A stretch of 64,000 bases of DNA from Aeromicrobium marinum DSM 15272. GTDB lineage: Bacteria; Actinomycetota; Actinomycetes; Propionibacteriales; Nocardioidaceae. Below the pieces are notes generated by a model. The model did not search any database and was not told the origin of the DNA. It saw nothing but the letters and a program-made list of their open reading frames with translations. The stretch is taken from the NCBI RefSeq assembly GCF_000160775.2, contig NZ_CM001024.1, forward strand, positions 161,016-225,015, given 5' to 3'. Positions 1 to 64,000 of this stretch are shown here, one piece after another. Positions within the stretch are counted from its first letter, which is position 1. Each line of letters opens with the position of its first letter. A program made the translations under genes and the position numbers.

Positions 1-392
1 CGCCCGCACCTGCGCCGCCGGTCGCGGCACCGGCACCGCCGAGTCAGCCCCAGCCGCCGGCTCCCGCTCCGGGAGCGCCGTGCGCCGGCTGCACCGAGTA
101 CACCGGCAGCCTGTCCGCCGGCGGGTCGGCGCTGCATCCCGGCGTGGGCGGTTTCCGCGCCGGGGGACCGGTCGCCGGTTTCCTGCGGGGCGCCGCCACG
201 GTCGACGTCGACCTGGTCCTCGAGCGTCAGTCGTGCCTGCTGATCCTCTGCAGCTGGAACTCGGTCGCCTCGTCGCGGACGGCCGGCCCGGTCGAGGACG
301 TCCGGGTCTCGGTGCCCGACGGCTTCTACCGCTGGCGGGTCGTCGCGGTGTCGGGGTCGGGGAGCTACCGCTTCTACGGTCAGCCTCGCTGA
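1..392 (+). CDS. C-terminal part of an exported protein with Pro/Ala-rich linker (5' end outside window)
   Basis: The frame is open from the window edge to TGA at 390-392, so only about 129 C-terminal residues are visible. The first 26 residues are a Pro/Ala-rich linker. Two cysteines spaced CxxC follow (CAGC), then a roughly 100-residue domain rich in Gly, Val and Ser. Its final strand-like segments (FYRWRVVAVSGSG) look like a small beta-sandwich such as those at the end of secreted proteases. The linker plus small C-terminal domain suggests an extracellular or cell-wall protein. The family cannot be named from this fragment; a subtilase tail is only one possibility. Confidence 0.6.
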   Translation, partial: PAPAPPVAAPAPPSQPQPPAPAPGAPCAGCTEYTGSLSAGGSALHPGVGGFRAGGPVAGFLRGAATVDVDLVLERQSCLLILCSWNSVASSRTAGPVEDVRVSVPDGFYRWRVVAVSGSGSYRFYGQPR

Positions 393-713
393 GGGTCGCG
401 CGGGGTCGTGGTCGCCAGGGAGCGGAGCGACCGTGAGGGCGGAGCCCGAGGCGACTCACTCGGGTGGGGTTCGCCTCGCTGCGCTCACGCCCTCGTTCCT
501 CGGGCTGGCGAACGCATGGTCGCGTGGGTTCGCCTCGCTGCGCTCACGCCCTCGTTCCTCGGGCTGGCGAACACGTGGTCGCGAGCCCGAGGGTCGCGCG
601 GGGTCGCGGTCGCCAGGGAGCGGAGCGACCGTGAGGGCGGAGCCCGAGGCGACACTCGGGTGGGGTTCGCCTCGCTGCGCTCACGCCCTCGCACGCTCGG
701 GCTGGCGAACACG
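391..713. repeat. REP-like intergenic repeat array (families A and B)
   Basis: A 65-bp block at 391-455 recurs at 589-653 with one mismatch. Unit A (411-455 and 609-653) starts GTCGCC and ends GGCGAC. Unit B (469-513, 528-572 and 665-710) starts GTTCGCC and ends GGCGAAC. Each unit is thus bounded by short inverted repeats and could fold as a hairpin in RNA. The array lies between convergent genes (ends at 392 and 787). Open frames running through it are artefacts of the repeats. A diverged A-type copy is near 22349 and B-type fragments are near 22414 and 22791. Confidence 0.85.
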
Positions 714-728
714 TGGTCGCGCGCGGTC

Positions 729-771
729 GGTGGTTGAGGTGCTGCGAGGGACGAGCAGCCTCGAAACCACC
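729..771. repeat. Inverted intergenic repeat, family C
   Basis: The unit begins GGTGGTTGAGG and ends CCTCGAAACCACC, so its ends are imperfect inverted repeats. Two further copies in opposite orientation lie at 33484-33523 and 33537-33574. This copy sits just beyond the 3' end of the AurF-like gene and may also act as a hairpin at its transcript end. Confidence 0.8.
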
Positions 772-786
772 GGGCGAACGTGAGGG

Positions 787-1812
787 TCAGGCGGCCCGCA
801 GGTGCGGCGCGGGGTGGCCGCGGAAGCGAGAGCTGCGACCGTCGATCTTGAGCAGCCGCCACACCACACGGGACACCCGGTTCATCAGCCCGGCCTCCTC
901 GGCCAGCATCCGTACGTCGGCGAACAGCTCGGCGAGACGCTCGCGGGACTCCGGGGCCTTCCAGTACAGCTCCTTGATGACCGACTTCGGGATGTCGAAC
1001 TCCTTGCGGAAGTCGGCGGGCGGAACCATGATCAGGTCGCAGCCGGCCCGCATGATGATGGGGAACGCGATCGAGGCGGCGAACCGGTTCAGCCGGCCCA
1101 TCCGCGGCGCGTGGTACTTCAGGTACTCGTGGGCGAAGGAGATGTGCCGGGCCTCCTCGGCCACGTGGATCTCCATGATGCGCTGCATGACGGGCGGCAT
1201 CTGGTGACCGTCGCGCAGGATCGCCTTCTGGGTGTGGTCGATCGGCTCCTCGCCGGACAGCACCATGATGAAGAACGCCACGGGGACGACCGAGGCCGTC
1301 ATGGGGATGACCGGCAGCAGCGTCTTGACCCAGCGCGGCATGCCCGGCACGTCGATGCCGATGCGGTTGACCGTCTCCTGGAACATCTGGGTGTGGTGGC
1401 ACTCCTCGGTGGCCTCGTGGGTGAGGTACCGGTACTCCGGGGAGCCGTTGGGCAGGGTGAAGACGTACTGCATGATGCCGCGGATCAGGACGTTCTCGAA
1501 CTGCAGGCCGACGCGCAGGATGTTCGCCTGGCGCCACATGCCGATCTCGATCTGACGCTCCTGCGGCAGCGCGAGGTACCACGGGTGGCTGCCGAGCGGG
1601 TCGGTGTTGGGGGGCAGGACCCAGCGGGGATCGTCGTGCCGGATCTGGAAGGCCTCGCTGTCCCAGTCGACGTCGAGAAAGGCGTCGAAGTGCCGCTCGA
1701 CCGACCCCTCCGACAGGGTCTTCAGCGCCGCGGCGTACTGCTCGCGGGTGAGACCGGCCGACAGGTCGGGCAGGTCGGCGGACGGTGCGGGATTCTCGAT
1801 CGTCTGGGTCAT
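787..1812 (-). CDS. AurF-like diiron oxygenase
   Basis: A 341-residue protein of the AurF (p-aminobenzoate N-oxygenase) diiron family. The iron-ligand pattern is visible: Glu106 (FENVL), Glu136 and His139 (EATEECHH), a Glu near 188-189, then His216, Glu220 and His223 in an HxxxExxH motif. These match the AurF ligand spacing. The family oxidises amines or inserts oxygen with a mu-oxo diiron centre; the substrate here is unknown. The ATG has a GGAAGG Shine-Dalgarno about 7 nt upstream. It is the last gene of a leftward operon, 65 nt after the flavin monooxygenase. The product is cytoplasmic with no signal peptide. Confidence 0.85.
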   Translation of the reverse strand: MTQTIENPAPSADLPDLSAGLTREQYAAALKTLSEGSVERHFDAFLDVDWDSEAFQIRHDDPRWVLPPNTDPLGSHPWYLALPQERQIEIGMWRQANILRVGLQFENVLIRGIMQYVFTLPNGSPEYRYLTHEATEECHHTQMFQETVNRIGIDVPGMPRWVKTLLPVIPMTASVVPVAFFIMVLSGEEPIDHTQKAILRDGHQMPPVMQRIMEIHVAEEARHISFAHEYLKYHAPRMGRLNRFAASIAFPIIMRAGCDLIMVPPADFRKEFDIPKSVIKELYWKAPESRERLAELFADVRMLAEEAGLMNRVSRVVWRLLKIDGRSSRFRGHPAPHLRAA

Positions 1813-1877
1813 GGTGAGCCTTCCGTGGTCCCGAGGGGTGTGTCCATCGTCCGCCGCCCTGCGCTACGTGTCAACAC

Positions 1878-3377
1878 CTATGTGACATTGACGGGTGATG
1901 TAATCGGTCGGCGCTCGTAGTCGGTCAGCCGGAACGAGCGCATCTGCCGGGCGAACTGGGTCGCGAAGCCGGGGTACATGGTGCCGTTGAAGCCGTCGGG
2001 CGTGAGGTACCAGCTGCGGCAGCCGGAGTTCCACGTGGTGCGCGAGAGGCGCTCCTGCATCCGGGCGTTGTAGGCGTCCTGCACCTCCGGGCGCACGTCG
2101 AGCACCGCGAGGTCGTCCTCGACGATCGCGCGCACCCCGTGCACGGCGTACTCGATCTGCTCCTCCATGTAGACCAGTGCCGAGTTGTGGCCGGGGCCGG
2201 AGTTGGGGCCGAAGGTGAGGAACAGGTTGGGGTAGCCGGACACGCTGGCGCTCTTGTAGGCGTACACGCCGCCGGACCACTCGTCGTCGAGCGACCGGCC
2301 GTCGCGACCGTGGACCGGGATCGGCGAGCCCTGCTTGCTGATGTCGTAGCCGGTCGCGAACACGACGGCGTCGAGCACGTGCTCGACCCCGTCCGAGGTG
2401 CGGATGCCGGCGGGCGACATCGTCGCGATCGGCCAGGTGAACAGCTTGCAGTTGTCGGCCTGCAGGGCCGGGTAGTAGTCGCTGGACATGAGCATCCGCT
2501 TGCAGCCGGCGCGGAAGTCCGGGGTCAGCTGGCGGCGCATCCACGGGTCCTTGACCTGACGGCGCAGGTGGGCACGGGACACCTGCTGCACGAGCGAGGT
2601 GACGGGGGAGTTCCAGACCAGCCCGAGCGCCATCGCCTCGTGGCCCCAGAACCACGCCTGCCGGGCCGCGGTCTGCACCGGCGGCGCCTTGGCGAACAGT
2701 GCCTTGGTCCAGTCGGGACGCCGGGTGTCCATGCGCGGCATCACCCAGCCGGGGGTCCGCTGGAAGACCTTGACGAACTCGGCCTCCTTGACCAGCTCGG
2801 GGATGATCTGCACCGCGCTCGCACCGGTGCCGACCACGCCGATGCGCTTGCCGCGGGGGTCGAAGTCGTGGTCCCAGCGTGCGCTGTGGATCTTGTGGCC
2901 CTCGTAGGTGTCGAGCCCCGGGATCGAGGGCCACGAGGAGTTCGACAGCGGGCCGGACGCCACGATGACGCTGCGGGCACGCAGGCTCTTGCCCTTCGCA
3001 ACCTCGACGGTCCACTCGCCGGACGGCTCGTCGAAGGTCAGCGAGGTGACCTCGGTGTCGAACCGGATCAGGTCGCGGACCCCGAAGTCGTCGGCGATCG
3101 ACTCCACGTAGGCGAGGATCTCGTCGCTGCCGGCGTAGGTGCGCGACCACTGCGGGTTCTGGGCGAACGAGTAGGAGTACAGCAGCGACGGGATGTCGCA
3201 GGCCGCGCCCGGGTAGGTGTTGTCGCGCCAGGTGCCGCCGACGCGGTCCGAGCGTTCGAGGACGACGACGTCCTCGATGCCGGCGGCGCGCAGCCGGGCC
3301 GCGGCGCCGAGTCCGGCGAAGCCCGCACCGATCACGACGGTCGTGTGCGCCATGGGGGTGCGCTGACGCTCGCTCAT
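1878..3377 (-). CDS. Flavin-containing Baeyer-Villiger-type monooxygenase
   Basis: A 499-residue class B flavoprotein. The FAD-binding GxGxxG is near residues 17-22 and the GGTW motif near 47-50. The Baeyer-Villiger fingerprint is at 158-169 (YEGxxxHxxxWD), followed by the NADPH-binding GxGxxA at 183-188. Such enzymes convert ketones to esters or lactones with NADPH and O2. The start is placed at ATG 3377, which overlaps the TGA of the upstream ferritin-like gene (ATGA); Met9 is an alternative. The co-transcribed HSL-type esterase could hydrolyse the ester product, which is inference. Confidence 0.88.
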   Translation of the reverse strand: MSERQRTPMAHTTVVIGAGFAGLGAAARLRAAGIEDVVVLERSDRVGGTWRDNTYPGAACDIPSLLYSYSFAQNPQWSRTYAGSDEILAYVESIADDFGVRDLIRFDTEVTSLTFDEPSGEWTVEVAKGKSLRARSVIVASGPLSNSSWPSIPGLDTYEGHKIHSARWDHDFDPRGKRIGVVGTGASAVQIIPELVKEAEFVKVFQRTPGWVMPRMDTRRPDWTKALFAKAPPVQTAARQAWFWGHEAMALGLVWNSPVTSLVQQVSRAHLRRQVKDPWMRRQLTPDFRAGCKRMLMSSDYYPALQADNCKLFTWPIATMSPAGIRTSDGVEHVLDAVVFATGYDISKQGSPIPVHGRDGRSLDDEWSGGVYAYKSASVSGYPNLFLTFGPNSGPGHNSALVYMEEQIEYAVHGVRAIVEDDLAVLDVRPEVQDAYNARMQERLSRTTWNSGCRSWYLTPDGFNGTMYPGFATQFARQMRSFRLTDYERRPITSPVNVT

Positions 3378-4294
3378 GCCTGCGGCTCGTAGGTGAGTTC
3401 CTTGGACCACGACGGCAGCGACCGCAGCAGGCGGCGCGGGTAGTGCGTCGACGCCATGACCATCTTGTCGGCCAGCAGGTGGTACGGGTGGCTGCGGTCG
3501 ATCACCATGGCGCCCTGCCACTTGATCACCTGGTAGAGCGGCAGCCGACGGGTGAACTCGCTGCGGTCTCCGACGTTCGAGAACCGCTTGAGCGCGACGT
3601 AGAGGCGGTCCTCGTCGATGCCCATGTGGGCGATGTTGTCGCGCATGCGGTTGAGCAGGGGGATGTACATGAGCGCGCCGATGAGCAGCGAGGGGCTGAG
3701 GGCGTTGCCGGCGAACTCGATCAGGATCTTGCGCATCTTGGCGTGACCGAGCATGTCGAGCACCTCGAAGTCGACGGCCAGGTGGCGCGACTCGTCGGCG
3801 TTGATGAGCTGGAAGACCTCGTGGCAGATCGGGTCCTCGACCTCGTCCATGAGGAACTTGACGAGGGCGCCGTCGAGCGCGACCTCGAGCATCGGGATGA
3901 CGGTGCCCAGCACCGACAGCGACATGCTGTCGGCGTACTTGTCGAGCCACTCGATCGCGAGGCGGACGTTGATGTTGGGCTCGGGGACCTCGTCGGCCTC
4001 GAGCATGCCCCACCGACGCATCAGGGCGAGCTCGGCGTTGGCGTGCCGCTGCTCCTCGGCGTGGAAGTAGGTGTAGATGTCGCGCAGGGTGTCGGTGGGG
4101 GCCTTCTTGGCCATCGCGGAGAAGCCGCGGGCGCCGATGTTCTCGATCCACACCAGGTCGGCCATGAAGTCCTTCAGCTTGGCCTTCTGCTCGGTGCTCA
4201 GGTTGTCGGCGCCGGGGGCGTCCCAGTCGATGTCGGCCAGCGCCCACTGGCGCTCCTTGATCGTGGCCAGGGTCTTGTCGAGGTCGAGTGCCAT
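3374..4294 (-). CDS. Ferritin-like diiron-domain protein
   Basis: A 306-residue helical protein with two ExxH pairs typical of ferritin-like diiron carboxylate proteins: Glu81/His84 (AEEQRH) and Glu168/His171 (ADESRH), with Glu51 and Glu137 as likely additional ligands. The function is not assigned; it may be an oxygenase or an iron or redox partner. The ATG is preceded by CAGGAG. Its TGA overlaps the monooxygenase start, giving translational coupling. It is the second gene of the esterase/ferritin-like/BVMO/AurF operon, so the operon carries two different diiron folds. Confidence 0.8.
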   Translation of the reverse strand: MALDLDKTLATIKERQWALADIDWDAPGADNLSTEQKAKLKDFMADLVWIENIGARGFSAMAKKAPTDTLRDIYTYFHAEEQRHANAELALMRRWGMLEADEVPEPNINVRLAIEWLDKYADSMSLSVLGTVIPMLEVALDGALVKFLMDEVEDPICHEVFQLINADESRHLAVDFEVLDMLGHAKMRKILIEFAGNALSPSLLIGALMYIPLLNRMRDNIAHMGIDEDRLYVALKRFSNVGDRSEFTRRLPLYQVIKWQGAMVIDRSHPYHLLADKMVMASTHYPRRLLRSLPSWSKELTYEPQA

Positions 4295-4339
4295 GGTCGT
4301 GCTCCTGTCGTGGGTGGTGCAGGGACGGTCGTGGTGAGG

Positions 4340-5383
4340 TCAGGAGGCGCGTCGGCGCGCGGCCGCGGCGCGGGTGACCCGAGGCGGCTTGGGCTTGCGC
4401 GTGGCGGCCGCCGGCGTGGCCAGTTGCCGGCGGACGAAACGTCCGACGACGCCGACGGCGCGTCCCGCCTCGGGGGCCATGCGCGGCATGGCCTGGAACA
4501 CGTGCATCTGGCCCGGCCACACCTGCAGCTCGCAGGTGCCGCCCGCGGCGGTGATGTCGGCCGCGAGCTGCTCGGCGTCGGCGGCGAGCATCTCGGCGCC
4601 GCCGGCCTGGATGAGGGTCGGGGGCAGGGCGGGCGCCTCGCGCACGGCCAGCCGGAGCCGGTGGTGGTCGGGGTCGACCCCGACCGTGTAGTGGTCGACG
4701 AGCGTGCGGGCGCGGGCGGCGGAGATCATCGGGTCGCGCTGCACCAGCTCGCGGGCCGCGGCGAGGGAGAACGAGGTGTCGTAGAGGGGGGACAGCAGCA
4801 CCAGGGCCTCGGGCTGCTGCTCGCCGGTGCGGGCGAGCTCGAGGGCCAGGTCGACGGCGAGGTGTCCGCCCGCGGAGTCCCCGGCCACCACGATGCGCTG
4901 GTGGCCCTGGTGGACCAACCACCGGTAGGCGCGCAGGGCGTCGTCGGACGCCGCGGGGAAGCGGTGCCGGGGGGCGCGGCGGTACTGCACCGTGAACGCC
5001 GGGGTGCCGCTGGCGGCGGCGATGCGCGACACCAGCTTGCGGTGGGTGCGCGGGGAACAGGCGACGAACGCGCTGCCGTGCAGGTACAGGATCACCGCGT
5101 CGGTGCGGCGGGCCGCCGCGGGCCGGACCCACTCGCCGATGACCTGTCCGTCGGGCGAGCGGTGACGGATCCGGGTGATGTCGGTGTCGGGTGCCCCCTG
5201 CCCGAGCGAGTGCATCGAGGAGGCGATGATGGCCCGGGTGATCGCGACACCCAGCCGGCCCTGCGGGGCCACCTGGCTGAACGGGCGGAGCGTGCGAGCC
5301 GTGACGGCCGACCCGAGTCGTGCCCGTGAGGACACCCGCAAGTTCTCATCGATGTATGAACCATTGGTCGATGTCACAGTCAT
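4340..5383 (-). CDS. Alpha/beta hydrolase, hormone-sensitive-lipase type
   Basis: A 347-residue esterase. It has an oxyanion motif HGSAF at 102-106 (a variant of HGGG), the nucleophile elbow GDSAGG with Ser170, and a late Gln-Met-His motif supplying the catalytic His. The C-terminal 35 residues are basic and Ala-rich. It is the first gene of the leftward oxygenase operon. No Shine-Dalgarno precedes ATG 5383; instead a TTGACA/CATGCT promoter places the transcription start at the ATG, so the message is probably leaderless. The likely role is cleavage of an ester made by the neighbouring monooxygenase, which is inferred. Confidence 0.85.
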   Translation of the reverse strand: MTVTSTNGSYIDENLRVSSRARLGSAVTARTLRPFSQVAPQGRLGVAITRAIIASSMHSLGQGAPDTDITRIRHRSPDGQVIGEWVRPAAARRTDAVILYLHGSAFVACSPRTHRKLVSRIAAASGTPAFTVQYRRAPRHRFPAASDDALRAYRWLVHQGHQRIVVAGDSAGGHLAVDLALELARTGEQQPEALVLLSPLYDTSFSLAAARELVQRDPMISAARARTLVDHYTVGVDPDHHRLRLAVREAPALPPTLIQAGGAEMLAADAEQLAADITAAGGTCELQVWPGQMHVFQAMPRMAPEAGRAVGVVGRFVRRQLATPAAATRKPKPPRVTRAAAARRRAS

Positions 5384-5389
5384 ACGGCT

Positions 5390-5418
5390 AGCATGGGGTC
5401 ACTGATCGGGGATGTCAA
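5390..5418 (-). promoter_or_regulatory. Promoter of the esterase-AurF operon, leaderless
   Basis: On the minus strand a perfect TTGACA (5418-5413) is followed by 17 bp and CATGCT (5395-5390), then 6 nt and ATG 5383. On the plus strand TTGGTC (5364-5369), 19 bp and TAGCAT (5389-5394) could serve the MerR gene, so the two -10 elements overlap on opposite strands. GATGTCA occurs as a direct repeat at 5370-5376 and 5411-5417. Confidence 0.65.
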
Positions 5419-5455
5419 CCACTCCGAGCAGATCATCCGCACCGGAGGAGGAGCA

Positions 5456-6187
5456 GTGGCCGACTACCGCATCGACGACCTGGCACGCACCGTCGGCACC
5501 ACCGTCCGCAACATCCGGGCGTACCAGGACCGCGGACTCCTGCACCCGCCGAAGCTCCTCGGGCGGGCCGGCATCTACTCCGACTCGCACGTTCGCCGGC
5601 TGCGTCGCATCCTGTCGCTGCTGCAGCGGGGGTACGCCTCGGCGCAGATCCACGAGCTGCTCGACGCCTGGGACAACGGCCGCGACCTCGGCCAGGTCAT
5701 CGACCTCGAGGGCGCCGTGACCGACCCGTGGTCCGACGAGGTGCCGGTCGAGATGCTGCGGACCGAGCTGGCGCGCCGGGTCGGCGGGGACGAGCACGTC
5801 GACCGCCTCGCCGCGATCGGGTGGGTCGAGCACGAGGGCGACGTGTCGACGTTCCGCAGCGCACGACTGCTCTCGGTGTTCGAGCGGGTCGTGGCGCTGG
5901 GGTGGCCCCAGGCCGACCTGATCGACCTCTACGAGTCGATGGACGCGTCGCTGTCGGGGGTCGCCGACCGGCTGGTCGAGACCGCTTCCCGTCACCTCAT
6001 CTCCGAGCACGGCGACACCTGGGTGCCGTCGGGCAGTGAGGCCCCGGAGGCCGCGTCGATGTTCGGCGAGCTGCGACACTCCACCCTGGTCACCGTGCGG
6101 GAGATGCTGGCCAAGTCGATGGAGGAGAGCATGAAGCGCGCCCTCGACGAGCACCTGGCCCGCGTCGCCGCCGCCGGGCGCACCTGA
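5456..6187 (+). CDS. MerR-family transcriptional regulator
   Basis: A 243-residue regulator whose N-terminus is a MerR winged helix (YRIDDLARTVGTTVRNIRAYQDRGLL, broken here only by its length, roughly residues 3-27; the diagnostic part is VRNIRAYQDRGLL). A long effector or dimerisation region follows without the metal-binding cysteines of metal sensors. The GTG at 5456 is chosen because GGAGGAG lies 6-12 nt upstream; an upstream ATG at 5393 lacks such a site. It is divergent from the oxygenase operon, so it probably controls that operon and itself, perhaps in response to a hydrophobic substrate. Confidence 0.85.
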   Translation: MADYRIDDLARTVGTTVRNIRAYQDRGLLHPPKLLGRAGIYSDSHVRRLRRILSLLQRGYASAQIHELLDAWDNGRDLGQVIDLEGAVTDPWSDEVPVEMLRTELARRVGGDEHVDRLAAIGWVEHEGDVSTFRSARLLSVFERVVALGWPQADLIDLYESMDASLSGVADRLVETASRHLISEHGDTWVPSGSEAPEAASMFGELRHSTLVTVREMLAKSMEESMKRALDEHLARVAAAGRT

Positions 6188-6280
6188 GGCCGCCGCACCT
6201 GAGGCGACCACGACGTGTGGTGCGCCATGACTCGGGTACGTCACGTGCGTGTGATGTCCCCGAGCCACGGAGGTACGACG

Positions 6281-6775
6281 ATGACATGGCGCCGTGCGGC
6301 CCGACGGGCCGTCCCCGCACTGATGGCCGGGCTGGTCCTGGCGACGGCCGGCTGTGACGCGGACCCGCCGCAGCACGAGCGGTCGTCCGGGCAGGTCGAG
6401 CGCACGGAGAGCGTCACCGCGGCGAACCTGGTGATCGTGGTCGACGGCGACGGGCGAGGGGTGCTGATCGGCACCCTGCTCAACCGCGGACCCGGGGCCG
6501 ACCGGCTGGTCGACGTGGATGCCGAGGGCGAGAGCCTGCTCGAGCTGCCGATCGCGGTGGACCTGGTCGGGGGACCCGTGACCCTGCCGTCCGACGAGCC
6601 GGTCCGTCTGGCCGAGCAGCCCGAGGTCGTCCTGTCGTCGGTGCGACTCGTGCCGGGATTCCGTGCGCCGCTCGAGCTGACCTTCGCGGAGAGCGACCCG
6701 ATCGTCACGACGGTGCGGGTCGAGGCGCGCACCGGTCCCTACGCCGACGTGTCGATCCCGCCGGCCGGCGAGTGA
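6281..6775 (+). CDS. Lipoprotein, LpqE/PCu(A)C-like
   Basis: A 164-residue protein with a basic N-terminus, a hydrophobic stretch and a lipobox-like LATAGC, giving a lipid-anchored exported product with the Cys near residue 24. The remaining ~140 residues are beta-rich (VTAANLVIVVDGDGRG...) and resemble the mycobacterial LpqE group, itself related to PCu(A)C copper chaperones. The Met/His copper ligands of PCu(A)C are not evident. The ATG is preceded by GGAGG. It follows the MerR gene by 93 nt. Membership is suggested from pattern only. Confidence 0.65.
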   Translation: MTWRRAARRAVPALMAGLVLATAGCDADPPQHERSSGQVERTESVTAANLVIVVDGDGRGVLIGTLLNRGPGADRLVDVDAEGESLLELPIAVDLVGGPVTLPSDEPVRLAEQPEVVLSSVRLVPGFRAPLELTFAESDPIVTTVRVEARTGPYADVSIPPAGE

Positions 6776-6787
6776 GCCGGGCAGGGG

Positions 6788-8407
6788 CTACAGCGTCGCC
6801 AGGACGCGGCGATCGACCTTGCCGGTGGGCGTGTAGGGGATGGCCTCGACGACCACGACCTCCCGCGGCACCTTGAACCGGGCCAGGTGCGACCGGACGT
6901 GCGCCTTCACCAGGTCGGCGTCGACCGGTGCCGAGCCGTCGGTCACCACGAACAGACGCAGGCGCGTCCCGAACTCGACGTCGTCGACGGGCAGCGACGC
7001 GACGTCGACCACGCCGTCGAGGGTGCCGACGACCTGCTCGATCTCGCCGGGGAACACGTTCTCGCCGCCGGACACGATCATGTCGTCGTCACGGCCGTCG
7101 ACGAACAGCCGGCCGTCGTCGTCCCAGTGGCCGGTGTCGCCGGTGCCCATGAACGCACCGATGGTGGGCTTGGTGCCTCCCCCGGAGTAACCCTCGAAGC
7201 GCAGGCCGTTGCTGACGAAGATCCGGGCCGACACGCCCGACGCGGTCACCGGCTGGTCGTCGGCGTCGAACAGGGCCACCTGGACGCCGCGGGGCGGGCG
7301 CCCGGCCGTGCCGGGGGCCGCCGCCCAGTCCTCGGGCGTCGCGACGGTCGCGAGGGCGACCTCGGTGCAGCCGTAGAGGTTGTGCACCACGGGCCCGAAC
7401 GCAGCCGTGGCGCGGTCGCCCAGCTCGGCGGGCAGGGCGGCGCCCGCGCAGAGGATGATGCGCAAGGACGAGGTGTCGTGCGCGGCGAGGTCCTCCAGCG
7501 CGAGGATCCGCTGCAGCATCGTCGGCACGAGCACCAACATCGTCACGCGGTGCTGCTCCACGGCGCGGACGGTGGCCTCGGCGTCGAAGCGCCGGCGCAG
7601 CACGACGGTGGACCCCAGCGCCATCGCGAGGATCAGCTGGGACAGGCCGGTGCCATGGAACGTGGGGGCGGCGATCAGCAGGACGTCGCCGCGGCGCTGG
7701 GGGATGCGCTCGAGGAACTGGGCGGCCGCCAGTGGTGAACCGACCTGGCGGGGTGCGCCCTTCGGCGTGCCGGTCGTGCCGCCCGTGAGCAGCACCAGCC
7801 CTCCCTGACGGGACGGGGCGGGGAGCCGGTCGGTGGAGTGCGCGGCCACCAGGTCGTCGACGACGAGGTGCGGGCCGGCTGCGGGGCCGCCGACCACGGC
7901 GGTGGTGACGTGGTCGGGCGCCGCGGCCAGCAGGGCGTCGAACTCGGCGTCGGCGATCAGCAGCTTCACCCCCTCGCGCACCAGCACGTCGGCCAGCTGG
8001 GGTGGGGCGAACCCGGTGTTGAGCAGCACCAGCCGGGCGCCGCTCTTGCCGGCCGCGACCATGACCTCGATGACGCCGCGGTGGTCGCGGCACAGCACGC
8101 CGACGGCGTCACCCTCGGCCACGCCGGCCGCGGTGATGGCCCGGGCCAGGGCGTTGGTCCGCAGGTCGAGCTCGCCGTAGGTGAGCGGGCCGTCGTCGTC
8201 GATCACCGCGACGTCGTCGGGCCGGCGGCGGGCGGCGATGAACGCGGCACCGGCGATCGGCCCGCGGGTGCGGACGGCCAGACTGGACTGCAGGGTCAGC
8301 ACGGGCCGGCGCAGGTCGACGACACCGGACCCGAGGAGCACCCGCACGCTGTGCACGACCGACGGCGAGGTGCGACCATGAACGGAAATGTCGCCTTTTC
8401 GTTTCAC
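6788..8407 (-). CDS. Acyl-CoA synthetase (AMP-binding, FadD type)
   Basis: A 539-residue ANL-superfamily ligase. It shows the P-loop TGGTTGTPKG, the YGCTE adenine-binding motif, the TGD of the hinge region, GGENVFPGEIE of the mobile C-terminal domain, and the catalytic Lys in PTGKVDRR near the C-terminus. It activates a carboxylic acid to acyl-AMP and then acyl-CoA; the chain is unknown. The GTG 8407 start has no Shine-Dalgarno, but TACTGT 7 nt upstream fits a leaderless start. A palindrome covers that hexamer. It is divergent from a TetR gene that probably represses it. Confidence 0.87.
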   Translation of the reverse strand: MKRKGDISVHGRTSPSVVHSVRVLLGSGVVDLRRPVLTLQSSLAVRTRGPIAGAAFIAARRRPDDVAVIDDDGPLTYGELDLRTNALARAITAAGVAEGDAVGVLCRDHRGVIEVMVAAGKSGARLVLLNTGFAPPQLADVLVREGVKLLIADAEFDALLAAAPDHVTTAVVGGPAAGPHLVVDDLVAAHSTDRLPAPSRQGGLVLLTGGTTGTPKGAPRQVGSPLAAAQFLERIPQRRGDVLLIAAPTFHGTGLSQLILAMALGSTVVLRRRFDAEATVRAVEQHRVTMLVLVPTMLQRILALEDLAAHDTSSLRIILCAGAALPAELGDRATAAFGPVVHNLYGCTEVALATVATPEDWAAAPGTAGRPPRGVQVALFDADDQPVTASGVSARIFVSNGLRFEGYSGGGTKPTIGAFMGTGDTGHWDDDGRLFVDGRDDDMIVSGGENVFPGEIEQVVGTLDGVVDVASLPVDDVEFGTRLRLFVVTDGSAPVDADLVKAHVRSHLARFKVPREVVVVEAIPYTPTGKVDRRVLATL

Positions 8408-8410
8408 CTC

Positions 8411-8426
8411 GCCGACAGTAGTCGGC
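8411..8426. promoter_or_regulatory. Palindromic operator overlapping the fadD -10 element
   Basis: GCCGAC and GTCGGC form a perfect 6-bp inverted repeat separated by AGTA. The minus-strand -10 hexamer TACTGT (8420-8415) lies inside it, 7 nt before the GTG of the acyl-CoA synthetase. The adjacent divergent gene is a TetR regulator, so this is the best candidate for its operator. A plus-strand TACGAT at 8434-8439 could be the -10 of the regulator. Confidence 0.65.
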
Positions 8427-8465
8427 GGCGTCCTACGATGACAAGACCTGCCCTGAGGAGTGACC

Positions 8466-9089
8466 GTGACGACGACCGCCCGCCGCTACGCCGGCCAGAC
8501 CGCCGAGGAGCGCGACGCGCACCGGCGTGAGCGCGTCCGGTCGGCCTGCCGCGAACTGATCGGGGGGAGCGGCTACGCCAGCACGACGGTCGAGAGGATC
8601 TGCTCCACGGCAGGGGTGTCGACGCGCCACTTCTACCAGCACTACGACAACAAGGAAGCCGCCTTCATCGACCTGTACGACAGCATCATCTCGGCCTCGG
8701 GTTCAGCCGCGATGACCAGCCTGGCCGAGACCGAGGGGCGTCCGATGGTCGAGCGCGTGCCGGCGGCGTTCCTGGCCTACCTCAGCCCGATGGTGCGCGA
8801 CGTCCGCACCGCGCGCATCGCCTTCGTCGAGATCATGGGGGTCAGCCCGCAGATGGAGGAGAAGCGGCTCGCCTTCCGGGAGTCGCTGGTGGAGATCATC
8901 ACCACCGAGGGGTCGGCCGCCGTGCGGCGTGGGGAGATCACCGATCGCGACTTCCGGTTCGCCTCGCTCGCGCTCGCCGGGGCCGCCACCGCGATCGTCT
9001 ACGACTGGACGCTGCGGCCCGGTCGGCACAGCGTGGAGCACCTGGAGTCTATGCTCGCCGACCTGGCGGTCGCGCTCATCGCCGCCTGA
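8466..9089 (+). CDS. TetR-family regulator
   Basis: A 207-residue TetR regulator. The helix-turn-helix at about residues 25-60 reads ...GYASTTVERICSTAGVSTRHFY, with the typical FYxxxxxKEALF-like end (FYQHYDNKEAAF). The C-terminal ligand domain is unassigned. GTG 8466 is chosen over GTG 8460 because GAGGAG at 8455-8460 is then correctly spaced. It is divergent from the acyl-CoA synthetase, suggesting acyl-CoA or fatty-acid control of that gene. Confidence 0.87.
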   Translation: MTTTARRYAGQTAEERDAHRRERVRSACRELIGGSGYASTTVERICSTAGVSTRHFYQHYDNKEAAFIDLYDSIISASGSAAMTSLAETEGRPMVERVPAAFLAYLSPMVRDVRTARIAFVEIMGVSPQMEEKRLAFRESLVEIITTEGSAAVRRGEITDRDFRFASLALAGAATAIVYDWTLRPGRHSVEHLESMLADLAVALIAA

Positions 9090-9102
9090 AGACCACCGGC
9101 CG

Positions 9103-10359
9103 TCAGCGGGCCAGCAGGCCCTTCGCCACATGGGTGACCTGCACCTCGTTGCTGCCGGCGTAGATCATGAGCGACTTGGCGTCGCGCGCCAGCTGCTCCA
9201 CCCGGTACTCGGCCATGTAGCCGTTGCCGCCGAACAGCTGCACGGCGTCCATGGCCACGTCGGTGGCGACCTCGGTGGAGTAGAGCTTGACCGCCGACGC
9301 CTCGGCCAGGCTCGGCATGCGGCCGGAGCGCAGGTGCTCCAGGGCGGAGAACACCATGTTCTGCACGTTGAGGCGGGCGACCTCCATCTTCGCGAGCTTG
9401 AGCTGGATCAGCTGCAGGTCGCCGATGGGCCGGCCCCAGAGCTCGCGCTGCCGGGCGTAGTCGATGCTCAGACGGTGGCACTCCTGGATGATGCCCAGGG
9501 ACAGCACGGCGCAGCCCACCCGCTCCATCACGAAGTTCTGCCGGGCACTCTCGCGCCCGTCGTCGCTGCCGCCCGTCGGCTTCTCCCCGCCCAGGAGGCG
9601 GTCGGGGGTGAGGCGGACCCGGTCGAAGAACAGCTCGCCGGTCGGCGACGACATCATGCCCATCTTCTTGAACGGTGCGCCCTGGACCAGCCCGTCCATG
9701 CCGCGGTCGAGGACGAAGGTGAGCACGGGGCGGTCGCGGACCGGGGTCCCGTCGCCCTCGTCGAGCTTGGCGTAGACGACGATCACGTCGGCGTACGGGC
9801 CGTTGGTGATGAACGTCTTGTGCCCCGTGAGGAGGTAGTCGTCGCCGTCGCGGCGGACGGTCGTGGTCATGCCCCCGAACGCGTCCGACCCGGACTCCGG
9901 TTCGGTGATCGCCCACGCCGCGATGTGCTCTGCGGTCACCAGCCGGGGCAGCCAGCGTTCCTTCTGCTCGAGCGTCCCCTTGCTCGCGATGGTGCCGGCG
10001 CCGAGCCCCAGCGAGACGGTGACCGACGCGACGGACCCGAGGCTCACGCCGGCGAGCTCACTGACCAGCACCGCCGCCATGGAGGCCGCGCCGTCCAGGT
10101 CGCCGGCCGGCGACGGGGGCGCGGGCTCGTCGGCGGTCCCGTCGGAGGGCTGCTGCCGTCGGCGGTCGGCCGCGAGCATGGCCGCCAGGGCCTCGGAGGC
10201 CACGGTGTCGATGCCGAAGTCGGCGAAGAGCTTCCGGACGAGGTCGTACGGGGGCAGGTCGCCCGACTCGAGGCGGTCCAGGTGCGGGCGCAGCTCGGTG
10301 TCGATCCAGTCGCGCACGGCATCGCGGACCGCGAGGTCGGACTCCGACCACTCGATCAT
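9103..10359 (-). CDS. Acyl-CoA dehydrogenase
   Basis: A 418-residue flavoprotein dehydrogenase. Visible motifs are WAITEPESGSDA and GHKTFITNGPYADV (FAD/substrate binding), GRPIGDLQLIQLKLAKM (helix G) and the C-terminal LFGGNGYMAEY. In the terminal IYAGSNEVQ motif, Ala replaces the Glu that is the base in MCAD-type enzymes, so the base must lie elsewhere, as in isovaleryl-CoA-type enzymes. A low-complexity insert of about 35 residues (near 50-80) interrupts the N-terminal helical domain. The start is placed at ATG 10359; further upstream codons lack family features. It converges with the TetR gene. Confidence 0.85.
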   Translation of the reverse strand: MIEWSESDLAVRDAVRDWIDTELRPHLDRLESGDLPPYDLVRKLFADFGIDTVASEALAAMLAADRRRQQPSDGTADEPAPPSPAGDLDGAASMAAVLVSELAGVSLGSVASVTVSLGLGAGTIASKGTLEQKERWLPRLVTAEHIAAWAITEPESGSDAFGGMTTTVRRDGDDYLLTGHKTFITNGPYADVIVVYAKLDEGDGTPVRDRPVLTFVLDRGMDGLVQGAPFKKMGMMSSPTGELFFDRVRLTPDRLLGGEKPTGGSDDGRESARQNFVMERVGCAVLSLGIIQECHRLSIDYARQRELWGRPIGDLQLIQLKLAKMEVARLNVQNMVFSALEHLRSGRMPSLAEASAVKLYSTEVATDVAMDAVQLFGGNGYMAEYRVEQLARDAKSLMIYAGSNEVQVTHVAKGLLAR

Positions 10360-10556
10360 GCGCTCGTCCCCGAGGGCTCCGGCGTCCGGCGTGCTGTCCT
10401 GCTCCTGCTGAGGTCCATGGGTGGACGCTAGGGCGGCCGGGCGGCGGAAGCGATGACCCGAGGGCTCGCATCCCGTGACCGGATCGATCATCGGAGCACG
10501 CCACAGAGTGAAACGAGGGCTTGTCGGATCAGTCGGATCGATATAGCCTGCGTCAC

Positions 10557-11717
10557 ATGTGGTCATTCAACGTTTCGGTCCCCCGGTCCATCGTCGTCCC
10601 GGTCGCGGCCCTGTGCGTCGCCCTCGTCCCGACCGCTGCGTCCGCCGCTTCCATCGACTTCGCCCCGCCGGTCGAGTCGGCCATCGACAACGGCGCCGGG
10701 CCGGGTCCGGCCCCACGAGCCAACGTGTCGGCGGACGTCGACGGCGACGGGTCGCCGGACATCGTCTCGATCGGGAACCTTGGCTTCGGCGGCCTGCTCG
10801 TCTCGATCAGCAACGGCGACGGCACCTTCGCCGCTGCCACCAGCATCCCCGGCACGTCCGGGAGCCAGGGCGTGGACGTCGGTGACGTCGACGGCGACGG
10901 GATTGCCGATGTCGTCACGGCGACGGTCGCACAACTTCAGGTGCTGCTCGGCAACGGCGACGGCACCTTCACCTCAGCCGGCACCTACCCCTACTCGTTG
11001 GGCGGGCAGGTACAGCCGATCCTCACCGACGTCGACAACGACGGCGATCTCGACGTGGTCTCCCCGTCGTTCACGTCGATCAACACTCTCCTGAACGACG
11101 GTTCTGGCACCTTTGCCGATGGGCCGACCTCTTGGGTCGCCGGCGCGGGAGTGGTGTCAGCCATCGCGCCGGCCCGACTCGACAGCGACGGGCTCGGTGA
11201 CCTCTTCGCCGTCGATGGATTGAGCGGCACGACCTTCGCGCTCGTCGGTACCGGTGGTGGCAGGTACACGGTCACCGGACGCCTGCTCGGATCCGGCTTC
11301 ATCCCCGAGGACGTCGTGGCGATCGACCTGGACGGTGACGGTTTCGACGACGCGGCCACGGTCGGCTCGTTCAGCTTCACCCTGGCGACCGGGCTGACCA
11401 ACGGCATCGGCAGGTTCCGGTCGGTCTTCCCCGCCACAGTGCGGTTTGCCGGTCCCGGACCGACCAGCGCGGCTGCAGCCGATCTGGATGGCGACGGTCG
11501 CGAGGACCTGGTGGTCTCGTCCCTCGCCAATCCCCTGCAGGGCACCCTGACGGTCCTCGCCGGCAATGGCACTGCCCGCCCGACCAAGGTCGGCGCCTTT
11601 GCCACGGCGTCGTTCCCCCAGAACCCGATGCTGATCGACGCCGACGGCGACGGCCGGACCGACATGGTCACCGTCAGCCCCGGGACCATTACAACTGTTC
11701 GGAATGTGACGCCGTGA
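10557..11717 (+). CDS. Exported FG-GAP/VCBS repeat protein
   Basis: A 386-residue protein with a Sec signal peptide (about residues 1-30, ending ASAAS). It carries at least six calcium-binding DxDxDG-type loops (VDGDG, VDGDG, VDNDG, LDGDG, LDGDG, ADGDG) plus a degenerate one, at intervals expected for the blades of an integrin-alpha-like beta-propeller. It is likely extracellular and Ca2+-stabilised; the ligand is unknown. No Shine-Dalgarno is seen; TAGCCT at 10544-10549 lies 7 nt before ATG 10557. Its stop overlaps the GTG of the lipase gene, so it heads a three-gene exported-protein operon. Confidence 0.85.
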   Translation: MWSFNVSVPRSIVVPVAALCVALVPTAASAASIDFAPPVESAIDNGAGPGPAPRANVSADVDGDGSPDIVSIGNLGFGGLLVSISNGDGTFAAATSIPGTSGSQGVDVGDVDGDGIADVVTATVAQLQVLLGNGDGTFTSAGTYPYSLGGQVQPILTDVDNDGDLDVVSPSFTSINTLLNDGSGTFADGPTSWVAGAGVVSAIAPARLDSDGLGDLFAVDGLSGTTFALVGTGGGRYTVTGRLLGSGFIPEDVVAIDLDGDGFDDAATVGSFSFTLATGLTNGIGRFRSVFPATVRFAGPGPTSAAAADLDGDGREDLVVSSLANPLQGTLTVLAGNGTARPTKVGAFATASFPQNPMLIDADGDGRTDMVTVSPGTITTVRNVTP

Positions 11718-12955
11718 GGGCGCGCCGGTGGGCCGTGACGGTTGCGGTTGCCCTCGTGGCCTCCGTGGCCGTCGCCGCCGGGGCAACGGTCCCCGCGGCT
11801 GCGACGCCGCTGCCGGTTCCCGAGGACGACCCGTTCTACTCCGTTCCCGCCGACATCGCGGACTACGAGCCGGGTGACGTCATCGACAGTCGCTCGGTCG
11901 ACGTCAAGGCCTTCGAGCTTCCGTTGCCGGCGCGAGCCTGGCAGGTCCTGTACCGCACGGAGGACTCCAAGGGCCGGCCGAGCGCCACGGTCACCACCGT
12001 CATGGTGCCCCTGTCGGACTGGAGGAAGCCCGGCCCGCGGCCCTTGGTCTCGTACCAGACGGCCGAGGATGGCGTGGCCGGCCGGTGCGCGCCGTCGTAT
12101 GCGCTGCGGGCCGGCGTCCAGGGCGGATTCACCGGCTCGTTGAGCGAGACCCCGCTGATCGGACTGGCCCTGTTGCAGGGGTGGGCTGTCGCCGCGCCCG
12201 ACTACGAGGGCCCGCGGTCGGAGTTCCTCGTCGCCGGCACACAGGCCAAGGGTGTCCTTGATGGCATCCGGGCTGTCCAGAACTTCTCACCCGCTGGCTT
12301 GGCCGATTCGCCGGTCGGCTTGTGGGGCTACTCCGGTGGGAGCTTGGCGACGGCCACCGCAGCCCAACTGCAGCTGACCTACGCGCCGGAGTTGGAGTTC
12401 GAGGGCATCGCGCTGGGCGGTCTGCTCGGCGACGTCCGGTCCACGATCGACGCGTTCAGCGGCAGCATCGGCGGCGGCGCGATCCCCATGGGCTTCAACG
12501 GGTTCCTGCGGGCCTACCCGGAACTCGACCTCCTGCAGTACATCAACGAGGTAGGGCGGGAGAAGATCGAGGCGACTGCAGGTGACTGCCTGTTCGACGC
12601 CGCGCTGCGATACCCACTCCTGCGGACCGGGAGCATCGAGGCGATACCTGACGTGCTGAGCGTTCCACCCGTCGCGGCCATGCTGCGTGAGAACAGCCCA
12701 CTGCACCTGCCGGGCGTCCCCACCGCGCCGGTGTACCACTACCACACGGTGTTCGACCAGTTCGCCCCGATCGCGCCGGCCCGCGCGACGATGCGCAACT
12801 ACTGTGACGGCGGTGCCACCGTGCAGAGCGTCGAGTCGCTGCTGGGCGAACATCTGACCGAGATCATCGTGGGAGCCCCCCGGGCCGTGAGGTTCCTCAA
12901 GGATCGCTTCGCCGGCCTGCCGGCGAAGAGCAACTGCTCGAGGATCCCCGGCTGA
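11714..12955 (+). CDS. Secreted lipase (LIP / secretory lipase family)
   Basis: A 413-residue protein with an N-terminal signal peptide (about residues 1-30, ...VPAAATP). The catalytic domain has the nucleophile elbow GYSGG and the SYQTAEDG and PDYEGP segments typical of fungal/actinobacterial secretory lipases (LIP family). Cysteines near 121, 291, 359 and the C-terminus could form disulfides. The GTG start overlaps the upstream TGA (GTGA). It acts outside the cell on acyl esters. It is co-transcribed with the FG-GAP and beta-helix proteins. Confidence 0.87.
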   Translation: MRARRWAVTVAVALVASVAVAAGATVPAAATPLPVPEDDPFYSVPADIADYEPGDVIDSRSVDVKAFELPLPARAWQVLYRTEDSKGRPSATVTTVMVPLSDWRKPGPRPLVSYQTAEDGVAGRCAPSYALRAGVQGGFTGSLSETPLIGLALLQGWAVAAPDYEGPRSEFLVAGTQAKGVLDGIRAVQNFSPAGLADSPVGLWGYSGGSLATATAAQLQLTYAPELEFEGIALGGLLGDVRSTIDAFSGSIGGGAIPMGFNGFLRAYPELDLLQYINEVGREKIEATAGDCLFDAALRYPLLRTGSIEAIPDVLSVPPVAAMLRENSPLHLPGVPTAPVYHYHTVFDQFAPIAPARATMRNYCDGGATVQSVESLLGEHLTEIIVGAPRAVRFLKDRFAGLPAKSNCSRIPG

Positions 12956-12984
12956 TGATCCCTGCGCCCTCCGAATGGAGCCAC

Positions 12985-14721
12985 ATGACGGTGAACCGAT
13001 CGATGCCGCTGAAGCTGCCGCTTCTGGTCGCAGCCATGTGCGCCAGCCTGGCTGGCGCGCTCCTGGTGTTTCCCACCAGCGCAGTTGCTGCCGGACCGTC
13101 CTGGTACGTCCAAGGGGGCTCGGCGGCCGGCGGATCGGGCGCAGTCGACTCGCCGTTCGGATCGCTAGCCGAGGCCGAGGCTGCATCAGCGCCGGGCGAC
13201 ACCATCGTGGTACTGCCCTCCCCGAAGGTGCTGGACGGCGGGATTGAGCTCAAGCCCGGCCAGCGACTCGTGGGGGAGGGCCCCTCCGTCACCGCCGGTG
13301 CGGTGGTGGCCCCGCAGCTCACCAACACCACGGACCGGCTCGACGGCGACGCCGTGCGGCTGGCCGACGGCACGACGGTTCAGAACCTGCGCATCACCGG
13401 TGCCCGCCGCGGTGCGGTCTACGGACTGGACGTGACCGAGGTCCTGGTCGAGGGCAACGACGTGGCCGGGCAGAACACGTCGTGCACGCCCGGGTTCCTG
13501 ATTCCGGCGTTCATCGGCCCGACCAACGTGCCGGGCATCGGCATCCCGGTCGGTGGGGGGCTGCAGAACGGCTGGGCCGGCATCATGATCGATGTCACCG
13601 AGCGCCAGGGGGTCACCGCCACGATCGCCGACAACCTCGTACGCGATGCCGACTGTGGCGACGGCATCGACATCCGCACCGCCGGGTCGGCCTCGGCCGA
13701 TGTCACGGTCCGCGGCAACGACGTGCGCTCGTTGAAGCAGGGCCCTGACTTCAAGTCGGTCCTCGCGATCGGCATGCAGGCCAGCGACACCTCCGAGCTC
13801 ACCGCGATCGTCCACGACAACACCCAGTCCGATCTCGGCGACCCCGAGGAGCTGAACTTCATCCTCGCTGGATCGAACTCCGAGGGCGTCTACGTCAACG
13901 GGGTCGGCCCGTCACGCATGCACGTCACGATCACCGAGAACATCTACACCAACGACAAGGGTGTCGGGAACTTCTCAGCGAACGGGCTGGAGGTGGTCAC
14001 GATGGGCAGCGGATCAGACGTCTCGGTCGTGGTTCGCGACAGCCACTTCTCCGGGTCACCGGGTGACCTCGTCGAGCACGGGGCGTTGGGCACCGATGCC
14101 CGGATGGAGATGCTGCTCGAGCGCGTCACGGTCGAGCGGTCTGCCGGGTTCGGCGACACCAAGATCTTGCCCTTCAATAATGGCGACTGCGTGGTGGCCG
14201 GCAGCCTCGGCGCCCGCAATGACGTCAGTCTCGTCGTGCGCGACAGTGTGCTCCGAGACTGCTCCAACAACGGCCTGTCAATCGGGAGCAACGTCGTCAA
14301 CGGCACCGGAGCGAGCGGGCGCATCGTCGTCGAGGTCGACAACACGCAGATCACCGGCAACCGTGGCGGCAACCTGAGTGTCCGCAACTTCACGAAGCTC
14401 GACGAGTTGGTGGTCAAAGTGCAGCGCAGCAACCTGGCTGGCAGTTCGAGCTTCGGGTCCAGCATCGCCGACGTCTCGATCGAGGACTTCGGCCGGACCA
14501 CGCGTTCGACGATCGACCTCGGCGGTGGCGCACTCGGCAGCGTGGGTCAGAACTGTGTCGTCGGGGGTCTGTTGGCCGCGAACGTGGTCCGGTACAAGGT
14601 GGCGGCCAAGAACACCTGGTGGGGTCGCCCCGGAGGGCCGGGTCTGCTGCGGACGCTGGCGCTCGGCGGACTGCTCAACACCGGATCGGCCCTCGCGTCA
14701 GCCCCGGCTCACTGCCGCTGA
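12985..14721 (+). CDS. Exported right-handed beta-helix protein
   Basis: A 578-residue protein. The signal peptide (LPLLVAAMCASLAGALL..AVAA) is followed by a PbH1-type parallel beta-helix. Repeating short strands with Asn/Asp/Gly turns (LVEGNDV, ADNLVRDADCGDGIDI, VRGNDVRS, VRDSHFSGS, VRDSVLRDCSNNG) run to the C-terminus. No catalytic residues of pectate lyase could be assigned. ATG 12985 has GGAG 5 nt upstream; an alternative ATG 12955 overlaps the lipase stop (TGATG). It is the last gene of the exported-protein operon. Confidence 0.78.
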   Translation: MTVNRSMPLKLPLLVAAMCASLAGALLVFPTSAVAAGPSWYVQGGSAAGGSGAVDSPFGSLAEAEAASAPGDTIVVLPSPKVLDGGIELKPGQRLVGEGPSVTAGAVVAPQLTNTTDRLDGDAVRLADGTTVQNLRITGARRGAVYGLDVTEVLVEGNDVAGQNTSCTPGFLIPAFIGPTNVPGIGIPVGGGLQNGWAGIMIDVTERQGVTATIADNLVRDADCGDGIDIRTAGSASADVTVRGNDVRSLKQGPDFKSVLAIGMQASDTSELTAIVHDNTQSDLGDPEELNFILAGSNSEGVYVNGVGPSRMHVTITENIYTNDKGVGNFSANGLEVVTMGSGSDVSVVVRDSHFSGSPGDLVEHGALGTDARMEMLLERVTVERSAGFGDTKILPFNNGDCVVAGSLGARNDVSLVVRDSVLRDCSNNGLSIGSNVVNGTGASGRIVVEVDNTQITGNRGGNLSVRNFTKLDELVVKVQRSNLAGSSSFGSSIADVSIEDFGRTTRSTIDLGGGALGSVGQNCVVGGLLAANVVRYKVAAKNTWWGRPGGPGLLRTLALGGLLNTGSALASAPAHCR

Positions 14722-14780
14722 CCCGTCAACTGATCCCCGTCGCGTGTCGGCCATCGAGGCTCGTGGGGCCGGTTCGCGGG

Positions 14781-15818
14781 TCAGGGGCGGTAGGCGCCGG
14801 GGGAGGCGCCGACCCACCGCTTGAAGGCTCGCCGGAAGGCGCTGGTCTCGCTGAACCCGACGAGCTCGGCCACCTCGTCGGTGGGCCGACCGGCCAAGAG
14901 GGCGCTGATCGAGAGGTCGCGGCGCAGGTCGTTGCGCAAGCCGCTGATGCTGGACCCCTCGGCACGCAGCAGGCGCCGCAGGTGGGGTTCGCTGTAGGCC
15001 AACGCGGAGGCGAGGTCGGAGGCGTCGGGCCACTGTCGCACCGGGGTGGCCGAGAGCGCCGCCCTCACCCGGGCGGTCAGGGTGGTCTCGTAGTCCCGCT
15101 GGGCGAAGATGTCGACCGGAGCGTTGCGCAGGTACCGGTTGAGGTCTGCTTCGGTGCGCGTGACCGGTCGGTTCATCTGGTCCTGGCTCACGACCAGTGC
15201 CGTCGTCGGGGCGTTGAACCGCGGCAGGGTCCCGAACAGGTGGAGGTACTCGCGGTCCTCGGCCGGTCGGTCGTACGGCAGCCAGACCTCGTCCAGCCGC
15301 ACGGTCGACCCGGTCAGCCAGGCGCCGAACCGGTGGGTGATCATCACCGCGAGGTCAGTCAGCAGGTACTCGGGGTCGTCCAACCCGGACAGGTCGAGTT
15401 CGATCCGGGTCGAGGTGCCGCCGTCGACCAAACTCACCCGAGGCAGGCCCGGCAGGACCGGCAGGAAGTGGTCGGCGCGCCGCAGCACGTCGTTCAGGTT
15501 CGCGGCGTGGATGAGCCCGTGGCACAGCAGCGACCAGGTGCCGCGCGGGACCGGGGCGTTCCCGAGGCCGAAGAACTCGTCATTGCTCAGCCGCCACAGC
15601 GACCTCACGAAGGCGGCCAGCTGTGCGGCGGTGCACCGGCCGTGGTCGTCGGCGATCTGGGCCGCCGTGAGGTCCGCAGCGGTGAGGGGGACGGTCAGGT
15701 CGACACCGCTGTCGGCCGCCCAGCGGATCGCAGCGCGGATGACGTGCACCCCCAGGGTCGGGCCGCCCAGCACGGGGACTCCCCCGGTCGGGGGCCCGGC
15801 CGGGATGCGGTGCGTCAT
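14781..15818 (-). CDS. AraC-family regulator (OruR/ArgR-like)
   Basis: A 345-residue regulator with an N-terminal ligand domain of the Arabinose_bd/OruR type and a C-terminal AraC double helix-turn-helix ending VAELVGFSETSAFRRAFKRW followed by GASPGAYR. TAGGCT 6 nt before ATG 15818 suggests a leaderless transcript. It is divergent from the MaoC/thiolase operon, making it the likely activator. The effector is unknown. Confidence 0.87.
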   Translation of the reverse strand: MTHRIPAGPPTGGVPVLGGPTLGVHVIRAAIRWAADSGVDLTVPLTAADLTAAQIADDHGRCTAAQLAAFVRSLWRLSNDEFFGLGNAPVPRGTWSLLCHGLIHAANLNDVLRRADHFLPVLPGLPRVSLVDGGTSTRIELDLSGLDDPEYLLTDLAVMITHRFGAWLTGSTVRLDEVWLPYDRPAEDREYLHLFGTLPRFNAPTTALVVSQDQMNRPVTRTEADLNRYLRNAPVDIFAQRDYETTLTARVRAALSATPVRQWPDASDLASALAYSEPHLRRLLRAEGSSISGLRNDLRRDLSISALLAGRPTDEVAELVGFSETSAFRRAFKRWVGASPGAYRP

Positions 15819-15824
15819 GGCCTC

Positions 15825-15946
15825 AGCCTACCCAACTGAAAAGTCACCTTGTCTTATCCGCGGTGCCGGGGGGGCGGACGTGATCGGATGGGTCACGAAC
15901 ACCGACCGCTGCGGTCCTGTCGAGTCGCCCCGGCCGTGCGTAGCGT
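15825..15946. promoter_or_regulatory. Divergent leaderless promoters between araC-type gene and MaoC operon
   Basis: On the minus strand TAGGCT (15830-15825) lies 6 nt from ATG 15818. On the plus strand TAGCGT (15941-15946) lies 7 nt from GTG 15954. Neither gene has a Shine-Dalgarno. Clear -35 boxes are not seen, as expected if an AraC-type activator is required. Confidence 0.5.
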
Positions 15947-15953
15947 CGCCACC

Positions 15954-16853
15954 GTGACCCCGACAACGGCCAGCGACTCCCCGCTCATCGACGACTTCGA
16001 CGTCGACCAGATCGGTGTCTGGGGCGACCCGAGCACGACCGAGGTGACCGGCGACCAGATCGCGGCCTACGCCGCCGCCACCAACGATCCGCATCCGTGG
16101 CACCTCAGCGGCCGGCAGGCGCCGATCGTGTTCGCGGTCGTACCGACCTTCACCCTGATGGCCGAACGTGCCATGGCGCCGGTCCCCGACCACCTGATGC
16201 TGCGCATCCTGCACGGTGAGCAGGACATCCGCAGCCATCGGCCGATCGTCGCCGGCGACCGGCTGACCAGTCGCTCCCGGGTGGTGGGCATCCACGGCAA
16301 GTCGTCGGGCGTCGTGGTGACCACCGCGATCGAGACGGTGGACGACACCGGAGCGCCGGTCGTCAGCCAGTCGTTCGCGGGGTTCTTCCGTGGCGGGCGG
16401 TGGGAGCCGGATGCCGGTGAGGCCTTCCCCGAGCACGCCCTGTCGCCGCGGGTGTCGGCCCGTCCGGCCGACTTCGTGGTCCAGCAGCGGATCGATCCAG
16501 ACCAGACCCACCGGTACGCCGCCGCATCCGGCGACCCGATGCCGATCCACACCGACGACGAGTTCGCACGGGCGATGGGGCTGCCGGGGATCATCGCCCA
16601 CGGTCTCTGCACGATGGCCTTCACCTCAGTCGGTCTGGTCGAGACGGTGTGCCCCGCCGATCCCGGCCGACTGTCCCGGCTCGCGGTGCGGTTCGCCGGC
16701 ATCGCCCGACCGGGGGACCAGCTGTCGACCCGGTACTTCGATCTCGGGGCGGCCGGCAGCGATGCGGCGTTCGGGTTCACCACCATGTGCGGGGACGACC
16801 CCGTCATCACCGATGGCCTCGCCGTGGTGCGCGGCCAGGAAGCGAGCACCTGA
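15954..16853 (+). CDS. Double hot-dog MaoC-like acyl dehydratase/hydratase
   Basis: A 299-residue protein with two hot-dog domains. The N-terminal half is of the FAS1-like dehydratase type. The C-terminal half (from about residue 170) has the hydratase-2 motif [12 protein letters not shown] followed by an [13 protein letters not shown] segment. It hydrates an enoyl-CoA to a 3-hydroxyacyl-CoA. The GTG start is supported by a TAGCGT hexamer 7 nt upstream. It overlaps the thiolase (TGATG) and starts a four-gene beta-oxidation operon. Confidence 0.85.
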
Positions 16854-18037
16854 TGACCGCAGCATTCGTCGCCGGCGTCGGCATGACCAAGTTCGAGAAG
16901 CCGGGGAAGCGGGAATGGGACTACCCGGACATGGCCCGGGAGTCCGGGACGGCCGCCCTGGCCGATGCGGGTCTGGAGTACGGCCAGGTCGAGGCCGCCT
17001 ACGTCGGCTACGTCTACGGTGACTCCACCGCCGGGCAGCGCGCGGTCTACGAGCTGGGGCTCACCGGTATCCCCGTCGTCAACGTCAACAACAACTGCTC
17101 CACCGGGTCGACGGCCCTGTACCTGGCGACCCAGGCGGTGCGCTCCGGTCAGGTCGACGTCGCGCTGGCGCTCGGCTTCGAGAAGATGCTGCCCGGTGCA
17201 TTGGCGGCCGGCTACGAGGACCGTGAGTCGCCCCTGTTGCGGCACCTGCTGGCGCTGGCCGAGCTCGAGGAGTTCGCGATGCCGGCTGCGCCGTACATGT
17301 TCGGGGCGGCGGGCCGTGAGCACATGCGCCGCTTCGGCTCGACCCCCGAGCAGTTCGCCCGGATCGCCGAGAAGAACCATCGGCACTCCGCGGCCAACCC
17401 CTACGCCCAGTTCCAGGACATCTACTCCCTGGAGCAGATCCAGGCCGCGCCGATGATCTACGACCCGCTGACCAAGTTGCAGTGCTCGCCCCCCTCGGAG
17501 GGTTCCGCCGCCGCGATCGTCGTCAGCGAGCGGTTCCTGGACGCCAACGGGCTGCGCGACCGGGCGGTGGAGATCGTCGGACAGTCGATGGTCACCGACC
17601 TGGCATCGACCTTCGAGGCCAAGAGCGCGATCACCCTGGTAGGTGCCGACATGAGCGCGACGGCCGCCCGACAGGTGTACGCGCAGGCCGGCATCACGCC
17701 CGACCAGATCGACGTGATCGAGCTGCACGACTGCTTCTCGACCAATGAACTGCTGACCTACGAGGCGCTCGGCCTGTGCGAGGAGGGCCAGGGCAGCACC
17801 CTCGTGGACGCCGACGCCACGACCTTCGGTGGCCAGGTCGTCGTGAACCCGTCCGGCGGCCTGATCTCCAAGGGTCACCCGCTCGGCGCCACCGGTCTGG
17901 CGCAGTGCGCCGAGTTGACGTGGCAGCTGCGCGGCACCGCCGGCGACCGACAGGTCCAGGGCGCCACCCTGGCGCTCCAGCACAACATCGGTCTCGGCGG
18001 CGCCGCCGTCGTGACCGCCTACCGCCCCGCTTCCTGA
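16853..18037 (+). CDS. Lipid-transfer-type (SCP2-like) thiolase
   Basis: A 394-residue thiolase. The nucleophilic Cys is in NNNCSTGS, the HDCF motif is in the second half, and the C-terminal signature [15 protein letters not shown] is present. This belongs to the sterol-carrier/lipid-transfer thiolase group, which cleaves 3-ketoacyl-CoA and often acts on branched or ring-linked side chains. The final Cys of classical thiolases is replaced (HNIGLGG). The ATG overlaps the MaoC stop. It works with the downstream SRPBCC protein and the SDR. Confidence 0.88.
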
Positions 18038-18062
18038 CCCGCTCCACGAAAGGACCACGCCC

Positions 18063-18494
18063 GTGGCCACCAGCAACGTCTCCGCCCACCTGTCCCTGCC
18101 CCCCGAAGAGGCCTGGTCCCTGCTCTCGGACCTCTCCCGGTTCGAGGAGTGGCTCACGATCCACGACGCCTGGCGAGCGGACCCGCCCGCCGAGTTCGCA
18201 GTCGGATCGACCTTCACCCAGCAGGTCAGCGTCCTCGGCATGGCCAACGTCATCGAGTGGACCGTCGACGCCTACGATCCACCCCGGTCGCTGACGATCT
18301 CCGGCACCGGGATGGCCGGAGTCGCCATCCGGTTCGTCCTGTCGGTGGCGGCGGACGAGACCGGTTCGGTGGCCACGATCGACGCCGAGTTCACCGGTCA
18401 GATGGTGGTCGGGGCGATCGGCAGCGCGGTCGAGAAGAGCACCACCAAAGAGCTCACCGCCTCGCTGGAGACGCTGCAGGGTCTGGCCGCCTGA
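18063..18494 (+). CDS. SRPBCC (polyketide cyclase/CoxG-like) family protein
   Basis: A 143-residue single-domain START/SRPBCC fold. It has the N-terminal strand-helix VSAHLSLPPEEAWSLLSDLSRFEEW and a long C-terminal amphipathic helix. These proteins bind hydrophobic ligands; a catalytic role is not indicated. GTG 18063 follows AAAGGA. Its stop overlaps the SDR ATG. The position inside a beta-oxidation operon suggests binding of the acyl substrate. Confidence 0.8.
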   Translation: MATSNVSAHLSLPPEEAWSLLSDLSRFEEWLTIHDAWRADPPAEFAVGSTFTQQVSVLGMANVIEWTVDAYDPPRSLTISGTGMAGVAIRFVLSVAADETGSVATIDAEFTGQMVVGAIGSAVEKSTTKELTASLETLQGLAA

Positions 18495-19372
18495 TGGGCA
18501 CGCTCGAGGGCAAGGTCGCGGTCGTCACGGGCGCCGGGCGCGGGATCGGTCGGGAGCACGCGCTGCTCCTCGCGGCCGAGGGCGCCGCCGTGGTCGTCAA
18601 CGACCTGGGTGGCGACTCGACCGGCGACGGCGCCGACGCGACGCCGGCGCAGGAGACGGTCGCGCTGATCGAGGCGGCCGGTGGCCGGGCAGTGGTCAAC
18701 GGCGGCAACGTGGCCGACTGGGCCGACGCCGATGCGCTCGTCGAGCAGGCCGTCGACACCTTCGGCGGACTCGACGTGCTGGTCAACAACGCCGGGATCC
18801 TGCGAGATGCGTACATCGCCGCGACGACGGAGGCCGAGTGGGACGCGGTCATCGCGGTGCACCTGAAGGGTCACTTCGGGCCGTTGCGCCACGCCGCCGC
18901 CTGGTGGAAGTCGCAGGCCAAGGCCGGGTCACCGGTCGCTGCCTCGGTCATCAACACGGCGTCGGCGTCCGGCACCTTCATGCCGAACGCGGGCCAGGCC
19001 AACTACGGCTCCGCCAAGGCGGGCATCGCTGCGCTGACCCTGGTGGCGGCCGACGAGCTGGCCCGTTTCGGCGGGCGGGCGAACTGCATCGCGCCGATCG
19101 CCCGCACCCGGCTGACGCTGCAGACGCCGGGCTTCGGTGCGATGTTCGCCGAGGAGGTCCCCGAGGGAGAACTCGACACGCTCGGCCCGCAGAACATCTC
19201 GCCGCTGGTGGCCTACCTGGCATCCGACGCCTGCACCCTGACCGGCAAGGTCTTCGCGGTCCAGGGTGGCAACATCACCGAGCTGCAGGGGTGGACGGGC
19301 GCGCGGTCGGCCGACACCACCGATGCGTGGTCGATCGGGTCGGTCGCGGCTGCCGTGTCCGACTGGACCTGA
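18494..19372 (+). CDS. Short-chain dehydrogenase, 3-hydroxyacyl-CoA dehydrogenase type
   Basis: A 292-residue SDR. It has the cofactor motif TGAGRGIG, an Asn-Asp-Leu at the end of beta-2, LVNNAG, and a catalytic Ser in TASASG with NYGSAK (Tyr and Lys). The length and the C-terminal extension with an LxP..YLAS segment resemble the HSD17B4-type dehydrogenase used in peroxisomal-style beta-oxidation. It would oxidise the hydroxyacyl-CoA formed by the MaoC protein. The ATG overlaps the preceding stop (TGATG). It is the last gene of the operon. Confidence 0.87.
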   Translation: MGTLEGKVAVVTGAGRGIGREHALLLAAEGAAVVVNDLGGDSTGDGADATPAQETVALIEAAGGRAVVNGGNVADWADADALVEQAVDTFGGLDVLVNNAGILRDAYIAATTEAEWDAVIAVHLKGHFGPLRHAAAWWKSQAKAGSPVAASVINTASASGTFMPNAGQANYGSAKAGIAALTLVAADELARFGGRANCIAPIARTRLTLQTPGFGAMFAEEVPEGELDTLGPQNISPLVAYLASDACTLTGKVFAVQGGNITELQGWTGARSADTTDAWSIGSVAAAVSDWT

Positions 19373-19695
19373 CCCCTTCTCGCGTACCGCGCGATTGGTG
19401 GAGGTCGTGCGTTCACCTCCCGCAACCCGTTGTCCTGTCTTCCTGTCCTGTCCACGGCCCCGTCAGTCGCGTCGGGAGCCAACTGAAGCCGATCATCAGC
19501 GGGGGGACTGGTTCCCCCGCATAGAACGGCGTCGACGACGGAGCGAGGAGAGATCCGCGATCGCGACTCTCACTTCGCGGCCGTGGCGGTGGCGGGAGCC
19601 CCTACGTGATCGACCCCACGCCTCGGGGGCTTGCCTCGACGAGAGTGAAGGCAACTCGTGTCGAGAGCGAGCGGCGCAGTCGAGATCGACCACGG
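19373..19695. other. Intergenic region between convergent SDR genes
   Basis: There is no supported gene in these 323 bases. A short hairpin of 7-bp arms (GCGGGGG 19499-19505 with CCCCCGC 19514-19520) could end one or both transcripts. A perfect 10-bp palindrome CGCGATCGCG is at 19556-19565. The base composition is slightly lower in GC than in the neighbours. Confidence 0.5.
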
Positions 19696-20547
19696 TCACG
19701 CATGCTCGGACTTCTGAAGCCGCCGCTCGATATGCACGGCCATGCGGGTGGCCGACGAGGGCAGCAGCCGAACGATCCGGTCGACGACGATCGCGTCCTG
19801 GCCGACCCGGATGCGGGGGCGTCCCTTTTCGACACCGTCGACGATGATCCGTGCCGCCCGCTGCGGGTCCATCGTCAGCAGTTTCTCGCGATAGGTACGT
19901 GCTCTGGCTTCCTTGGCCGGAGTGATCTCGACCCCGGCGGCGCGGGCGTGGGCGACCGCGCTGTCGGCGATGTTGGTGGCGACGCCACCGGGGTGTACGA
20001 CGGAGACGCGGACGGGATGCCGGTCGAGGAGCATCTCAGTGCGTAGGCTCTCGGTGAATCCGCGCACGGCGAACTTCGATGTGCAGTAGTGGGACATCCC
20101 CGGGAGTGCCAAGTACCCGTTCATGCTGGACACGTTGACCACGTGCCCATCGCCGGAGGCGATCAGGTGCGGCAAGAACGCCTGGGTGCCGTGGACGACT
20201 CCGTGCAGGTTGACGCGGAGCACCCGCTCGTAGTCCGCCCACTCGCTGTCGAGGATCAGACTGTTGAAGGCGATGCCGGCGTTGTTGAAGATCTGGTGCA
20301 CCTGGCCGAAGTGATCCGCGACCTCGGCTGCGTACTCCCGGACGGCGTCCCGCTCACCCATGTCGACCACCGCCTGGTGTAGTTCGCCGCGGCACAGGGA
20401 GGACGTCTCCTTGAGGGCGTCCTCGCTCAGGTCGCACCCTGAGACCCGGGCGCCGCGCGCGCTCAGCTCGATCGCCAATGCCCGGCCGATGCCTGAGCCG
20501 GCTCCGGTGATGACGGCGACCTTGTCGCGGACAGGATGGGTTCTCAT
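19696..20547 (-). CDS. Short-chain dehydrogenase/reductase
   Basis: A 283-residue classical SDR. It has TGAGSGIG near residues 15-22, a CDL that favours NAD, FNNAG, Ser in NVSSMNG, and Tyr/Lys in HYCTSKFA. A C-terminal extension of about 40 residues contains a hydrophobic/basic tail (RIVRLLPSSATRMAVHIERRL). The ATG overlaps the stop of the upstream flavin monooxygenase (ATGA) and also has AAGGAG 9 nt upstream. The pair probably oxidises an alcohol to a ketone (SDR) that is then a substrate for the monooxygenase; the direction is inferred. Confidence 0.86.
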   Translation of the reverse strand: MRTHPVRDKVAVITGAGSGIGRALAIELSARGARVSGCDLSEDALKETSSLCRGELHQAVVDMGERDAVREYAAEVADHFGQVHQIFNNAGIAFNSLILDSEWADYERVLRVNLHGVVHGTQAFLPHLIASGDGHVVNVSSMNGYLALPGMSHYCTSKFAVRGFTESLRTEMLLDRHPVRVSVVHPGGVATNIADSAVAHARAAGVEITPAKEARARTYREKLLTMDPQRAARIIVDGVEKGRPRIRVGQDAIVVDRIVRLLPSSATRMAVHIERRLQKSEHA

Positions 20548-22061
20548 CTCGGTGCTCCTTGGGTCTGTACGCGGTTCGGCCCGGCGCCGCGGGCCGCGGG
20601 ACCGGAGAACGTCAGGTGATCGTCGGCGATCTCGCCACGGCGTATCAGTTTGCGGTCCTCCAGGAACTCCTTCGACATCAGCCACGGGGCGGCTGGGCCC
20701 TGTCGGGGGAGTTCGGCAAGGGAACGCTGCACGTAACCGGCGCCGAAGTCGAGCAGCGGCTGGGTCGGCATGTCCGGGTCGGCGACGGCGTACACGGTGT
20801 CGTGTCCGTGCTGGTCCATGTGGGTGAGCAGCTGGCAGAAGTACTCGCACAGCAGACCCACCTTGAGTGTCCATGACGAGTTCGTGTAGCCGATCGCCAT
20901 CGCGAAGTTCGGTACGCCGCTCAGCATCGTGCCGCGATGGACGACGGTCTCGGACGGGACGACCGGACGTCCGTCAACGGCCAGATCCATCCCTCCGAAG
21001 ACCTGCAGGTTGAGCCCCGTGGCGGTGATGATGATGTCGGCCTCCAACTGGCGACCGCTTTCCAGGAGCAGGCCGGTCTCGGTGAAGGTCGCGATTCGGT
21101 CGGTGACCACGGAGGCCTTGCCCTGTCTGATCGTGCGAAACAGGTCTCCGTCCGGCACCGCGCAGACACGTTGGTCCCACGGGTCGTAGGGCGGGTTGAA
21201 GTGCTCGTCGACAGGGAATCCGTCGGGCAGTTGTTTGCTGTTGACGGTGCGGATCAGCCGTCGCGCGGCTCTCGGGAACCGTTGGCAGAGCCTGTACACC
21301 AGACGCTGCTGCTCGATGTTCTTGCGACGGATCGCCGCGTACCCGCGTTTCTCCCCGAGAACCTTGATGAATGGGGCGGCGAGCGGATCCTCCTTCGGCA
21401 CCGGGAGGACGTAGGTCGGCGTGCGTTGCAGCATCGTGATCTGCTCGACCTCCTCGGCCATGGCCGGGATCAACGTGATCGCGGTGGCGCCGCTGCCGAT
21501 GACGACGACCTTCTTGCCGGTGTAGTCGAGGTCTGCGGGCCAGTGCTGCGGGTGGACGATCTGACCCCTGTAGCTCTCGCGGCCGATGAACTCCGGCGTG
21601 TAGCCCTCGTCGTACCGGTAGTAGCCGCCGGCGCAGAAGATCCACCCGGTGGTCAGGTGACTGCGCTGACCGGTGTCGGTCCGTTCGATCTCGACCATCC
21701 AACGGGCATCGTCGTTCGACCAGTCCGCGGAGACGACCCGGTGGTAGTAGCGAACGTGCTGATCAACGCCGTGCTTACTGGCAGTGGCCCGAAGGTAGTC
21801 GAGGATCTTCGAAGCTGAGGCGATGGACTCCTTGTCCCGCCATGGCTCGAACTCGTAGCCGAACGTGTACAGGTCCGAGTCCGAGCGGACTCCGGGGTAC
21901 CTGAACAGGTCCCACGTCCCACCCGAGGCGCCGCGGGCCTCGAGGATCGCGAATGACCTCGCGGGGTGCTCGACCTTCAGGTATCGGCCGGCACCGAGCC
22001 CGGAGAGGCCGGCACCGACCACCAGCACATCGAGGTGCTCCACCTCGGGGGAAGTGGTCAT
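20544..22061 (-). CDS. EthA-like flavin-containing monooxygenase
   Basis: A 505-residue class B flavoprotein. It has FAD motif GAGLSGLG near residues 16-23, GGTWDLFRYPG, the Baeyer-Villiger fingerprint YRGQIVHPQHWP, the NADPH site GSGATA, and ATGLNLQ near the end of the FAD domain. It resembles mycobacterial EthA, which oxidises ketones and activates thioamide prodrugs. It is translationally coupled to the SDR. No Shine-Dalgarno was found upstream of ATG 22061. Confidence 0.87.
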   Translation of the reverse strand: MTTSPEVEHLDVLVVGAGLSGLGAGRYLKVEHPARSFAILEARGASGGTWDLFRYPGVRSDSDLYTFGYEFEPWRDKESIASASKILDYLRATASKHGVDQHVRYYHRVVSADWSNDDARWMVEIERTDTGQRSHLTTGWIFCAGGYYRYDEGYTPEFIGRESYRGQIVHPQHWPADLDYTGKKVVVIGSGATAITLIPAMAEEVEQITMLQRTPTYVLPVPKEDPLAAPFIKVLGEKRGYAAIRRKNIEQQRLVYRLCQRFPRAARRLIRTVNSKQLPDGFPVDEHFNPPYDPWDQRVCAVPDGDLFRTIRQGKASVVTDRIATFTETGLLLESGRQLEADIIITATGLNLQVFGGMDLAVDGRPVVPSETVVHRGTMLSGVPNFAMAIGYTNSSWTLKVGLLCEYFCQLLTHMDQHGHDTVYAVADPDMPTQPLLDFGAGYVQRSLAELPRQGPAAPWLMSKEFLEDRKLIRRGEIADDHLTFSGPAARGAGPNRVQTQGAPR

Positions 22062-22569
22062 GCCCGACCGCCGGTCAGGCGTTCCGAACTGTTCTCCCGG
22101 CGGTGCGGGGAGTGCAAACGAGGCTGAGGCTGACGACGGCCGACGCCGCTGGTGGTTGCGGCGGTGGTGGTCGGCTGACTGATGGGCTTCTCCGAGGGCC
22201 CATCATCTGGAGGCGGACCCGATCCTGTCATTTGAAAAGATCGCATGCCGAACTGTATCGACTACGGGGGAGCGATGTGAAGCGCCCAGGTAGTTTGCCG
22301 CTCGCCCGTCCGAATGCGGGGGCGGGTTCGCCTCCCTCGCGAGCAGACGTTCGTCAAGGAGCGAAGCGAGCGTGAGGGCGAGGAACGAGCCCGAGGCGTT
22401 CACGTGCGCGGGGGTTCGCCTCGCTGCGCTGCAGGTGTTGTTCTTGGCTGACCTGGGGTTGGCTGGCAGGGCTAATCGTCGTGTGTCGTCGTGGTCGTGA
22501 CTCATCGCTGCGTTGACCCCTGAGGGGTGTCATGCGTGAGACTCGTCCGGTCGTGGCGGCGGCCGGTGA
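22062..22569. other. Non-coding region with degraded REP-like repeats
   Basis: No supported gene. The region contains an A-type repeat relative at about 22349-22400 (GGAGCGAAGCGAGCGTGAGGGC and on) and a truncated B-type unit at 22414-22430 (GTTCGCCTCGCTGCGCT). Composition is mixed, and no family is recognised in short open frames here. Together with the transposase remnant downstream it looks like a decayed insertion site. Confidence 0.6.
22349..22430. repeat. Diverged A-type repeat plus truncated B-type repeat
   Basis: Bases 22349-22400 align with unit A at 411-455 (shared core GCGTGAGGGC and GAGCCCGAGGCG). Bases 22414-22430 match the first 17 bases of unit B at 469. A further B-like 3' half lies at 22791-22817 (CTCACGCCCTCG and GCTCGGGCTGGCGAG), so the transposase remnant is bracketed by pieces of the same repeat family. 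Confidence 0.65.
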
Positions 22570-22773
22570 CCAGCCCTGCGGGGTTGCGTCGCGCGGCCGA
22601 CTGGATTCGCGGACACCCGCATCCGCCACGACCCCGCGACCCGCGACTACCTCAACAGGAGACGAGCAGAAGACCTGACAGACCGCCGCACCCGACGAAT
22701 CATCAATCGCCACCTCGCCCGAAACATCTACCGACTCCTCGAGCAACCGCCGGGCCACCTGACAGCCGCTTGA
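22570..22773 (+). pseudogene. C-terminal remnant of an IS110-type transposase
   Basis: The frame from the stop at 22567-22569 to TGA 22771-22773 encodes 67 codons with no good start. Its last 50 residues carry RHDPATRDYLNRRRAE, then RRIINRHLARNIYRLLEQ. This resembles the conserved tail of many IS110-family transposases (DPxTxxYxxRRxxEG...IxRxLxRxIAReIYRxL). The N-terminal DEDD catalytic domain is missing, so it is a decayed fragment. The family assignment rests on this tail only. Confidence 0.55.
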
Positions 22774-22857
22774 CCAACAGAGAAGCGTCTCACGCCCTCG
22801 CAGGCTCGGGCTGGCGAGAAGGCCTCTACGCCCACGCTCGTCCCCGGCGAACGGGGG

Positions 22858-23544
22858 TCAGTCCGTGACCCAGGTCGCGGCCTCGGCGAGGGACTGGCGG
22901 GGGGTGCGGAACGAGTTGGCGGCGTGCTCGGGGTCGGCGTACCCGAACGAGACGCCGGCCACGACGAGCCGGTCGTCGCCGAGACCGAGGAAGTCCCGCA
23001 CGAACGGCGCCTGGCTGGCCAGCGCGGCCTGGGCGACGGTCGCGACGCCGTGGGCCTCCGCGGCCAGCAGGAACGTCTGCAGGAACAGCCCGCAGTCGAT
23101 CGCCCCGTAGGTGCCCAGCTGCGCGTCGGTCGTGATGATCGCGGCGTGCGGGGCGTCGAACAACTCGAAGTTGCGCAGCATCTCGACCGCGGAGCCCAGC
23201 CGGTCGCCCTTCTCGACGCCGACCGCCTCGTACAGCTGCCAGCCGGTGGCACGGCGACGCTCCCGGTACACGCCCTCGTAGGCGGCCGGGAACGGCAGGT
23301 CGGAGTTCTCCGAGGGGTCGGAGGTGATCGCCGCGACCATCCCGGTGCGGAACCGCTCGACCGCCTCGCCGCCGATGACGTGCACGTGCCACGACTGGCT
23401 GTTGCACCACGAGGGGGCGTGCAGCGCGGTACCGATGATGCGTTCGACGACGGCCGGGTCGACCGGGTCGGGGCGGAAGCCACGGCAGCTGCGGCGGGCG
23501 CGGACGAGCTCGTCGAAGGACGAGGCGGGGGCGGTCGACGTCAT
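22858..23544 (-). CDS. Nitroreductase family protein
   Basis: A 228-residue FMN-dependent nitroreductase fold. It has the RRSCRGFRPDPV N-terminal segment (FMN phosphate), APSWCNSQSWHVHVI and a C-terminal GVSFGYAD. It would reduce nitro groups, quinones or enones with NAD(P)H. ATG 23544 is preferred over upstream codons because TATCCT lies 7 nt before it (leaderless) and the family begins there. A perfect palindrome overlaps this promoter. Confidence 0.87.
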   Translation of the reverse strand: MTSTAPASSFDELVRARRSCRGFRPDPVDPAVVERIIGTALHAPSWCNSQSWHVHVIGGEAVERFRTGMVAAITSDPSENSDLPFPAAYEGVYRERRRATGWQLYEAVGVEKGDRLGSAVEMLRNFELFDAPHAAIITTDAQLGTYGAIDCGLFLQTFLLAAEAHGVATVAQAALASQAPFVRDFLGLGDDRLVVAGVSFGYADPEHAANSFRTPRQSLAEAATWVTD

Positions 23545-23551
23545 GGCTGCG

Positions 23552-23569
23552 AGGATACGTTCCCGTATC
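23552..23569 (-). promoter_or_regulatory. Nitroreductase promoter with overlapping palindrome
   Basis: GATACG (23554-23559) and CGTATC (23564-23569) form a perfect 6-bp inverted repeat separated by TTCC. On the minus strand the -10 element TATCCT (23557-23552) overlaps one arm and is 7 nt from ATG 23544. The site lies in the 12 bp between the fdhD stop and the nitroreductase and extends into its promoter, so it looks like a repressor operator. Confidence 0.55.
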
Positions 23570-23572
23570 GCG

Positions 23573-24403
23573 TCAGGTCGCGACCCGGTCCCCCCGGGTG
23601 TAGACGTTGAATCGTCCACCGCGCGAGAACCCGACCAGCGTCAGCCCGATCCGGTCGGCCAGGTCGACGGCCAACGACGACGGTGCGCTGACCGCGGCGA
23701 GCACCGGGATCCCGGCCATGCCGGCTTTCTGCACCAGCTCGAACGACGCCCGACCGGACACCTGCAGCACCGACCCGGCCAGCGGCAACCTGTCCTCGCG
23801 GAGCGCCCATCCCACGACCTTGTCGACCGCGTTGTGCCGGCCCACGTCCTCCCGCACCACCAGCGGGGCGCCGGCGGTGTCGAACAGTCCCGCGGCGTGC
23901 AGACCACCGGTGTCGTCGAACCACCGCTGCTCGGCCCGCAGTGCATCGGGCAACCCGGCGAGCACGTCGGCGGACACCGCGACCGGATCGGCTCCCACGT
24001 CGAACGACGACGCCGTCTCGACGGCCTCGATCGACGCCAGCCCGCACAACCCGCACGAGCTGGAGGTGAACACGTGGCGGTCACGGGCGTGGGCCACGAG
24101 CGCGCCGGGACCGGTGACGCTGGCGTCGATGACGTTGTAGGTGTTCCCACCGTCCCCGTCGACCGCGCCGGCGCAGTAGCGCATCGCCGCGAGCCCGTCG
24201 GCGGAGCGGACGACGCCCTCGGAGACGAGGAAGCCGGCGACCAGGTCGAAGTCGTCGCCGGGGGTCCGCATCGTCACGCTGAACGACCGGCCCTCGACCC
24301 GCACCTCGAGCGGCTCCTCGGTGACCAGGGAGTCGTGCCGGGGCTGTCGGGACCGGCCCACCTCGACCCGCTCCAGCCGCCGTCGCTGGACGGGCTTGGT
24401 CAT
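23573..24403 (-). CDS. fdhD: Formate dehydrogenase accessory sulfurtransferase FdhD
   Basis: A 276-residue FdhD. It has the EEPLEVRV strand, the TPGDD(F)DLVAGFL motif, the essential Cys motif SSCGLCG, and EDVGRHNAVDKVVGW. FdhD transfers sulfur from IscS to the molybdenum cofactor for formate-dehydrogenase-like enzymes. The ATG is preceded by GGAGGAG. It is divergent from the YdeP-type molybdoenzyme, which is its obvious client. Confidence 0.93.
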   Translation of the reverse strand: MTKPVQRRRLERVEVGRSRQPRHDSLVTEEPLEVRVEGRSFSVTMRTPGDDFDLVAGFLVSEGVVRSADGLAAMRYCAGAVDGDGGNTYNVIDASVTGPGALVAHARDRHVFTSSSCGLCGLASIEAVETASSFDVGADPVAVSADVLAGLPDALRAEQRWFDDTGGLHAAGLFDTAGAPLVVREDVGRHNAVDKVVGWALREDRLPLAGSVLQVSGRASFELVQKAGMAGIPVLAAVSAPSSLAVDLADRIGLTLVGFSRGGRFNVYTRGDRVAT

Positions 24404-24488
24404 CGCCGCTCCTCCTCGTGCCTCGTGCGACCGATCATGACACGATCGCCACAGGGGCGTCGGACGGCGACCCGGGCGGGCGGACGAC

Positions 24489-26795
24489 ATGGCTGACGAG
24501 ACCGACCGGCAGGTCGAGAACATCGACGAGTCGCGTCTGGAGGTCGGGCGGCCCAAGAAGCGAGCGGCCGGCGTTCCCGCCGTCAGGCACTCGCTGCAGA
24601 TGTCGGTGCAGCAGATGGGCGTCAAGCGGACCGCGCTGACGCTGCTGAAGGTCAACCAGACCGACGGCTTCGACTGCCCCGGCTGCGCCTGGCCCGAGCA
24701 CGACCAGCGGCACACCGCGGAGTTCTGCGAGAACGGCGCGAAGGCCGTCGCCGAGGAGGCCACCCGCCGCCGGGTCACGCCGGAGTTCTTCGCCGAGCAC
24801 TCGCTCCAGGACCTGCGCGAGTGGGACGACTTCGCCCTCGGGCAGCAGGGGCGGCTGACCCACCCGATGCTGCTGGAGGCGGGTGACACCCACTACCGGC
24901 CGGTCACGTGGGAGCGGGCGTTCGACGTGGTCGCCGAGGAGCTGGCCGCGCTGGACACCCCGGACGCCGCGACGTTCTACACGTCCGGCCGCACCTCCAA
25001 CGAGGCGGCGTTCCTCTACCAGCTGTTCGTGCGTGGCTTCGGCACCAACAACCTGCCGGACTGCTCGAACATGTGTCACGAGTCCAGCGGGTCGGCCCTC
25101 GGCGACACGATCGGGATCGGCAAGGGCAGCGTCAGCCTGGAGGACGTCGAGCAGGCCGACGTCATCGTGATCGCGGGCCAGAACCCCGGCACCAACCACC
25201 CGCGCATGCTGACCTCCCTGGAGAAGGCCAAGGCTGCGGGCGCGACGATCGTGGCGGTCAACCCGCTGCGGGAGGCCGGCCTGCTGAACTTCGCGAACCC
25301 GCAGAAGGCCCGCGGCGTCGTCGGCCGGGGGACCGACCTGGCCGACGAGTTCCTGCAGGTCAGGCTCGGCGGCGACCAGGCGCTGTTCCAGGCGCTCGCC
25401 GCGATCCTGGTCGAGATCGACACCGCGTCGCCGGGCGCCGCGCTCGACCACGAGTTCATCGCCGCGCACACCGACGGGCTCGACGACTTCCTCGCGGGCC
25501 TGGCGACCCTCGACTGGGCGACGGTGCACGAGGCCACCGGGCTGGCCGAGGCCGACATCCGCCGCGTCGCCGGGATCCTCGCCGGGTCCCGCCGGACGGT
25601 CATCTGCTGGGCGATGGGGCTCACCCAGCACCCGCACGCCGTGGCGACGCTGCGCGACGCGGTCAATCTGCTGCTCCTGCAGGGCAACATCGGGCGACCC
25701 GGCGCGGGGGTGTGCCCGGTGCGTGGCCACTCCAACGTGCAGGGCGACCGCACCATGGGGATCTGGGAGAAGATGCCCGAGGAGTTCCTGGACGCGATCG
25801 ACGACGAGTTCGGCTTCCGGTCACCGCGTGAGCACGGTCTCGACACGGTCGACTCGATCCGCGCCATGCGGCGCGGTGACGTGCGCGTGTTCATGGGCCT
25901 CGGGGGCAACTTCGTCCGGGCGACACCGGACTCCGCCGCCACCGAGGAGGCGCTGGCCTCGCTGGACCTCACGGTGCAGGTGTCGACCAAGCTGAACCGG
26001 TCCCACGTCGTGACCGGTCGCCGGGCGCTGATCCTGCCGACGCTCGGCCGGACCGAGGTCGACGAGCAGGCGACCGGACCCCAACGCGTGAGCGTCGAGG
26101 ACTCCATGAGTGCGGTGCACGCCTCGGTCGGGAGCCTCGAGCCCGCGTCACCACACCTGCGCAGCGAGGTGGCGATCATCGCCGGCATCGCCGAGCGGGT
26201 CCTGGCGGGCCGGACCGACGCGCCCCGGGTCGACTGGTCGGCGCTGCGCGGCGACTACCGCCGCATCCGGGAGTCGATCGCCCGGGTCGTCCCGGGCTTC
26301 GAGGACGTCGAGCGACGGCTCGACCGCCCGGGCGGCTTCGTGCTGCCGCACCCGCCGCGGGACGAGCGACGCTTCGAGACCTCGACCGGACGGGCGCACT
26401 TCACGCGCAACGAGGTGACCTACCCGGTCGTGCCGCCGGGTCGCCTGCTGCTGCAGACCCTGCGGTCGCACGACCAGTTCAACACCACCATCTACGGGCG
26501 CGACGACCGGTACCGCGGCATCACGGGTGGCCGGCGGGTGGTCTTCGTGCACGCCGACGACCTCGCCGCCCAGGGCCTGGTCGACGGCGACCACGTCGAC
26601 CTCGTGTCGGAGTTCGCCGACGGGGTCGAACGCCGCGCCGAGCGGTTCCGCGCGGTGGCCTACGACACCCCCCGGGGGTGCGCGGCCGCCTACTACCCCG
26701 AGACGAACGTGCTGGTCCCGCTGGACGCGGTGGCGAAGGACAGCAACACCCCGGCGTCGAAGTCGGTCGTCATCCGGCTGGAGCCGGTGACCTGA
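24489..26795 (+). CDS. FdhF/YdeP-family molybdopterin oxidoreductase
   Basis: A 768-residue enzyme of the DMSO-reductase superfamily. An N-terminal CPGC near residue 58 and a further Cys in FCENG mark the iron-sulfur or cofactor-proximal region. The Moco-binding segments NLPDCSNMCHESSG, GQNPGTNHPRMLT and GNIGRPGAG(V)CPVRGHSNVQG are clear. The C-terminal Molydop_binding domain includes LLLQTLRSHDQFNTT. It is of the YdeP type rather than canonical formate dehydrogenase; its substrate is unknown. The divergent fdhD supports the Moco assignment. Confidence 0.9.
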   Translation: MADETDRQVENIDESRLEVGRPKKRAAGVPAVRHSLQMSVQQMGVKRTALTLLKVNQTDGFDCPGCAWPEHDQRHTAEFCENGAKAVAEEATRRRVTPEFFAEHSLQDLREWDDFALGQQGRLTHPMLLEAGDTHYRPVTWERAFDVVAEELAALDTPDAATFYTSGRTSNEAAFLYQLFVRGFGTNNLPDCSNMCHESSGSALGDTIGIGKGSVSLEDVEQADVIVIAGQNPGTNHPRMLTSLEKAKAAGATIVAVNPLREAGLLNFANPQKARGVVGRGTDLADEFLQVRLGGDQALFQALAAILVEIDTASPGAALDHEFIAAHTDGLDDFLAGLATLDWATVHEATGLAEADIRRVAGILAGSRRTVICWAMGLTQHPHAVATLRDAVNLLLLQGNIGRPGAGVCPVRGHSNVQGDRTMGIWEKMPEEFLDAIDDEFGFRSPREHGLDTVDSIRAMRRGDVRVFMGLGGNFVRATPDSAATEEALASLDLTVQVSTKLNRSHVVTGRRALILPTLGRTEVDEQATGPQRVSVEDSMSAVHASVGSLEPASPHLRSEVAIIAGIAERVLAGRTDAPRVDWSALRGDYRRIRESIARVVPGFEDVERRLDRPGGFVLPHPPRDERRFETSTGRAHFTRNEVTYPVVPPGRLLLQTLRSHDQFNTTIYGRDDRYRGITGGRRVVFVHADDLAAQGLVDGDHVDLVSEFADGVERRAERFRAVAYDTPRGCAAAYYPETNVLVPLDAVAKDSNTPASKSVVIRLEPVT

Positions 26796-26811
26796 GCCCG
26801 GCGGATCCGCT

Positions 26812-27684
26812 TCAGCCGGGCCATTCGTCGGCGAGCCGCTGGAGCCGCGCGACCAGGTCGGCCGGGTCCATCGACGGGTCGGTGGCCGAGGCGCGTCCGG
26901 CGGCCCATCCGAGCAGATAGGTGCTGACCGGCGCTGCCGGGCGGACGACGCCGCGAGCCGCTGCGCCTGCGAGGTCCAGCACGACGGTCGGGTCCAGCGG
27001 CACGTCGGTCAGCCCCAGCTCGGTCACGACGTGTCGCCACCAGCGCACGACGACGTCGTCGGGTCCGCCGGCAGCGGTCGCCGACCCGCCCGCCGGAGGC
27101 AGCACGACCCCGAGCGCCTCGGCTTCGGCCGGTGTGTCGACGTCCTGGACCAGCCGGGGATCGACGTCCACCCCCTCGAGCTCCAGCGGTTCGAGCAGGT
27201 CGAGGAGCGCCCGCCCCGCCGGGGGTCCGAGCCGTGCGGCGGAACGACGCAGCGAACCGAACCGGTGCACGCCGGCAGCCCAGTGCCGTCGCCCGTCGGT
27301 GACCGCCACCCGCCCGTCGTGCGCGGGGGGCGCAGCCATCAGGGCGGCGACCAGCTCGTCGACGGCGGGGACGTCAGCAGCCACCACGAGCACCAGGGCG
27401 TGGTCGCTGACCGGCACGCCCCGTGCGAGCGCGGTGAGTCCGGCGACGAGGGCGGCGGCCGGGCCCCCGAACGGCGGGTCCTCCTGCACCACCACGACGT
27501 CACGCGGCACCTCACGGTCCGGTCCCACGACCACGACCCGGTCGGCGACGGCGGCCACGGCGTCGACCGTGCGGTCGACCAGCGACCGGCCGTCCTTCGT
27601 GGCGAGCAGCTTGTCCGTGCCGCCCAGGCGCCGGGAGCGACCCCCGGCGAGCACCACGGCCAGCACCCCGGGTGCGGTGTCCAC
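26812..27684 (-). CDS. MobA-like NTP transferase fused to DUF6457
   Basis: A 290-residue fusion. Residues 1-195 form a nucleotidyltransferase domain with the signature LAGGRSRRLGGTDK and an AADVP metal-binding Asp, as in MobA (Moco guanylyltransferase). Residues 205-290 look like DUF6457: a short helical domain with LDLAGAAARGVVRPAAPVSTYLLGWAAGR. The predicted job is GMP addition to molybdopterin for the nearby molybdoenzymes. The GTG start is 3 nt after the DoxX stop. It is the last gene of the TetR-led operon. Confidence 0.85.
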   Translation of the reverse strand: MDTAPGVLAVVLAGGRSRRLGGTDKLLATKDGRSLVDRTVDAVAAVADRVVVVGPDREVPRDVVVVQEDPPFGGPAAALVAGLTALARGVPVSDHALVLVVAADVPAVDELVAALMAAPPAHDGRVAVTDGRRHWAAGVHRFGSLRRSAARLGPPAGRALLDLLEPLELEGVDVDPRLVQDVDTPAEAEALGVVLPPAGGSATAAGGPDDVVVRWWRHVVTELGLTDVPLDPTVVLDLAGAAARGVVRPAAPVSTYLLGWAAGRASATDPSMDPADLVARLQRLADEWPG

Positions 27685-27687
27685 GGC

Positions 27688-28200
27688 TCAGCCCTCGCTG
27701 CCCGTGTCGGCGGTCCTCGACGGCCGCCAGCACACCGCGAGCATGCCGACCGCGCCGGCGACGCCCACCGCGAACGCGCCGACCCCGTACTCCCACCCCG
27801 CGAGCTCCAGACCGAACGCGTCGTCGAGCGAGTAACGACCGGGCCCGACCATCGCGAGCGCCGTGAGCGAGGCGGCGATCACGAGTACGTACTCGTAGCC
27901 CTCCTTGAAGATGAAGAACCCGTTGGAGCGGTGCACGGTGAAGAAGGCCGTCGCCATCACCCCGATGCAGGCCGCCGCCGCCGCGGGGGTGAAGAGGCCG
28001 ACCACCAGGGCGATGCCGGCGGCGAGCTCCAGGTAGGTCGACACCGCCGCCTGGAACCGCGGCCACCGCAGGCCGATGCCCTCGAACCACGAGGCGGTGC
28101 CGGCCAGTCCTCCGGCACCGAAGCCGTGGTTCCAGCCGTGCAGGACGAAGGTGGCGCCGAGCACGACCCGAAGGACGAGGGCTGCGAGGTCGTGGTCCAT
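27688..28200 (-). CDS. DoxX family membrane protein
   Basis: A 170-residue four-helix membrane protein. It has LRVVLGATFVLHGWNHGFG in helix 1 and TYLELAAGIALVVGLFTPAAA in helix 2, both typical of DoxX. The ATG follows GGAAGG at 7-8 nt. DoxX proteins are associated with redox and thiol homeostasis. Here it sits between an alpha/beta hydrolase and MobA, so its role in this operon is unclear. Confidence 0.85.
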   Translation of the reverse strand: MDHDLAALVLRVVLGATFVLHGWNHGFGAGGLAGTASWFEGIGLRWPRFQAAVSTYLELAAGIALVVGLFTPAAAAACIGVMATAFFTVHRSNGFFIFKEGYEYVLVIAASLTALAMVGPGRYSLDDAFGLELAGWEYGVGAFAVGVAGAVGMLAVCWRPSRTADTGSEG

Positions 28201-28220
28201 GGGAGGGCCTTCCGTTCGGC

Positions 28221-29081
28221 TCAGTCGAGGCTGGAGATGAACGACGCGACGGCTCCGGTGAAGGCGTCGTTGTCGTCCGCGGCCGCGGTGTGGCTCGCGC
28301 CCGCCAGGTCGACGATACGGGCGTCCGGCACGGTGGCGGCGAACTCGCGCACCCCGGCCTCGCTGACGACGTCGGACATCATGCCCCGCACCAGCAGCAC
28401 GGGCATCGTGAGGTCCGGGCCGAGCTCGTGGAGATGGTCGAGCTGTTGGCCGAACGGCAGCCCGCGCTGGGTGAGCAGCTGGGGGTCCCAGTGCCAGTGC
28501 CACCGGCCGTCCTCGCGCAGGCGCAGGTTCTTGCGCAGGCCCGGGGTGACGCCCCGACGGGGCCGGTGCGGCATGTACGCGGCGATCGCGTCGGCCGCCT
28601 CCTCCAGCGTCGCGAAGCCCTCGGGTGCGCTGCCGAGGAAGGCATGGATGCGCTGCACCCCGGCGGTCTCGGTGTGGGGGACCACGTCGACCATCACCAG
28701 CGCGCGCAGGTCGTCACCCATCCACGCCGCGGCCTGCAGCCCGGTGAGCCCGCCGAGGCTGGCCCCGACGATGACCAGGGGGCGGTCGAGCTCGGCGGCG
28801 ACGTCGACCACGTCGCGGGCGATGGTGGTGGTGTCGTAGTTCCCGGCCGGGTCCCAGTCGCTGTCACCGTGCCCGCGGTGGTCGAGCGCGACCGTCGTGT
28901 GGCCGGTGGCGGCCAGGTGCTCGCCCGCGGACTTCCAGGAGTGGCGCGTCTGGCCGCCCCCGTGCAGGAGCAGCACCGTCCCGGCGGCGTCGGGCACCGT
29001 CCACACGTCGGCGGCGAGACGGAGCCCGTCCCGCGTCTCGTAGGTGCGGGCCGTCGTGGTGACCACGTCGGTCCCGGTCAA
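28221..29081 (-). CDS. Alpha/beta hydrolase
   Basis: A 286-residue alpha/beta hydrolase. It has the oxyanion segment LLLHGGGQTRHSW, the RGHGDSD turn, the nucleophile elbow GASLGG, and a final GASHTAAADD supplying His. The best start is TTG 29081, which overlaps the crotonase TGA (TTGA); GTG codons 6-7 residues later are alternatives. The substrate may be a CoA thioester or ester made by the pathway of this operon, which is inferred. Confidence 0.84.
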   Translation of the reverse strand: MTGTDVVTTTARTYETRDGLRLAADVWTVPDAAGTVLLLHGGGQTRHSWKSAGEHLAATGHTTVALDHRGHGDSDWDPAGNYDTTTIARDVVDVAAELDRPLVIVGASLGGLTGLQAAAWMGDDLRALVMVDVVPHTETAGVQRIHAFLGSAPEGFATLEEAADAIAAYMPHRPRRGVTPGLRKNLRLREDGRWHWHWDPQLLTQRGLPFGQQLDHLHELGPDLTMPVLLVRGMMSDVVSEAGVREFAATVPDARIVDLAGASHTAAADDNDAFTGAVASFISSLD

Positions 29082-29875
29082 CGGTCGGAGAACGTCGGGG
29101 TCCGCTTCTCTCGGAAGGCCGCGGCTCCCTCGGCGAAGTCGTCGGCGCCGAGCAGGACCATCTGGCCGTCACGCTCCAGCTCGAAGGCCGCGTCGAGGGC
29201 GCCGAGCGTGGCAGAGTTGATGGCCTGCTTGGTGCGCGCGTACGCGGCCGGCGGACCGGCGACCAGGTGGTCGAGGACCGCCCGGACCTCGGCGTCGAAC
29301 ACCTCGGGATCGTGCACCGCGGCCACGAGTCCGGCGGCCTTCGCGTCCGTGGCGCTCAGCCGCTCGGCCAGCAGGGCCATCCGCATGGCCGTGGCGCGGC
29401 CGACGGAGGCCGCGACGAGCGCCGAGGCACCGCCGTCGGGCATCAGCCCGATCTTGGTGAACGCCAGCATGAAGAACGCCGCGCTGCTGGCCACGGTGAG
29501 GTCGGCGGCGAGCGCGATCGGTACACCCACCCCGGCGCACGGGCCCTGCACGACCGACACCACCGGCAGCCGGGAGTCGCGGATGACCCCGACCAGCCGG
29601 TTGGCCGCATCGATCGTGGCGGTCGAGGGGTCGCCGGCCTGCTCGTCGGGGTCGAGGTCGGCCCCCGAGCTGAACGCCCGGCCCTCCCCACGCAGCACGA
29701 CCACGCGGGCGTCGGCGTGGGAGGCGGCTCCCTCGACGAGGTCGGCGAGGTCGTGGAGGACCTGGTCGTTGACCGAATTGAGGGAGTCCGGGCGACGGAT
29801 GGTGACGGTCAGGACTCCTGCGTCGAGAACGGCCTCGACCTCGGTGCCGGTTCGGGTTCCGTGCTGGGTGCTCAT
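29078..29875 (-). CDS. Enoyl-CoA hydratase/isomerase family protein
   Basis: A 265-residue crotonase. It has FSSGADL (CoA oxyanion hole) and GPCAGVGVPIALAADLTVAS. At the two positions of the catalytic glutamates of rat enoyl-CoA hydratase this protein has Pro and Phe, while Asp is kept in KIGLMPDGG, as in PaaG-type isomerases. It is therefore more likely an isomerase or another crotonase activity than a simple hydratase. Its TGA overlaps the start of the hydrolase gene. Confidence 0.85.
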   Translation of the reverse strand: MSTQHGTRTGTEVEAVLDAGVLTVTIRRPDSLNSVNDQVLHDLADLVEGAASHADARVVVLRGEGRAFSSGADLDPDEQAGDPSTATIDAANRLVGVIRDSRLPVVSVVQGPCAGVGVPIALAADLTVASSAAFFMLAFTKIGLMPDGGASALVAASVGRATAMRMALLAERLSATDAKAAGLVAAVHDPEVFDAEVRAVLDHLVAGPPAAYARTKQAINSATLGALDAAFELERDGQMVLLGADDFAEGAAAFREKRTPTFSDR

Positions 29876-29891
29876 GGGGTTCTCCTGACGA

Positions 29892-30656
29892 TCAGCGGGG
29901 CGCCATGCGGATGGCGCCGTCGAGCCGGATGGTCTCGCCGTTCAGCATCGGGTTGGCCACGATGTGCGCGGCCAGCGCACCGAACTCGGCCGGGTCGCCC
30001 AGTCGGCTCGGGTGCGGGACCTGGGCGCCCAGCGAGGCCTTGGCGTCCTCGGGCAGCGACGCGAGCAACGGGGTGTCGAACAGGCCCGGCGCGATCGTCA
30101 TCACCCGGATGCCGGTCTTCGCGAGGTCGCGCGCGATCGGCAGGGTCATGCCGACGACCCCTCCCTTGGAGGCGGAGTAGGCGGCCTGCCCGATCTGGCC
30201 GTCGAAGGCGGCGACGGAGGCGGTGTTGACGATGACGCCGCGCTCCTCGCCCAGCGGTTCGAGGGCCGACATGCGGGCGGCGGCCAGCCGGATCACGTTG
30301 AAGGTGCCGATCAGGTTGATCTCGATGATCCGCTGGAACTTGTCGAGCGGGTACGGGGCGTTGTCACGCCCGACGGTCTTGATCGCGTCGCCGGTGCCGG
30401 CGCAGTTGACGACGGCCCGCAGGTCGCCGAGCTCGGCCGCGACGTCGAGCGCCGCGGAGACGGCCGCCTCGTCGCGCACGTCGGCGGCGGCGAACCGGGC
30501 GTTCTCGCCGAGCTCGGCGGCGACGTCGTCACCGGGGGAGCCGGGCAGGTCGAGCATGACGACCTTCGCGCCGGCCGCGAGGAGGGCGTGGGTGGTGGCG
30601 AGGCCGAGGCCGGAGGCGCCGCCGGTGACGAGCGCGACCTGGTGGTTGATGTCCAT
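29892..30656 (-). CDS. SDR, HSD17B10-like 3-hydroxyacyl-CoA dehydrogenase
   Basis: A 254-residue SDR. It has [13 protein letters not shown] after beta-2 (NAD preference), NCAGTG, Ser in [10 protein letters not shown], and AAYSASKGG. The sequence around [26 protein letters not shown] is typical of HSD17B10/3-hydroxy-2-methylbutyryl-CoA dehydrogenase-like enzymes. It would oxidise a hydroxyacyl-CoA. It lies 16 nt upstream of the crotonase gene in the same operon. Confidence 0.87.
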
Positions 30657-30685
30657 GGGGATTCCTTCGGTGTGGGGAGCGGGGT

Positions 30686-33469
<2,784 letters not shown>

Positions 33470-33483
33470 GGCTGGGTGGGCGT

Positions 33484-33574
33484 GGTCTCGAGGGCGCTCG
33501 TTCCTCGCGCCACCTCAACCACCGGGGTGACCTTCGGGTGGTTGAGGTGCGAGCCTGCGAGCCTCGAAACCACC
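33484..33574. repeat. Family C repeats, back-to-back pair
   Basis: Unit 33484-33523 is the inverse orientation (starts GGTCTCGAGG, ends CCTCAACCACC). Unit 33537-33574 is the direct orientation (starts GGTGGTTGAGG, ends CCTCGAAACCACC). The pair can form a long stem and follows the acyl-CoA dehydrogenase stop, where it may act as a terminator. It is related to the copy at 729-771. Confidence 0.75.
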
Positions 33575-33607
33575 GGTCACCCGCGCCGGTCTGCCATGAT
33601 CGGGCGC

Positions 33608-34060
33608 ATGCCCCGCTGGATCTGTTTCGTCCCCGTGCTCGTCGGCGGCGTCGCCTACGGGATCTTCGGCCACCCGACCCTGCCGATCGTGCAGTTCGAG
33701 CTGGCCGGCGACGCCCTCACCGCGGCTGAGCTCGCTGCCGGGCGTGAGGACGAGTTCCGGGCCGCTCTGGTCGTGGACTGGGTGGCCTTCATCCCCGGCT
33801 ACGTGCTGACGGCGGTGCTGCTGTCGACCCGGCTCGGCCGCCGCGGGCTCGCCGGGCTCCTCGTGGTCGCCGCGGTGGCGGCGGGACTGTTCGACGTGGT
33901 CGAGAACGCCCGGCTGTGGAGCGGACTGGAGGACGGCACGGATGCGGCCTTCCAGCAGGCGAGGGCTTTCGCGCTGGCGAAGTTCGGCCTGCTGACCGTC
34001 GTGCTGGCCCTCGGTGTCGTGGCGGTGGCGCGGCGGCGGCCCGCTAACCTCTCCCCGTGA
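33608..34060 (+). CDS. Small integral membrane protein of unknown function
   Basis: A 150-residue protein with three to four predicted membrane helices: residues 4-20, about 58-78 (WVAFIPGYVLTAVLL), 86-104, and 128-147. A polar loop near residues 25-55 is probably external. No family is recognised. An alternative ATG is at 33596. The stop overlaps the GTG of the acetyltransferase gene (GTGA), so the two are co-translated. Confidence 0.7.
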   Translation: MPRWICFVPVLVGGVAYGIFGHPTLPIVQFELAGDALTAAELAAGREDEFRAALVVDWVAFIPGYVLTAVLLSTRLGRRGLAGLLVVAAVAAGLFDVVENARLWSGLEDGTDAAFQQARAFALAKFGLLTVVLALGVVAVARRRPANLSP

Positions 34061-34740
34061 CCCGACGGCGACGCCTGCTGAACCGTTCCGTGCACGCGGT
34101 CCACCGGTGGGTCGACCGGGTCGGCGAGATCGTGCCCGGGACGGACCGCGCCGACGAGTTCGGCTCGTTCGGCGCCGGCAGCGCCATCGGGTTCCCGGCC
34201 GCCACCCTCATGGGCCTGGAGTCGATCCACGTCGGGTCGAACACCCTCATCGGGCGCCACGTCACCTTGTCGGTCGGCTACGGCGCGCTCTGGAGCACCC
34301 GGCCCGAGCGCGGTCTGGTGATCGGCGACCACTGCGTCATCGGCGCCCGTTCCAGTCTCACCGCCCACGCCTCCATCGAGCTGGGGGACGGTGTCTGGTG
34401 CGGCCAGGACGTCTTCGTCTCCGACGCGAGCCACGGCTACCAGGATCCCGGGCTCCCGGTGGGCGAACAGTTCGGCGAGCACCTGCCGGTGTCGGTCGGG
34501 GCCGGCTCCTGGATCGGTCACGGGGCGATCGTGCTGCCCGGGACGCGACTCGGGCGCAACGTCGTCGTGGCCGCAGGATCGGTCGTGCGCGGCGTGGTGG
34601 ACGACCACACCGTGGTCGCCGGGGTCCCGGCCCGCGTGGTGCGCCGGCTCGAGCCCGGGGTCGGCTGGGTGGGCCCGGGCGGCGACGTGCGACCGGTCAC
34701 CGACCAGGCCGCCTTCTGGCGCGCCGTCTCCCCCGACTGA
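34057..34740 (+). CDS. Hexapeptide-repeat (left-handed beta-helix) acyltransferase
   Basis: A 227-residue WbbJ/LacA-type acetyltransferase. Hexapeptide repeats run through IHVGSNTLIGRHVTLSVG, IGDHCVIGARSSL and VGAGSWIGHGAIVLPGTRLGRNVVVAAGSVVRG. A catalytic His is probable in SDASHGYQDPG. It would transfer an acetyl group from acetyl-CoA to a sugar or similar acceptor. The GTG overlaps the preceding stop. Confidence 0.88.
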   Translation: MTRRRRLLNRSVHAVHRWVDRVGEIVPGTDRADEFGSFGAGSAIGFPAATLMGLESIHVGSNTLIGRHVTLSVGYGALWSTRPERGLVIGDHCVIGARSSLTAHASIELGDGVWCGQDVFVSDASHGYQDPGLPVGEQFGEHLPVSVGAGSWIGHGAIVLPGTRLGRNVVVAAGSVVRGVVDDHTVVAGVPARVVRRLEPGVGWVGPGGDVRPVTDQAAFWRAVSPD

Positions 34741-34768
34741 CCTCGGCCCTCCCCTCTGCCTCCCCCGG

Positions 34769-34848
34769 GGCGGTGGATCTGCGACCGTATGACGGCTCTT
34801 TCGGTCCGCTGGGCACCGACGGGGCCTTTCGGTCGCGAATCCACCGCC
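34769..34848. repeat. Inverted repeat cluster, family D
   Basis: GGCGGTGGATCTGCGACCG (34769-34787) and the inverse CGGTCGCGAATCCACCGCC (34830-34848) pair with two mismatches, and a weaker inverse half lies at 34801-34820. The halves resemble those at 50149-50260. The cluster sits between convergent genes and may serve as a bidirectional terminator. Confidence 0.7.
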
Positions 34849-34862
34849 GGTCGGGGGGGGGA

Positions 34863-35621
34863 TCAGCCGAGGGCGGTGAGGATCTCGTCGCGGGCGGTCA
34901 GCTGGGCGGGGCCGTACCAGGTCAGCGCGCGACCCGACACGTGGACGACCGGTGCGGTGTCGAACGCCTCCGGTCCGTCGTCCGGGGTGAACACGTACGG
35001 CTCGTCGGGCAGCAGCACGACGTCGACCCGGTCGGTGTCGATCGCGCTGAGGTCGACCTGCGGGTAGCGGTCGCCGGAGTCGCCGAACACGTTGTCGAGC
35101 CCGAGGCGGTCGAGCAGGTCGCCGGTGAAGGTGCGACTGCCGACCACCATCCACGGGTCACGCCAGATGGGCACCGCGACCCGTCGCCGTCGGGCGGGGG
35201 CGGGCTGCTCCCACGCGGCCTCGGCGCGTTCGAGCCACGCGGGGACGCCCCATCCGAGGGCGAGGTCGAACAGCCTGCGCATCGAGGCGAACGACTCCGC
35301 CACGGTCTCGATCCGGGTCACCCAGACCGCGATCCCGGCCTCGCGCAGCCGCCGCACGTCGAGCTCCCGATTCTCCTCCTGGTTCGTCACCACGAGGTCG
35401 GGGCGCAGGTCGACGATCGCCGCGCGGTCGGGGTTCTTGGTGCCCCGGACCCGCGTCACCGTCAGGTCGCCCGGGTGGGTGCACCAGTCGGTGGCGCCCA
35501 CCAGGGACCCGGGGCGGGTCGCGGCGATCGCCTCGGTCAACGACGGCACGAGCGACACCACCCGGGTGGCCGGCGCGGGGACGGCGACCGCATGCCCCAG
35601 GTCGTCGAGCACGGTGGTCAC
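34863..35621 (-). CDS. Helical-backbone metal receptor (BtuF-like), apparently cytoplasmic
   Basis: A 252-residue protein with the BtuF/FhuD-type cluster-A fold: RVVSLVPSLTEAIAAT at the start, LRPDLVVTNQEEN, a long backbone helix near 115-140, and DVVLLPDEPYVF. Family members bind cobalamin or iron-siderophores outside the membrane, but no signal peptide or lipobox is present here, and no ABC permease is nearby. The GTG start overlaps the DHPS-like stop (GTGA). A cytoplasmic ligand-binding role is therefore inferred. Confidence 0.78.
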   Translation of the reverse strand: MTTVLDDLGHAVAVPAPATRVVSLVPSLTEAIAATRPGSLVGATDWCTHPGDLTVTRVRGTKNPDRAAIVDLRPDLVVTNQEENRELDVRRLREAGIAVWVTRIETVAESFASMRRLFDLALGWGVPAWLERAEAAWEQPAPARRRRVAVPIWRDPWMVVGSRTFTGDLLDRLGLDNVFGDSGDRYPQVDLSAIDTDRVDVVLLPDEPYVFTPDDGPEAFDTAPVVHVSGRALTWYGPAQLTARDEILTALG

Positions 35622-36517
35622 CGAGCGGTGGCGGAGAACGCAGCCATGGCCGCCAGGACGGCGCTGGTCAACGGAACCTCGTGGGTCCGGTACATCCCGG
35701 TGCCCCCCAGGAACGCCAGGGCCGCGAAGAATCCCTCGGCGCTGCGGAACTGGTCCCCGAACAGGTCGAACGCGTGCGGCAGGGCATGACAGACCGGCAC
35801 ACCGAGCCGGCGCAACCGGAAGGTGTTGAGCAGCGAGACGGCCTGGTGGCGCATGCGGGCCTGCTGGTCGTCGAGGTGGAAGTCGAATCCGGCCCCGGGG
35901 TCGATCACGATCTCCGTGACACCGCAGGAGCGCGCCTTCTCGATCCGCTCCCCGAACGATTCCAGCATCGCGGGGACGGGGTCGGCGTCGACCGCCGGGG
36001 CGTCGACCGACCGTGCATGGCCGCCCAGGATGTGGCACAGCACCACGGCAGCGTCGGCCTCGGCCGCGAGCGCGAACATGGCGTCGTCCTGCTGGGACCC
36101 GGTCAGGTTGAGCACCTGCGCCCCGGCGCGCAGTGACGCCTCGACGACGTGCAGGTCGTAGGCCTCGACCGACACGACGATGCCGTCCGCGACGAGGTCC
36201 TCGATGACCGGGACGAGCTGTCGCACCTGGTCCTCGGGCGTGACCAGCGAGGCGGTGGACCGGCTCGACTCCGCGCCGATGTCGATGACGTGAGCCCCCT
36301 GGGCGACCTGGACCCGGGCCTTGCGGACCGCGGCGGCGGTGCCGACGGCCACGCTCTCGCGGTAGGTCGAGTCCCGCGAGAGGTTCACGATGCCCATCAG
36401 CGCGGGCTCGACATCGGTGTCGAGGAGCACCGAGCCGAGCTTGAGGGGAGCGACCGGGTGGTCCAGGTCGTCGCGGTACGTCGTGGCCAGGTCGGCCAGG
36501 TCGGACAAGGAGATCAC
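35618..36517 (-). CDS. Dihydropteroate synthase-like protein (diverged)
   Basis: A 299-residue TIM barrel related to DHPS. LMGIVNLSRDS corresponds to the IMGIVNVTPDSFSDGG motif but the DSFSDGG part is lost. VIDIGAESSR corresponds to DVGGESTRPG but lacks the RPG. DPGAGFDF replaces the usual GxGF loop. These changes affect the pterin/pABA pocket, so it is probably not a true FolP. Start GTG 36517 overlaps the upstream stop and its own TGA overlaps the next start. It sits between a RibD-like reductase and a metal receptor, suggesting an unassigned pterin- or corrinoid-type role. Confidence 0.75.
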   Translation of the reverse strand: MISLSDLADLATTYRDDLDHPVAPLKLGSVLLDTDVEPALMGIVNLSRDSTYRESVAVGTAAAVRKARVQVAQGAHVIDIGAESSRSTASLVTPEDQVRQLVPVIEDLVADGIVVSVEAYDLHVVEASLRAGAQVLNLTGSQQDDAMFALAAEADAAVVLCHILGGHARSVDAPAVDADPVPAMLESFGERIEKARSCGVTEIVIDPGAGFDFHLDDQQARMRHQAVSLLNTFRLRRLGVPVCHALPHAFDLFGDQFRSAEGFFAALAFLGGTGMYRTHEVPLTSAVLAAMAAFSATAR

Positions 36518-37266
36518 GTCAGGTCCTTGGTGTATCGAGCCATCAGGGTGCCGTCGCTCTCGAGGAGGTGGACGAGCCGGAACCGGGCCGGGACCGCCAT
36601 CGTCTCGGTCACGGAGGACTGGCTGGTGCCGACGAACAGGGGCGAGACGGTGATGTCGGCCTCGTCGACGAGGCCCGCCACCATGAGCTCGCGCAGCAGG
36701 CTGGGCCCGCCCTCGCAGACGATGCGTCGCAGGCCCCGCTCGACCAGCGCGCCGATGATCGTGGCGGGCGCGAGATCGGGGAGCAGGACCAGGTCGGCGT
36801 GCGTGCGAGCGGTGGCGATCCGTCCCGGATCGGCGTCATCGCGGCTCAGGACCACCGGGCGATGGGTGGATCCGGCCCACACCGGCAGGTCCCACGGGAG
36901 GTCGAGCGACCCGCTGAGCACGGCCAGGGTGGGTGCGCTCCGCTGGCCCGCCTCGTGGCGCTGCTGGGCGTCGGAGGCCCGGGCCGTCATCGGCGAGTAG
37001 CGCTCGCCGCGCAGGGTCCCCGCTCCGATCAGGACCACGTCGGCGTGGCGGCGCACGGCGACCAGCACGTCCCTGTCCTCCGGCGACGAGATGGACCCGC
37101 TGAGTCCGTCGGGTCCGGCCGCTGCGCCGTCGAGGGTGGTCACCATCATGGCTCGGACCCAGACGAGATCCGCGGGCCAGACGGGCCACGGGTAGAGGTC
37201 TTCGAGCTGGGCCGGTCCCACCGGCGTGCCGGGGGAGCCCGGCAGCACCTGCCGGATCGATGTCAT
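36514..37266 (-). CDS. Pyrimidine reductase family protein (RibD C-terminal domain)
   Basis: A 250-residue DHFR-fold protein. It has VRAMMVTTLDGAAAGPDG at the N-terminus, VLIGAGTLRGERY (NADPH loop) and IVCEGGPSLLRELMVAGLVDE near the C-terminus. It matches the stand-alone RibD C-terminal reductases, some of which show weak dihydrofolate reductase activity. It has no deaminase domain. Its stop overlaps the DHPS-like gene, which hints at related pterin or flavin chemistry. Confidence 0.83.
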   Translation of the reverse strand: MTSIRQVLPGSPGTPVGPAQLEDLYPWPVWPADLVWVRAMMVTTLDGAAAGPDGLSGSISSPEDRDVLVAVRRHADVVLIGAGTLRGERYSPMTARASDAQQRHEAGQRSAPTLAVLSGSLDLPWDLPVWAGSTHRPVVLSRDDADPGRIATARTHADLVLLPDLAPATIIGALVERGLRRIVCEGGPSLLRELMVAGLVDEADITVSPLFVGTSQSSVTETMAVPARFRLVHLLESDGTLMARYTKDLT

Positions 37267-37274
37267 CGTCGGGT

Positions 37275-38423
37275 TCAGTCCTCGGGTGGTGGGGGCGAGG
37301 CGGCGTGCGCGTCCTCCGGCGGGGCCTCGGGGGAGACCGAGAGGTCGATCTGCTCGTTGACGTACCGCAGCACCGTCGCGACGGTGGCGACGACCGGCAC
37401 GGCCAGGAACGCGCCGGTGATCCCGAAGAGCGAGCCGCCCGCCAGCACCGCCAGCAGGATGACCGCGGCGTGCAGGTTCATCGTCTTGCCCTGCAGCCAC
37501 GGCGACAGCAGGTTGCCCTCGAGCTGCTGGACCCCGACGAACACCAGCAGGATGACCAGTGCGTCCTGCGGGGACCCGGTCACCAGCGTCACCAGCACGG
37601 CGAGCGCCCCGGTGACGAAGGCGCCGATGATCGGGATGAAGCTGCCGAAGAAGGTCACGACGGCCAGCGGCACGGCCAGCGGCACCCCGACGATCGCCAA
37701 GGCGATGCCGATGATGGTGGCGCTGATGAGCGCCACGATGCTCTGCGTGCGGATGAACCCGCCGAGGGTCTCCCACGAGCGGCCGAGGACCTCGGTCAGG
37801 TGGTGGCCGGCGCGGCGTCCGCCGAGCGACGCCACCCAGGGGAGGAAGCGGTGACCGTCCTTGATGAACAGGAAGGTCAGGATCAGGATGACCACCAGGT
37901 TCAGGACCACCGAGGTGGCCGTGCTGATGGTCGAGAAGATGCCGGCGCTGATGGCCGCGGCGCTGTCCTGGATGCGGTCCTGCAGGGCCCCGACGGCGCG
38001 GGTGATCTGGGCGTCGGACAGCTGCATGGGCCCGTCGATCAACCAGTCCCGCACCTTCTGGAGTCCGCGGGACGCCTGGTCGGCGATGTCGGGGGCCTGA
38101 CCGGCCACCTGCGGGGTGAGGATGGCGACCAGGGTCGTGATCAGCCCGAGGAAGCCGATCATGACCAGGCCGGCGGCCGCGACCGACGGCAGACCCTTGG
38201 AGCGCAGCCAGGTGACGGGCGGGGCCAGCACGGTGGAGACGATGATCGCGAGCGCGACCGGGTACCAGACCATCCAGGTCTGACCGAGGACCCACCCGAC
38301 GACCACGGCGGCCAGGGCGATGGTGACGATGCGGATCGACCAGCGTTGCATGCCGTCGAACCCGTGGTCGATCACCGCGGCGCGGTCCATCACGCGCGGC
38401 TGCTCGGGGTCCGGTCGGTTCAC
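37275..38423 (-). CDS. AI-2E family transporter (TqsA/PerM type)
   Basis: A 382-residue polytopic membrane protein with 7-8 helices. It carries LVVILILTFLFIKDG, the FFGSFIPIIGAFVTG motif and VGVQQLEGNLLSPWLQGKTMNLH, all characteristic of the AI-2E/UPF0118 family. The C-terminus is acidic and Pro-rich. It starts at GTG 38423, 9 nt after the ung stop. The transported substrate is not known. Confidence 0.88.
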   Translation of the reverse strand: MNRPDPEQPRVMDRAAVIDHGFDGMQRWSIRIVTIALAAVVVGWVLGQTWMVWYPVALAIIVSTVLAPPVTWLRSKGLPSVAAAGLVMIGFLGLITTLVAILTPQVAGQAPDIADQASRGLQKVRDWLIDGPMQLSDAQITRAVGALQDRIQDSAAAISAGIFSTISTATSVVLNLVVILILTFLFIKDGHRFLPWVASLGGRRAGHHLTEVLGRSWETLGGFIRTQSIVALISATIIGIALAIVGVPLAVPLAVVTFFGSFIPIIGAFVTGALAVLVTLVTGSPQDALVILLVFVGVQQLEGNLLSPWLQGKTMNLHAAVILLAVLAGGSLFGITGAFLAVPVVATVATVLRYVNEQIDLSVSPEAPPEDAHAASPPPPED

Positions 38424-38432
38424 CGCACCAGC

Positions 38433-39131
38433 CTAGCCATCCGTCGGCAGCCCGCCCGTCGGCAGACGCCAGTCGACCGGCGCGGCTCCCTTCTGCGCCA
38501 GCAGGTCGTTGGCGCGGCTGAAGGGCCGTGATCCGAAGAACCCGCGTGACGCCGACAGCGGGCTCGGGTGGGCCGAGGCGATCTGCGGGGTGTCGCCGAG
38601 CAGCGGGGACAGGGCCTGCGCGTCGCGTCCCCACAGGATCGCGACCAGTGGACCGCCCCGGGCGACCAGGGCACGGATCGCCTGCTCGGTGACCCGCTCC
38701 CATCCCTTGCCGCGGTGGCTGGCCGGGTTGCCCGGCCGCACGGTCAGCACCCGGTTGAGCAGCAGCACCCCCTGGTCGGCCCAGGCCGACAGGTCCCCGT
38801 GCGGCGGAGCGGGGATCCCGAGGTCCGCGGTCAGCTCGGTGTAGATGTTGGTCAGGCTGCGCGGCAGCGGTCGGACGTCGGGCGCGACCGAGAACGACAG
38901 CCCGACCGGGTGCCCCGGGGTCGGGTAGGGGTCCTGTCCGGTGATCAGGACGCGGACGTCGGCGAGCGGCCGTTCGAAGGCGCGCAGCACGTGCGGCCCC
39001 GCCGGCAGGTAGCTGCGCCCGGCTGCGATCTCGGAGCGGAGGTAGTCGCCCACGGCGGCGATCTCGCCCGCGACCGGCGCCAGCGCCTCGGCCCAGTCCG
39101 GCGCCACGAGGTCGGACAGGTCACGGCTCAT
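38433..39131 (-). CDS. ung: Uracil-DNA glycosylase
   Basis: A 232-residue family-1 UDG. The active-site motif GQDPYP carries the catalytic Asp near residue 66, [12 protein letters not shown] follows, and the DNA-intercalating [11 protein letters not shown] loop contains the catalytic His. It removes uracil from DNA in base-excision repair. TAGGCT lies 6 nt before the ATG, implying a leaderless transcript. Confidence 0.95.
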
Positions 39132-39137
39132 CCCGCG

Positions 39138-39160
39138 AGCCTAACGGCGGTCGGTAGGGT
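39138..39160. promoter_or_regulatory. Divergent -10 elements of ung and the MFS gene
   Basis: On the minus strand TAGGCT (39143-39138) is 6 nt from ATG 39131 of ung. On the plus strand TAGGGT (39155-39160) is 10 nt from GTG 39171. The whole divergent region is only 39 bp, so the two promoters must overlap. No -35 consensus is evident for either. Confidence 0.55.
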
Positions 39161-39170
39161 GGCTCCCGCT

Positions 39171-40388
39171 GTGTCAGCCATCGCCGCCTACCGCGCGCTC
39201 CTGCGGATCGTCGGGCCCGCCTACGTCGTCGTAGCCTTCCTCGGGCGGATCCCGCTCGCCATGAGCCAGCTGGGCGTCCTCGTCCTGGTCAGCACCGAGA
39301 CCGGTCGCTACGGGGTCGGCGGAGCCGCCGCCGGCATCCTGGCCGTGGCCAACGCGATCGGTTCGCCCTTGGCCGGCGCGCTCGCGGACCGGGTCGGGCA
39401 GCGGCCGGTCGTCCTCGTGCAGTCGCTCGTGGGTGCGGTCGGGCTGGTCGCGGTCGTGCTCGTGACCGGTGCCGGAGCGGCCCACGGGATCATCTTCCTC
39501 GCGGCCGGGATCACCGGCTTCGCGATGCCGCAGGTCGGTCCGTTGGCCCGGGTCCGGTGGCGCCCGATCACGTCCGACCGGGGGGACCAGCGCCGCCTCG
39601 TCGACGCGGCCTTCTCCTACGAGGGGGCCGCCGACGAGGCCTCGTTCGTGCTCGGTCCGGCACTGATCGGGGTGCTGGCGATCGTGGCCGAGCCGGCCGG
39701 GGCGCTGGTGGCGGCGGCCGTCCTGCTCGCGGTGTTCGGCACCTGGTTCGCCGTCCACCCCACGTCAGCGCTGGTCGCGAAGCGGGCCGCCACCGACGTG
39801 GTCGGCGGATCCACGCTCTGGACGGTGTCGTTCGTCGTGCTGGTGTTCGCGCAGCTGTGCATCGGGGCGATCTTCGGCAGTGTCCAGACCGGCACCACCG
39901 TCCTGGCCGACGGGGTCGGGCAGGCCGGCGCGGCGGGGCTCATCCACGCCGTCCTCGGCATCGGCAGCGTGATCGCCGGTCTGGCCGTCACGGCCCTGCC
40001 CGAGCGGGTCCTCTACGCGACCCGGATGCTGGTGGCCGCCACCGGCCTGCTGGTGCTGTCGGCCCCCCTGCTGCTGGTCGACTCGATCCTCTCGCTCGTC
40101 GTGGTGATCGCCCTGCTGGGCTTCGCGGTGGCGCCCTACATGATCAGCAACTTCGCCCTGGCCGGGATCCTCGTCCCGCTGCACCGGGTCGGGACCGCCA
40201 TGACGCTGCTGGCCGGCGCCACCGGCATCGGCTACGCGCTCGGCGCGTCCCTGGCCGGACGGCTGGCGGACGACAGCGGTCACCGACCGGCGTTCGCCGT
40301 CACCGTCGCGGCCGCCGGGGTCGCCCTCGTGCTCGCCCTCGCGGCCAACCGCACGCTGCGCGAGGCCCGGCCCGTCGCCCACGCCTGA
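39171..40388 (+). CDS. MFS transporter
   Basis: A 405-residue membrane protein with about 12 helices. After helix 2 the MFS motif A-like ADRVGQRPVV is visible, and a large central loop follows helix 6 (TSALVAKRAATDVVGGS). It is of the drug-exporter-like type; the substrate is unknown. GTG 39171 is chosen because hydrophobic sequence begins soon after and TAGGGT is 10 nt upstream. Confidence 0.83.
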   Translation: MSAIAAYRALLRIVGPAYVVVAFLGRIPLAMSQLGVLVLVSTETGRYGVGGAAAGILAVANAIGSPLAGALADRVGQRPVVLVQSLVGAVGLVAVVLVTGAGAAHGIIFLAAGITGFAMPQVGPLARVRWRPITSDRGDQRRLVDAAFSYEGAADEASFVLGPALIGVLAIVAEPAGALVAAAVLLAVFGTWFAVHPTSALVAKRAATDVVGGSTLWTVSFVVLVFAQLCIGAIFGSVQTGTTVLADGVGQAGAAGLIHAVLGIGSVIAGLAVTALPERVLYATRMLVAATGLLVLSAPLLLVDSILSLVVVIALLGFAVAPYMISNFALAGILVPLHRVGTAMTLLAGATGIGYALGASLAGRLADDSGHRPAFAVTVAAAGVALVLALAANRTLREARPVAHA

Positions 40389-40406
40389 CCCGGCGGGGCG
40401 GCCTCG

Positions 40407-40961
40407 TCAGGCCAGGCGCGCCTCGAGCGACCTGCGGACGCCCGGCCACTCGTCGTCGGTCATCGCGTACACGACGGTGTCGCGCCACGACCCGTCGAGC
40501 CGGCGGCGGTGCTTGCGCAGCAGGCCTTCGCGCACCGCCCCGAGCCGCTCGATGGCGGCCTGAGACCGCAGGTTGCGCACGTCGGTGTGCCACACCACCC
40601 GGACGCACCCCATCTGGTCGAAGGCGCGGGTCAGCAGCAGGAGCTTCGCCTCGGTGTTGACCGGCGTGCGCCACACCCGCCGGGCGAGCCAGGTGTGGCC
40701 GATCGCCACGGTGCGCTGGGTCCGGTCGACCTCGTAGTACGTCGTCACGCCGACCGCTCGTCCGGAGCCGACCTCGACCTGCGCCCAGGGCTGCAGGTCG
40801 TCGCGGCCGAGCAGCGCCCCGACGAGGTCCTCGGCCTCACGGGCGCTGCGGGGCCTCGACACGGTGAGGTGCTCGAAGACGTCGTCGGAGTCGGCAGCCA
40901 CCAGCAGGTCGGCGGCGTGGTCGCGGCGCAGCGGCTCGAGCCGGACGTGGGCACCGGTCAT
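40407..40961 (-). CDS. GNAT acetyltransferase, RimJ/RimL type
   Basis: A 184-residue GNAT. It has VRLEPLRRDHAADL at the start, IGHTWLARRVWRTPVNTEAKLLLLTRAFD (acetyl-CoA-binding helix) and VRNLRSQAAIERLGAVREGLLRKH at the end. This matches the RimJ/L N-acetyltransferase group, acting on protein or small-molecule amines. ATG 40961 is preferred to GTG 40994 because the fold begins there, with GGAGGG upstream. Confidence 0.86.
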   Translation of the reverse strand: MTGAHVRLEPLRRDHAADLLVAADSDDVFEHLTVSRPRSAREAEDLVGALLGRDDLQPWAQVEVGSGRAVGVTTYYEVDRTQRTVAIGHTWLARRVWRTPVNTEAKLLLLTRAFDQMGCVRVVWHTDVRNLRSQAAIERLGAVREGLLRKHRRRLDGSWRDTVVYAMTDDEWPGVRRSLEARLA

Positions 40962-41013
40962 CGTCCCGGCGCCCTCCCACGGGTCGGTCTCCACGGCGAC
41001 TGGGTCCCGTCCG

Positions 41014-42441
41014 TCAGACCGGACGGGTGGTCTTGTGATGGGTCTCGGGGTCGGCGCGCAGGTCGGCCAGGAAGTCGTTGGCCCACTGGTCGATGTCGTT
41101 CTCCATGACCTGCTTGCGCAGGCCCTTCATCCGGCGCGAGTTCTCCTTGCGGGTCGCCCGCATGGCCTCCAGCAGGCGCGCCTTCATCCCGTTGATGTCG
41201 TACGGGTTCACGAGGTAGGCCTGCTTGAGCTCGCCGGCCGCACCGGCGAACTCGCTGAGCACCAGGGCGCCCCGGTCGTCCCACCGGCAGGCGATGTACT
41301 CCTTGGCCACGAGGTTCATGCCGTCGCGCAGCGGCGTGACGACCATGACGTCGGCGGCCCGGTACAGCGCCGCCATCTCCTCGCGGGGGTAGGAGGCGTG
41401 CAGGTAGGTGATGGGCTGCTGGCCGATGCGCCCGACGTCACCGTTGATGCGGCCGACCAGACGGTCGATGTCGTCGCGCAGCAGCCGGTACTGGTCGACC
41501 CGCTCACGCGACGGCGTCGCCACCTGCACGAACACCGCGTCGTCGACGTGGACGGCGCCGTCGGTGATCAGCTCGCCGAACGCGCGGATCCGCTGCCGCA
41601 GCCCCTTGGTGTAGTCGAGCCGGTCGATGCCCAGCACGATCGTGTCGGGGCTGCCGAGGCTCTCGCGGATCTCGGCGGCCCGCGCGATCACCTCGGGCGT
41701 GCGGGCGAGCTCCTCGAACCCCTTGGCGTCGATCGAGATCGGGTAGGCGCGGGCATGCACCACGCGGCCGTCGGGCAGGTACACGGCGTCACGGTGGGTC
41801 TTGTGCCCGACCCGTTGGCGCACCAGCCGGATGAAGTTCTGGGCGGCGCCCGGCAGCTGGAACCCGACCAGGTCGGCGCCCAGCAGACCCTCGAGGATCT
41901 CGCGGCGCCACGGCAGCTGCTGGAACAGCTCGGTCGGAGGGAACGGGATGTGCAGGAAGAACCCGATCCGTACGTCGGGCCGCAGCTCGCGCAGCATCGC
42001 GGGCACCAGCTGCAGCTGGTAGTCCTGGATCCAGACGACGGCGTCCTGCGCCGCGATCTGGGCAGCCCGCTCGGCGAAGCGGCGGTTCACCGCGACGTAG
42101 GAGTCCCACCACTCGCGATGGAACTCCGGGGGAGCGATCACGTCGTGGTACAGCGGCCAGAGCGTGCCGTTGGAGAAGCCCTCGTAGTACTCGACGACCT
42201 CGGTCTCGCTGAGCGGGACCGGCACGAGGTCGAGGCCGGCGTGGGTGAACGGTTCCATCTGCTCGTCGGGCGCACCGTGCCAGCCCAACCAGGCGCCACC
42301 CTTGCGCCGCATGACGGGCTCGAGGGCGGTGACGAGACCGCCGGGGGAGGTGCGCCACAGGGTCTCGCCCCCGGGTCCGACCACCCGGTCGACGGGCAGG
42401 CGGTTCGCGATCACCACGAACTCAGCCGATCCGATCCCCAT
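41014..42441 (-). CDS. otsA: Trehalose-6-phosphate synthase
   Basis: A 475-residue GT20 glycosyltransferase. The glucose-6-phosphate site has NRLPV and GGLVTAL near the N-terminus, [10 protein letters not shown] and FFLHIPFPP follow, [11 protein letters not shown] marks the UDP-glucose site, and [16 protein letters not shown] closes it. It makes trehalose-6-phosphate from UDP-glucose and glucose-6-phosphate; the phosphatase gene is three genes away across the divergent promoter. The ATG has TAGGGT 6 nt upstream and no Shine-Dalgarno. Confidence 0.95.
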
Positions 42442-42447
42442 GGCGTC

Positions 42448-42519
42448 ACCCTAGCCCGACGCCACGGCCCCGGCGCACCCGCAGAACGAATGACAACGCT
42501 GTCATTCGTGCCCTAGACT
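42448..42519. promoter_or_regulatory. otsA/DUF3263 divergent promoters with a long perfect palindrome
   Basis: At 42486-42509 ACGAATGACA and its exact complement TGTCATTCGT are separated by ACGC, giving 10-bp arms with no mismatch. On the plus strand ATGACA (42490-42495) can act as a -35 at 18 bp from TAGACT (42514-42519), which is 6 nt from ATG 42526, so the palindrome covers the -35. On the minus strand TAGGGT (42453-42448) is 6 nt from the otsA ATG. Confidence 0.7.
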
Positions 42520-42525
42520 GCCCGC

Positions 42526-42822
42526 ATGAGCGCTGCCCCGAACCAGCACGACGCGACCACCTCGGTCGCGGAGACCCTGAGCGACCGCGACCGCGAGATC
42601 CTTGCGCTCGAGCGGCTCTGGTGGCAGTACGCGGGCGCCAAGGAGCAGGCCATCCGCGACAAGTTCGACATGTCGGCCACCCGGTACTACCAGGTGCTCA
42701 ACGCCCTGATCGACCGCGAGGACGCCCTGGCCTTCGATCCCCTGCTCGTCAAGCGTCTGCGCCGACTCCGCGCGCAGCGTGCCCGCACCCGGTCCGCGCG
42801 CCGCCTGGGCATCGACGTCTGA
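42526..42822 (+). CDS. DUF3263 family protein
   Basis: A 98-residue protein with the conserved actinobacterial DUF3263 region: LSDRDREILALERLWWQYAGAKEQAIRDKF, followed by MSATRYYQVLNALIDREDAL and FDPLLVKRLRRLR. The central part looks like a helix-turn-helix (TRYYQVLN), so it may be a small DNA-binding protein, and a basic C-terminus (RAQRARTRSARR) supports this. A leaderless ATG and the large palindrome upstream suggest autoregulation, which is inferred. Confidence 0.85.
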   Translation: MSAAPNQHDATTSVAETLSDRDREILALERLWWQYAGAKEQAIRDKFDMSATRYYQVLNALIDREDALAFDPLLVKRLRRLRAQRARTRSARRLGIDV

Positions 42823-42835
42823 CCTGAGGCTCCGC

Positions 42836-43369
42836 GTGGATCACCGCCGCACGATCAGCCGCAAGGCGTTCGTGCCTCCCGTGTGGCTGCTGGTCGTCAC
42901 CGTGACGGCCCTGGTCGCCGGCGTCGCGGGACTCGGTTGGCTGGGCTACGACCGCTACCTCGCCGACGACACCACGGTCGTCGCCGCCGATCCCGCGCCC
43001 ACGCCGACCCCCGACGCGGACCCCGCCCCCGCGCCGACCGCGGAGGTCACCCCCACACCCACCCCGACCCCGTCGCCGGAGCCCGAGCTGCGCGAGGCCG
43101 GGGTCTCGGTGCTCAACAACACCGCGGTCGCCGGCCTGGCCGCGACCTTCGCCGACGGGGTCGAGGAGGTGGGCTGGCCCGATGTCACGGTCGGCAACTG
43201 GCGCGGGGCCATCCCCGAGAACACCGTGTACTTCGCACCGGGCCTGCGGGACCAGGCCGACCTGCTCGCCGCCGACCTCGGGATCACGCGGATCCTGCCG
43301 ATCGTCGCGACCATGCGCACGGACCGGTTGACGGTCATCCTCGCCGAACCGACATCATCGGTGCCATGA
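42836..43369 (+). CDS. LytR C-terminal domain protein, membrane-anchored
   Basis: A 177-residue protein. The N-terminal cytoplasmic basic segment is followed by one membrane helix (residues 15-38), a Pro/Ala/Thr-rich linker (about 48-85) and a LytR_C domain (SVLNNTAVAGLAATFADGVEEVGWPDVTVGN) facing outside. LytR_C domains are found on LCP cell-wall ligases and as stand-alone proteins. GTG 42836 has GAGG 6 nt upstream. The stop overlaps the otsB ATG. Confidence 0.84.
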   Translation: MDHRRTISRKAFVPPVWLLVVTVTALVAGVAGLGWLGYDRYLADDTTVVAADPAPTPTPDADPAPAPTAEVTPTPTPTPSPEPELREAGVSVLNNTAVAGLAATFADGVEEVGWPDVTVGNWRGAIPENTVYFAPGLRDQADLLAADLGITRILPIVATMRTDRLTVILAEPTSSVP

Positions 43370-44163
43370 CCTCTCGCGCCACCCTGCGCGACGCGGTGGT
43401 GGCCGACCCCGGTGGCACCCTGCTCGCGCTCGACTTCGACGGCACCCTCGCGCCGATCGTCGACGACCCCGCACAGGCGCACGTCCACCCGGCGGCCGCC
43501 GAGGCACTGTCCCGACTCGGTGGCCGGCTCGGCACGGTGGCCGTCATCACCGGCCGTCCCGTGCTCCAGGCGTTGGAGCTCGGCGGCTTCCGCGGTCGGG
43601 CCGGGCTCGAGGACCTGGTGATCTGTGGTCAGTACGGCGCGGAGCGGTGGGACGCCGCGACGGGGGCCGTGTCGAGCCCGACGCGACCCGACGCGGTCGC
43701 GGCGCTGGCCGAGGCGCTGCCCGACTGGTTGGCGCGGCACGGCGCCCCCGGGGCCAGGATCGAGGACAAGCACCTCGCGGTCGCGGTGCACACCCGTGGG
43801 CTCGGCGACGGGGTCCTGGAGTCCATCGGCCGCCCCCTGGCGGACCTGGCGCGGGCGCACGGTCTGACCGTCGAGCCCGGCCGTCAGGTCGTCGAGCTGC
43901 GAGCGAGCGGGGTCACGAAGGGTGACGCCCTGCGCACGCTGGTGGGTGAGCGGTCGCCGCGGGTGGTGGTCTATGCGGGGGACGACCTCGGCGACGTACC
44001 GGCCTTCGACGCCGTCGACGACCTGCGCCGCGGCGGGACGACCGGGTTCACGGTGTGCTCGGCCTCGACGGAACAGACCGCACTGGTGCCGCGGGCCGAC
44101 CTGGTGCTCGACGGCCCGGACGCCGTGGCCGCCTGGCTGGTCGAGCTCGCCGATGCGCTCTGA
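43366..44163 (+). CDS. otsB: Trehalose-6-phosphate phosphatase
   Basis: A 265-residue HAD phosphatase. The nucleophile motif is LDFDGTLAPI (DxDxT), motif II is in VITGRP, the cap contains EDKHLAVAVHTR, and motif IV is VVYAGDDLGD. It dephosphorylates trehalose-6-phosphate. It is co-transcribed with DUF3263 and LytR_C and translationally coupled (ATGA overlap). The other half of the pathway, otsA, is divergent. Confidence 0.93.
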   Translation: MTSRATLRDAVVADPGGTLLALDFDGTLAPIVDDPAQAHVHPAAAEALSRLGGRLGTVAVITGRPVLQALELGGFRGRAGLEDLVICGQYGAERWDAATGAVSSPTRPDAVAALAEALPDWLARHGAPGARIEDKHLAVAVHTRGLGDGVLESIGRPLADLARAHGLTVEPGRQVVELRASGVTKGDALRTLVGERSPRVVVYAGDDLGDVPAFDAVDDLRRGGTTGFTVCSASTEQTALVPRADLVLDGPDAVAAWLVELADAL

Positions 44164-44602
44164 ACCGGCGGCCGACGCCACCCGGTGGACCCGGGTCCGT
44201 GCGGTGGTCAATGCGGTGAACGGGTCGACCGCGCTGGGTCTGCTCGTCGCCCGGGCGGGCGGGGCGACCCCGCGGCGGCAGGGGCGCGGTGTGCTGCTGG
44301 CGACAGGTCACCGCTGGGGGTTCCCCCGGGCCGACGCCTTCACCGTCGGGAACGTCGTGATCAGTCGACGGGACGCCGCATGGTGGACCGGCCGCGAGAC
44401 GTTGCTGCGGCACGAGGACCGGCACTGCACGCAGTACGCGTGGAGCCTCGGTCCGGTCATGCTGCCGCTGTACGGTGCTGCCGCCGCGGTCTCCTGGGTG
44501 CTGGCGGGCGACCACGCCTCGTACAACCCGTTCGAGCGGCTCGCCGGTCTGGACGACGGCGGCTACCGCGCTGCACGGCTGCGCCGCGCCCGACGTCGTT
44601 GA
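44153..44602 (+). CDS. Conserved hypothetical protein with HExxH motif
   Basis: A 149-residue protein that overlaps otsB by 11 bp. Residues 60-88 read FTVGNVVISRRDAAW and LLRHEDRHCTQYAW, where HEDRH fits the HExxH zinc-metallopeptidase motif. A hydrophobic segment (GPVMLPLYGAAAAVSWVLAG) follows, then NPFERLAG. It resembles small actinobacterial proteins of unknown function. Whether the motif binds zinc is not known. Confidence 0.72.
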   Translation: MRSEPAADATRWTRVRAVVNAVNGSTALGLLVARAGGATPRRQGRGVLLATGHRWGFPRADAFTVGNVVISRRDAAWWTGRETLLRHEDRHCTQYAWSLGPVMLPLYGAAAAVSWVLAGDHASYNPFERLAGLDDGGYRAARLRRARRR

Positions 44603-44625
44603 GGTCTGTCCGGGATATGGACGGA

Positions 44626-44656
44626 TTGGACACATCGTGAGACCACTTCGTAGGCT
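44626..44656 (+). promoter_or_regulatory. Promoter of the SAM-riboswitch operon
   Basis: TTGGAC (44626-44631) and TAGGCT (44651-44656) are separated by 19 bp (18 bp if TGGACA 44627-44632 is the -35). The predicted start near 44663 places the 5' end of the RNA at the first strand of the riboswitch. Confidence 0.55.
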
Positions 44657-44662
44657 GGTTCC

Positions 44663-44768
44663 ACTCATCACGAGGGGTGGAGGGAACGGCCCGCTGATAC
44701 CCCAGCAACCAGTCGGTCTTCGACCAGGTGCTACGTCCGTCCCGGAGTCCGCTCCGGGGAAGATGACC
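44663..44768 (+). promoter_or_regulatory. SAM riboswitch (S-box type)
   Basis: The conserved aptamer core is readable: GAGGGGTGGAGGGAACGGCCC followed by TGATACCCC and GCAACC (44671-44710). TCATC (44665-44669) pairs with GATGA (44762-44766) to close P1. P3 and P4 hairpins occupy the space between (GGTC/GACC near 44716-44726; CCCGGAGTCC with GCTCCGGGG near 44740-44760). The Shine-Dalgarno CTGGAGG follows P1 at once (44768-44774), so translation is probably blocked when SAM is bound. S-box elements normally control methionine or SAM synthesis genes. Confidence 0.88.
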
Positions 44769-44779
44769 TGGAGGTATCC

Positions 44780-46051
44780 GTGAGCATCACCACCGAACCC
44801 CGTCCCGCCGTCGCCCTCCGCGAGGGAGCCTTCGGCCCCGCCCGCGAGCTGGTCTGTCGTGAGTGCGGGACCACGCGCCCCCTGGGACCGCACTACGCCT
44901 GCCACGAGTGCTTCGGCCCGCTGGAGATCGGTTACGACTTCGGCCCCGTCACCCGGGAGCAGATCGAGAGCGGGCCGGCCAACATCTGGCGCTACAAGGC
45001 GCTGCTGCCGGTGCCCGACGACATCGAGTCCAGCCCCAACCTCGAGCCGGGCTTCACCCGGCTGCTGCAGGCCCACAACCTCGGCCGCGAGCTCGGCATC
45101 GCGAACCTGTGGGTCAAGGACGACAGCACCAACCCCACCAACTCCTTCAAGGACCGCGTCGTCGCCTGCGCCCTGAGCGCGGCCCGCGAGTTCGGCAGCC
45201 GGGTGTTCGCCTGCCCGTCCACGGGCAACCTCGCCAACGCGGTCGCCGCGGCGGGCGCACGTGCCGGCATCCGCACGGTGGTGTTCATCCCCAGCGACCT
45301 CGAGACCCCCAAGCAGGTCAACTCGGCGGTGTTCACCGAGAACCTCGTCGCCGTCGACGGCACCTACGACGACGTCAACAAGCTCGCCAGCGAGATCGCC
45401 GGTGAGGAGGACGGTTGGGCGTTCGTCAACGTCAACGTGCGGCCGTTCTACGCCGAGGGGTCCAAGACGCTCGGCTACGAGATCGCCGAGCAGCTCGGGT
45501 GGCGCCTGCCCGACCAGATCGTCATCCCGGTGGCGTCGGGGTCGCAGCTGACCAAGGTGCACAAGGCCTTCCAGGAGCTGATCGCCCTGGGCCTGGTCGA
45601 GGACAAGCCGTACCGCGTGTTCGGCGCCCAGGCCGAGGGGTGCTCGCCGGTGGCCACGGCCTTCGCGGCCGGCGTCGACGCGATCCGCCCGGTCAAGCCC
45701 GACACCATCGCCAAGTCGCTCGCGATCGGCAACCCGGCCGACGGGGTGTACGTGCTCGACATCGCCCGGCAGACCGGGGGGACCGTCGAGCAGGTCAGCG
45801 ACGACGAGATCCGCGCCGGGATCGTGCTGCTGGCCCGCACCGAGGGCATCTTCACCGAGACCGCCGGTGGCACGACCGTCGCGACGCTCAAGAAGCTGGT
45901 CGACACCGGCGTGCTCGACCCCGCGCTCGAGACCGTCGTCATCAACACCGGGCACGGACTCAAGACCCTCGACGCGGTCTCCGGCCGGGTCGGACCGGTC
46001 GCCACGATCGCGCCGACCTACGATGCGTTCGCCGCCTCCGGCATCGCCTGA
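44780..46051 (+). CDS. Threonine-synthase-like PLP enzyme under SAM riboswitch control
   Basis: A 423-residue fold-type II PLP enzyme of the ThrC family. An N-terminal zinc-ribbon-like element has Cys26, Cys29, Cys41 and Cys44. The PLP lysine is Lys124 in NPTNSFKDR, and PSTGNLANAVAAAGARAG is the phosphate-loop region. ThrC uses O-phosphohomoserine. Because this gene is under a SAM riboswitch and followed by a CysO-like sulfur carrier, it may instead replace the phosphate with sulfur to give homocysteine. Sequence alone cannot separate the two activities. GTG 44780 has CTGGAGG 6 nt upstream. Confidence 0.85.
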   Translation: MSITTEPRPAVALREGAFGPARELVCRECGTTRPLGPHYACHECFGPLEIGYDFGPVTREQIESGPANIWRYKALLPVPDDIESSPNLEPGFTRLLQAHNLGRELGIANLWVKDDSTNPTNSFKDRVVACALSAAREFGSRVFACPSTGNLANAVAAAGARAGIRTVVFIPSDLETPKQVNSAVFTENLVAVDGTYDDVNKLASEIAGEEDGWAFVNVNVRPFYAEGSKTLGYEIAEQLGWRLPDQIVIPVASGSQLTKVHKAFQELIALGLVEDKPYRVFGAQAEGCSPVATAFAAGVDAIRPVKPDTIAKSLAIGNPADGVYVLDIARQTGGTVEQVSDDEIRAGIVLLARTEGIFTETAGGTTVATLKKLVDTGVLDPALETVVINTGHGLKTLDAVSGRVGPVATIAPTYDAFAASGIA

Positions 46052-46076
46052 CCCGTCCCACCAGGAGCCCACGACC

Positions 46077-46352
46077 ATGCCCGTATCCGTCCGCATCCCC
46101 ACGATCCTGCGCAGCTACACCGGTGACCAGTCCCAGGTGACGGCCGACGGCGAGACCCTCGCCGAGGTCCTCGACTCCCTGGAGGCCGACTTCCCCGGGA
46201 TCCGCTCGCGGGTGGTGGACGAGGCCGGCGCCCTGCGCCGGTTCGTCAACATCTACGTGGCCGAGGAGGACGTCCGGTTCGCGTCGGGCCTCGACACCCC
46301 CACCCCCGAGGGCACCCAGATCTCGATCATCCCGGCCGTCGCCGGGGGCTGA
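46077..46352 (+). CDS. MoaD/ThiS-type sulfur carrier protein (CysO-like)
   Basis: A 91-residue beta-grasp protein ending AVAGG, so the C-terminal Gly-Gly needed for thiocarboxylation is exposed. The body closely resembles mycobacterial CysO (IPTILR..TG, RFVNIYV, EDVRF, PAVAGG). The ATG has AGGAG 11 nt upstream and the gene is 25 nt after the ThrC-like gene in the same SAM-controlled transcript. The partner activating enzyme (MoeZ/ThiF type) is not in the window. It probably donates sulfur to the ThrC-like enzyme. Confidence 0.88.
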   Translation: MPVSVRIPTILRSYTGDQSQVTADGETLAEVLDSLEADFPGIRSRVVDEAGALRRFVNIYVAEEDVRFASGLDTPTPEGTQISIIPAVAGG

Positions 46353-46404
46353 CCTGCAGGTTTCCGGGTGATCAGCGTCATGTGACGAACGTGTGACGCG
46401 ACAC

Positions 46405-46433
46405 TTGTCATGACACATGGCCGTTGGCATACT
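46405..46433 (+). promoter_or_regulatory. Promoter with palindrome, leaderless, for the membrane/cupredoxin operon
   Basis: TTGTCA (46405-46410), 17 bp and CATACT (46428-46433), then 6 nt and ATG 46440. The palindrome TGTCATGACA (46406-46415) overlaps the -35. No Shine-Dalgarno precedes the ATG. The upstream sequence also contains repeated GTGACG/GTGTGACG words (46382-46400). Confidence 0.62.
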
Positions 46434-46439
46434 CCGGGA

Positions 46440-48257
46440 ATGCTCATCGAAGCCAGCACCACCACTCCCGTCGGCGGGGCCGCCCTCGACCAGGTCCTGT
46501 GGCTGTCCGTCGTGGCCGGCGCCGTGTCGCTCGTGCTGCTGTTCATCGCCTGGCAGCACCGCACGCACCGCATCGAGTGGTTCCAGAGGTTCGGTGACTT
46601 CCTCCACGCCCGGATGGGCGAGCCCGGCTGGGCCGCGATCCCGGTGTTCTTCGTGGCGAGCTCGCTGATCGTCGCGCTGCTCGGGTTCCTGTGGGACGTC
46701 AGTCTGCACGCCGGCCGGGGCCGGGACGAGGGTCCGCTGGCCAACCCGGCCCACTACTTCATCCTCTACGGACTCTTCGCCCTGTTCATCGCCGGCATGA
46801 GCGCAGTGGTCTACTCCCGCGACGGGGTGAAGCCCGGCATCGCGTCGGTCAAGATCACCCGCCAGTGGTACGCCCCCGTGGCCGGCATCTACATCGCGGC
46901 CTGCGGCCTGTACGCCCTCATCGGCTTCCCCCTCGACGACGTGTGGCACCGACTCTTCGGCCAGGACGTCACGCTGTGGGGTCCGACGCACCTGATGCTC
47001 ATCGGCGGCGCCGGCCTCTCGACGGCCGGCATCATCATCCTGCGCCGCGAGGCGGAGTTCTCGATGGACTACGAGGACCGCGGCGGACTCGCCCGGTTCC
47101 TCGTCTACGGGGCCGCCTTCGGTGGTCTGCTGATCGGCCTGTCGGTCTTCCAGGCCGAGTTCGACTTCGGCATCGCGCAGTTCCGCATGGTGTTCGCCCC
47201 CCTGATGATCGTCGCCGCAGCCGGCATCACCCTCGTCGCTGCCCGCCTGTTCGTCGGTCCCGGCGCCGCCCTGTTCGCGGCCGCCTTCTTCCTCGGCATG
47301 CGCGGGCTGGTCGCCTTCATCGTCGGCCCGGTGCTGGGGCAGGCCGACCACGTGTTCCCCCTCTACCTCGGCTGCGCCCTGCTCGTGGAGCTGCTCGCGC
47401 TGTCGAGGCTGCGCGAGAACAAGCTCGCCTTCGGTGCCGCGGCGGGTCTGCTGATCGGCACGGTCGGCCTGGCGATCGAGAAGGTGTGGAACGACCAGGT
47501 GTTCGACTTCCCGTGGACGTCGGACATCTACCTCGAGGGCCTGCTGATGGCGGTGCCGGTGGCGATCGGTGCTGGCATGTGCGGAGCCTTGTTCGCGATG
47601 GGTCTGCTCGGCGAGCTGCCGAGCCGGGCGGTGTCCCGCACGGTCGTCACGCTGTCGGTGCTCGTGGTCTCCGGCGCCGTGGCCAACGGCCTGTACGCCA
47701 CGGTGCCCGACGGTGCCACCGCGACGTTCACCACGACGCAGGTCGGCACGCCCGACGACCCGCAGATCCTCACCGAGGTGGTGCTGTCCGAGGGTCTCGT
47801 CGACGACAACCCGACGTGGGTCCAGATCACGGCGTGGCAGGGCGGCGGCGAGGGGATCGTCACCGACAACCTGCGTCGCAGCGCCCCCGACACCTACGAG
47901 TCGACCCGGCCCGTCCCGATCGGCGGCACCTGGAAGACCCTGCTGCGGGTGCAGGACGGCCGCACGCTCACCGCGGCCCCGATCTACCTCTCCCCGGACG
48001 AGGCGATCGGTGCCGAGGAGCTGCCCGTCGAGGCCACGATGACGCGTGAGTTCATCCCCGAGATCGAGATCCTGCAGCGCGAGCGCGACTTCGACGCCCC
48101 GGCGTGGCTCTGGGGTCTGGCGAACTTCGTGGTGCTGCTGTGCAGCCTCGCCGTGATCACCGGTGTCTGCGTGTCGGTCGCCCGCGTCTCGGGTCGCATC
48201 GCCGCTCTGGAGAAGCAGCGTGACGCGGCCGCCGATCGGGACCCCGTGACCGGATGA
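46440..48257 (+). CDS. Large polytopic membrane protein with extracytoplasmic C-terminal domain, unknown function
   Basis: A 605-residue protein. About ten hydrophobic helices fill residues 20-400, with conserved-looking His and Trp positions (ANPAHYFILYG, RQWYAPVAG, LWGPTHLMLIGG). Residues 415-575 form a soluble beta-rich domain (GATATFTTTQVGTPDD...), and a last helix (ANFVVLLCSLAVITGV) precedes a charged coil. No family is recognised. It heads an operon with a small helix protein, a cupredoxin-like lipoprotein and another membrane protein, each overlapping the next by 4 bp. Confidence 0.75.
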   Translation: MLIEASTTTPVGGAALDQVLWLSVVAGAVSLVLLFIAWQHRTHRIEWFQRFGDFLHARMGEPGWAAIPVFFVASSLIVALLGFLWDVSLHAGRGRDEGPLANPAHYFILYGLFALFIAGMSAVVYSRDGVKPGIASVKITRQWYAPVAGIYIAACGLYALIGFPLDDVWHRLFGQDVTLWGPTHLMLIGGAGLSTAGIIILRREAEFSMDYEDRGGLARFLVYGAAFGGLLIGLSVFQAEFDFGIAQFRMVFAPLMIVAAAGITLVAARLFVGPGAALFAAAFFLGMRGLVAFIVGPVLGQADHVFPLYLGCALLVELLALSRLRENKLAFGAAAGLLIGTVGLAIEKVWNDQVFDFPWTSDIYLEGLLMAVPVAIGAGMCGALFAMGLLGELPSRAVSRTVVTLSVLVVSGAVANGLYATVPDGATATFTTTQVGTPDDPQILTEVVLSEGLVDDNPTWVQITAWQGGGEGIVTDNLRRSAPDTYESTRPVPIGGTWKTLLRVQDGRTLTAAPIYLSPDEAIGAEELPVEATMTREFIPEIEILQRERDFDAPAWLWGLANFVVLLCSLAVITGVCVSVARVSGRIAALEKQRDAAADRDPVTG

Positions 48258-48460
48258 CCGAAGTCCTGGCCGCGGTCCAGGACGCGGTGTGGCAGGCGCA
48301 CCACCCCCTGCTGCTGGCGATCCCGGCCTTCGTGCCGGCGATCGTCATCGCCGGGGTCGTCGTGTACGTCGCCCGCAAGGACCGCCGCGAGGAACGTGAG
48401 GAGCGCGAGCTGCTGGAGCGCGCGCTCGACGACCTGCCCGAGGACCTGGAGGACCCGTGA
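48254..48460 (+). CDS. Small single-pass membrane protein
   Basis: A 68-residue protein with one membrane helix (about residues 18-39, LLLAIPAFVPAIVIAGVVVYV) and a highly charged cytoplasmic tail rich in Glu and Arg (RKDRREEREERELLERAL) that could form a short coiled coil. The ATG overlaps the preceding stop and its own stop overlaps the lipoprotein GTG. It resembles the small subunits that stabilise larger membrane complexes, which is inferred. Confidence 0.75.
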   Translation: MTEVLAAVQDAVWQAHHPLLLAIPAFVPAIVIAGVVVYVARKDRREEREERELLERALDDLPEDLEDP

Positions 48461-48882
48461 CCCGCACCCTGACGATCGCTGCCGCCACCGCCGCCTGCCT
48501 CGCCGTGCTCGCCGGGTGCGGCAGTGACGAGGAGCCACCGCCGTCCGCGGCCCCCACCTCGGCGGCCCCGACCACGGCCGCCCCCGAGGCGCCGGTCGAG
48601 GAGGTCGACGAGGGCGTGGTCGTCGAGATCACGTACACCGCCGACGGTGTCTCGCCCCGCGGCGACCGGGTCGACGTCGTGGTCGGTGAACCGGTCACGT
48701 TGCGCGTCACCAACCCCGGAGGGTTGACCGACGAGCTGCACGTGCACACCGAGCCCGATGCGTCGTTCGCGATCACCCCCACCACCGACGAGGACTTCGT
48801 CGTCACGGTCGACCGGCCCGGCCAGGTCGCCGTGGAGTCGCACGACCTCGGCGTCACGATCGTCCAGCTCGTCGCCCGATGA
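48457..48882 (+). CDS. Lipoprotein with cupredoxin-like domain
   Basis: A 141-residue lipoprotein. The signal peptide and lipobox LAVLAGC put the acylated Cys at residue 21. A Pro/Ala/Thr linker (29-48) is followed by a beta-sandwich of about 90 residues (VVVEITYTADGVSPRGDRVDVVVGEPVTLRV..HVHTEP..VESHDLG). His residues in ELHVHTE and VESHDL could bind copper, but the usual Cys/Met ligands of blue copper sites are not obvious. It is anchored outside the membrane beside its two membrane partners. Confidence 0.8.
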   Translation: MTRTLTIAAATAACLAVLAGCGSDEEPPPSAAPTSAAPTTAAPEAPVEEVDEGVVVEITYTADGVSPRGDRVDVVVGEPVTLRVTNPGGLTDELHVHTEPDASFAITPTTDEDFVVTVDRPGQVAVESHDLGVTIVQLVAR

Positions 48883-50135
48883 TCCTGCCGCTCCACGGTC
48901 TGGGGGGCGCCACGGATCTTCCGATCCCCTTCACCGCCGCGGTCATCGGTGCGTCGTGGGCCCTGGCGATCTCGTTCGGTGTGCTGGCCCTGGCGTGGAA
49001 GCGGCCGTTGCTGCAGAGCGACCTGCCGGCCGCCGAGCCGCCGCCGCGCCGTCGCTGGTCGGCTGCGCTCGGCCTCGTGCTCACGGGCTGGCTGCTGCTG
49101 GCGCTCTACGCCGGTCCGGCCGACGCGAGCAACGGTGCCCTCGGCGGGGTCTACGTGCTGGTGTGGGTCGGGCTGGTGCCGTTGGCCCTGCTGTTCGGGC
49201 ACGTGTGGCGCGACCTGTCGCCGTGGCGCACCGCCCAGGCGGCCGTCGGCCGGTTGACCGGACGTCCCGACGGCTGGCTGCCCTGGCCGGCCGGCTGGGG
49301 CTACTGGCCGGCGGTGGTGGGGCTGTTCGCCTTCGTCTGGCTCGAGCTCGCCTCCCCGGACCCCGGCAGCGTCGTCGCGATGCGCTGGTGGGTCGGCGTG
49401 TACGTCGTGGTGATGCTGGTCGGCGGCACCGCGTTCGGCCCGCGCTGGTTCGACCGGGCCGACCCGTTCGACGTGTACAGCGCGGTGGTCGCCCGGCTCT
49501 CGCCCTTCGTCCGTGACGGCCGGTTCGCGCTCCACAACCCCTTGCGGAGCCTGCCGCAGGTGCCCGTCGACCACGGCCTGGTCGCCGTGCTGGGCGTGCT
49601 GCTCGGGTCGACGGCGTTCGACAGCTTCGCCGCGTCACCGTTCTGGCAGCGCCGTGACGTGGGGGACGTCGGGCAGACGATCGTCCTGCTGGGGTTCTGC
49701 GCCGTGGCCGGCCTGCTGTTCACCGGCGCCGCGCGGGCCACCGGGGGTCTGGACCGCGACCGTCGTCGTGAGCTGCCCGGCCTGCTGGCGCACTCCCTGG
49801 TCCCGATCGTGGTGGGCTACGTCTTCGCCCACTACGTCACGTACCTGGTGGAGAAGGGGCAGGAGACCCTGATCGCGCTCGGCGATCCGCTCGGGCGTGG
49901 CTGGACACCGTTCGGGGACCTCGAGCCGTCCTACGTGCTGTCGTCGGACCCCGAGCTGCTCGCCTCGCTCAAGGTCACGTTCGTGGTGGTGGGGCACGTG
50001 CTGGCCGTCGTCGCGGCCCACGACAAGGCGCTCGAGCTGCTGCCGCGCAGCCACCGGCTCACCGGTCAGCTCGCGATGCTGGTGCTGATGATCGCCTTCA
50101 CGTTCACCGGGCTGTTCCTGCTGTTCAACGTCTGA
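48879..50135 (+). CDS. Polytopic membrane protein of unknown function
   Basis: A 418-residue protein with about ten hydrophobic helices. The N-terminus is HGLGGATDLPIPF. Near the C-terminus two helices hold His residues in FAHYVTYLVEKGQE and VGHVLAVVAAHDKALEL, which could be metal or heme ligands. The ATG overlaps the lipoprotein stop. I recall similar actinobacterial proteins being labelled fenitrothion-hydrolase-like, but this cannot be checked here. Together with the cupredoxin-like lipoprotein it suggests a copper- or redox-related membrane system. Confidence 0.75.
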   Translation: MILPLHGLGGATDLPIPFTAAVIGASWALAISFGVLALAWKRPLLQSDLPAAEPPPRRRWSAALGLVLTGWLLLALYAGPADASNGALGGVYVLVWVGLVPLALLFGHVWRDLSPWRTAQAAVGRLTGRPDGWLPWPAGWGYWPAVVGLFAFVWLELASPDPGSVVAMRWWVGVYVVVMLVGGTAFGPRWFDRADPFDVYSAVVARLSPFVRDGRFALHNPLRSLPQVPVDHGLVAVLGVLLGSTAFDSFAASPFWQRRDVGDVGQTIVLLGFCAVAGLLFTGAARATGGLDRDRRRELPGLLAHSLVPIVVGYVFAHYVTYLVEKGQETLIALGDPLGRGWTPFGDLEPSYVLSSDPELLASLKVTFVVVGHVLAVVAAHDKALELLPRSHRLTGQLAMLVLMIAFTFTGLFLLFNV

Positions 50136-50148
50136 CCGCCCGCGCCGA

Positions 50149-52096
<1,948 letters not shown>

Positions 52097-52115
52097 GCCC
52101 CGCCCGACCCGCCTG

Positions 52116-52152
52116 ACGAGGGCCCCGACCGCACGGCGGTCGGGGCCCTCGT
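52116..52152 (+). terminator. Hairpin terminator of groEL
   Basis: ACGAGGGCCCCGACCG (52116-52131) pairs perfectly with CGGTCGGGGCCCTCGT (52137-52152) across a 5-nt loop, 20 nt after the groEL stop. There is no U tract, which is common in high-GC actinobacteria. Confidence 0.85.
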
Positions 52153-52191
52153 GCGTGACGGGTGTCGGTGCCGTGTGGCACCTTCGATCCC

Positions 52192-52572
52192 ATGGCCGAC
52201 CGCCCCGACGTCCCGACCGCTCTGCTCGAGCGGCTCCGGCCGCTCCTCGCAGGCCTGCCGGAGCTGCACGAGGAGTCGGCGTGGACCGGGATCCGGTGGC
52301 GGGTCGGCCAGGCCACCGTCGCGCACGTCTTCGGCGGCGAGGACCAGCTGTTCCGGGTCATGTTCCGGGCCGCGCCCGACGAGGTCATGGCCTTCGAGCA
52401 CCTCGGTGCGCCGTACTTCCGTGCGGGCTGGGGCCACGACGTCGTCGGCGTGGTCGTCGGCGACCACACCGACTGGGACGAGCTCGGCGAGCTTCTGACC
52501 GACTCCTACCTCGTCCAGGCCCCACCCCGGCTGGCGGCCCTGGTCCCGCGACCGGGCCTCGATACTGGATGA
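52192..52572 (+). CDS. MmcQ/YjbR family protein
   Basis: A 126-residue single-domain protein of the MmcQ/YjbR fold, recognised by ESAWTGIRWRVGQATVAHVFGGE, FRAAPDEVMAFEHLG and the terminal TDSYLVQAPPRLAALV. The family has a helix-turn-helix-like DNA-binding-protein fold of unknown function. ATG 52192 is chosen as the family begins there. The stop is one base before the next ATG. Confidence 0.8.
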   Translation: MADRPDVPTALLERLRPLLAGLPELHEESAWTGIRWRVGQATVAHVFGGEDQLFRVMFRAAPDEVMAFEHLGAPYFRAGWGHDVVGVVVGDHTDWDELGELLTDSYLVQAPPRLAALVPRPGLDTG

Positions 52573-52573
52573 C

Positions 52574-53455
52574 ATGGACCTGACCCCTCGCCCGTCGCCC
52601 GCGCAGCCCGCGCGATTCCACGACGGTGGCACCGACACGGAGCCACCGGACCGGGCAGCGCCCCTGCGCATCACGCTCGAGCGGGACACCAGGGGCGCCA
52701 CCGAGGTGTTCGGCCTGGGGCGCCGCGTCGGCTACGTCGACGAGGAGTTCGGCGAGCTGCTCGTGCCCGCCGACCTCCGCACCTTCCGCACCGACCTCAC
52801 CTCGGTGCCGAGGCTGTTCACGTGGCTGGTGCCGCGGTCCGGCGAGCACCTCCCGGCCGCTCTCGTCCACGACGGGCTGGTCGACCGCAGCGCGGCCTAC
52901 CTCTCGACCGACGGGCACGTGCTCGACCGTGTCGCGGCCGACCGGGTCTTCCGGCGGGCCCTGCGCGACACGCACACCGGGCCGGTGCGGCGGTGGCTCA
53001 TCTGGTCGGCGGTCACCCTGGCGACGCTGTGGCGAGGATCGGCGTCGTGGTCACCGGCCCGGCACCTGCGGTACCGGCTCACCGTGGCCGTCACGCTCGG
53101 GGCGATCGCCGTCCTCGGTGCTGTCGCCACCCTCGACCTGTTCGACGTCGTGGCCTGGCTGCCGTGGATGGGTGCGGGCCGGCCCTGGTGGCTCGAGCTC
53201 CTCGGCGGGGCGGCGGGCGCCGTCGTGGTACCCCTGCTTCTGGCCGGAGCGTGGGGACGGTTCGCCGCGGCCGGTGCGGTGGTCGGCGTGGCCCTGGCCG
53301 TCCTGCTGCACGTCACCCTGGTGCTGGCCGCCATCACGGCGGCCTACCAGGCAGCCGAGTGGCTGGTCCGCAGGAGTCCTGCGGCCGCGGCGACGCTGGC
53401 CGCAGCCACGGTGCTGACCGCCGCGACGCTGACGCTCACCCTCACCCTCCGGTGA
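52574..53455 (+). CDS. DUF1353 protein with C-terminal membrane helices
   Basis: A 293-residue protein. Residues 35-150 match DUF1353 (FRTDLTSVPRLFTWLVPRSGEHLPAALVHDGL is shortened here to DLTSVPRLFTWLVPR and AALVHDGL). The second half carries four membrane helices, about 165-185, 205-225, 232-258 and 270-290. DUF1353 is found in phage and bacterial proteins; its role is unknown. Fusion to a membrane part suggests a membrane-associated function. Confidence 0.78.
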   Translation: MDLTPRPSPAQPARFHDGGTDTEPPDRAAPLRITLERDTRGATEVFGLGRRVGYVDEEFGELLVPADLRTFRTDLTSVPRLFTWLVPRSGEHLPAALVHDGLVDRSAAYLSTDGHVLDRVAADRVFRRALRDTHTGPVRRWLIWSAVTLATLWRGSASWSPARHLRYRLTVAVTLGAIAVLGAVATLDLFDVVAWLPWMGAGRPWWLELLGGAAGAVVVPLLLAGAWGRFAAAGAVVGVALAVLLHVTLVLAAITAAYQAAEWLVRRSPAAAATLAAATVLTAATLTLTLTLR

Positions 53456-53492
53456 CCCGCCCCCCAACCGGCCCCGCCCCCCACCGGTCCCG

Positions 53493-53572
53493 CGAGTGGC
53501 GCAGTTCGGCGGTTCTGAGACGGCGTGTCGCGCCGAACTGCGCCACTCGGGTCCCGAACTGCGCCACTCGGG
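53493..53572. repeat. Perfect 19-bp inverted repeat plus a third copy (family E)
   Basis: CGAGTGGCGCAGTTCGGCG (53493-53511) is exactly complementary to CGCCGAACTGCGCCACTCG (53531-53549) over a 19-nt loop. A third, direct copy of the right arm is at 53555-53572. The cluster lies between convergent genes (ends 53455 and 53574) and probably acts as a bidirectional terminator. Confidence 0.85.
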
Positions 53573-53573
53573 G

Positions 53574-54032
53574 CTAGCTCATCTCGGCCGCTGCCGCCTT
53601 GATCGCCTCACGGATGCGGAAGTAGGTGCCGCACCGGCAGACGTTCTCGATCGCGTCGATGTCGGCGTCCGTCGGATTCTTGGTCCGCCGCAGCAGCGCG
53701 ACGGCGGCCATGATCTGGCCCGGCTGGCAGTAGCCGCACTGGGCGACGTCCTGGTCGAGCCACGCCTCCTGCACGGGGTGCAGGTCGTCACCGTCGGCGA
53801 GACCCTCGATCGTGGTCACGTCGCGGCCCGCGACCTCGGCCACCGGGGTGACGCAGGGGTTGAACGCGTCGCCGTCCAGGTGGCTGGTGCACGCCTTGCA
53901 GACGTTGATGCCGCAGCCGTACTTCGGGCCGGTGACCCCGAGCTTGTCGCGGAGGACCCACAGCAGGTCGAGGTCGGCGGGGGCGTCGACGGTGACCGGT
54001 GACCCGTTGAGGTTGAAGGTGTAGTTCGGCAT
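53574..54032 (-). CDS. (2Fe-2S) subunit of a molybdenum hydroxylase (IorA/CoxS type)
   Basis: A 152-residue electron-transfer subunit. The plant-ferredoxin-like domain has Cys40, Cys45, Cys48 and Cys60. The alpha-helical [2Fe-2S]-binding domain has Cys99, Cys102, Cys132 and Cys134 (CGYCQPGQI and CRCGTYFRI). It passes electrons from the Moco subunit encoded just upstream. GAGGA is 6 nt before the ATG. Confidence 0.92.
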   Translation of the reverse strand: MPNYTFNLNGSPVTVDAPADLDLLWVLRDKLGVTGPKYGCGINVCKACTSHLDGDAFNPCVTPVAEVAGRDVTTIEGLADGDDLHPVQEAWLDQDVAQCGYCQPGQIMAAVALLRRTKNPTDADIDAIENVCRCGTYFRIREAIKAAAAEMS

Positions 54033-54041
54033 GTCAGGTCC

Positions 54042-56297
54042 TCAGTTCTTGGGGAAGGGCTCGAAGTCGACGGGGAAGATGATCGGGAACGACCGGGGCT
54101 TGGTGCCGGTGGCGCGCGCGTACGCGTTGGCGATGGCACCCACCGCGGCCGGCACCCCGAGCTCGCCGGCTCCGCCGGGCTCCTCGCTGCTGGTGATGAT
54201 GTGGATCTTCACGTCGGTCGGCTGGTCGGCCTGGCGGGCGTACTTGAACTGCGAGTAGCTGCCCTCCAGCGGCAGGCCGTCGACGATGTGCAGGCCGGCC
54301 CGCAGCGTCGTGGAGATCGCGTCGCTGAGCCCGCCGAGCATCTGCCCCTCCAACCCGCGGGGGTTGAGCGTCAGTCCGGTGTCGACCACGATCGTGGCCT
54401 TCGTGACCCGCGGGTCCTGCGGGTCACGGGCGTCGATCTCGACCAGGCAGGCGGTGCACGACTTGTACTCGTCGTGGAAGGCGATGCCCTGGGCGAACCC
54501 TTCCGGCATCTCCTTGCCCCACTCGCCCTCGTCGGCGCACTTCTGCAGCACCGCGCGCTGCCGATCGTCCTCCAGCGCCTTCATCCGGAACTCGACCGGG
54601 TCCTTGCCCAGCTTGGCCGCGATCTCGTCGACCACGATCTCCTCGGCACCACGGGTGTTCGCCGAGTACACCGACCGCCAGCTGCCCGTGTGCATGTCCA
54701 GCGGCACCTCGTTGAGCAGCTCGGTGACCACACCGAACTTGTACGGCACGTGGACCGTGGTGAGGAAGACCGTCTGGGCGAACGACAGGTTCCCGCCGAC
54801 CGGGAGACTGGCGGACACGGCCGTCAGCATCTCGCCCAGCCCGTGCCGCAGGTCCGTCTCGACCGAGGCCACGCGGTGCTCGTAGGTGAGCACCTGGCCC
54901 AGCGCCATGGTGGCCCGCACCTTGTGGTGCGAGGCGGCGCGCGCGCGGCCGTGGCGGGTGTCGTCGATCCGTGTCCAGAGCAGACGCACCGGAGCGCCGA
55001 AGGCCTTCGAGGCGCGAGCCGCCTCCAGGGCTGCGTCGAAGAAGAGTCGGCGGCCGAAGGATCCACCGCCCTGCAGCACGTGGAACGTGACGTCGTCGAC
55101 GGACAGACCGAGCTCGGACGCGATGGTCTGCTGGGCGATGATCGGGGACTTCGCGGCCGCCCAGATCTCGGCCGTGCCGTCGCTGCGCACGTCGGCGATC
55201 GCCGAGTTCGGCTCCAGCGGCGCGTGACTCACGGTGTGGAAGTCGAACTCCGCATCGACGTGCGGCAGCAGCGGCGGCACGAGGAACGGCAGGGCCGCAC
55301 CGCGGAGCTTGTCGAAGATCTGCTCGTCGGAGATGCCGTCGATGGTGCCGGCGGTCCACTGGGCGTCGACGGCCATCTTGGCGTCGAGCGCCTGACCGAA
55401 CGTCTCGGCGCGGATCGCCACACCGGTCTCGATCATGGCGACGTCCAGGACGCCGGGCATCCGACGGACCTCGGCCTCGTTGAAGGAGATCGGCGAGCCG
55501 TTGATCGTCGGCGGACGAGCCACCATGGTCGGCATCGCCCCGGGGACGTCGAGGTCGGTGGCGTACTTGAGCTGACCGGTGACGGCCTTGCGGGCGTCGA
55601 TCCGGTTGCGCGGCTTGCCGATGATCTTGTAGTCCTCGGCCGACTTGGGCCGGCTCGTGAGGTTCCCGCCGCCGGTGGCCGCGGCGACCGTGAGGGTGGA
55701 GAAGGCGGCGAGCAGGTTGCCCGGGCCCACGACCGAGCCGCCGGAGGTCGAGAGCTTGTCGACCGGGACCCCCCACTGCTCGGAGGCGGCGGCCATCAGG
55801 CGTCCGCGTGCGGCCGCGGCGGTCTCCCGGACCGGGTGGTACATGCTGCGCACGGTGTTCGACCCACCGGTCAGCTGGTTGAACAGCAGCTCGGGGGTGG
55901 CGTCCGAGAGCTCGACGTCCACGTCCTCCACGTCCATGTCGAGCTCGTCGGCCACGAGCATCGCGAACGCGGTGGTGATGCCCTGCCCGTTCTCCGAGCG
56001 GGGCAGCTCGAGCCGGGCCCGTCCCTCCGCCGTGATCTCGAGGACGAGCATGCCCGAGGTCGCGGCACCCGCGAGGATCAGCAGCTCTCCGAGGTCCAGC
56101 AGGTCGGCCGGCTGCAGCGCCTCGGCGGGCCGCTTGCTCTGCAGGCCCAGGTGCGCGGCGACCGTGAGGGTCGGCGCGGCGACGAGGTAGGTGAGGAAGC
56201 GGCGCCGAGGAGTGCCCGTGGGCCCCGTCTCGGCCGGCGGTCCGGCCACCCCCGATGTGGTGTCGTCGCGGACCGGTCCGGTGTCGTACGTGGTCAT
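54042..56297 (-). CDS. Molybdopterin-binding subunit, isoquinoline 1-oxidoreductase beta type
   Basis: A 751-residue xanthine-dehydrogenase-family subunit. The N-terminus carries a twin-arginine motif (RRRFLTYL, residues 31-38) and a hydrophobic segment, so the complex is probably exported folded with its cofactor. Moco-binding motifs include NGQGITTA, GGGSFGRR, and EEPGGAGELGVPA with the active-site Glu. It hydroxylates or oxidises an aromatic or aldehyde substrate not identified here. The ATG has GAGGAAG. Divergent mocA- and xdhC-type genes serve its cofactor. Confidence 0.88.
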   Translation of the reverse strand: MTTYDTGPVRDDTTSGVAGPPAETGPTGTPRRRFLTYLVAAPTLTVAAHLGLQSKRPAEALQPADLLDLGELLILAGAATSGMLVLEITAEGRARLELPRSENGQGITTAFAMLVADELDMDVEDVDVELSDATPELLFNQLTGGSNTVRSMYHPVRETAAAARGRLMAAASEQWGVPVDKLSTSGGSVVGPGNLLAAFSTLTVAAATGGGNLTSRPKSAEDYKIIGKPRNRIDARKAVTGQLKYATDLDVPGAMPTMVARPPTINGSPISFNEAEVRRMPGVLDVAMIETGVAIRAETFGQALDAKMAVDAQWTAGTIDGISDEQIFDKLRGAALPFLVPPLLPHVDAEFDFHTVSHAPLEPNSAIADVRSDGTAEIWAAAKSPIIAQQTIASELGLSVDDVTFHVLQGGGSFGRRLFFDAALEAARASKAFGAPVRLLWTRIDDTRHGRARAASHHKVRATMALGQVLTYEHRVASVETDLRHGLGEMLTAVSASLPVGGNLSFAQTVFLTTVHVPYKFGVVTELLNEVPLDMHTGSWRSVYSANTRGAEEIVVDEIAAKLGKDPVEFRMKALEDDRQRAVLQKCADEGEWGKEMPEGFAQGIAFHDEYKSCTACLVEIDARDPQDPRVTKATIVVDTGLTLNPRGLEGQMLGGLSDAISTTLRAGLHIVDGLPLEGSYSQFKYARQADQPTDVKIHIITSSEEPGGAGELGVPAAVGAIANAYARATGTKPRSFPIIFPVDFEPFPKN

Positions 56298-56426
56298 GTG
56301 CTTCCTCTCGCGACCCCTCCCTCAAGGCCGTCACGATGGGTGTGCGGTGCTCGTTCCTCGGCCCCGATCTGACCACGATGTGACCCGGACCACCATCGGA
56401 GATGCGATGTCTGCGACGAACGGTCG

Positions 56427-56450
56427 ATCTGACACGACCAACGGTCAGAT
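56427..56450. promoter_or_regulatory. Inverted repeat in the molybdoenzyme/mocA divergent region
   Basis: ATCTGAC (56427-56433) and GTCAGAT (56444-56450) form perfect 7-bp arms with a 10-bp spacer. A further direct copy of ATCTGAC is at 56367-56373, 60 bp away. The 224-bp region between the divergent genes holds no other gene, so these are candidate operator sites for shared control. Confidence 0.5.
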
Positions 56451-56521
56451 GGTTGCGGGCGGCACCGTTCCACCGGGGTGGTCGGGTGACGCAGTGGGGC
56501 TGCGCAGGGGACACTGCCCCC

Positions 56522-57106
56522 ATGACGACGACCGGACTGCTGCTCGCCGCCGGTGCCGGCGCGCGGATGGGGGTGCCGAAGGCCCTGGTGACCGACGAGG
56601 TCCGGGGCCCCTGGCTGACGTCCTCGATCCTCGCCCTGCGGGACGGGGGGTGCGAGGACGTCGTGGTGGTCCTCGGGGCCGCGGCCGACGAGGGGCGGCG
56701 GCTGGTCGGGGAGTCGGCGCGGGTGGTCGTCGCCGACGGTTGGGCCGGTGGCATGGCCGTCTCCCTGGCCGCGGGGTTGCGGGTGGCCGAGGACACCGGG
56801 GCGGAGTCGGCGGTGGTGCACCTGGTCGACCTGCCCGACGTCGGCCACGACGTGGTGGCGCGGGTGCTGGCCCACGCGGGTACCGAAGTCCTCGCCCGTG
56901 CCGTGTACTCCGGTGGGCCGGGTCATCCCGTCCTGATCGGCCGGACGCACTGGTCGGGCGTGGCGGCTGCGGCGACCGGTGACGGCGGGGCCCGCGACTA
57001 CCTCGCGGACCGGACGGTCCTCGAGGTCGAGTGCGGCGACCTCGCCACCGGGGGCGACGTGGACGTGCCGCGACCGGGGCTGGGTCGGTGGCACCCGCCG
57101 CGGTAG
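56522..57106 (+). CDS. MocA-type molybdenum cofactor cytidylyl/NTP transferase
   Basis: A 194-residue nucleotidyltransferase with LLAAGAGARMGVPKAL at the N-terminus and the metal-binding VHLVDLPDVG. This matches the MocA family, which adds CMP to molybdopterin for xanthine-oxidase-type enzymes, as the divergent enzyme requires. No Shine-Dalgarno is seen. It precedes xdhC by 66 nt. Confidence 0.85.
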   Translation: MTTTGLLLAAGAGARMGVPKALVTDEVRGPWLTSSILALRDGGCEDVVVVLGAAADEGRRLVGESARVVVADGWAGGMAVSLAAGLRVAEDTGAESAVVHLVDLPDVGHDVVARVLAHAGTEVLARAVYSGGPGHPVLIGRTHWSGVAAAATGDGGARDYLADRTVLEVECGDLATGGDVDVPRPGLGRWHPPR

Positions 57107-57172
57107 AACTGCCGACCTCGGCCCGGCAGGCTACGCTCCCCGGGTTCCCGCCGACACGACCGGAGGAGTCCC

Positions 57173-58321
57173 ATGCGCGAGGTCCTGACCGAGCTGGTCG
57201 AGCGGTGGCGTGCCGGTGACACCATCGGACTGGCGACCGTCGTGGGGACCGTGCGGTCCGCGCCGCGGCCGGCCGGGGCGGCGATGCTCGTCCTTCCCGA
57301 CGGAACGGCGTCCGGTTCGGTCTCGGGCGGGTGCGTGGAGGGTGCCGTGTACGGCCTGGCCGAGGAGGTCGTGGCCGACGGGCGGGCCCGCCTGCAGCGG
57401 TACGGCTTCAGCGACGACGAGGCGTTTGCCGTCGGGCTGACCTGCGGCGGCATCATCGACGTGTTCGTCGAGCCGGTGTCGACCGCCACCTTCCCCGAGC
57501 TCGGAGGTCTCGCCGACGACATCGAGGGAGGTCGACCGGTGGCCCTGGCCACCGTCATCGACCACCCCGACCCGACCTGGCTGGGTCGCCGGTTGGTGGT
57601 CAGACCGGACGACACCAAGGGCTCACTCGGCCTGCCGCGGGCCGACGCGGCGATCGCCGACGACGCCCGGGGCCTCCTGGCGGCGGGCTCCACCACGGTC
57701 CTCACCTACGGGCCCGCCGGCGAGCGGATGGACACCGGCATGCGGGTGTTCGTCGCGTCCTTCCAGCCGCCACCCCGCATGATCGTGTTCGGGGCGATCG
57801 ACTTCGCCGCGGCCGTCGCACGCCAGGGCAAGCTGCTGGGCTACCACGTGACGGTGTGCGACGCCCGGCCCGTCTTCGCCACCCGGGCACGGTTCCGCGA
57901 GGCCGACGAGGTCGTCGTGTCGTGGCCCCATCACTACCTGGAGCGGGAGGCCGGGGCCGACAGGATCGACCGGCGCACCGTCGTGTGCGTCCTGACCCAC
58001 GACCCGAAGTTCGACGTGCCGGTGCTGAGCCTGGCCCTGCGCCTGGACGGCGACCGGCGGCCGGCGTTCGTCGGGGCGATGGGATCGCGCCGCACCCACG
58101 AGACCCGGTGGGAGCGGTTGCGCGAGGCCGGGCTGACCGAGGACCAGCTCGCGCGGCTGTCGAGTCCGATCGGCCTGGACCTGGGCGGCCGGACGCCCGA
58201 GGAGACGGCCGTGTCCGTGGCGGCGGAGATCATCGCGCTGCGGTGGGGCGGGACCGGCGACCGGCTGACCGAGACCGGCACCCGTGTCCACCACGACCCT
58301 TCTGTCGGTACCGCGCAGTAG
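57173..58321 (+). CDS. XdhC/CoxF-type Moco maturation protein
   Basis: A 382-residue XdhC/CoxI-type protein. The N-terminal XdhC_CoxI domain has ATVVGTVRSAPRPAGAAMLV and GSVSGGCVEGAV. The C-terminal Rossmann domain shows IVFGAIDFAAAVARQGKLLGYHVTVCDAR and FVGAMGSRRTHE. It sulfurates and inserts Moco into the adjacent oxidoreductase. ATG 57173 has GGAGGAG 5-11 nt upstream. Confidence 0.9.
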   Translation: MREVLTELVERWRAGDTIGLATVVGTVRSAPRPAGAAMLVLPDGTASGSVSGGCVEGAVYGLAEEVVADGRARLQRYGFSDDEAFAVGLTCGGIIDVFVEPVSTATFPELGGLADDIEGGRPVALATVIDHPDPTWLGRRLVVRPDDTKGSLGLPRADAAIADDARGLLAAGSTTVLTYGPAGERMDTGMRVFVASFQPPPRMIVFGAIDFAAAVARQGKLLGYHVTVCDARPVFATRARFREADEVVVSWPHHYLEREAGADRIDRRTVVCVLTHDPKFDVPVLSLALRLDGDRRPAFVGAMGSRRTHETRWERLREAGLTEDQLARLSSPIGLDLGGRTPEETAVSVAAEIIALRWGGTGDRLTETGTRVHHDPSVGTAQ

Positions 58322-58324
58322 CGT
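58319..58324 (+). promoter_or_regulatory. Leaderless -10 element of the DHFR-family gene
   Basis: TAGCGT overlaps the xdhC stop codon and lies 6 nt before ATG 58331. No Shine-Dalgarno is present. Confidence 0.5.
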
Positions 58325-58330
58325 CGCGGC

Positions 58331-58912
58331 ATGCCGCGCACGTCGTACGTCACCGCCACGAGCCTCGACGGGTTCATCGCCACCGACGACCACTCGCTCG
58401 AGTGGTTGTTCGCCGCCACGATCGAGCCGGGGGGACCGTTCGACCACGACACCTTCATGGCCGGTGTCGGGGCCGCGGTCATGGGGCGGTCGACCTACGA
58501 CTGGCTGGTCCATCACCTCGCCGACTCCGGCGAACCGTGGCCGTACACCATCCCGTGCTGGGTCCTCACCCACCGGTCCGCCGATCCGCTCCCCGGGGCC
58601 GACGTACGGTTCGCGGCCCAGGACGTGACCGAGCTGCATCCGGCCATGCTGGCCTCTGCCGCCGGACGTGACCTGTGGGTCGTGGGCGGCGGAGACATCG
58701 CCGGCCGGCTGGCGGTGGCCGGTCTGCTCGACGAGGTCGTGGTGTCCATCGCGCCGGTCACGCTCGGGTCCGGCGCCCCCCTGCTGCCGCACCGCGTCGA
58801 CCTGCGGCTCGAGGACACGGGGCGCAACGTCGACTTCGTGTGCGCGCGCTTCGCGGTGGTACCGCCCGCACCGCACGGGGTGTCTCATCTCACATCCGCT
58901 GATCCTGCGTAA
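58331..58912 (+). CDS. Dihydrofolate-reductase-fold family protein (RibD C-terminal type)
   Basis: A 193-residue protein. It has SYVTATSLDGFIATDDHSLEWLF, AVMGRSTYDWLV (NADPH loop) and DLWVVGGGDIAGRLAVAGLLDEVVVSIAPVTLGSGAPLL, all typical of the stand-alone YwjB/YyaP-like RibD_C reductases. The physiological substrate is unknown. A weak similarity in fold, not in sequence, links it to the other RibD-like reductase at 36514-37266. Confidence 0.87.
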   Translation: MPRTSYVTATSLDGFIATDDHSLEWLFAATIEPGGPFDHDTFMAGVGAAVMGRSTYDWLVHHLADSGEPWPYTIPCWVLTHRSADPLPGADVRFAAQDVTELHPAMLASAAGRDLWVVGGGDIAGRLAVAGLLDEVVVSIAPVTLGSGAPLLPHRVDLRLEDTGRNVDFVCARFAVVPPAPHGVSHLTSADPA

Positions 58913-59062
58913 TCCACGGGGTCGCGAGCCCGTCTCCTCCATCGGGTGGGAATCCATGTCGGTCGGTGACGTCTGTCGCCGATCGGTGGGTCCTGCCGTC
59001 AGCAGGTAGGGCCGCCATCGACGTCGGCCCTTCACGTACACGAGGACGAGGGACGAGATCAC

Positions 59063-60559
59063 ATGGTGATGCGAGGGAACAGGCAGGCGCCGCGGCGCCG
59101 GACCACGGCCGGGGGTGTGGTCCTGGCGATGACCGCCACCGCCGGTTGGGCCATCGGCGGGGCTCCGGCCGCGTCAGCGGCTGACATCGACGAGGCGTTC
59201 AGCGGCACCGCCCGCAACTACGGCGTGTTCGCAGCGGTCGGGCTGTTGAACAACTCCATCAACGCGCGCGCCAACATCGCCGAGGGCGTCGTGGTCGTCA
59301 ACAGCAAGGGCCTGTCGGCCTACGACGGCACCGGCGTCGGACAGTTCGCCGTGCCCTCGACGGTCGCGAACGACCCGACGGCCCGCGCCTACGGTCGCGC
59401 CGCTCCGGTCGGGGTGGGAGCCGTCGGACTCAACCTGCAGCTGGTCAAGGCCGAGTCGGTGTCGACCACCGTGGTCGACGGCGTCCTGGACGTGCAGGAC
59501 TTCGGCACGCTGAACATCCCGGTCCTGGGCAACCTCAGTGTTCTCACCGGGTCGGCCGACACCAACTGGAACGACACGGTGCTCACGGCCGGTGGCCGCC
59601 TCGGCTACGCCGAGTCGAACACCGGTGCGCTGACCCTGCTCGACCCGACGCTGGGCATCCCGCTTCCGGTCGGCATCTTCCCCCTGGGCGAGGCCGACCT
59701 CGGCCAGAACACCAGCGAGGTCTCGCTCGTCCCCGATTCCGCGGCGTGCTCCACCGGCCTCGCCGTGCAGTCGCAGGTCAGCTGGGACTTCGCCGACATC
59801 GCCCTGTTCAACGGCCTGGTCAACGTCTCGTGGGGCGGTGACGCGGGCAACCCGAACGACTCGGCCCTGTTGACGGCGACCGCGAACGGCATGCCGGCCG
59901 GTGCCGACCTCGTGGTGTCGGAGCTGCCGGACATGACGATCCGGATCGGCGACGCCTCGGTCGAGCTGCAGCCCGGTCTGGCGATCGAGCTCGACCAGGT
60001 CTTCAACGGGTCCCCGGTGGGCAATGCCCTGTCCGGTCTCATCGACGGTGAGATCACCTACACCGGCACCACCAACGTCGTCGAGGCCGCCAACGGCACC
60101 GTGGCGGGTGGATCGCTGAACGGTCTGCAGGCCGATCTCACCCTCGCGCCGATCCCGATCGTGGCGCCGGCGGGTCTCGGCGCCGCCGAGCTCGGCTTCG
60201 AGCGCGCGGACGCGCAGGTCCAGGCCCCGCTGGGCGGCATCAACTGCAGCGACTCGGGTACCGATCAGACCGGTGTCGATCAGACCGGTGTCGATCAGAC
60301 CGGTGTCGATCAGACCGGTGTCGATCAGACCGGTGTCGATCAGACGGGCACTGATCAGTCCGGCAGCGCCCAGAACGGCGCCACGCAGGCGGGTGCGAAC
60401 CAGTTCGGTGCCTCGGGATCGGGCAGCTCCGGAGGGAGCCACCTGCCGGCGACCGGTGGCTCGCCCGTCTCGCTGCTGATGTGGGGCCTCGGCCTCCTCG
60501 CGCTGGGCCTGGCGACCCTCGGGTCGTCGGTCATCCGCACGTCCCGTACGCGCGGCTGA
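59063..60559 (+). CDS. LPxTG-anchored surface protein, choice-of-anchor G type
   Basis: A 498-residue exported protein. The signal peptide (about residues 1-40, ending AASA) leads into a beta-rich body of about 360 residues that resembles the choice-of-anchor G domain. A GTDQT/GVDQT repeat linker (about 399-433) is followed by a Ser/Gly-rich stretch and the sortase signal LPATG, a hydrophobic helix and a basic tail (RTSRTRG). It is probably attached to the cell wall by a sortase. ATG 59063 is used; ATG 59069 is an alternative. Confidence 0.85.
   Translation: MVMRGNRQAPRRRTTAGGVVLAMTATAGWAIGGAPAASAADIDEAFSGTARNYGVFAAVGLLNNSINARANIAEGVVVVNSKGLSAYDGTGVGQFAVPSTVANDPTARAYGRAAPVGVGAVGLNLQLVKAESVSTTVVDGVLDVQDFGTLNIPVLGNLSVLTGSADTNWNDTVLTAGGRLGYAESNTGALTLLDPTLGIPLPVGIFPLGEADLGQNTSEVSLVPDSAACSTGLAVQSQVSWDFADIALFNGLVNVSWGGDAGNPNDSALLTATANGMPAGADLVVSELPDMTIRIGDASVELQPGLAIELDQVFNGSPVGNALSGLIDGEITYTGTTNVVEAANGTVAGGSLNGLQADLTLAPIPIVAPAGLGAAELGFERADAQVQAPLGGINCSDSGTDQTGVDQTGVDQTGVDQTGVDQTGVDQTGTDQSGSAQNGATQAGANQFGASGSGSSGGSHLPATGGSPVSLLMWGLGLLALGLATLGSSVIRTSRTRG
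60257..60361 (+). repeat. In-frame 15-bp tandem repeat encoding GVDQT
   Basis: Seven 15-bp units encode GTDQT, five GVDQT and GTDQS. Units 60272-60346 differ only in the last base of the fifth copy. The near-identity means copy number could change by slippage without a frameshift. The segment is the linker between the surface domain and the LPATG anchor. Confidence 0.92.
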
Positions 60560-60628
60560 CACTCCGCTGATCCCGGGAGGGCGCGACCGGCACGCTCGGT
60601 CGCGCCTTCCCGGCAGGAAGGCAGTTCC

Positions 60629-61387
60629 ATGGTTTCGCCCTCGCTCGAGGACTCCCGGAGCATCGAGGACCCGCCGGTCGGCGGCCCGACCCGGTGGATC
60701 TTCCGTGCCCTGCTCGTGGCCGTCCTCGTGCACACGACCGCCGTCGCCCTGTGGGTCGGGCCTCCCAACCTCATCAAGGCCGAGGTCGGCACCGACCGCC
60801 TGGCCGCCTACATCGACCCGTTCTTCGACCAGAGCTGGTCGATCTTCGCTCCCGTGCCCAAGCGGGGCTCGTCGGTCCTGGAGGTCCGCGCGATGCTCCC
60901 CGACGGTGAGGTGAGCGAATGGGTCGCGGTCACCGAGGGCGAGAACGAGCTGGTGCGGTACTCCTTGACGCCCGGCCGGATGTCGATCGCGTCCCGGCGC
61001 GTCGCCACCACCCTGACGAACGCCTCCTCCCGGCTCTCCACGGCGCAGGCCGAGGTCGTCGCCCGCGACTGGACCGACACCGACTCGCTACGGTCGGCCC
61101 TGCTCGCGGCGGCCGGCGCCGACGCCGCCGCCGCCGACCTGTACCTGCAGGGTGACACCGCCGCCGTCGCCTACGCGACCCTGACCGCGCGGACCCGCTG
61201 GGACGACGTGGACCAGGTGCAGTACCGGACCCGCCGGCAGATGGTCCGCGAGTATGCCGACCGGGGCGACGAGCCGGTCCAGGTGCTCGACTGGGTCGTG
61301 GGCGGATGGCGTTCGGCCGCCTCGGTCAGCCCGGTCGCGGTGGAGCAGTTCGCCGACCATCTCGACGACATCGGAGTGACGCCATGA
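60629..61387 (+). CDS. DUF5819 family protein
   Basis: A 252-residue protein with one membrane helix (residues 26-46) followed by the DUF5819 region: YIDPFFDQSWSIFAPVPKRGSSVLEVRA and an RYSLTPGRMS segment. The rest is helical and probably outside the membrane. The ATG has AAGGA. Its stop overlaps the HTTM gene (ATGA), a pairing often seen for these two families. Confidence 0.85.
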   Translation: MVSPSLEDSRSIEDPPVGGPTRWIFRALLVAVLVHTTAVALWVGPPNLIKAEVGTDRLAAYIDPFFDQSWSIFAPVPKRGSSVLEVRAMLPDGEVSEWVAVTEGENELVRYSLTPGRMSIASRRVATTLTNASSRLSTAQAEVVARDWTDTDSLRSALLAAAGADAAAADLYLQGDTAAVAYATLTARTRWDDVDQVQYRTRRQMVREYADRGDEPVQVLDWVVGGWRSAASVSPVAVEQFADHLDDIGVTP

Positions 61388-62466
61388 CCGCACCCGCCCG
61401 GCCCCGCCCTCGCTGGCGGGACGTCGAGGACCGACTGCTGGGGGTCGACCTGGCGCTGCACGGCGTCGCCGTGTGCCGCATCCTCATCGGCCTGGCGCTG
61501 CTGGGCCTGCTGGCGACCAACTTCGGTGCCCGACACGTCCTGTGGGGCGAAGCGTCGGTCTGGGTCGACCCGTACCGCGCGACGAACTCCTTCGAGCCAT
61601 GGCTGTGGAACCTCGGTGCCCTGCCGCCCGCGCTCTTCACGACGGTCTACCTGGCCGTCATGGCCTGCGCCGTCGCCTTCGTCGTCGGCTGGCGTGCGTG
61701 GTTGTTCGGCCCGCTGCTGTGGCTCGGCTCCTGGCAGCTGGTGGAGCTCAACCCCCTGCTCGGCGACCAGGGCGACAACATCGCCCGCATCGGGCTGCTG
61801 CTGTTGCTGTTCACCCGGAACTCGGCACGGTGGTCGTTCGACGCCGACCGGGCCGCGCTCGGGGTCCCCGGTGCCTTCGCCTACCTCGTGGGCGACCGTT
61901 GGGGACTGAAGCAGTACGTCGACGTCGCCGACCTGCGCCGGCTTCGGACCGCGGTCCACAACCTGGCCGTGATCGTGCTCGCCGTCCAGGTGGTCACGAT
62001 CTACGTCGCCGCCGGGTTCTACAAGGTCCAGGGCGGTCCGTGGCAGTACGGCACGGCCCTGTACTACCCGCTGCAGCTCGACGAGTTCCGGCCGTTCCCC
62101 TTCCTCAACGACCTCCTGCCCGGGCTGCCGGTGATCATGGCCGTCTCGACGATGGCCGTGGTCGCCGTGCAGCTGTTCTTCCCGTTCCTGCTGCTCCACC
62201 GACAGTCCCGCAGGTTCGCCCTGGTCGCCGTGGTCCTCATGCATCTGGGCATCGCCGTCCTGATGGGTCTGCCGTGGTTCTCGTTGTCGATGGTGGCCTT
62301 CGACGCCCTGTTCGTGAGCACCGCCACCTACCTGGTGGTGCAGGAGCGCGCCATCGGAGCGTGGGAGTGGTCGGTGATCAGGATCGAGCGGACCCGCAGC
62401 CGGCGAGGGCAACGGGTCCTGGCCCGCCACGAAGCGGGTCTGCACGCCGACAGGGCCGAACCATGA
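61384..62466 (+). CDS. HTTM-domain membrane protein
   Basis: A 360-residue polytopic membrane protein of the HTTM (horizontally transferred transmembrane, vitamin K-dependent carboxylase-related) group. Key segments are AVCRILIGLALLGLLATN, WQLVELNPLLGDQGDNI, YVAAGFYKVQGGPWQYGTALYYPLQ and VVLMHLGIAVLMGLPWFS. The enzymatic activity is unknown. It overlaps both neighbours by 4 bp. Confidence 0.87.
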   Translation: MTAPARPRPRWRDVEDRLLGVDLALHGVAVCRILIGLALLGLLATNFGARHVLWGEASVWVDPYRATNSFEPWLWNLGALPPALFTTVYLAVMACAVAFVVGWRAWLFGPLLWLGSWQLVELNPLLGDQGDNIARIGLLLLLFTRNSARWSFDADRAALGVPGAFAYLVGDRWGLKQYVDVADLRRLRTAVHNLAVIVLAVQVVTIYVAAGFYKVQGGPWQYGTALYYPLQLDEFRPFPFLNDLLPGLPVIMAVSTMAVVAVQLFFPFLLLHRQSRRFALVAVVLMHLGIAVLMGLPWFSLSMVAFDALFVSTATYLVVQERAIGAWEWSVIRIERTRSRRGQRVLARHEAGLHADRAEP

Positions 62467-63197
62467 CGCGGCAGCACTGGGTGGTCCCGGTCCTGCTGGC
62501 CGTCCTGGCCGGCGGCTGCGGGGCGTCGGGGACGAGCTCGTCGGAATCACCGGCCGGCCCCGAGCCTTCGTCGTCTGCGTCGCCGACGATCACGATCGAC
62601 GCCGACGACGCCCTGCGGTGGGAACAGGTGCGCGACGCCATCCCGGTCACCGGCGGACTGATCCTGGCCGGTGGGACGACCGATGCGACCGGTGAGGGCG
62701 AGTTCACCGTCACGGCCGACCTGGCCACCGCTCGGTTCGAGGCACGGATCAGCAACGAAGCCCATGACGTGACCGTCCGGCACCGGGACCAGACGACCTG
62801 GGTCCTGGCCGACCCCGCCTACTGGGTCGCTGCGGGCTACACCCCGGAGTCCGCAGCGTCGGCCGAGGGCCGGTGGGTCCTGCTCGACCAGATCGGGAGC
62901 CAGCGGTACCGCGACCAGTACGGTCCCGGTGCGGTGCTCGCCCCCTTGTCGGACCTGGCGGCATCGGACCTGACGGTGTCCCGTCGATCGGACCGCGAGG
63001 GGGTGGCCGTGATCGAGTTCGACTTCGTGACGGACGGGACGCCCCGGACCGTCGTGGTGACCGCCGACGGTGACCCGTGGGTGGTCGAGGTGACGGCGAC
63101 GCGTGACGGGGCGGTGGCGACCACCCGTCTCACCCGTGCGCCGGGCCCCGTCGAGATCTCGGTGCCGGACGCGGACACCGTCGTGGGGGCATCGTGA
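62463..63197 (+). CDS. Lipoprotein of unknown function
   Basis: A 244-residue lipoprotein with signal sequence and lipobox LAGGC (Cys near residue 19), a Ser/Pro linker (22-43) and a soluble alpha/beta domain resembling the LppX/LprAFG type of lipid-binding lipoproteins (a weak similarity, by the pattern of alternating strands). It overlaps the HTTM gene (ATGA) and the next gene (GTGA). Confidence 0.78.
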   Translation: MTRQHWVVPVLLAVLAGGCGASGTSSSESPAGPEPSSSASPTITIDADDALRWEQVRDAIPVTGGLILAGGTTDATGEGEFTVTADLATARFEARISNEAHDVTVRHRDQTTWVLADPAYWVAAGYTPESAASAEGRWVLLDQIGSQRYRDQYGPGAVLAPLSDLAASDLTVSRRSDREGVAVIEFDFVTDGTPRTVVVTADGDPWVVEVTATRDGAVATTRLTRAPGPVEISVPDADTVVGAS

Positions 63198-63721
63198 GGC
63201 GCCTCACCCGGTCCGCCGCCGCTGCGACGGTCGTGACCCTCCTGGCCCTGGCCGGTGGTGCCTGCTCACCGGGGTCCGAGCCCCCGGACCGCGACACGGT
63301 GCCGGAGCAGACGTCCTCGGCGCCGGCAGAGCCGCTGATCGACCCGCGTACGGCTGGGGGCTACTGCCCCCGACTCGCCGCGATGGCCGCACTGGCCGCG
63401 CAGGACACCACCTCCGCGACGTCTCCTGACGAGGTCCTGCGGCACCGCCTGGAGGTCCTCGCCGGCGCGTTCGCACAGCTGGCCGGGGAGTCGCCCGACC
63501 CGGTCGCCGGCACGGCCTGGTCAGCCGTGGCCACCGCGTTCGACGAGGCCGACAACGTCTTCCGTGCGACCGGCGGCAGTCTGGCCAACGACGGGGTGAT
63601 CGTGGAACTGGCGGAGCTCAAGGTGACGCTCGAGCAGCAGCTGCTGTCGGTGCGCGAGCACGTCCGGGCGGCGTGCGACCTCGACATCGACGCGGTCGCG
63701 GGCTACGCGGTCGGGTCCTAG
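63194..63721 (+). CDS. Small lipoprotein of unknown function
   Basis: A 175-residue lipoprotein. The lipobox LAGGAC places the Cys near residue 24, and a short linker follows. The mature part is largely alpha-helical with Cys58 and Cys161, which could form a disulfide. No family is recognised. It starts at GTG 63194, overlapping the preceding stop. Its stop overlaps that of a convergent gene. Confidence 0.75.
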   Translation: MRRLTRSAAAATVVTLLALAGGACSPGSEPPDRDTVPEQTSSAPAEPLIDPRTAGGYCPRLAAMAALAAQDTTSATSPDEVLRHRLEVLAGAFAQLAGESPDPVAGTAWSAVATAFDEADNVFRATGGSLANDGVIVELAELKVTLEQQLLSVREHVRAACDLDIDAVAGYAVGS

Positions 63722-64000
63722 ACGAATCCCCGGGTGGCCCAGGTGTTGTTCGACGGGCTCGGGTCGGCGTTGTCGGGGGCGGACGCCTCGATCCGGAAGC
63801 GCGGCGGCCCGTCGGTGCGGACCAGCAGGGGCACGAAACCGAAGCGCAACGGCAGGGCGGACAGCAGACAGGTGAGCGAGGTCCGGTCATCGACCACGGT
63901 CGGGTCGCAGGTGACGCGCCCGGACCACGGCAGGGTGTAGGGGGCGTGCTCGAGCAGGTTGGTGAACTCCAGGTCCATGGTCGTGCTGTCACCGGCGGAG
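63718..64000 (-). CDS. C-terminal part of an exported beta-domain protein (5' end outside window)
   Basis: The frame is open to the window edge and ends at TAG (63720-63718), giving at least 94 residues. It reads as a beta-sandwich C-terminus with two Cys and the sequence APDNADPSPSNNTW. This resembles the DUF11/CARDB-type domains of surface proteins. An ATG at 63978 is probably internal. The convergent stops overlap by two bases. Confidence 0.55.
   Translation of the reverse strand, partial: SAGDSTTMDLEFTNLLEHAPYTLPWSGRVTCDPTVVDDRTSLTCLLSALPLRFGFVPLLVRTDGPPRFRIEASAPDNADPSPSNNTWATRGFV

Follow-up and report, generated by a model that had tools for sequence, protein, structure and literature searches.

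What does a threonine-synthase-like enzyme make when its gene lies directly behind a SAM riboswitch and is followed at once by a gene for a small sulfur carrier? The question is raised by a locus within a 64,000-nucleotide stretch of DNA from Aeromicrobium marinum DSM 15272 (here called the window; G000:C1:161016-225015), which belongs to a single-contig genome of 3,079,740 bases rated 99.99% complete. The original prediction for this DNA had placed an S-box SAM aptamer at 44663-44768 directly ahead of a PLP enzyme of the threonine synthase family, had noted a sulfur carrier ending in AVAGG behind the enzyme, and had proposed that homocysteine is made from O-phosphohomoserine and the thiocarboxylated carrier. 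Its observation of switch, enzyme, and carrier is correct to about one base, because matches to RF00162, to TIGR00260 and PALP, and to ThiS are found at those places.

The SAM (S-box, SAM-I) aptamer is intact and lies at 44662-44769 on the forward strand, as do all features described here. It covers the Rfam model RF00162 completely (model positions 1-108; 75.8 bits, gathering score 44.4; E 5.6e-16), and it is the one match to this model at E <= 0.001 in the 3.08-Mb genome. Ten nucleotides beyond its end is the GTG start of a metM-like gene (44780-46051), whose 423-residue PLP-dependent product is assigned to the threonine synthase family by a match to Pfam PALP (PF00291) and by the thrC model TIGR00260 (260.3 bits, cut-off 167.1), and lies with MetM in a tree. 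Its predicted PLP lysine, Lys124 in the motif SFKDR (45149-45151), to which we give this role from the family, is invariant in the alignment (110/110 MetM rows and 29/29 ThrC rows), and a zinc-ribbon-like motif of four aligned cysteines (Cys26, Cys29, Cys41, and Cys44; 44855-44911) stands near the N terminus. After a gap of 25 bp follows a metO-like gene (46077-46352) for a 91-residue sulfur carrier of the ubiquitin (ThiS/MoaD) fold, which matches Pfam ThiS (PF02597) with 57.8 bits (cut-off 22.5) and falls just under the cut-offs of the NCBIfam models SAMP1 and moaD_arch. The predicted protein ends in AVAGG, so that an exposed Gly-Gly (46344-46349) forms its last residues. MetO is 52.7% identical to the CysO of its own genome, and among proteins of solved structure the one nearest in sequence is chain 3dwg_C (listed as 'cfp10A'; E 2.9e-25), presumably the M. 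tuberculosis CysO. The genome's own CysO is encoded elsewhere, at a separate mec-cysO-cysM locus, and MetO adjoins neither cysM nor mec.

The position of the aptamer bears on how it may act. A GGAGG at 44770-44774, the presumed ribosome-binding site, adjoins helix P1 on the side of its 3' strand. The start codon follows the conserved P1 end by 10-21 nt in the 75 rows, of 81, that allowed this measurement (five gave no start under the rule used, and one row is incomplete). A simple scan of 44400-46500 returned no terminator-like site. The switch therefore most likely acts on translation, since aptamer and gene lie so close together that a terminator would hardly fit: binding of SAM, which together with repression we infer from the riboswitch family, would close P1 beside the ribosome-binding site and lower translation of metM and probably of metO too. 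Upstream, promoter-like hexamers can be picked out by eye (TTGGAC at 44626-44631 and TAGGCT at 44651-44656, 19 nt apart), and both in the window and in loci L030-L034 a TAGGCT or TACGCT, again found by eye, precedes the CTCATC of the aptamer by 7-9 nt; these candidate hexamers do not appear in the output of an E. coli-style scan. We also considered whether a longer P1 might pair with the ribosome-binding site and dropped the idea on inspection by eye, as such pairing is unconserved in relatives and only a few bases separate the -10-like hexamer from the aptamer. Folded in silico without ligand, the leader is not clearly more stable than shuffled sequences (z -1.04). In seven related loci (L032, L033, L034, L036, L059, L064, and L079) the palindrome AAGGAGGCCTCCTT lies right after P1, upstream of metM, and ends in or beside a TTG start; Streptomyces and Amycolatopsis loci have a GAGG...CCTC pair at the same place, and either element is possibly part of the expression platform.

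The three-part layout is widespread. Among the best 80 of 580 confirmed actinobacterial loci, which form our related-locus set, an S-box core, detected by pattern match rather than by Rfam, precedes MetM in 79, and in the remaining one (L086) the sequence ends at its 5' side; a MetO homologue stands beside MetM in 58 of the same 80. The 22 loci without MetO include one whose contig ends 69 bases past metM (L104) and two with only 796 (L085) and 1,069 (L077) bases downstream. With the S-box in 79 and MetO in 58 of these best 80, the arrangement of riboswitch, enzyme, and carrier is not due to chance. Across the phylum, a close MetM homologue (E <= 1e-90) occurs in 72 of 197 sampled genomes, the window's own included, and the 29 phylum loci fetched besides our own have RF00162 in 19, MetO in 21, both in 18, and neither in seven. 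Those seven loci, where the homologue stands beside neither riboswitch nor MetO, are L153, L155, L156, L159, L163, L165, and L168, and each of their genomes encodes another TIGR00260 protein over cut-off. Other neighbours are less informative. The trehalose-phosphatase gene found upstream in 57 of the best 80 of 580 loci looks like plain synteny. The open reading frame directly upstream, at 44153-44602, encodes a 149-residue protein with an HExxH-like motif (HEDRH), which has no Pfam match when searched without its first residue; we rejected it as a hydrolase of the carrier adduct because it is found in only four of these best 80 loci.

The suspicion that a related route exists in Streptomyces proved right. 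Hasebe et al. 2024 (doi 10.1128/aem.01247-24) describe MetM and MetO of Streptomyces albulus, SAM riboswitch included, as relayed in PMC12172450. In so far as that account goes, the window shares with S. albulus a ThrC-like enzyme, an adjoining sulfur carrier, and a SAM riboswitch upstream, a likeness that rests on description and on Streptomyces loci of the same layout rather than on the S. albulus sequences; three such loci (L091, L094, and L102) have the window's layout, with a MetM about 64% identical to that of the window, and the Streptomyces loci with riboswitch, metM, and metO group with MetM in the tree discussed below. The precedent, the arrangement, the riboswitch, the carrier, and the status of the enzyme as a paralogue agree, and they support the proposed synthesis of homocysteine from O-phosphohomoserine and a thiocarboxylated carrier. 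On comparative grounds we hold it very probable that the metM and metO of the window, governed by the SAM riboswitch, are orthologous to the MetM/MetO genes for homocysteine synthesis. A system of this type is already published, and what the window adds is a host that also encodes a parallel acetylhomoserine route.

The steps of the pathway can be proposed by analogy with the CysO system, with the S. albulus work as precedent. A MoeZ-type activator, for which the original prediction advised a search, is present: the one ThiF-family protein of the genome that exceeds its cut-off is a MoeZ (PRK07878, 681.7 bits) that includes a rhodanese domain. This MoeZ would adenylate the C-terminal glycine of MetO and swap an oxygen for sulfur from its rhodanese domain. 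MetM would bind O-phosphohomoserine on PLP and eliminate the phosphate, and the MetO thiocarboxylate would then add its sulfur at the gamma carbon, whereas in ThrC the corresponding steps would be protonation and addition of water at the beta carbon. Hydrolysis would free homocysteine from the MetO adduct, possibly through the Mec-like, JAMM-type protease (Prok-JAB) encoded at the mec-cysO-cysM locus, and homocysteine would pass to methionine and on to SAM.

Two known systems use comparable chemistry. The HcyS/HcyD route of Wolinella succinogenes resembles the proposed one in that a protein thiocarboxylate supplies the sulfur of homocysteine, and reportedly differs in that it has no ThrC-type enzyme. 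It reportedly starts from O-acetylhomoserine, with an enzyme of the OAH-sulfhydrylase type and a carrier trimmed by HcyD. This protein-thiocarboxylate route to methionine is the subject of Krishnamoorthy and Begley 2011, as cited in PMC5764234. For M. tuberculosis, PMC3227635 reports that MoeZ makes the CysO thiocarboxylate and that Mec frees cysteine from the CysO adduct; on that account the CysO-CysM-Mec system shares with the window a MoeZ-activated GG carrier, a PLP enzyme, and a phosphorylated amino acid as acceptor, and differs in using O-phosphoserine and yielding cysteine, and the window's genome has its own, separate locus for it.

An alternative is that MetM is a second threonine synthase, or a synthase and deaminase, which stands under a SAM riboswitch by chance beside a carrier that serves something else. 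MetM does exceed the curated TIGR00260 cut-off, so this model fails to separate it from ThrC; against PRK08197, the NCBIfam model that it matches best and that is also named threonine synthase, it scores 291.7 bits, short of the cut-off of 303. The two enzymes share their family, the PLP lysine, and, as we would expect, the substrate O-phosphohomoserine. The genome, however, encodes a canonical ThrC, 33% identical to MetM, in a separate hom-thrC-thrB operon, so that the window's enzyme is one of two TIGR00260 proteins over cut-off rather than the only thrC, the case that would have weighed against the original prediction. At least two such proteins occur in 43 of 43 MetM-bearing genomes examined (19 behind the related loci and 24 from the phylum sample), and 28 of 30 TIGR00260 matches fetched from these genomes are closer to our ThrC than to MetM. 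A tree was built from 110 MetM-type and 29 ThrC rows by a quick method with SH-aLRT rather than bootstrap support, and in it ThrC forms one side of a single branch (SH-aLRT 100). Systematic differences between the groups are found at 24 positions (>= 93% within each group), which are descriptive because the rows had been sorted into MetM and ThrC beforehand, by the better-matching of two queries or by the search of origin. In what we take, from knowledge of the fold family, to be the substrate-binding loop, 29/29 actinobacterial ThrC rows read STGNTS and 110/110 MetM rows, the window's included, read STGNLA, so that residues invariant in ThrC are replaced throughout MetM. The N-terminal four-cysteine motif, the SAM switch, and the neighbouring carrier further set MetM apart from ThrC, and threonine synthesis under a SAM switch would make little sense. 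A point in favour of a threonine synthase comes from a Microcystis homologue whose identity to the MetM of S. albulus is 51.6% and whose gene stands beside a metO-like one with no riboswitch: PMC12172450 reports weak threonine synthesis and threonine deamination in vitro and, with sulfide, an unidentified peak near methionine, and its authors doubt full MetM action. Taken together, we consider a second threonine synthase improbable for the window.

Equally improbable, in our estimate, is that the window's MetM makes homocysteine from O-phosphohomoserine with sulfur from free sulfide or from another carrier such as CysO, MetO being optional. Against it stands metO itself, directly downstream in the window and kept adjacent in 58 of the best 80 of 580 loci and in 21 of 29 phylum loci. 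What speaks for it is that riboswitch-led metM genes without metO exist. Twelve genomes with such a metM and no adjoining metO were searched whole with MetO, and each contains a single close carrier that shares 49-54% identity with the MetO of the window; in all twelve it is CysO-like, nearer to our CysO than to MetO, and has a Mec homologue beside it, and cysM lies within the fetched stretch in 11 (it is unseen in L119, and about 0.7 kb away in L120). Five of the twelve (G006, G008, G009, G010, and G012) have in addition one much weaker second carrier match, and MetO and CysO occur together in each of the seven control genomes. MetX and MetA are both undetected in four of the twelve (G004, G006, G010, and G012); Nocardioides terrae and Prauserella rugosa are examples of MetO-less species with neither enzyme detected. 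With CysO as the sole close carrier in 12/12 and MetX and MetA undetected in four, these genomes suggest that MetM can draw on CysO.

Further evidence that carriers may be shared comes from Streptomyces platensis. It has two capped carriers, PtmS2 (GG-MV), which is clustered with a JAMM protease, and PtmS3 (GG-C, 91 residues to GG), and according to PMC6006322 PtmU4 can use either of them in vitro once the cap is removed; a ptmS2 mutant still makes the products, and the authors suggest that PtmS3 may be redundant with PtmS2. Judged by their caps, lengths, and neighbours, PtmS2 would correspond to CysO and PtmS3 to MetO, and because both work with PtmU4, sharing between the CysO and MetM pathways is plausible by analogy. 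A search of titles and abstracts in the open-licence literature returned no report of MetM using CysO, and Hasebe et al. 2024 may discuss it; carrier-less metM lineages with CysO are possibly a new observation.

The history of the locus can be followed on the tree, where presence or absence of MetO changes at least nine times by parsimony (counting L104, where the contig ends, as MetO-less), four of these changes being forced by well-supported branches. All 79 MetO-bearing rows that span the four-cysteine motif keep it whole, as do 17 of 30 MetO-less rows; the other 13, which form one clade, have lost it (CCCC to SESD). This clade of Amycolatopsis, Prauserella, Saccharomonospora, and a MAG (L089, L092, L093, L095, L096, L098-L101, and L105-L108) holds only MetO-less loci. 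We offer, tentatively and at slightly less than an even chance, the reading that in several actinobacteria (Amycolatopsis with its relatives in one clade, and scattered Nocardioides, the window not among them) a riboswitch-led MetM, its own carrier having been lost, is supplied with sulfur by CysO. A single carrier loaded by MoeZ and a single JAMM protease would then feed both cysteine and homocysteine synthesis, SAM would control only the MetM branch, and the four-cysteine motif would then have been lost in one such clade.

Carrier tails vary across the related loci. An exact GG end, as in the window, is found in 55 of 78 readable MetO tails, and residues beyond Gly-Gly in 23, of which 16 have a single Cys; CysO-like tails end in GG in 5/19 and are extended in 14/19. 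Examples of extension are the CysO of L118, L119, and L133 and the MetO of L037, L042, L070, L094, and L144; the Streptomyces locus L133 has a CysO ending in GGMV, and the MetO of L094 and L144 end in GGC. Capped carriers typically require a protease to expose GG, according to PMC6006322. We at first read the recurrent Cys after Gly-Gly as selected, but a one-step duplication of the GCT triplet (GGCTGA to GGCTGCTGA) would explain the recurrence equally well. In one Amycolatopsis genome, some 8 kb separate a divergent carrier ending in SVAGG (L136; G009:C18:129776-130051) from a ThrC-like protein that is the third of its genome and more distantly related (G009:C18:120723-121703), and the two perhaps belong to a natural-product cluster.

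That the pair makes some other sulfur compound (cysteate-like, a thiosugar, or another secondary product) is scarcely credible: a weak match of MetM to cysteate synthase (TIGR03844, 63.1 bits) and the use of such carriers in a Streptomyces natural-product pathway (PMC6006322) hint at it, but the score is far under the cut-off of 324.9 bits, and the SAM switch and the spread through the phylum noted above point to primary methionine metabolism.

The pathway for homocysteine is then to be placed beside others in the same genome. The original prediction had advised looking for metX, metB, and metY, and the outcome is partly against it: MetX, O-acetylhomoserine sulfhydrylase, and an enzyme of the cystathionine gamma-synthase family are all present, so MetM/MetO is probably not the sole source of homocysteine and is not needed to explain methionine synthesis. 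MetX scores 499.7 bits against a mycobacterial MetX model (cut-off 475) and 404 bits, under the cut-off of 500, against TIGR01392; its gene directly follows that of the O-acetylhomoserine sulfhydrylase (727.9 bits, cut-off 703). The cystathionine gamma-synthase scores 680.6 bits (cut-off 513), and one further relative is encoded. Because MetX and the sulfhydrylase are encoded too, an addition relative to S. albulus, MetM/MetO is probably a second, SAM-controlled route in this organism, parallel to the acetylhomoserine route. In 19 other MetM genomes, most of which, like others searched for MetX and MetA, are probably drafts of many contigs, MetX is found in 10 (as three frame pieces in G003), gives no match at E <= 1e-20 in eight, and is represented in G016 by only a weak relative of 143.6 bits; a MetA-type HTS occurs in 1/20 genomes (G005). 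At G016:C2:439963-443303, in Streptosporangium, a weak carrier-like match lies about 2 kb from the weak MetX-like protein.

These results have consequences for how such genomes are read. Because the NCBIfam thrC model scores MetM over its cut-off, automatic annotation likely calls the protein a threonine synthase and misses the route, even though 72 of the 197 sampled genomes of the phylum hold a close homologue. A simple rule distinguishes MetM from ThrC: the riboswitch, the substrate-loop residues, and the presence of a second ThrC. The route offers an explanation for methionine synthesis in genomes with no detectable MetX and MetA, and it would link methionine supply to the CysO/MoeZ pool of sulfur carriers. 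The carrier-less lineages make such sharing directly testable, and this is the part most worth experiment.
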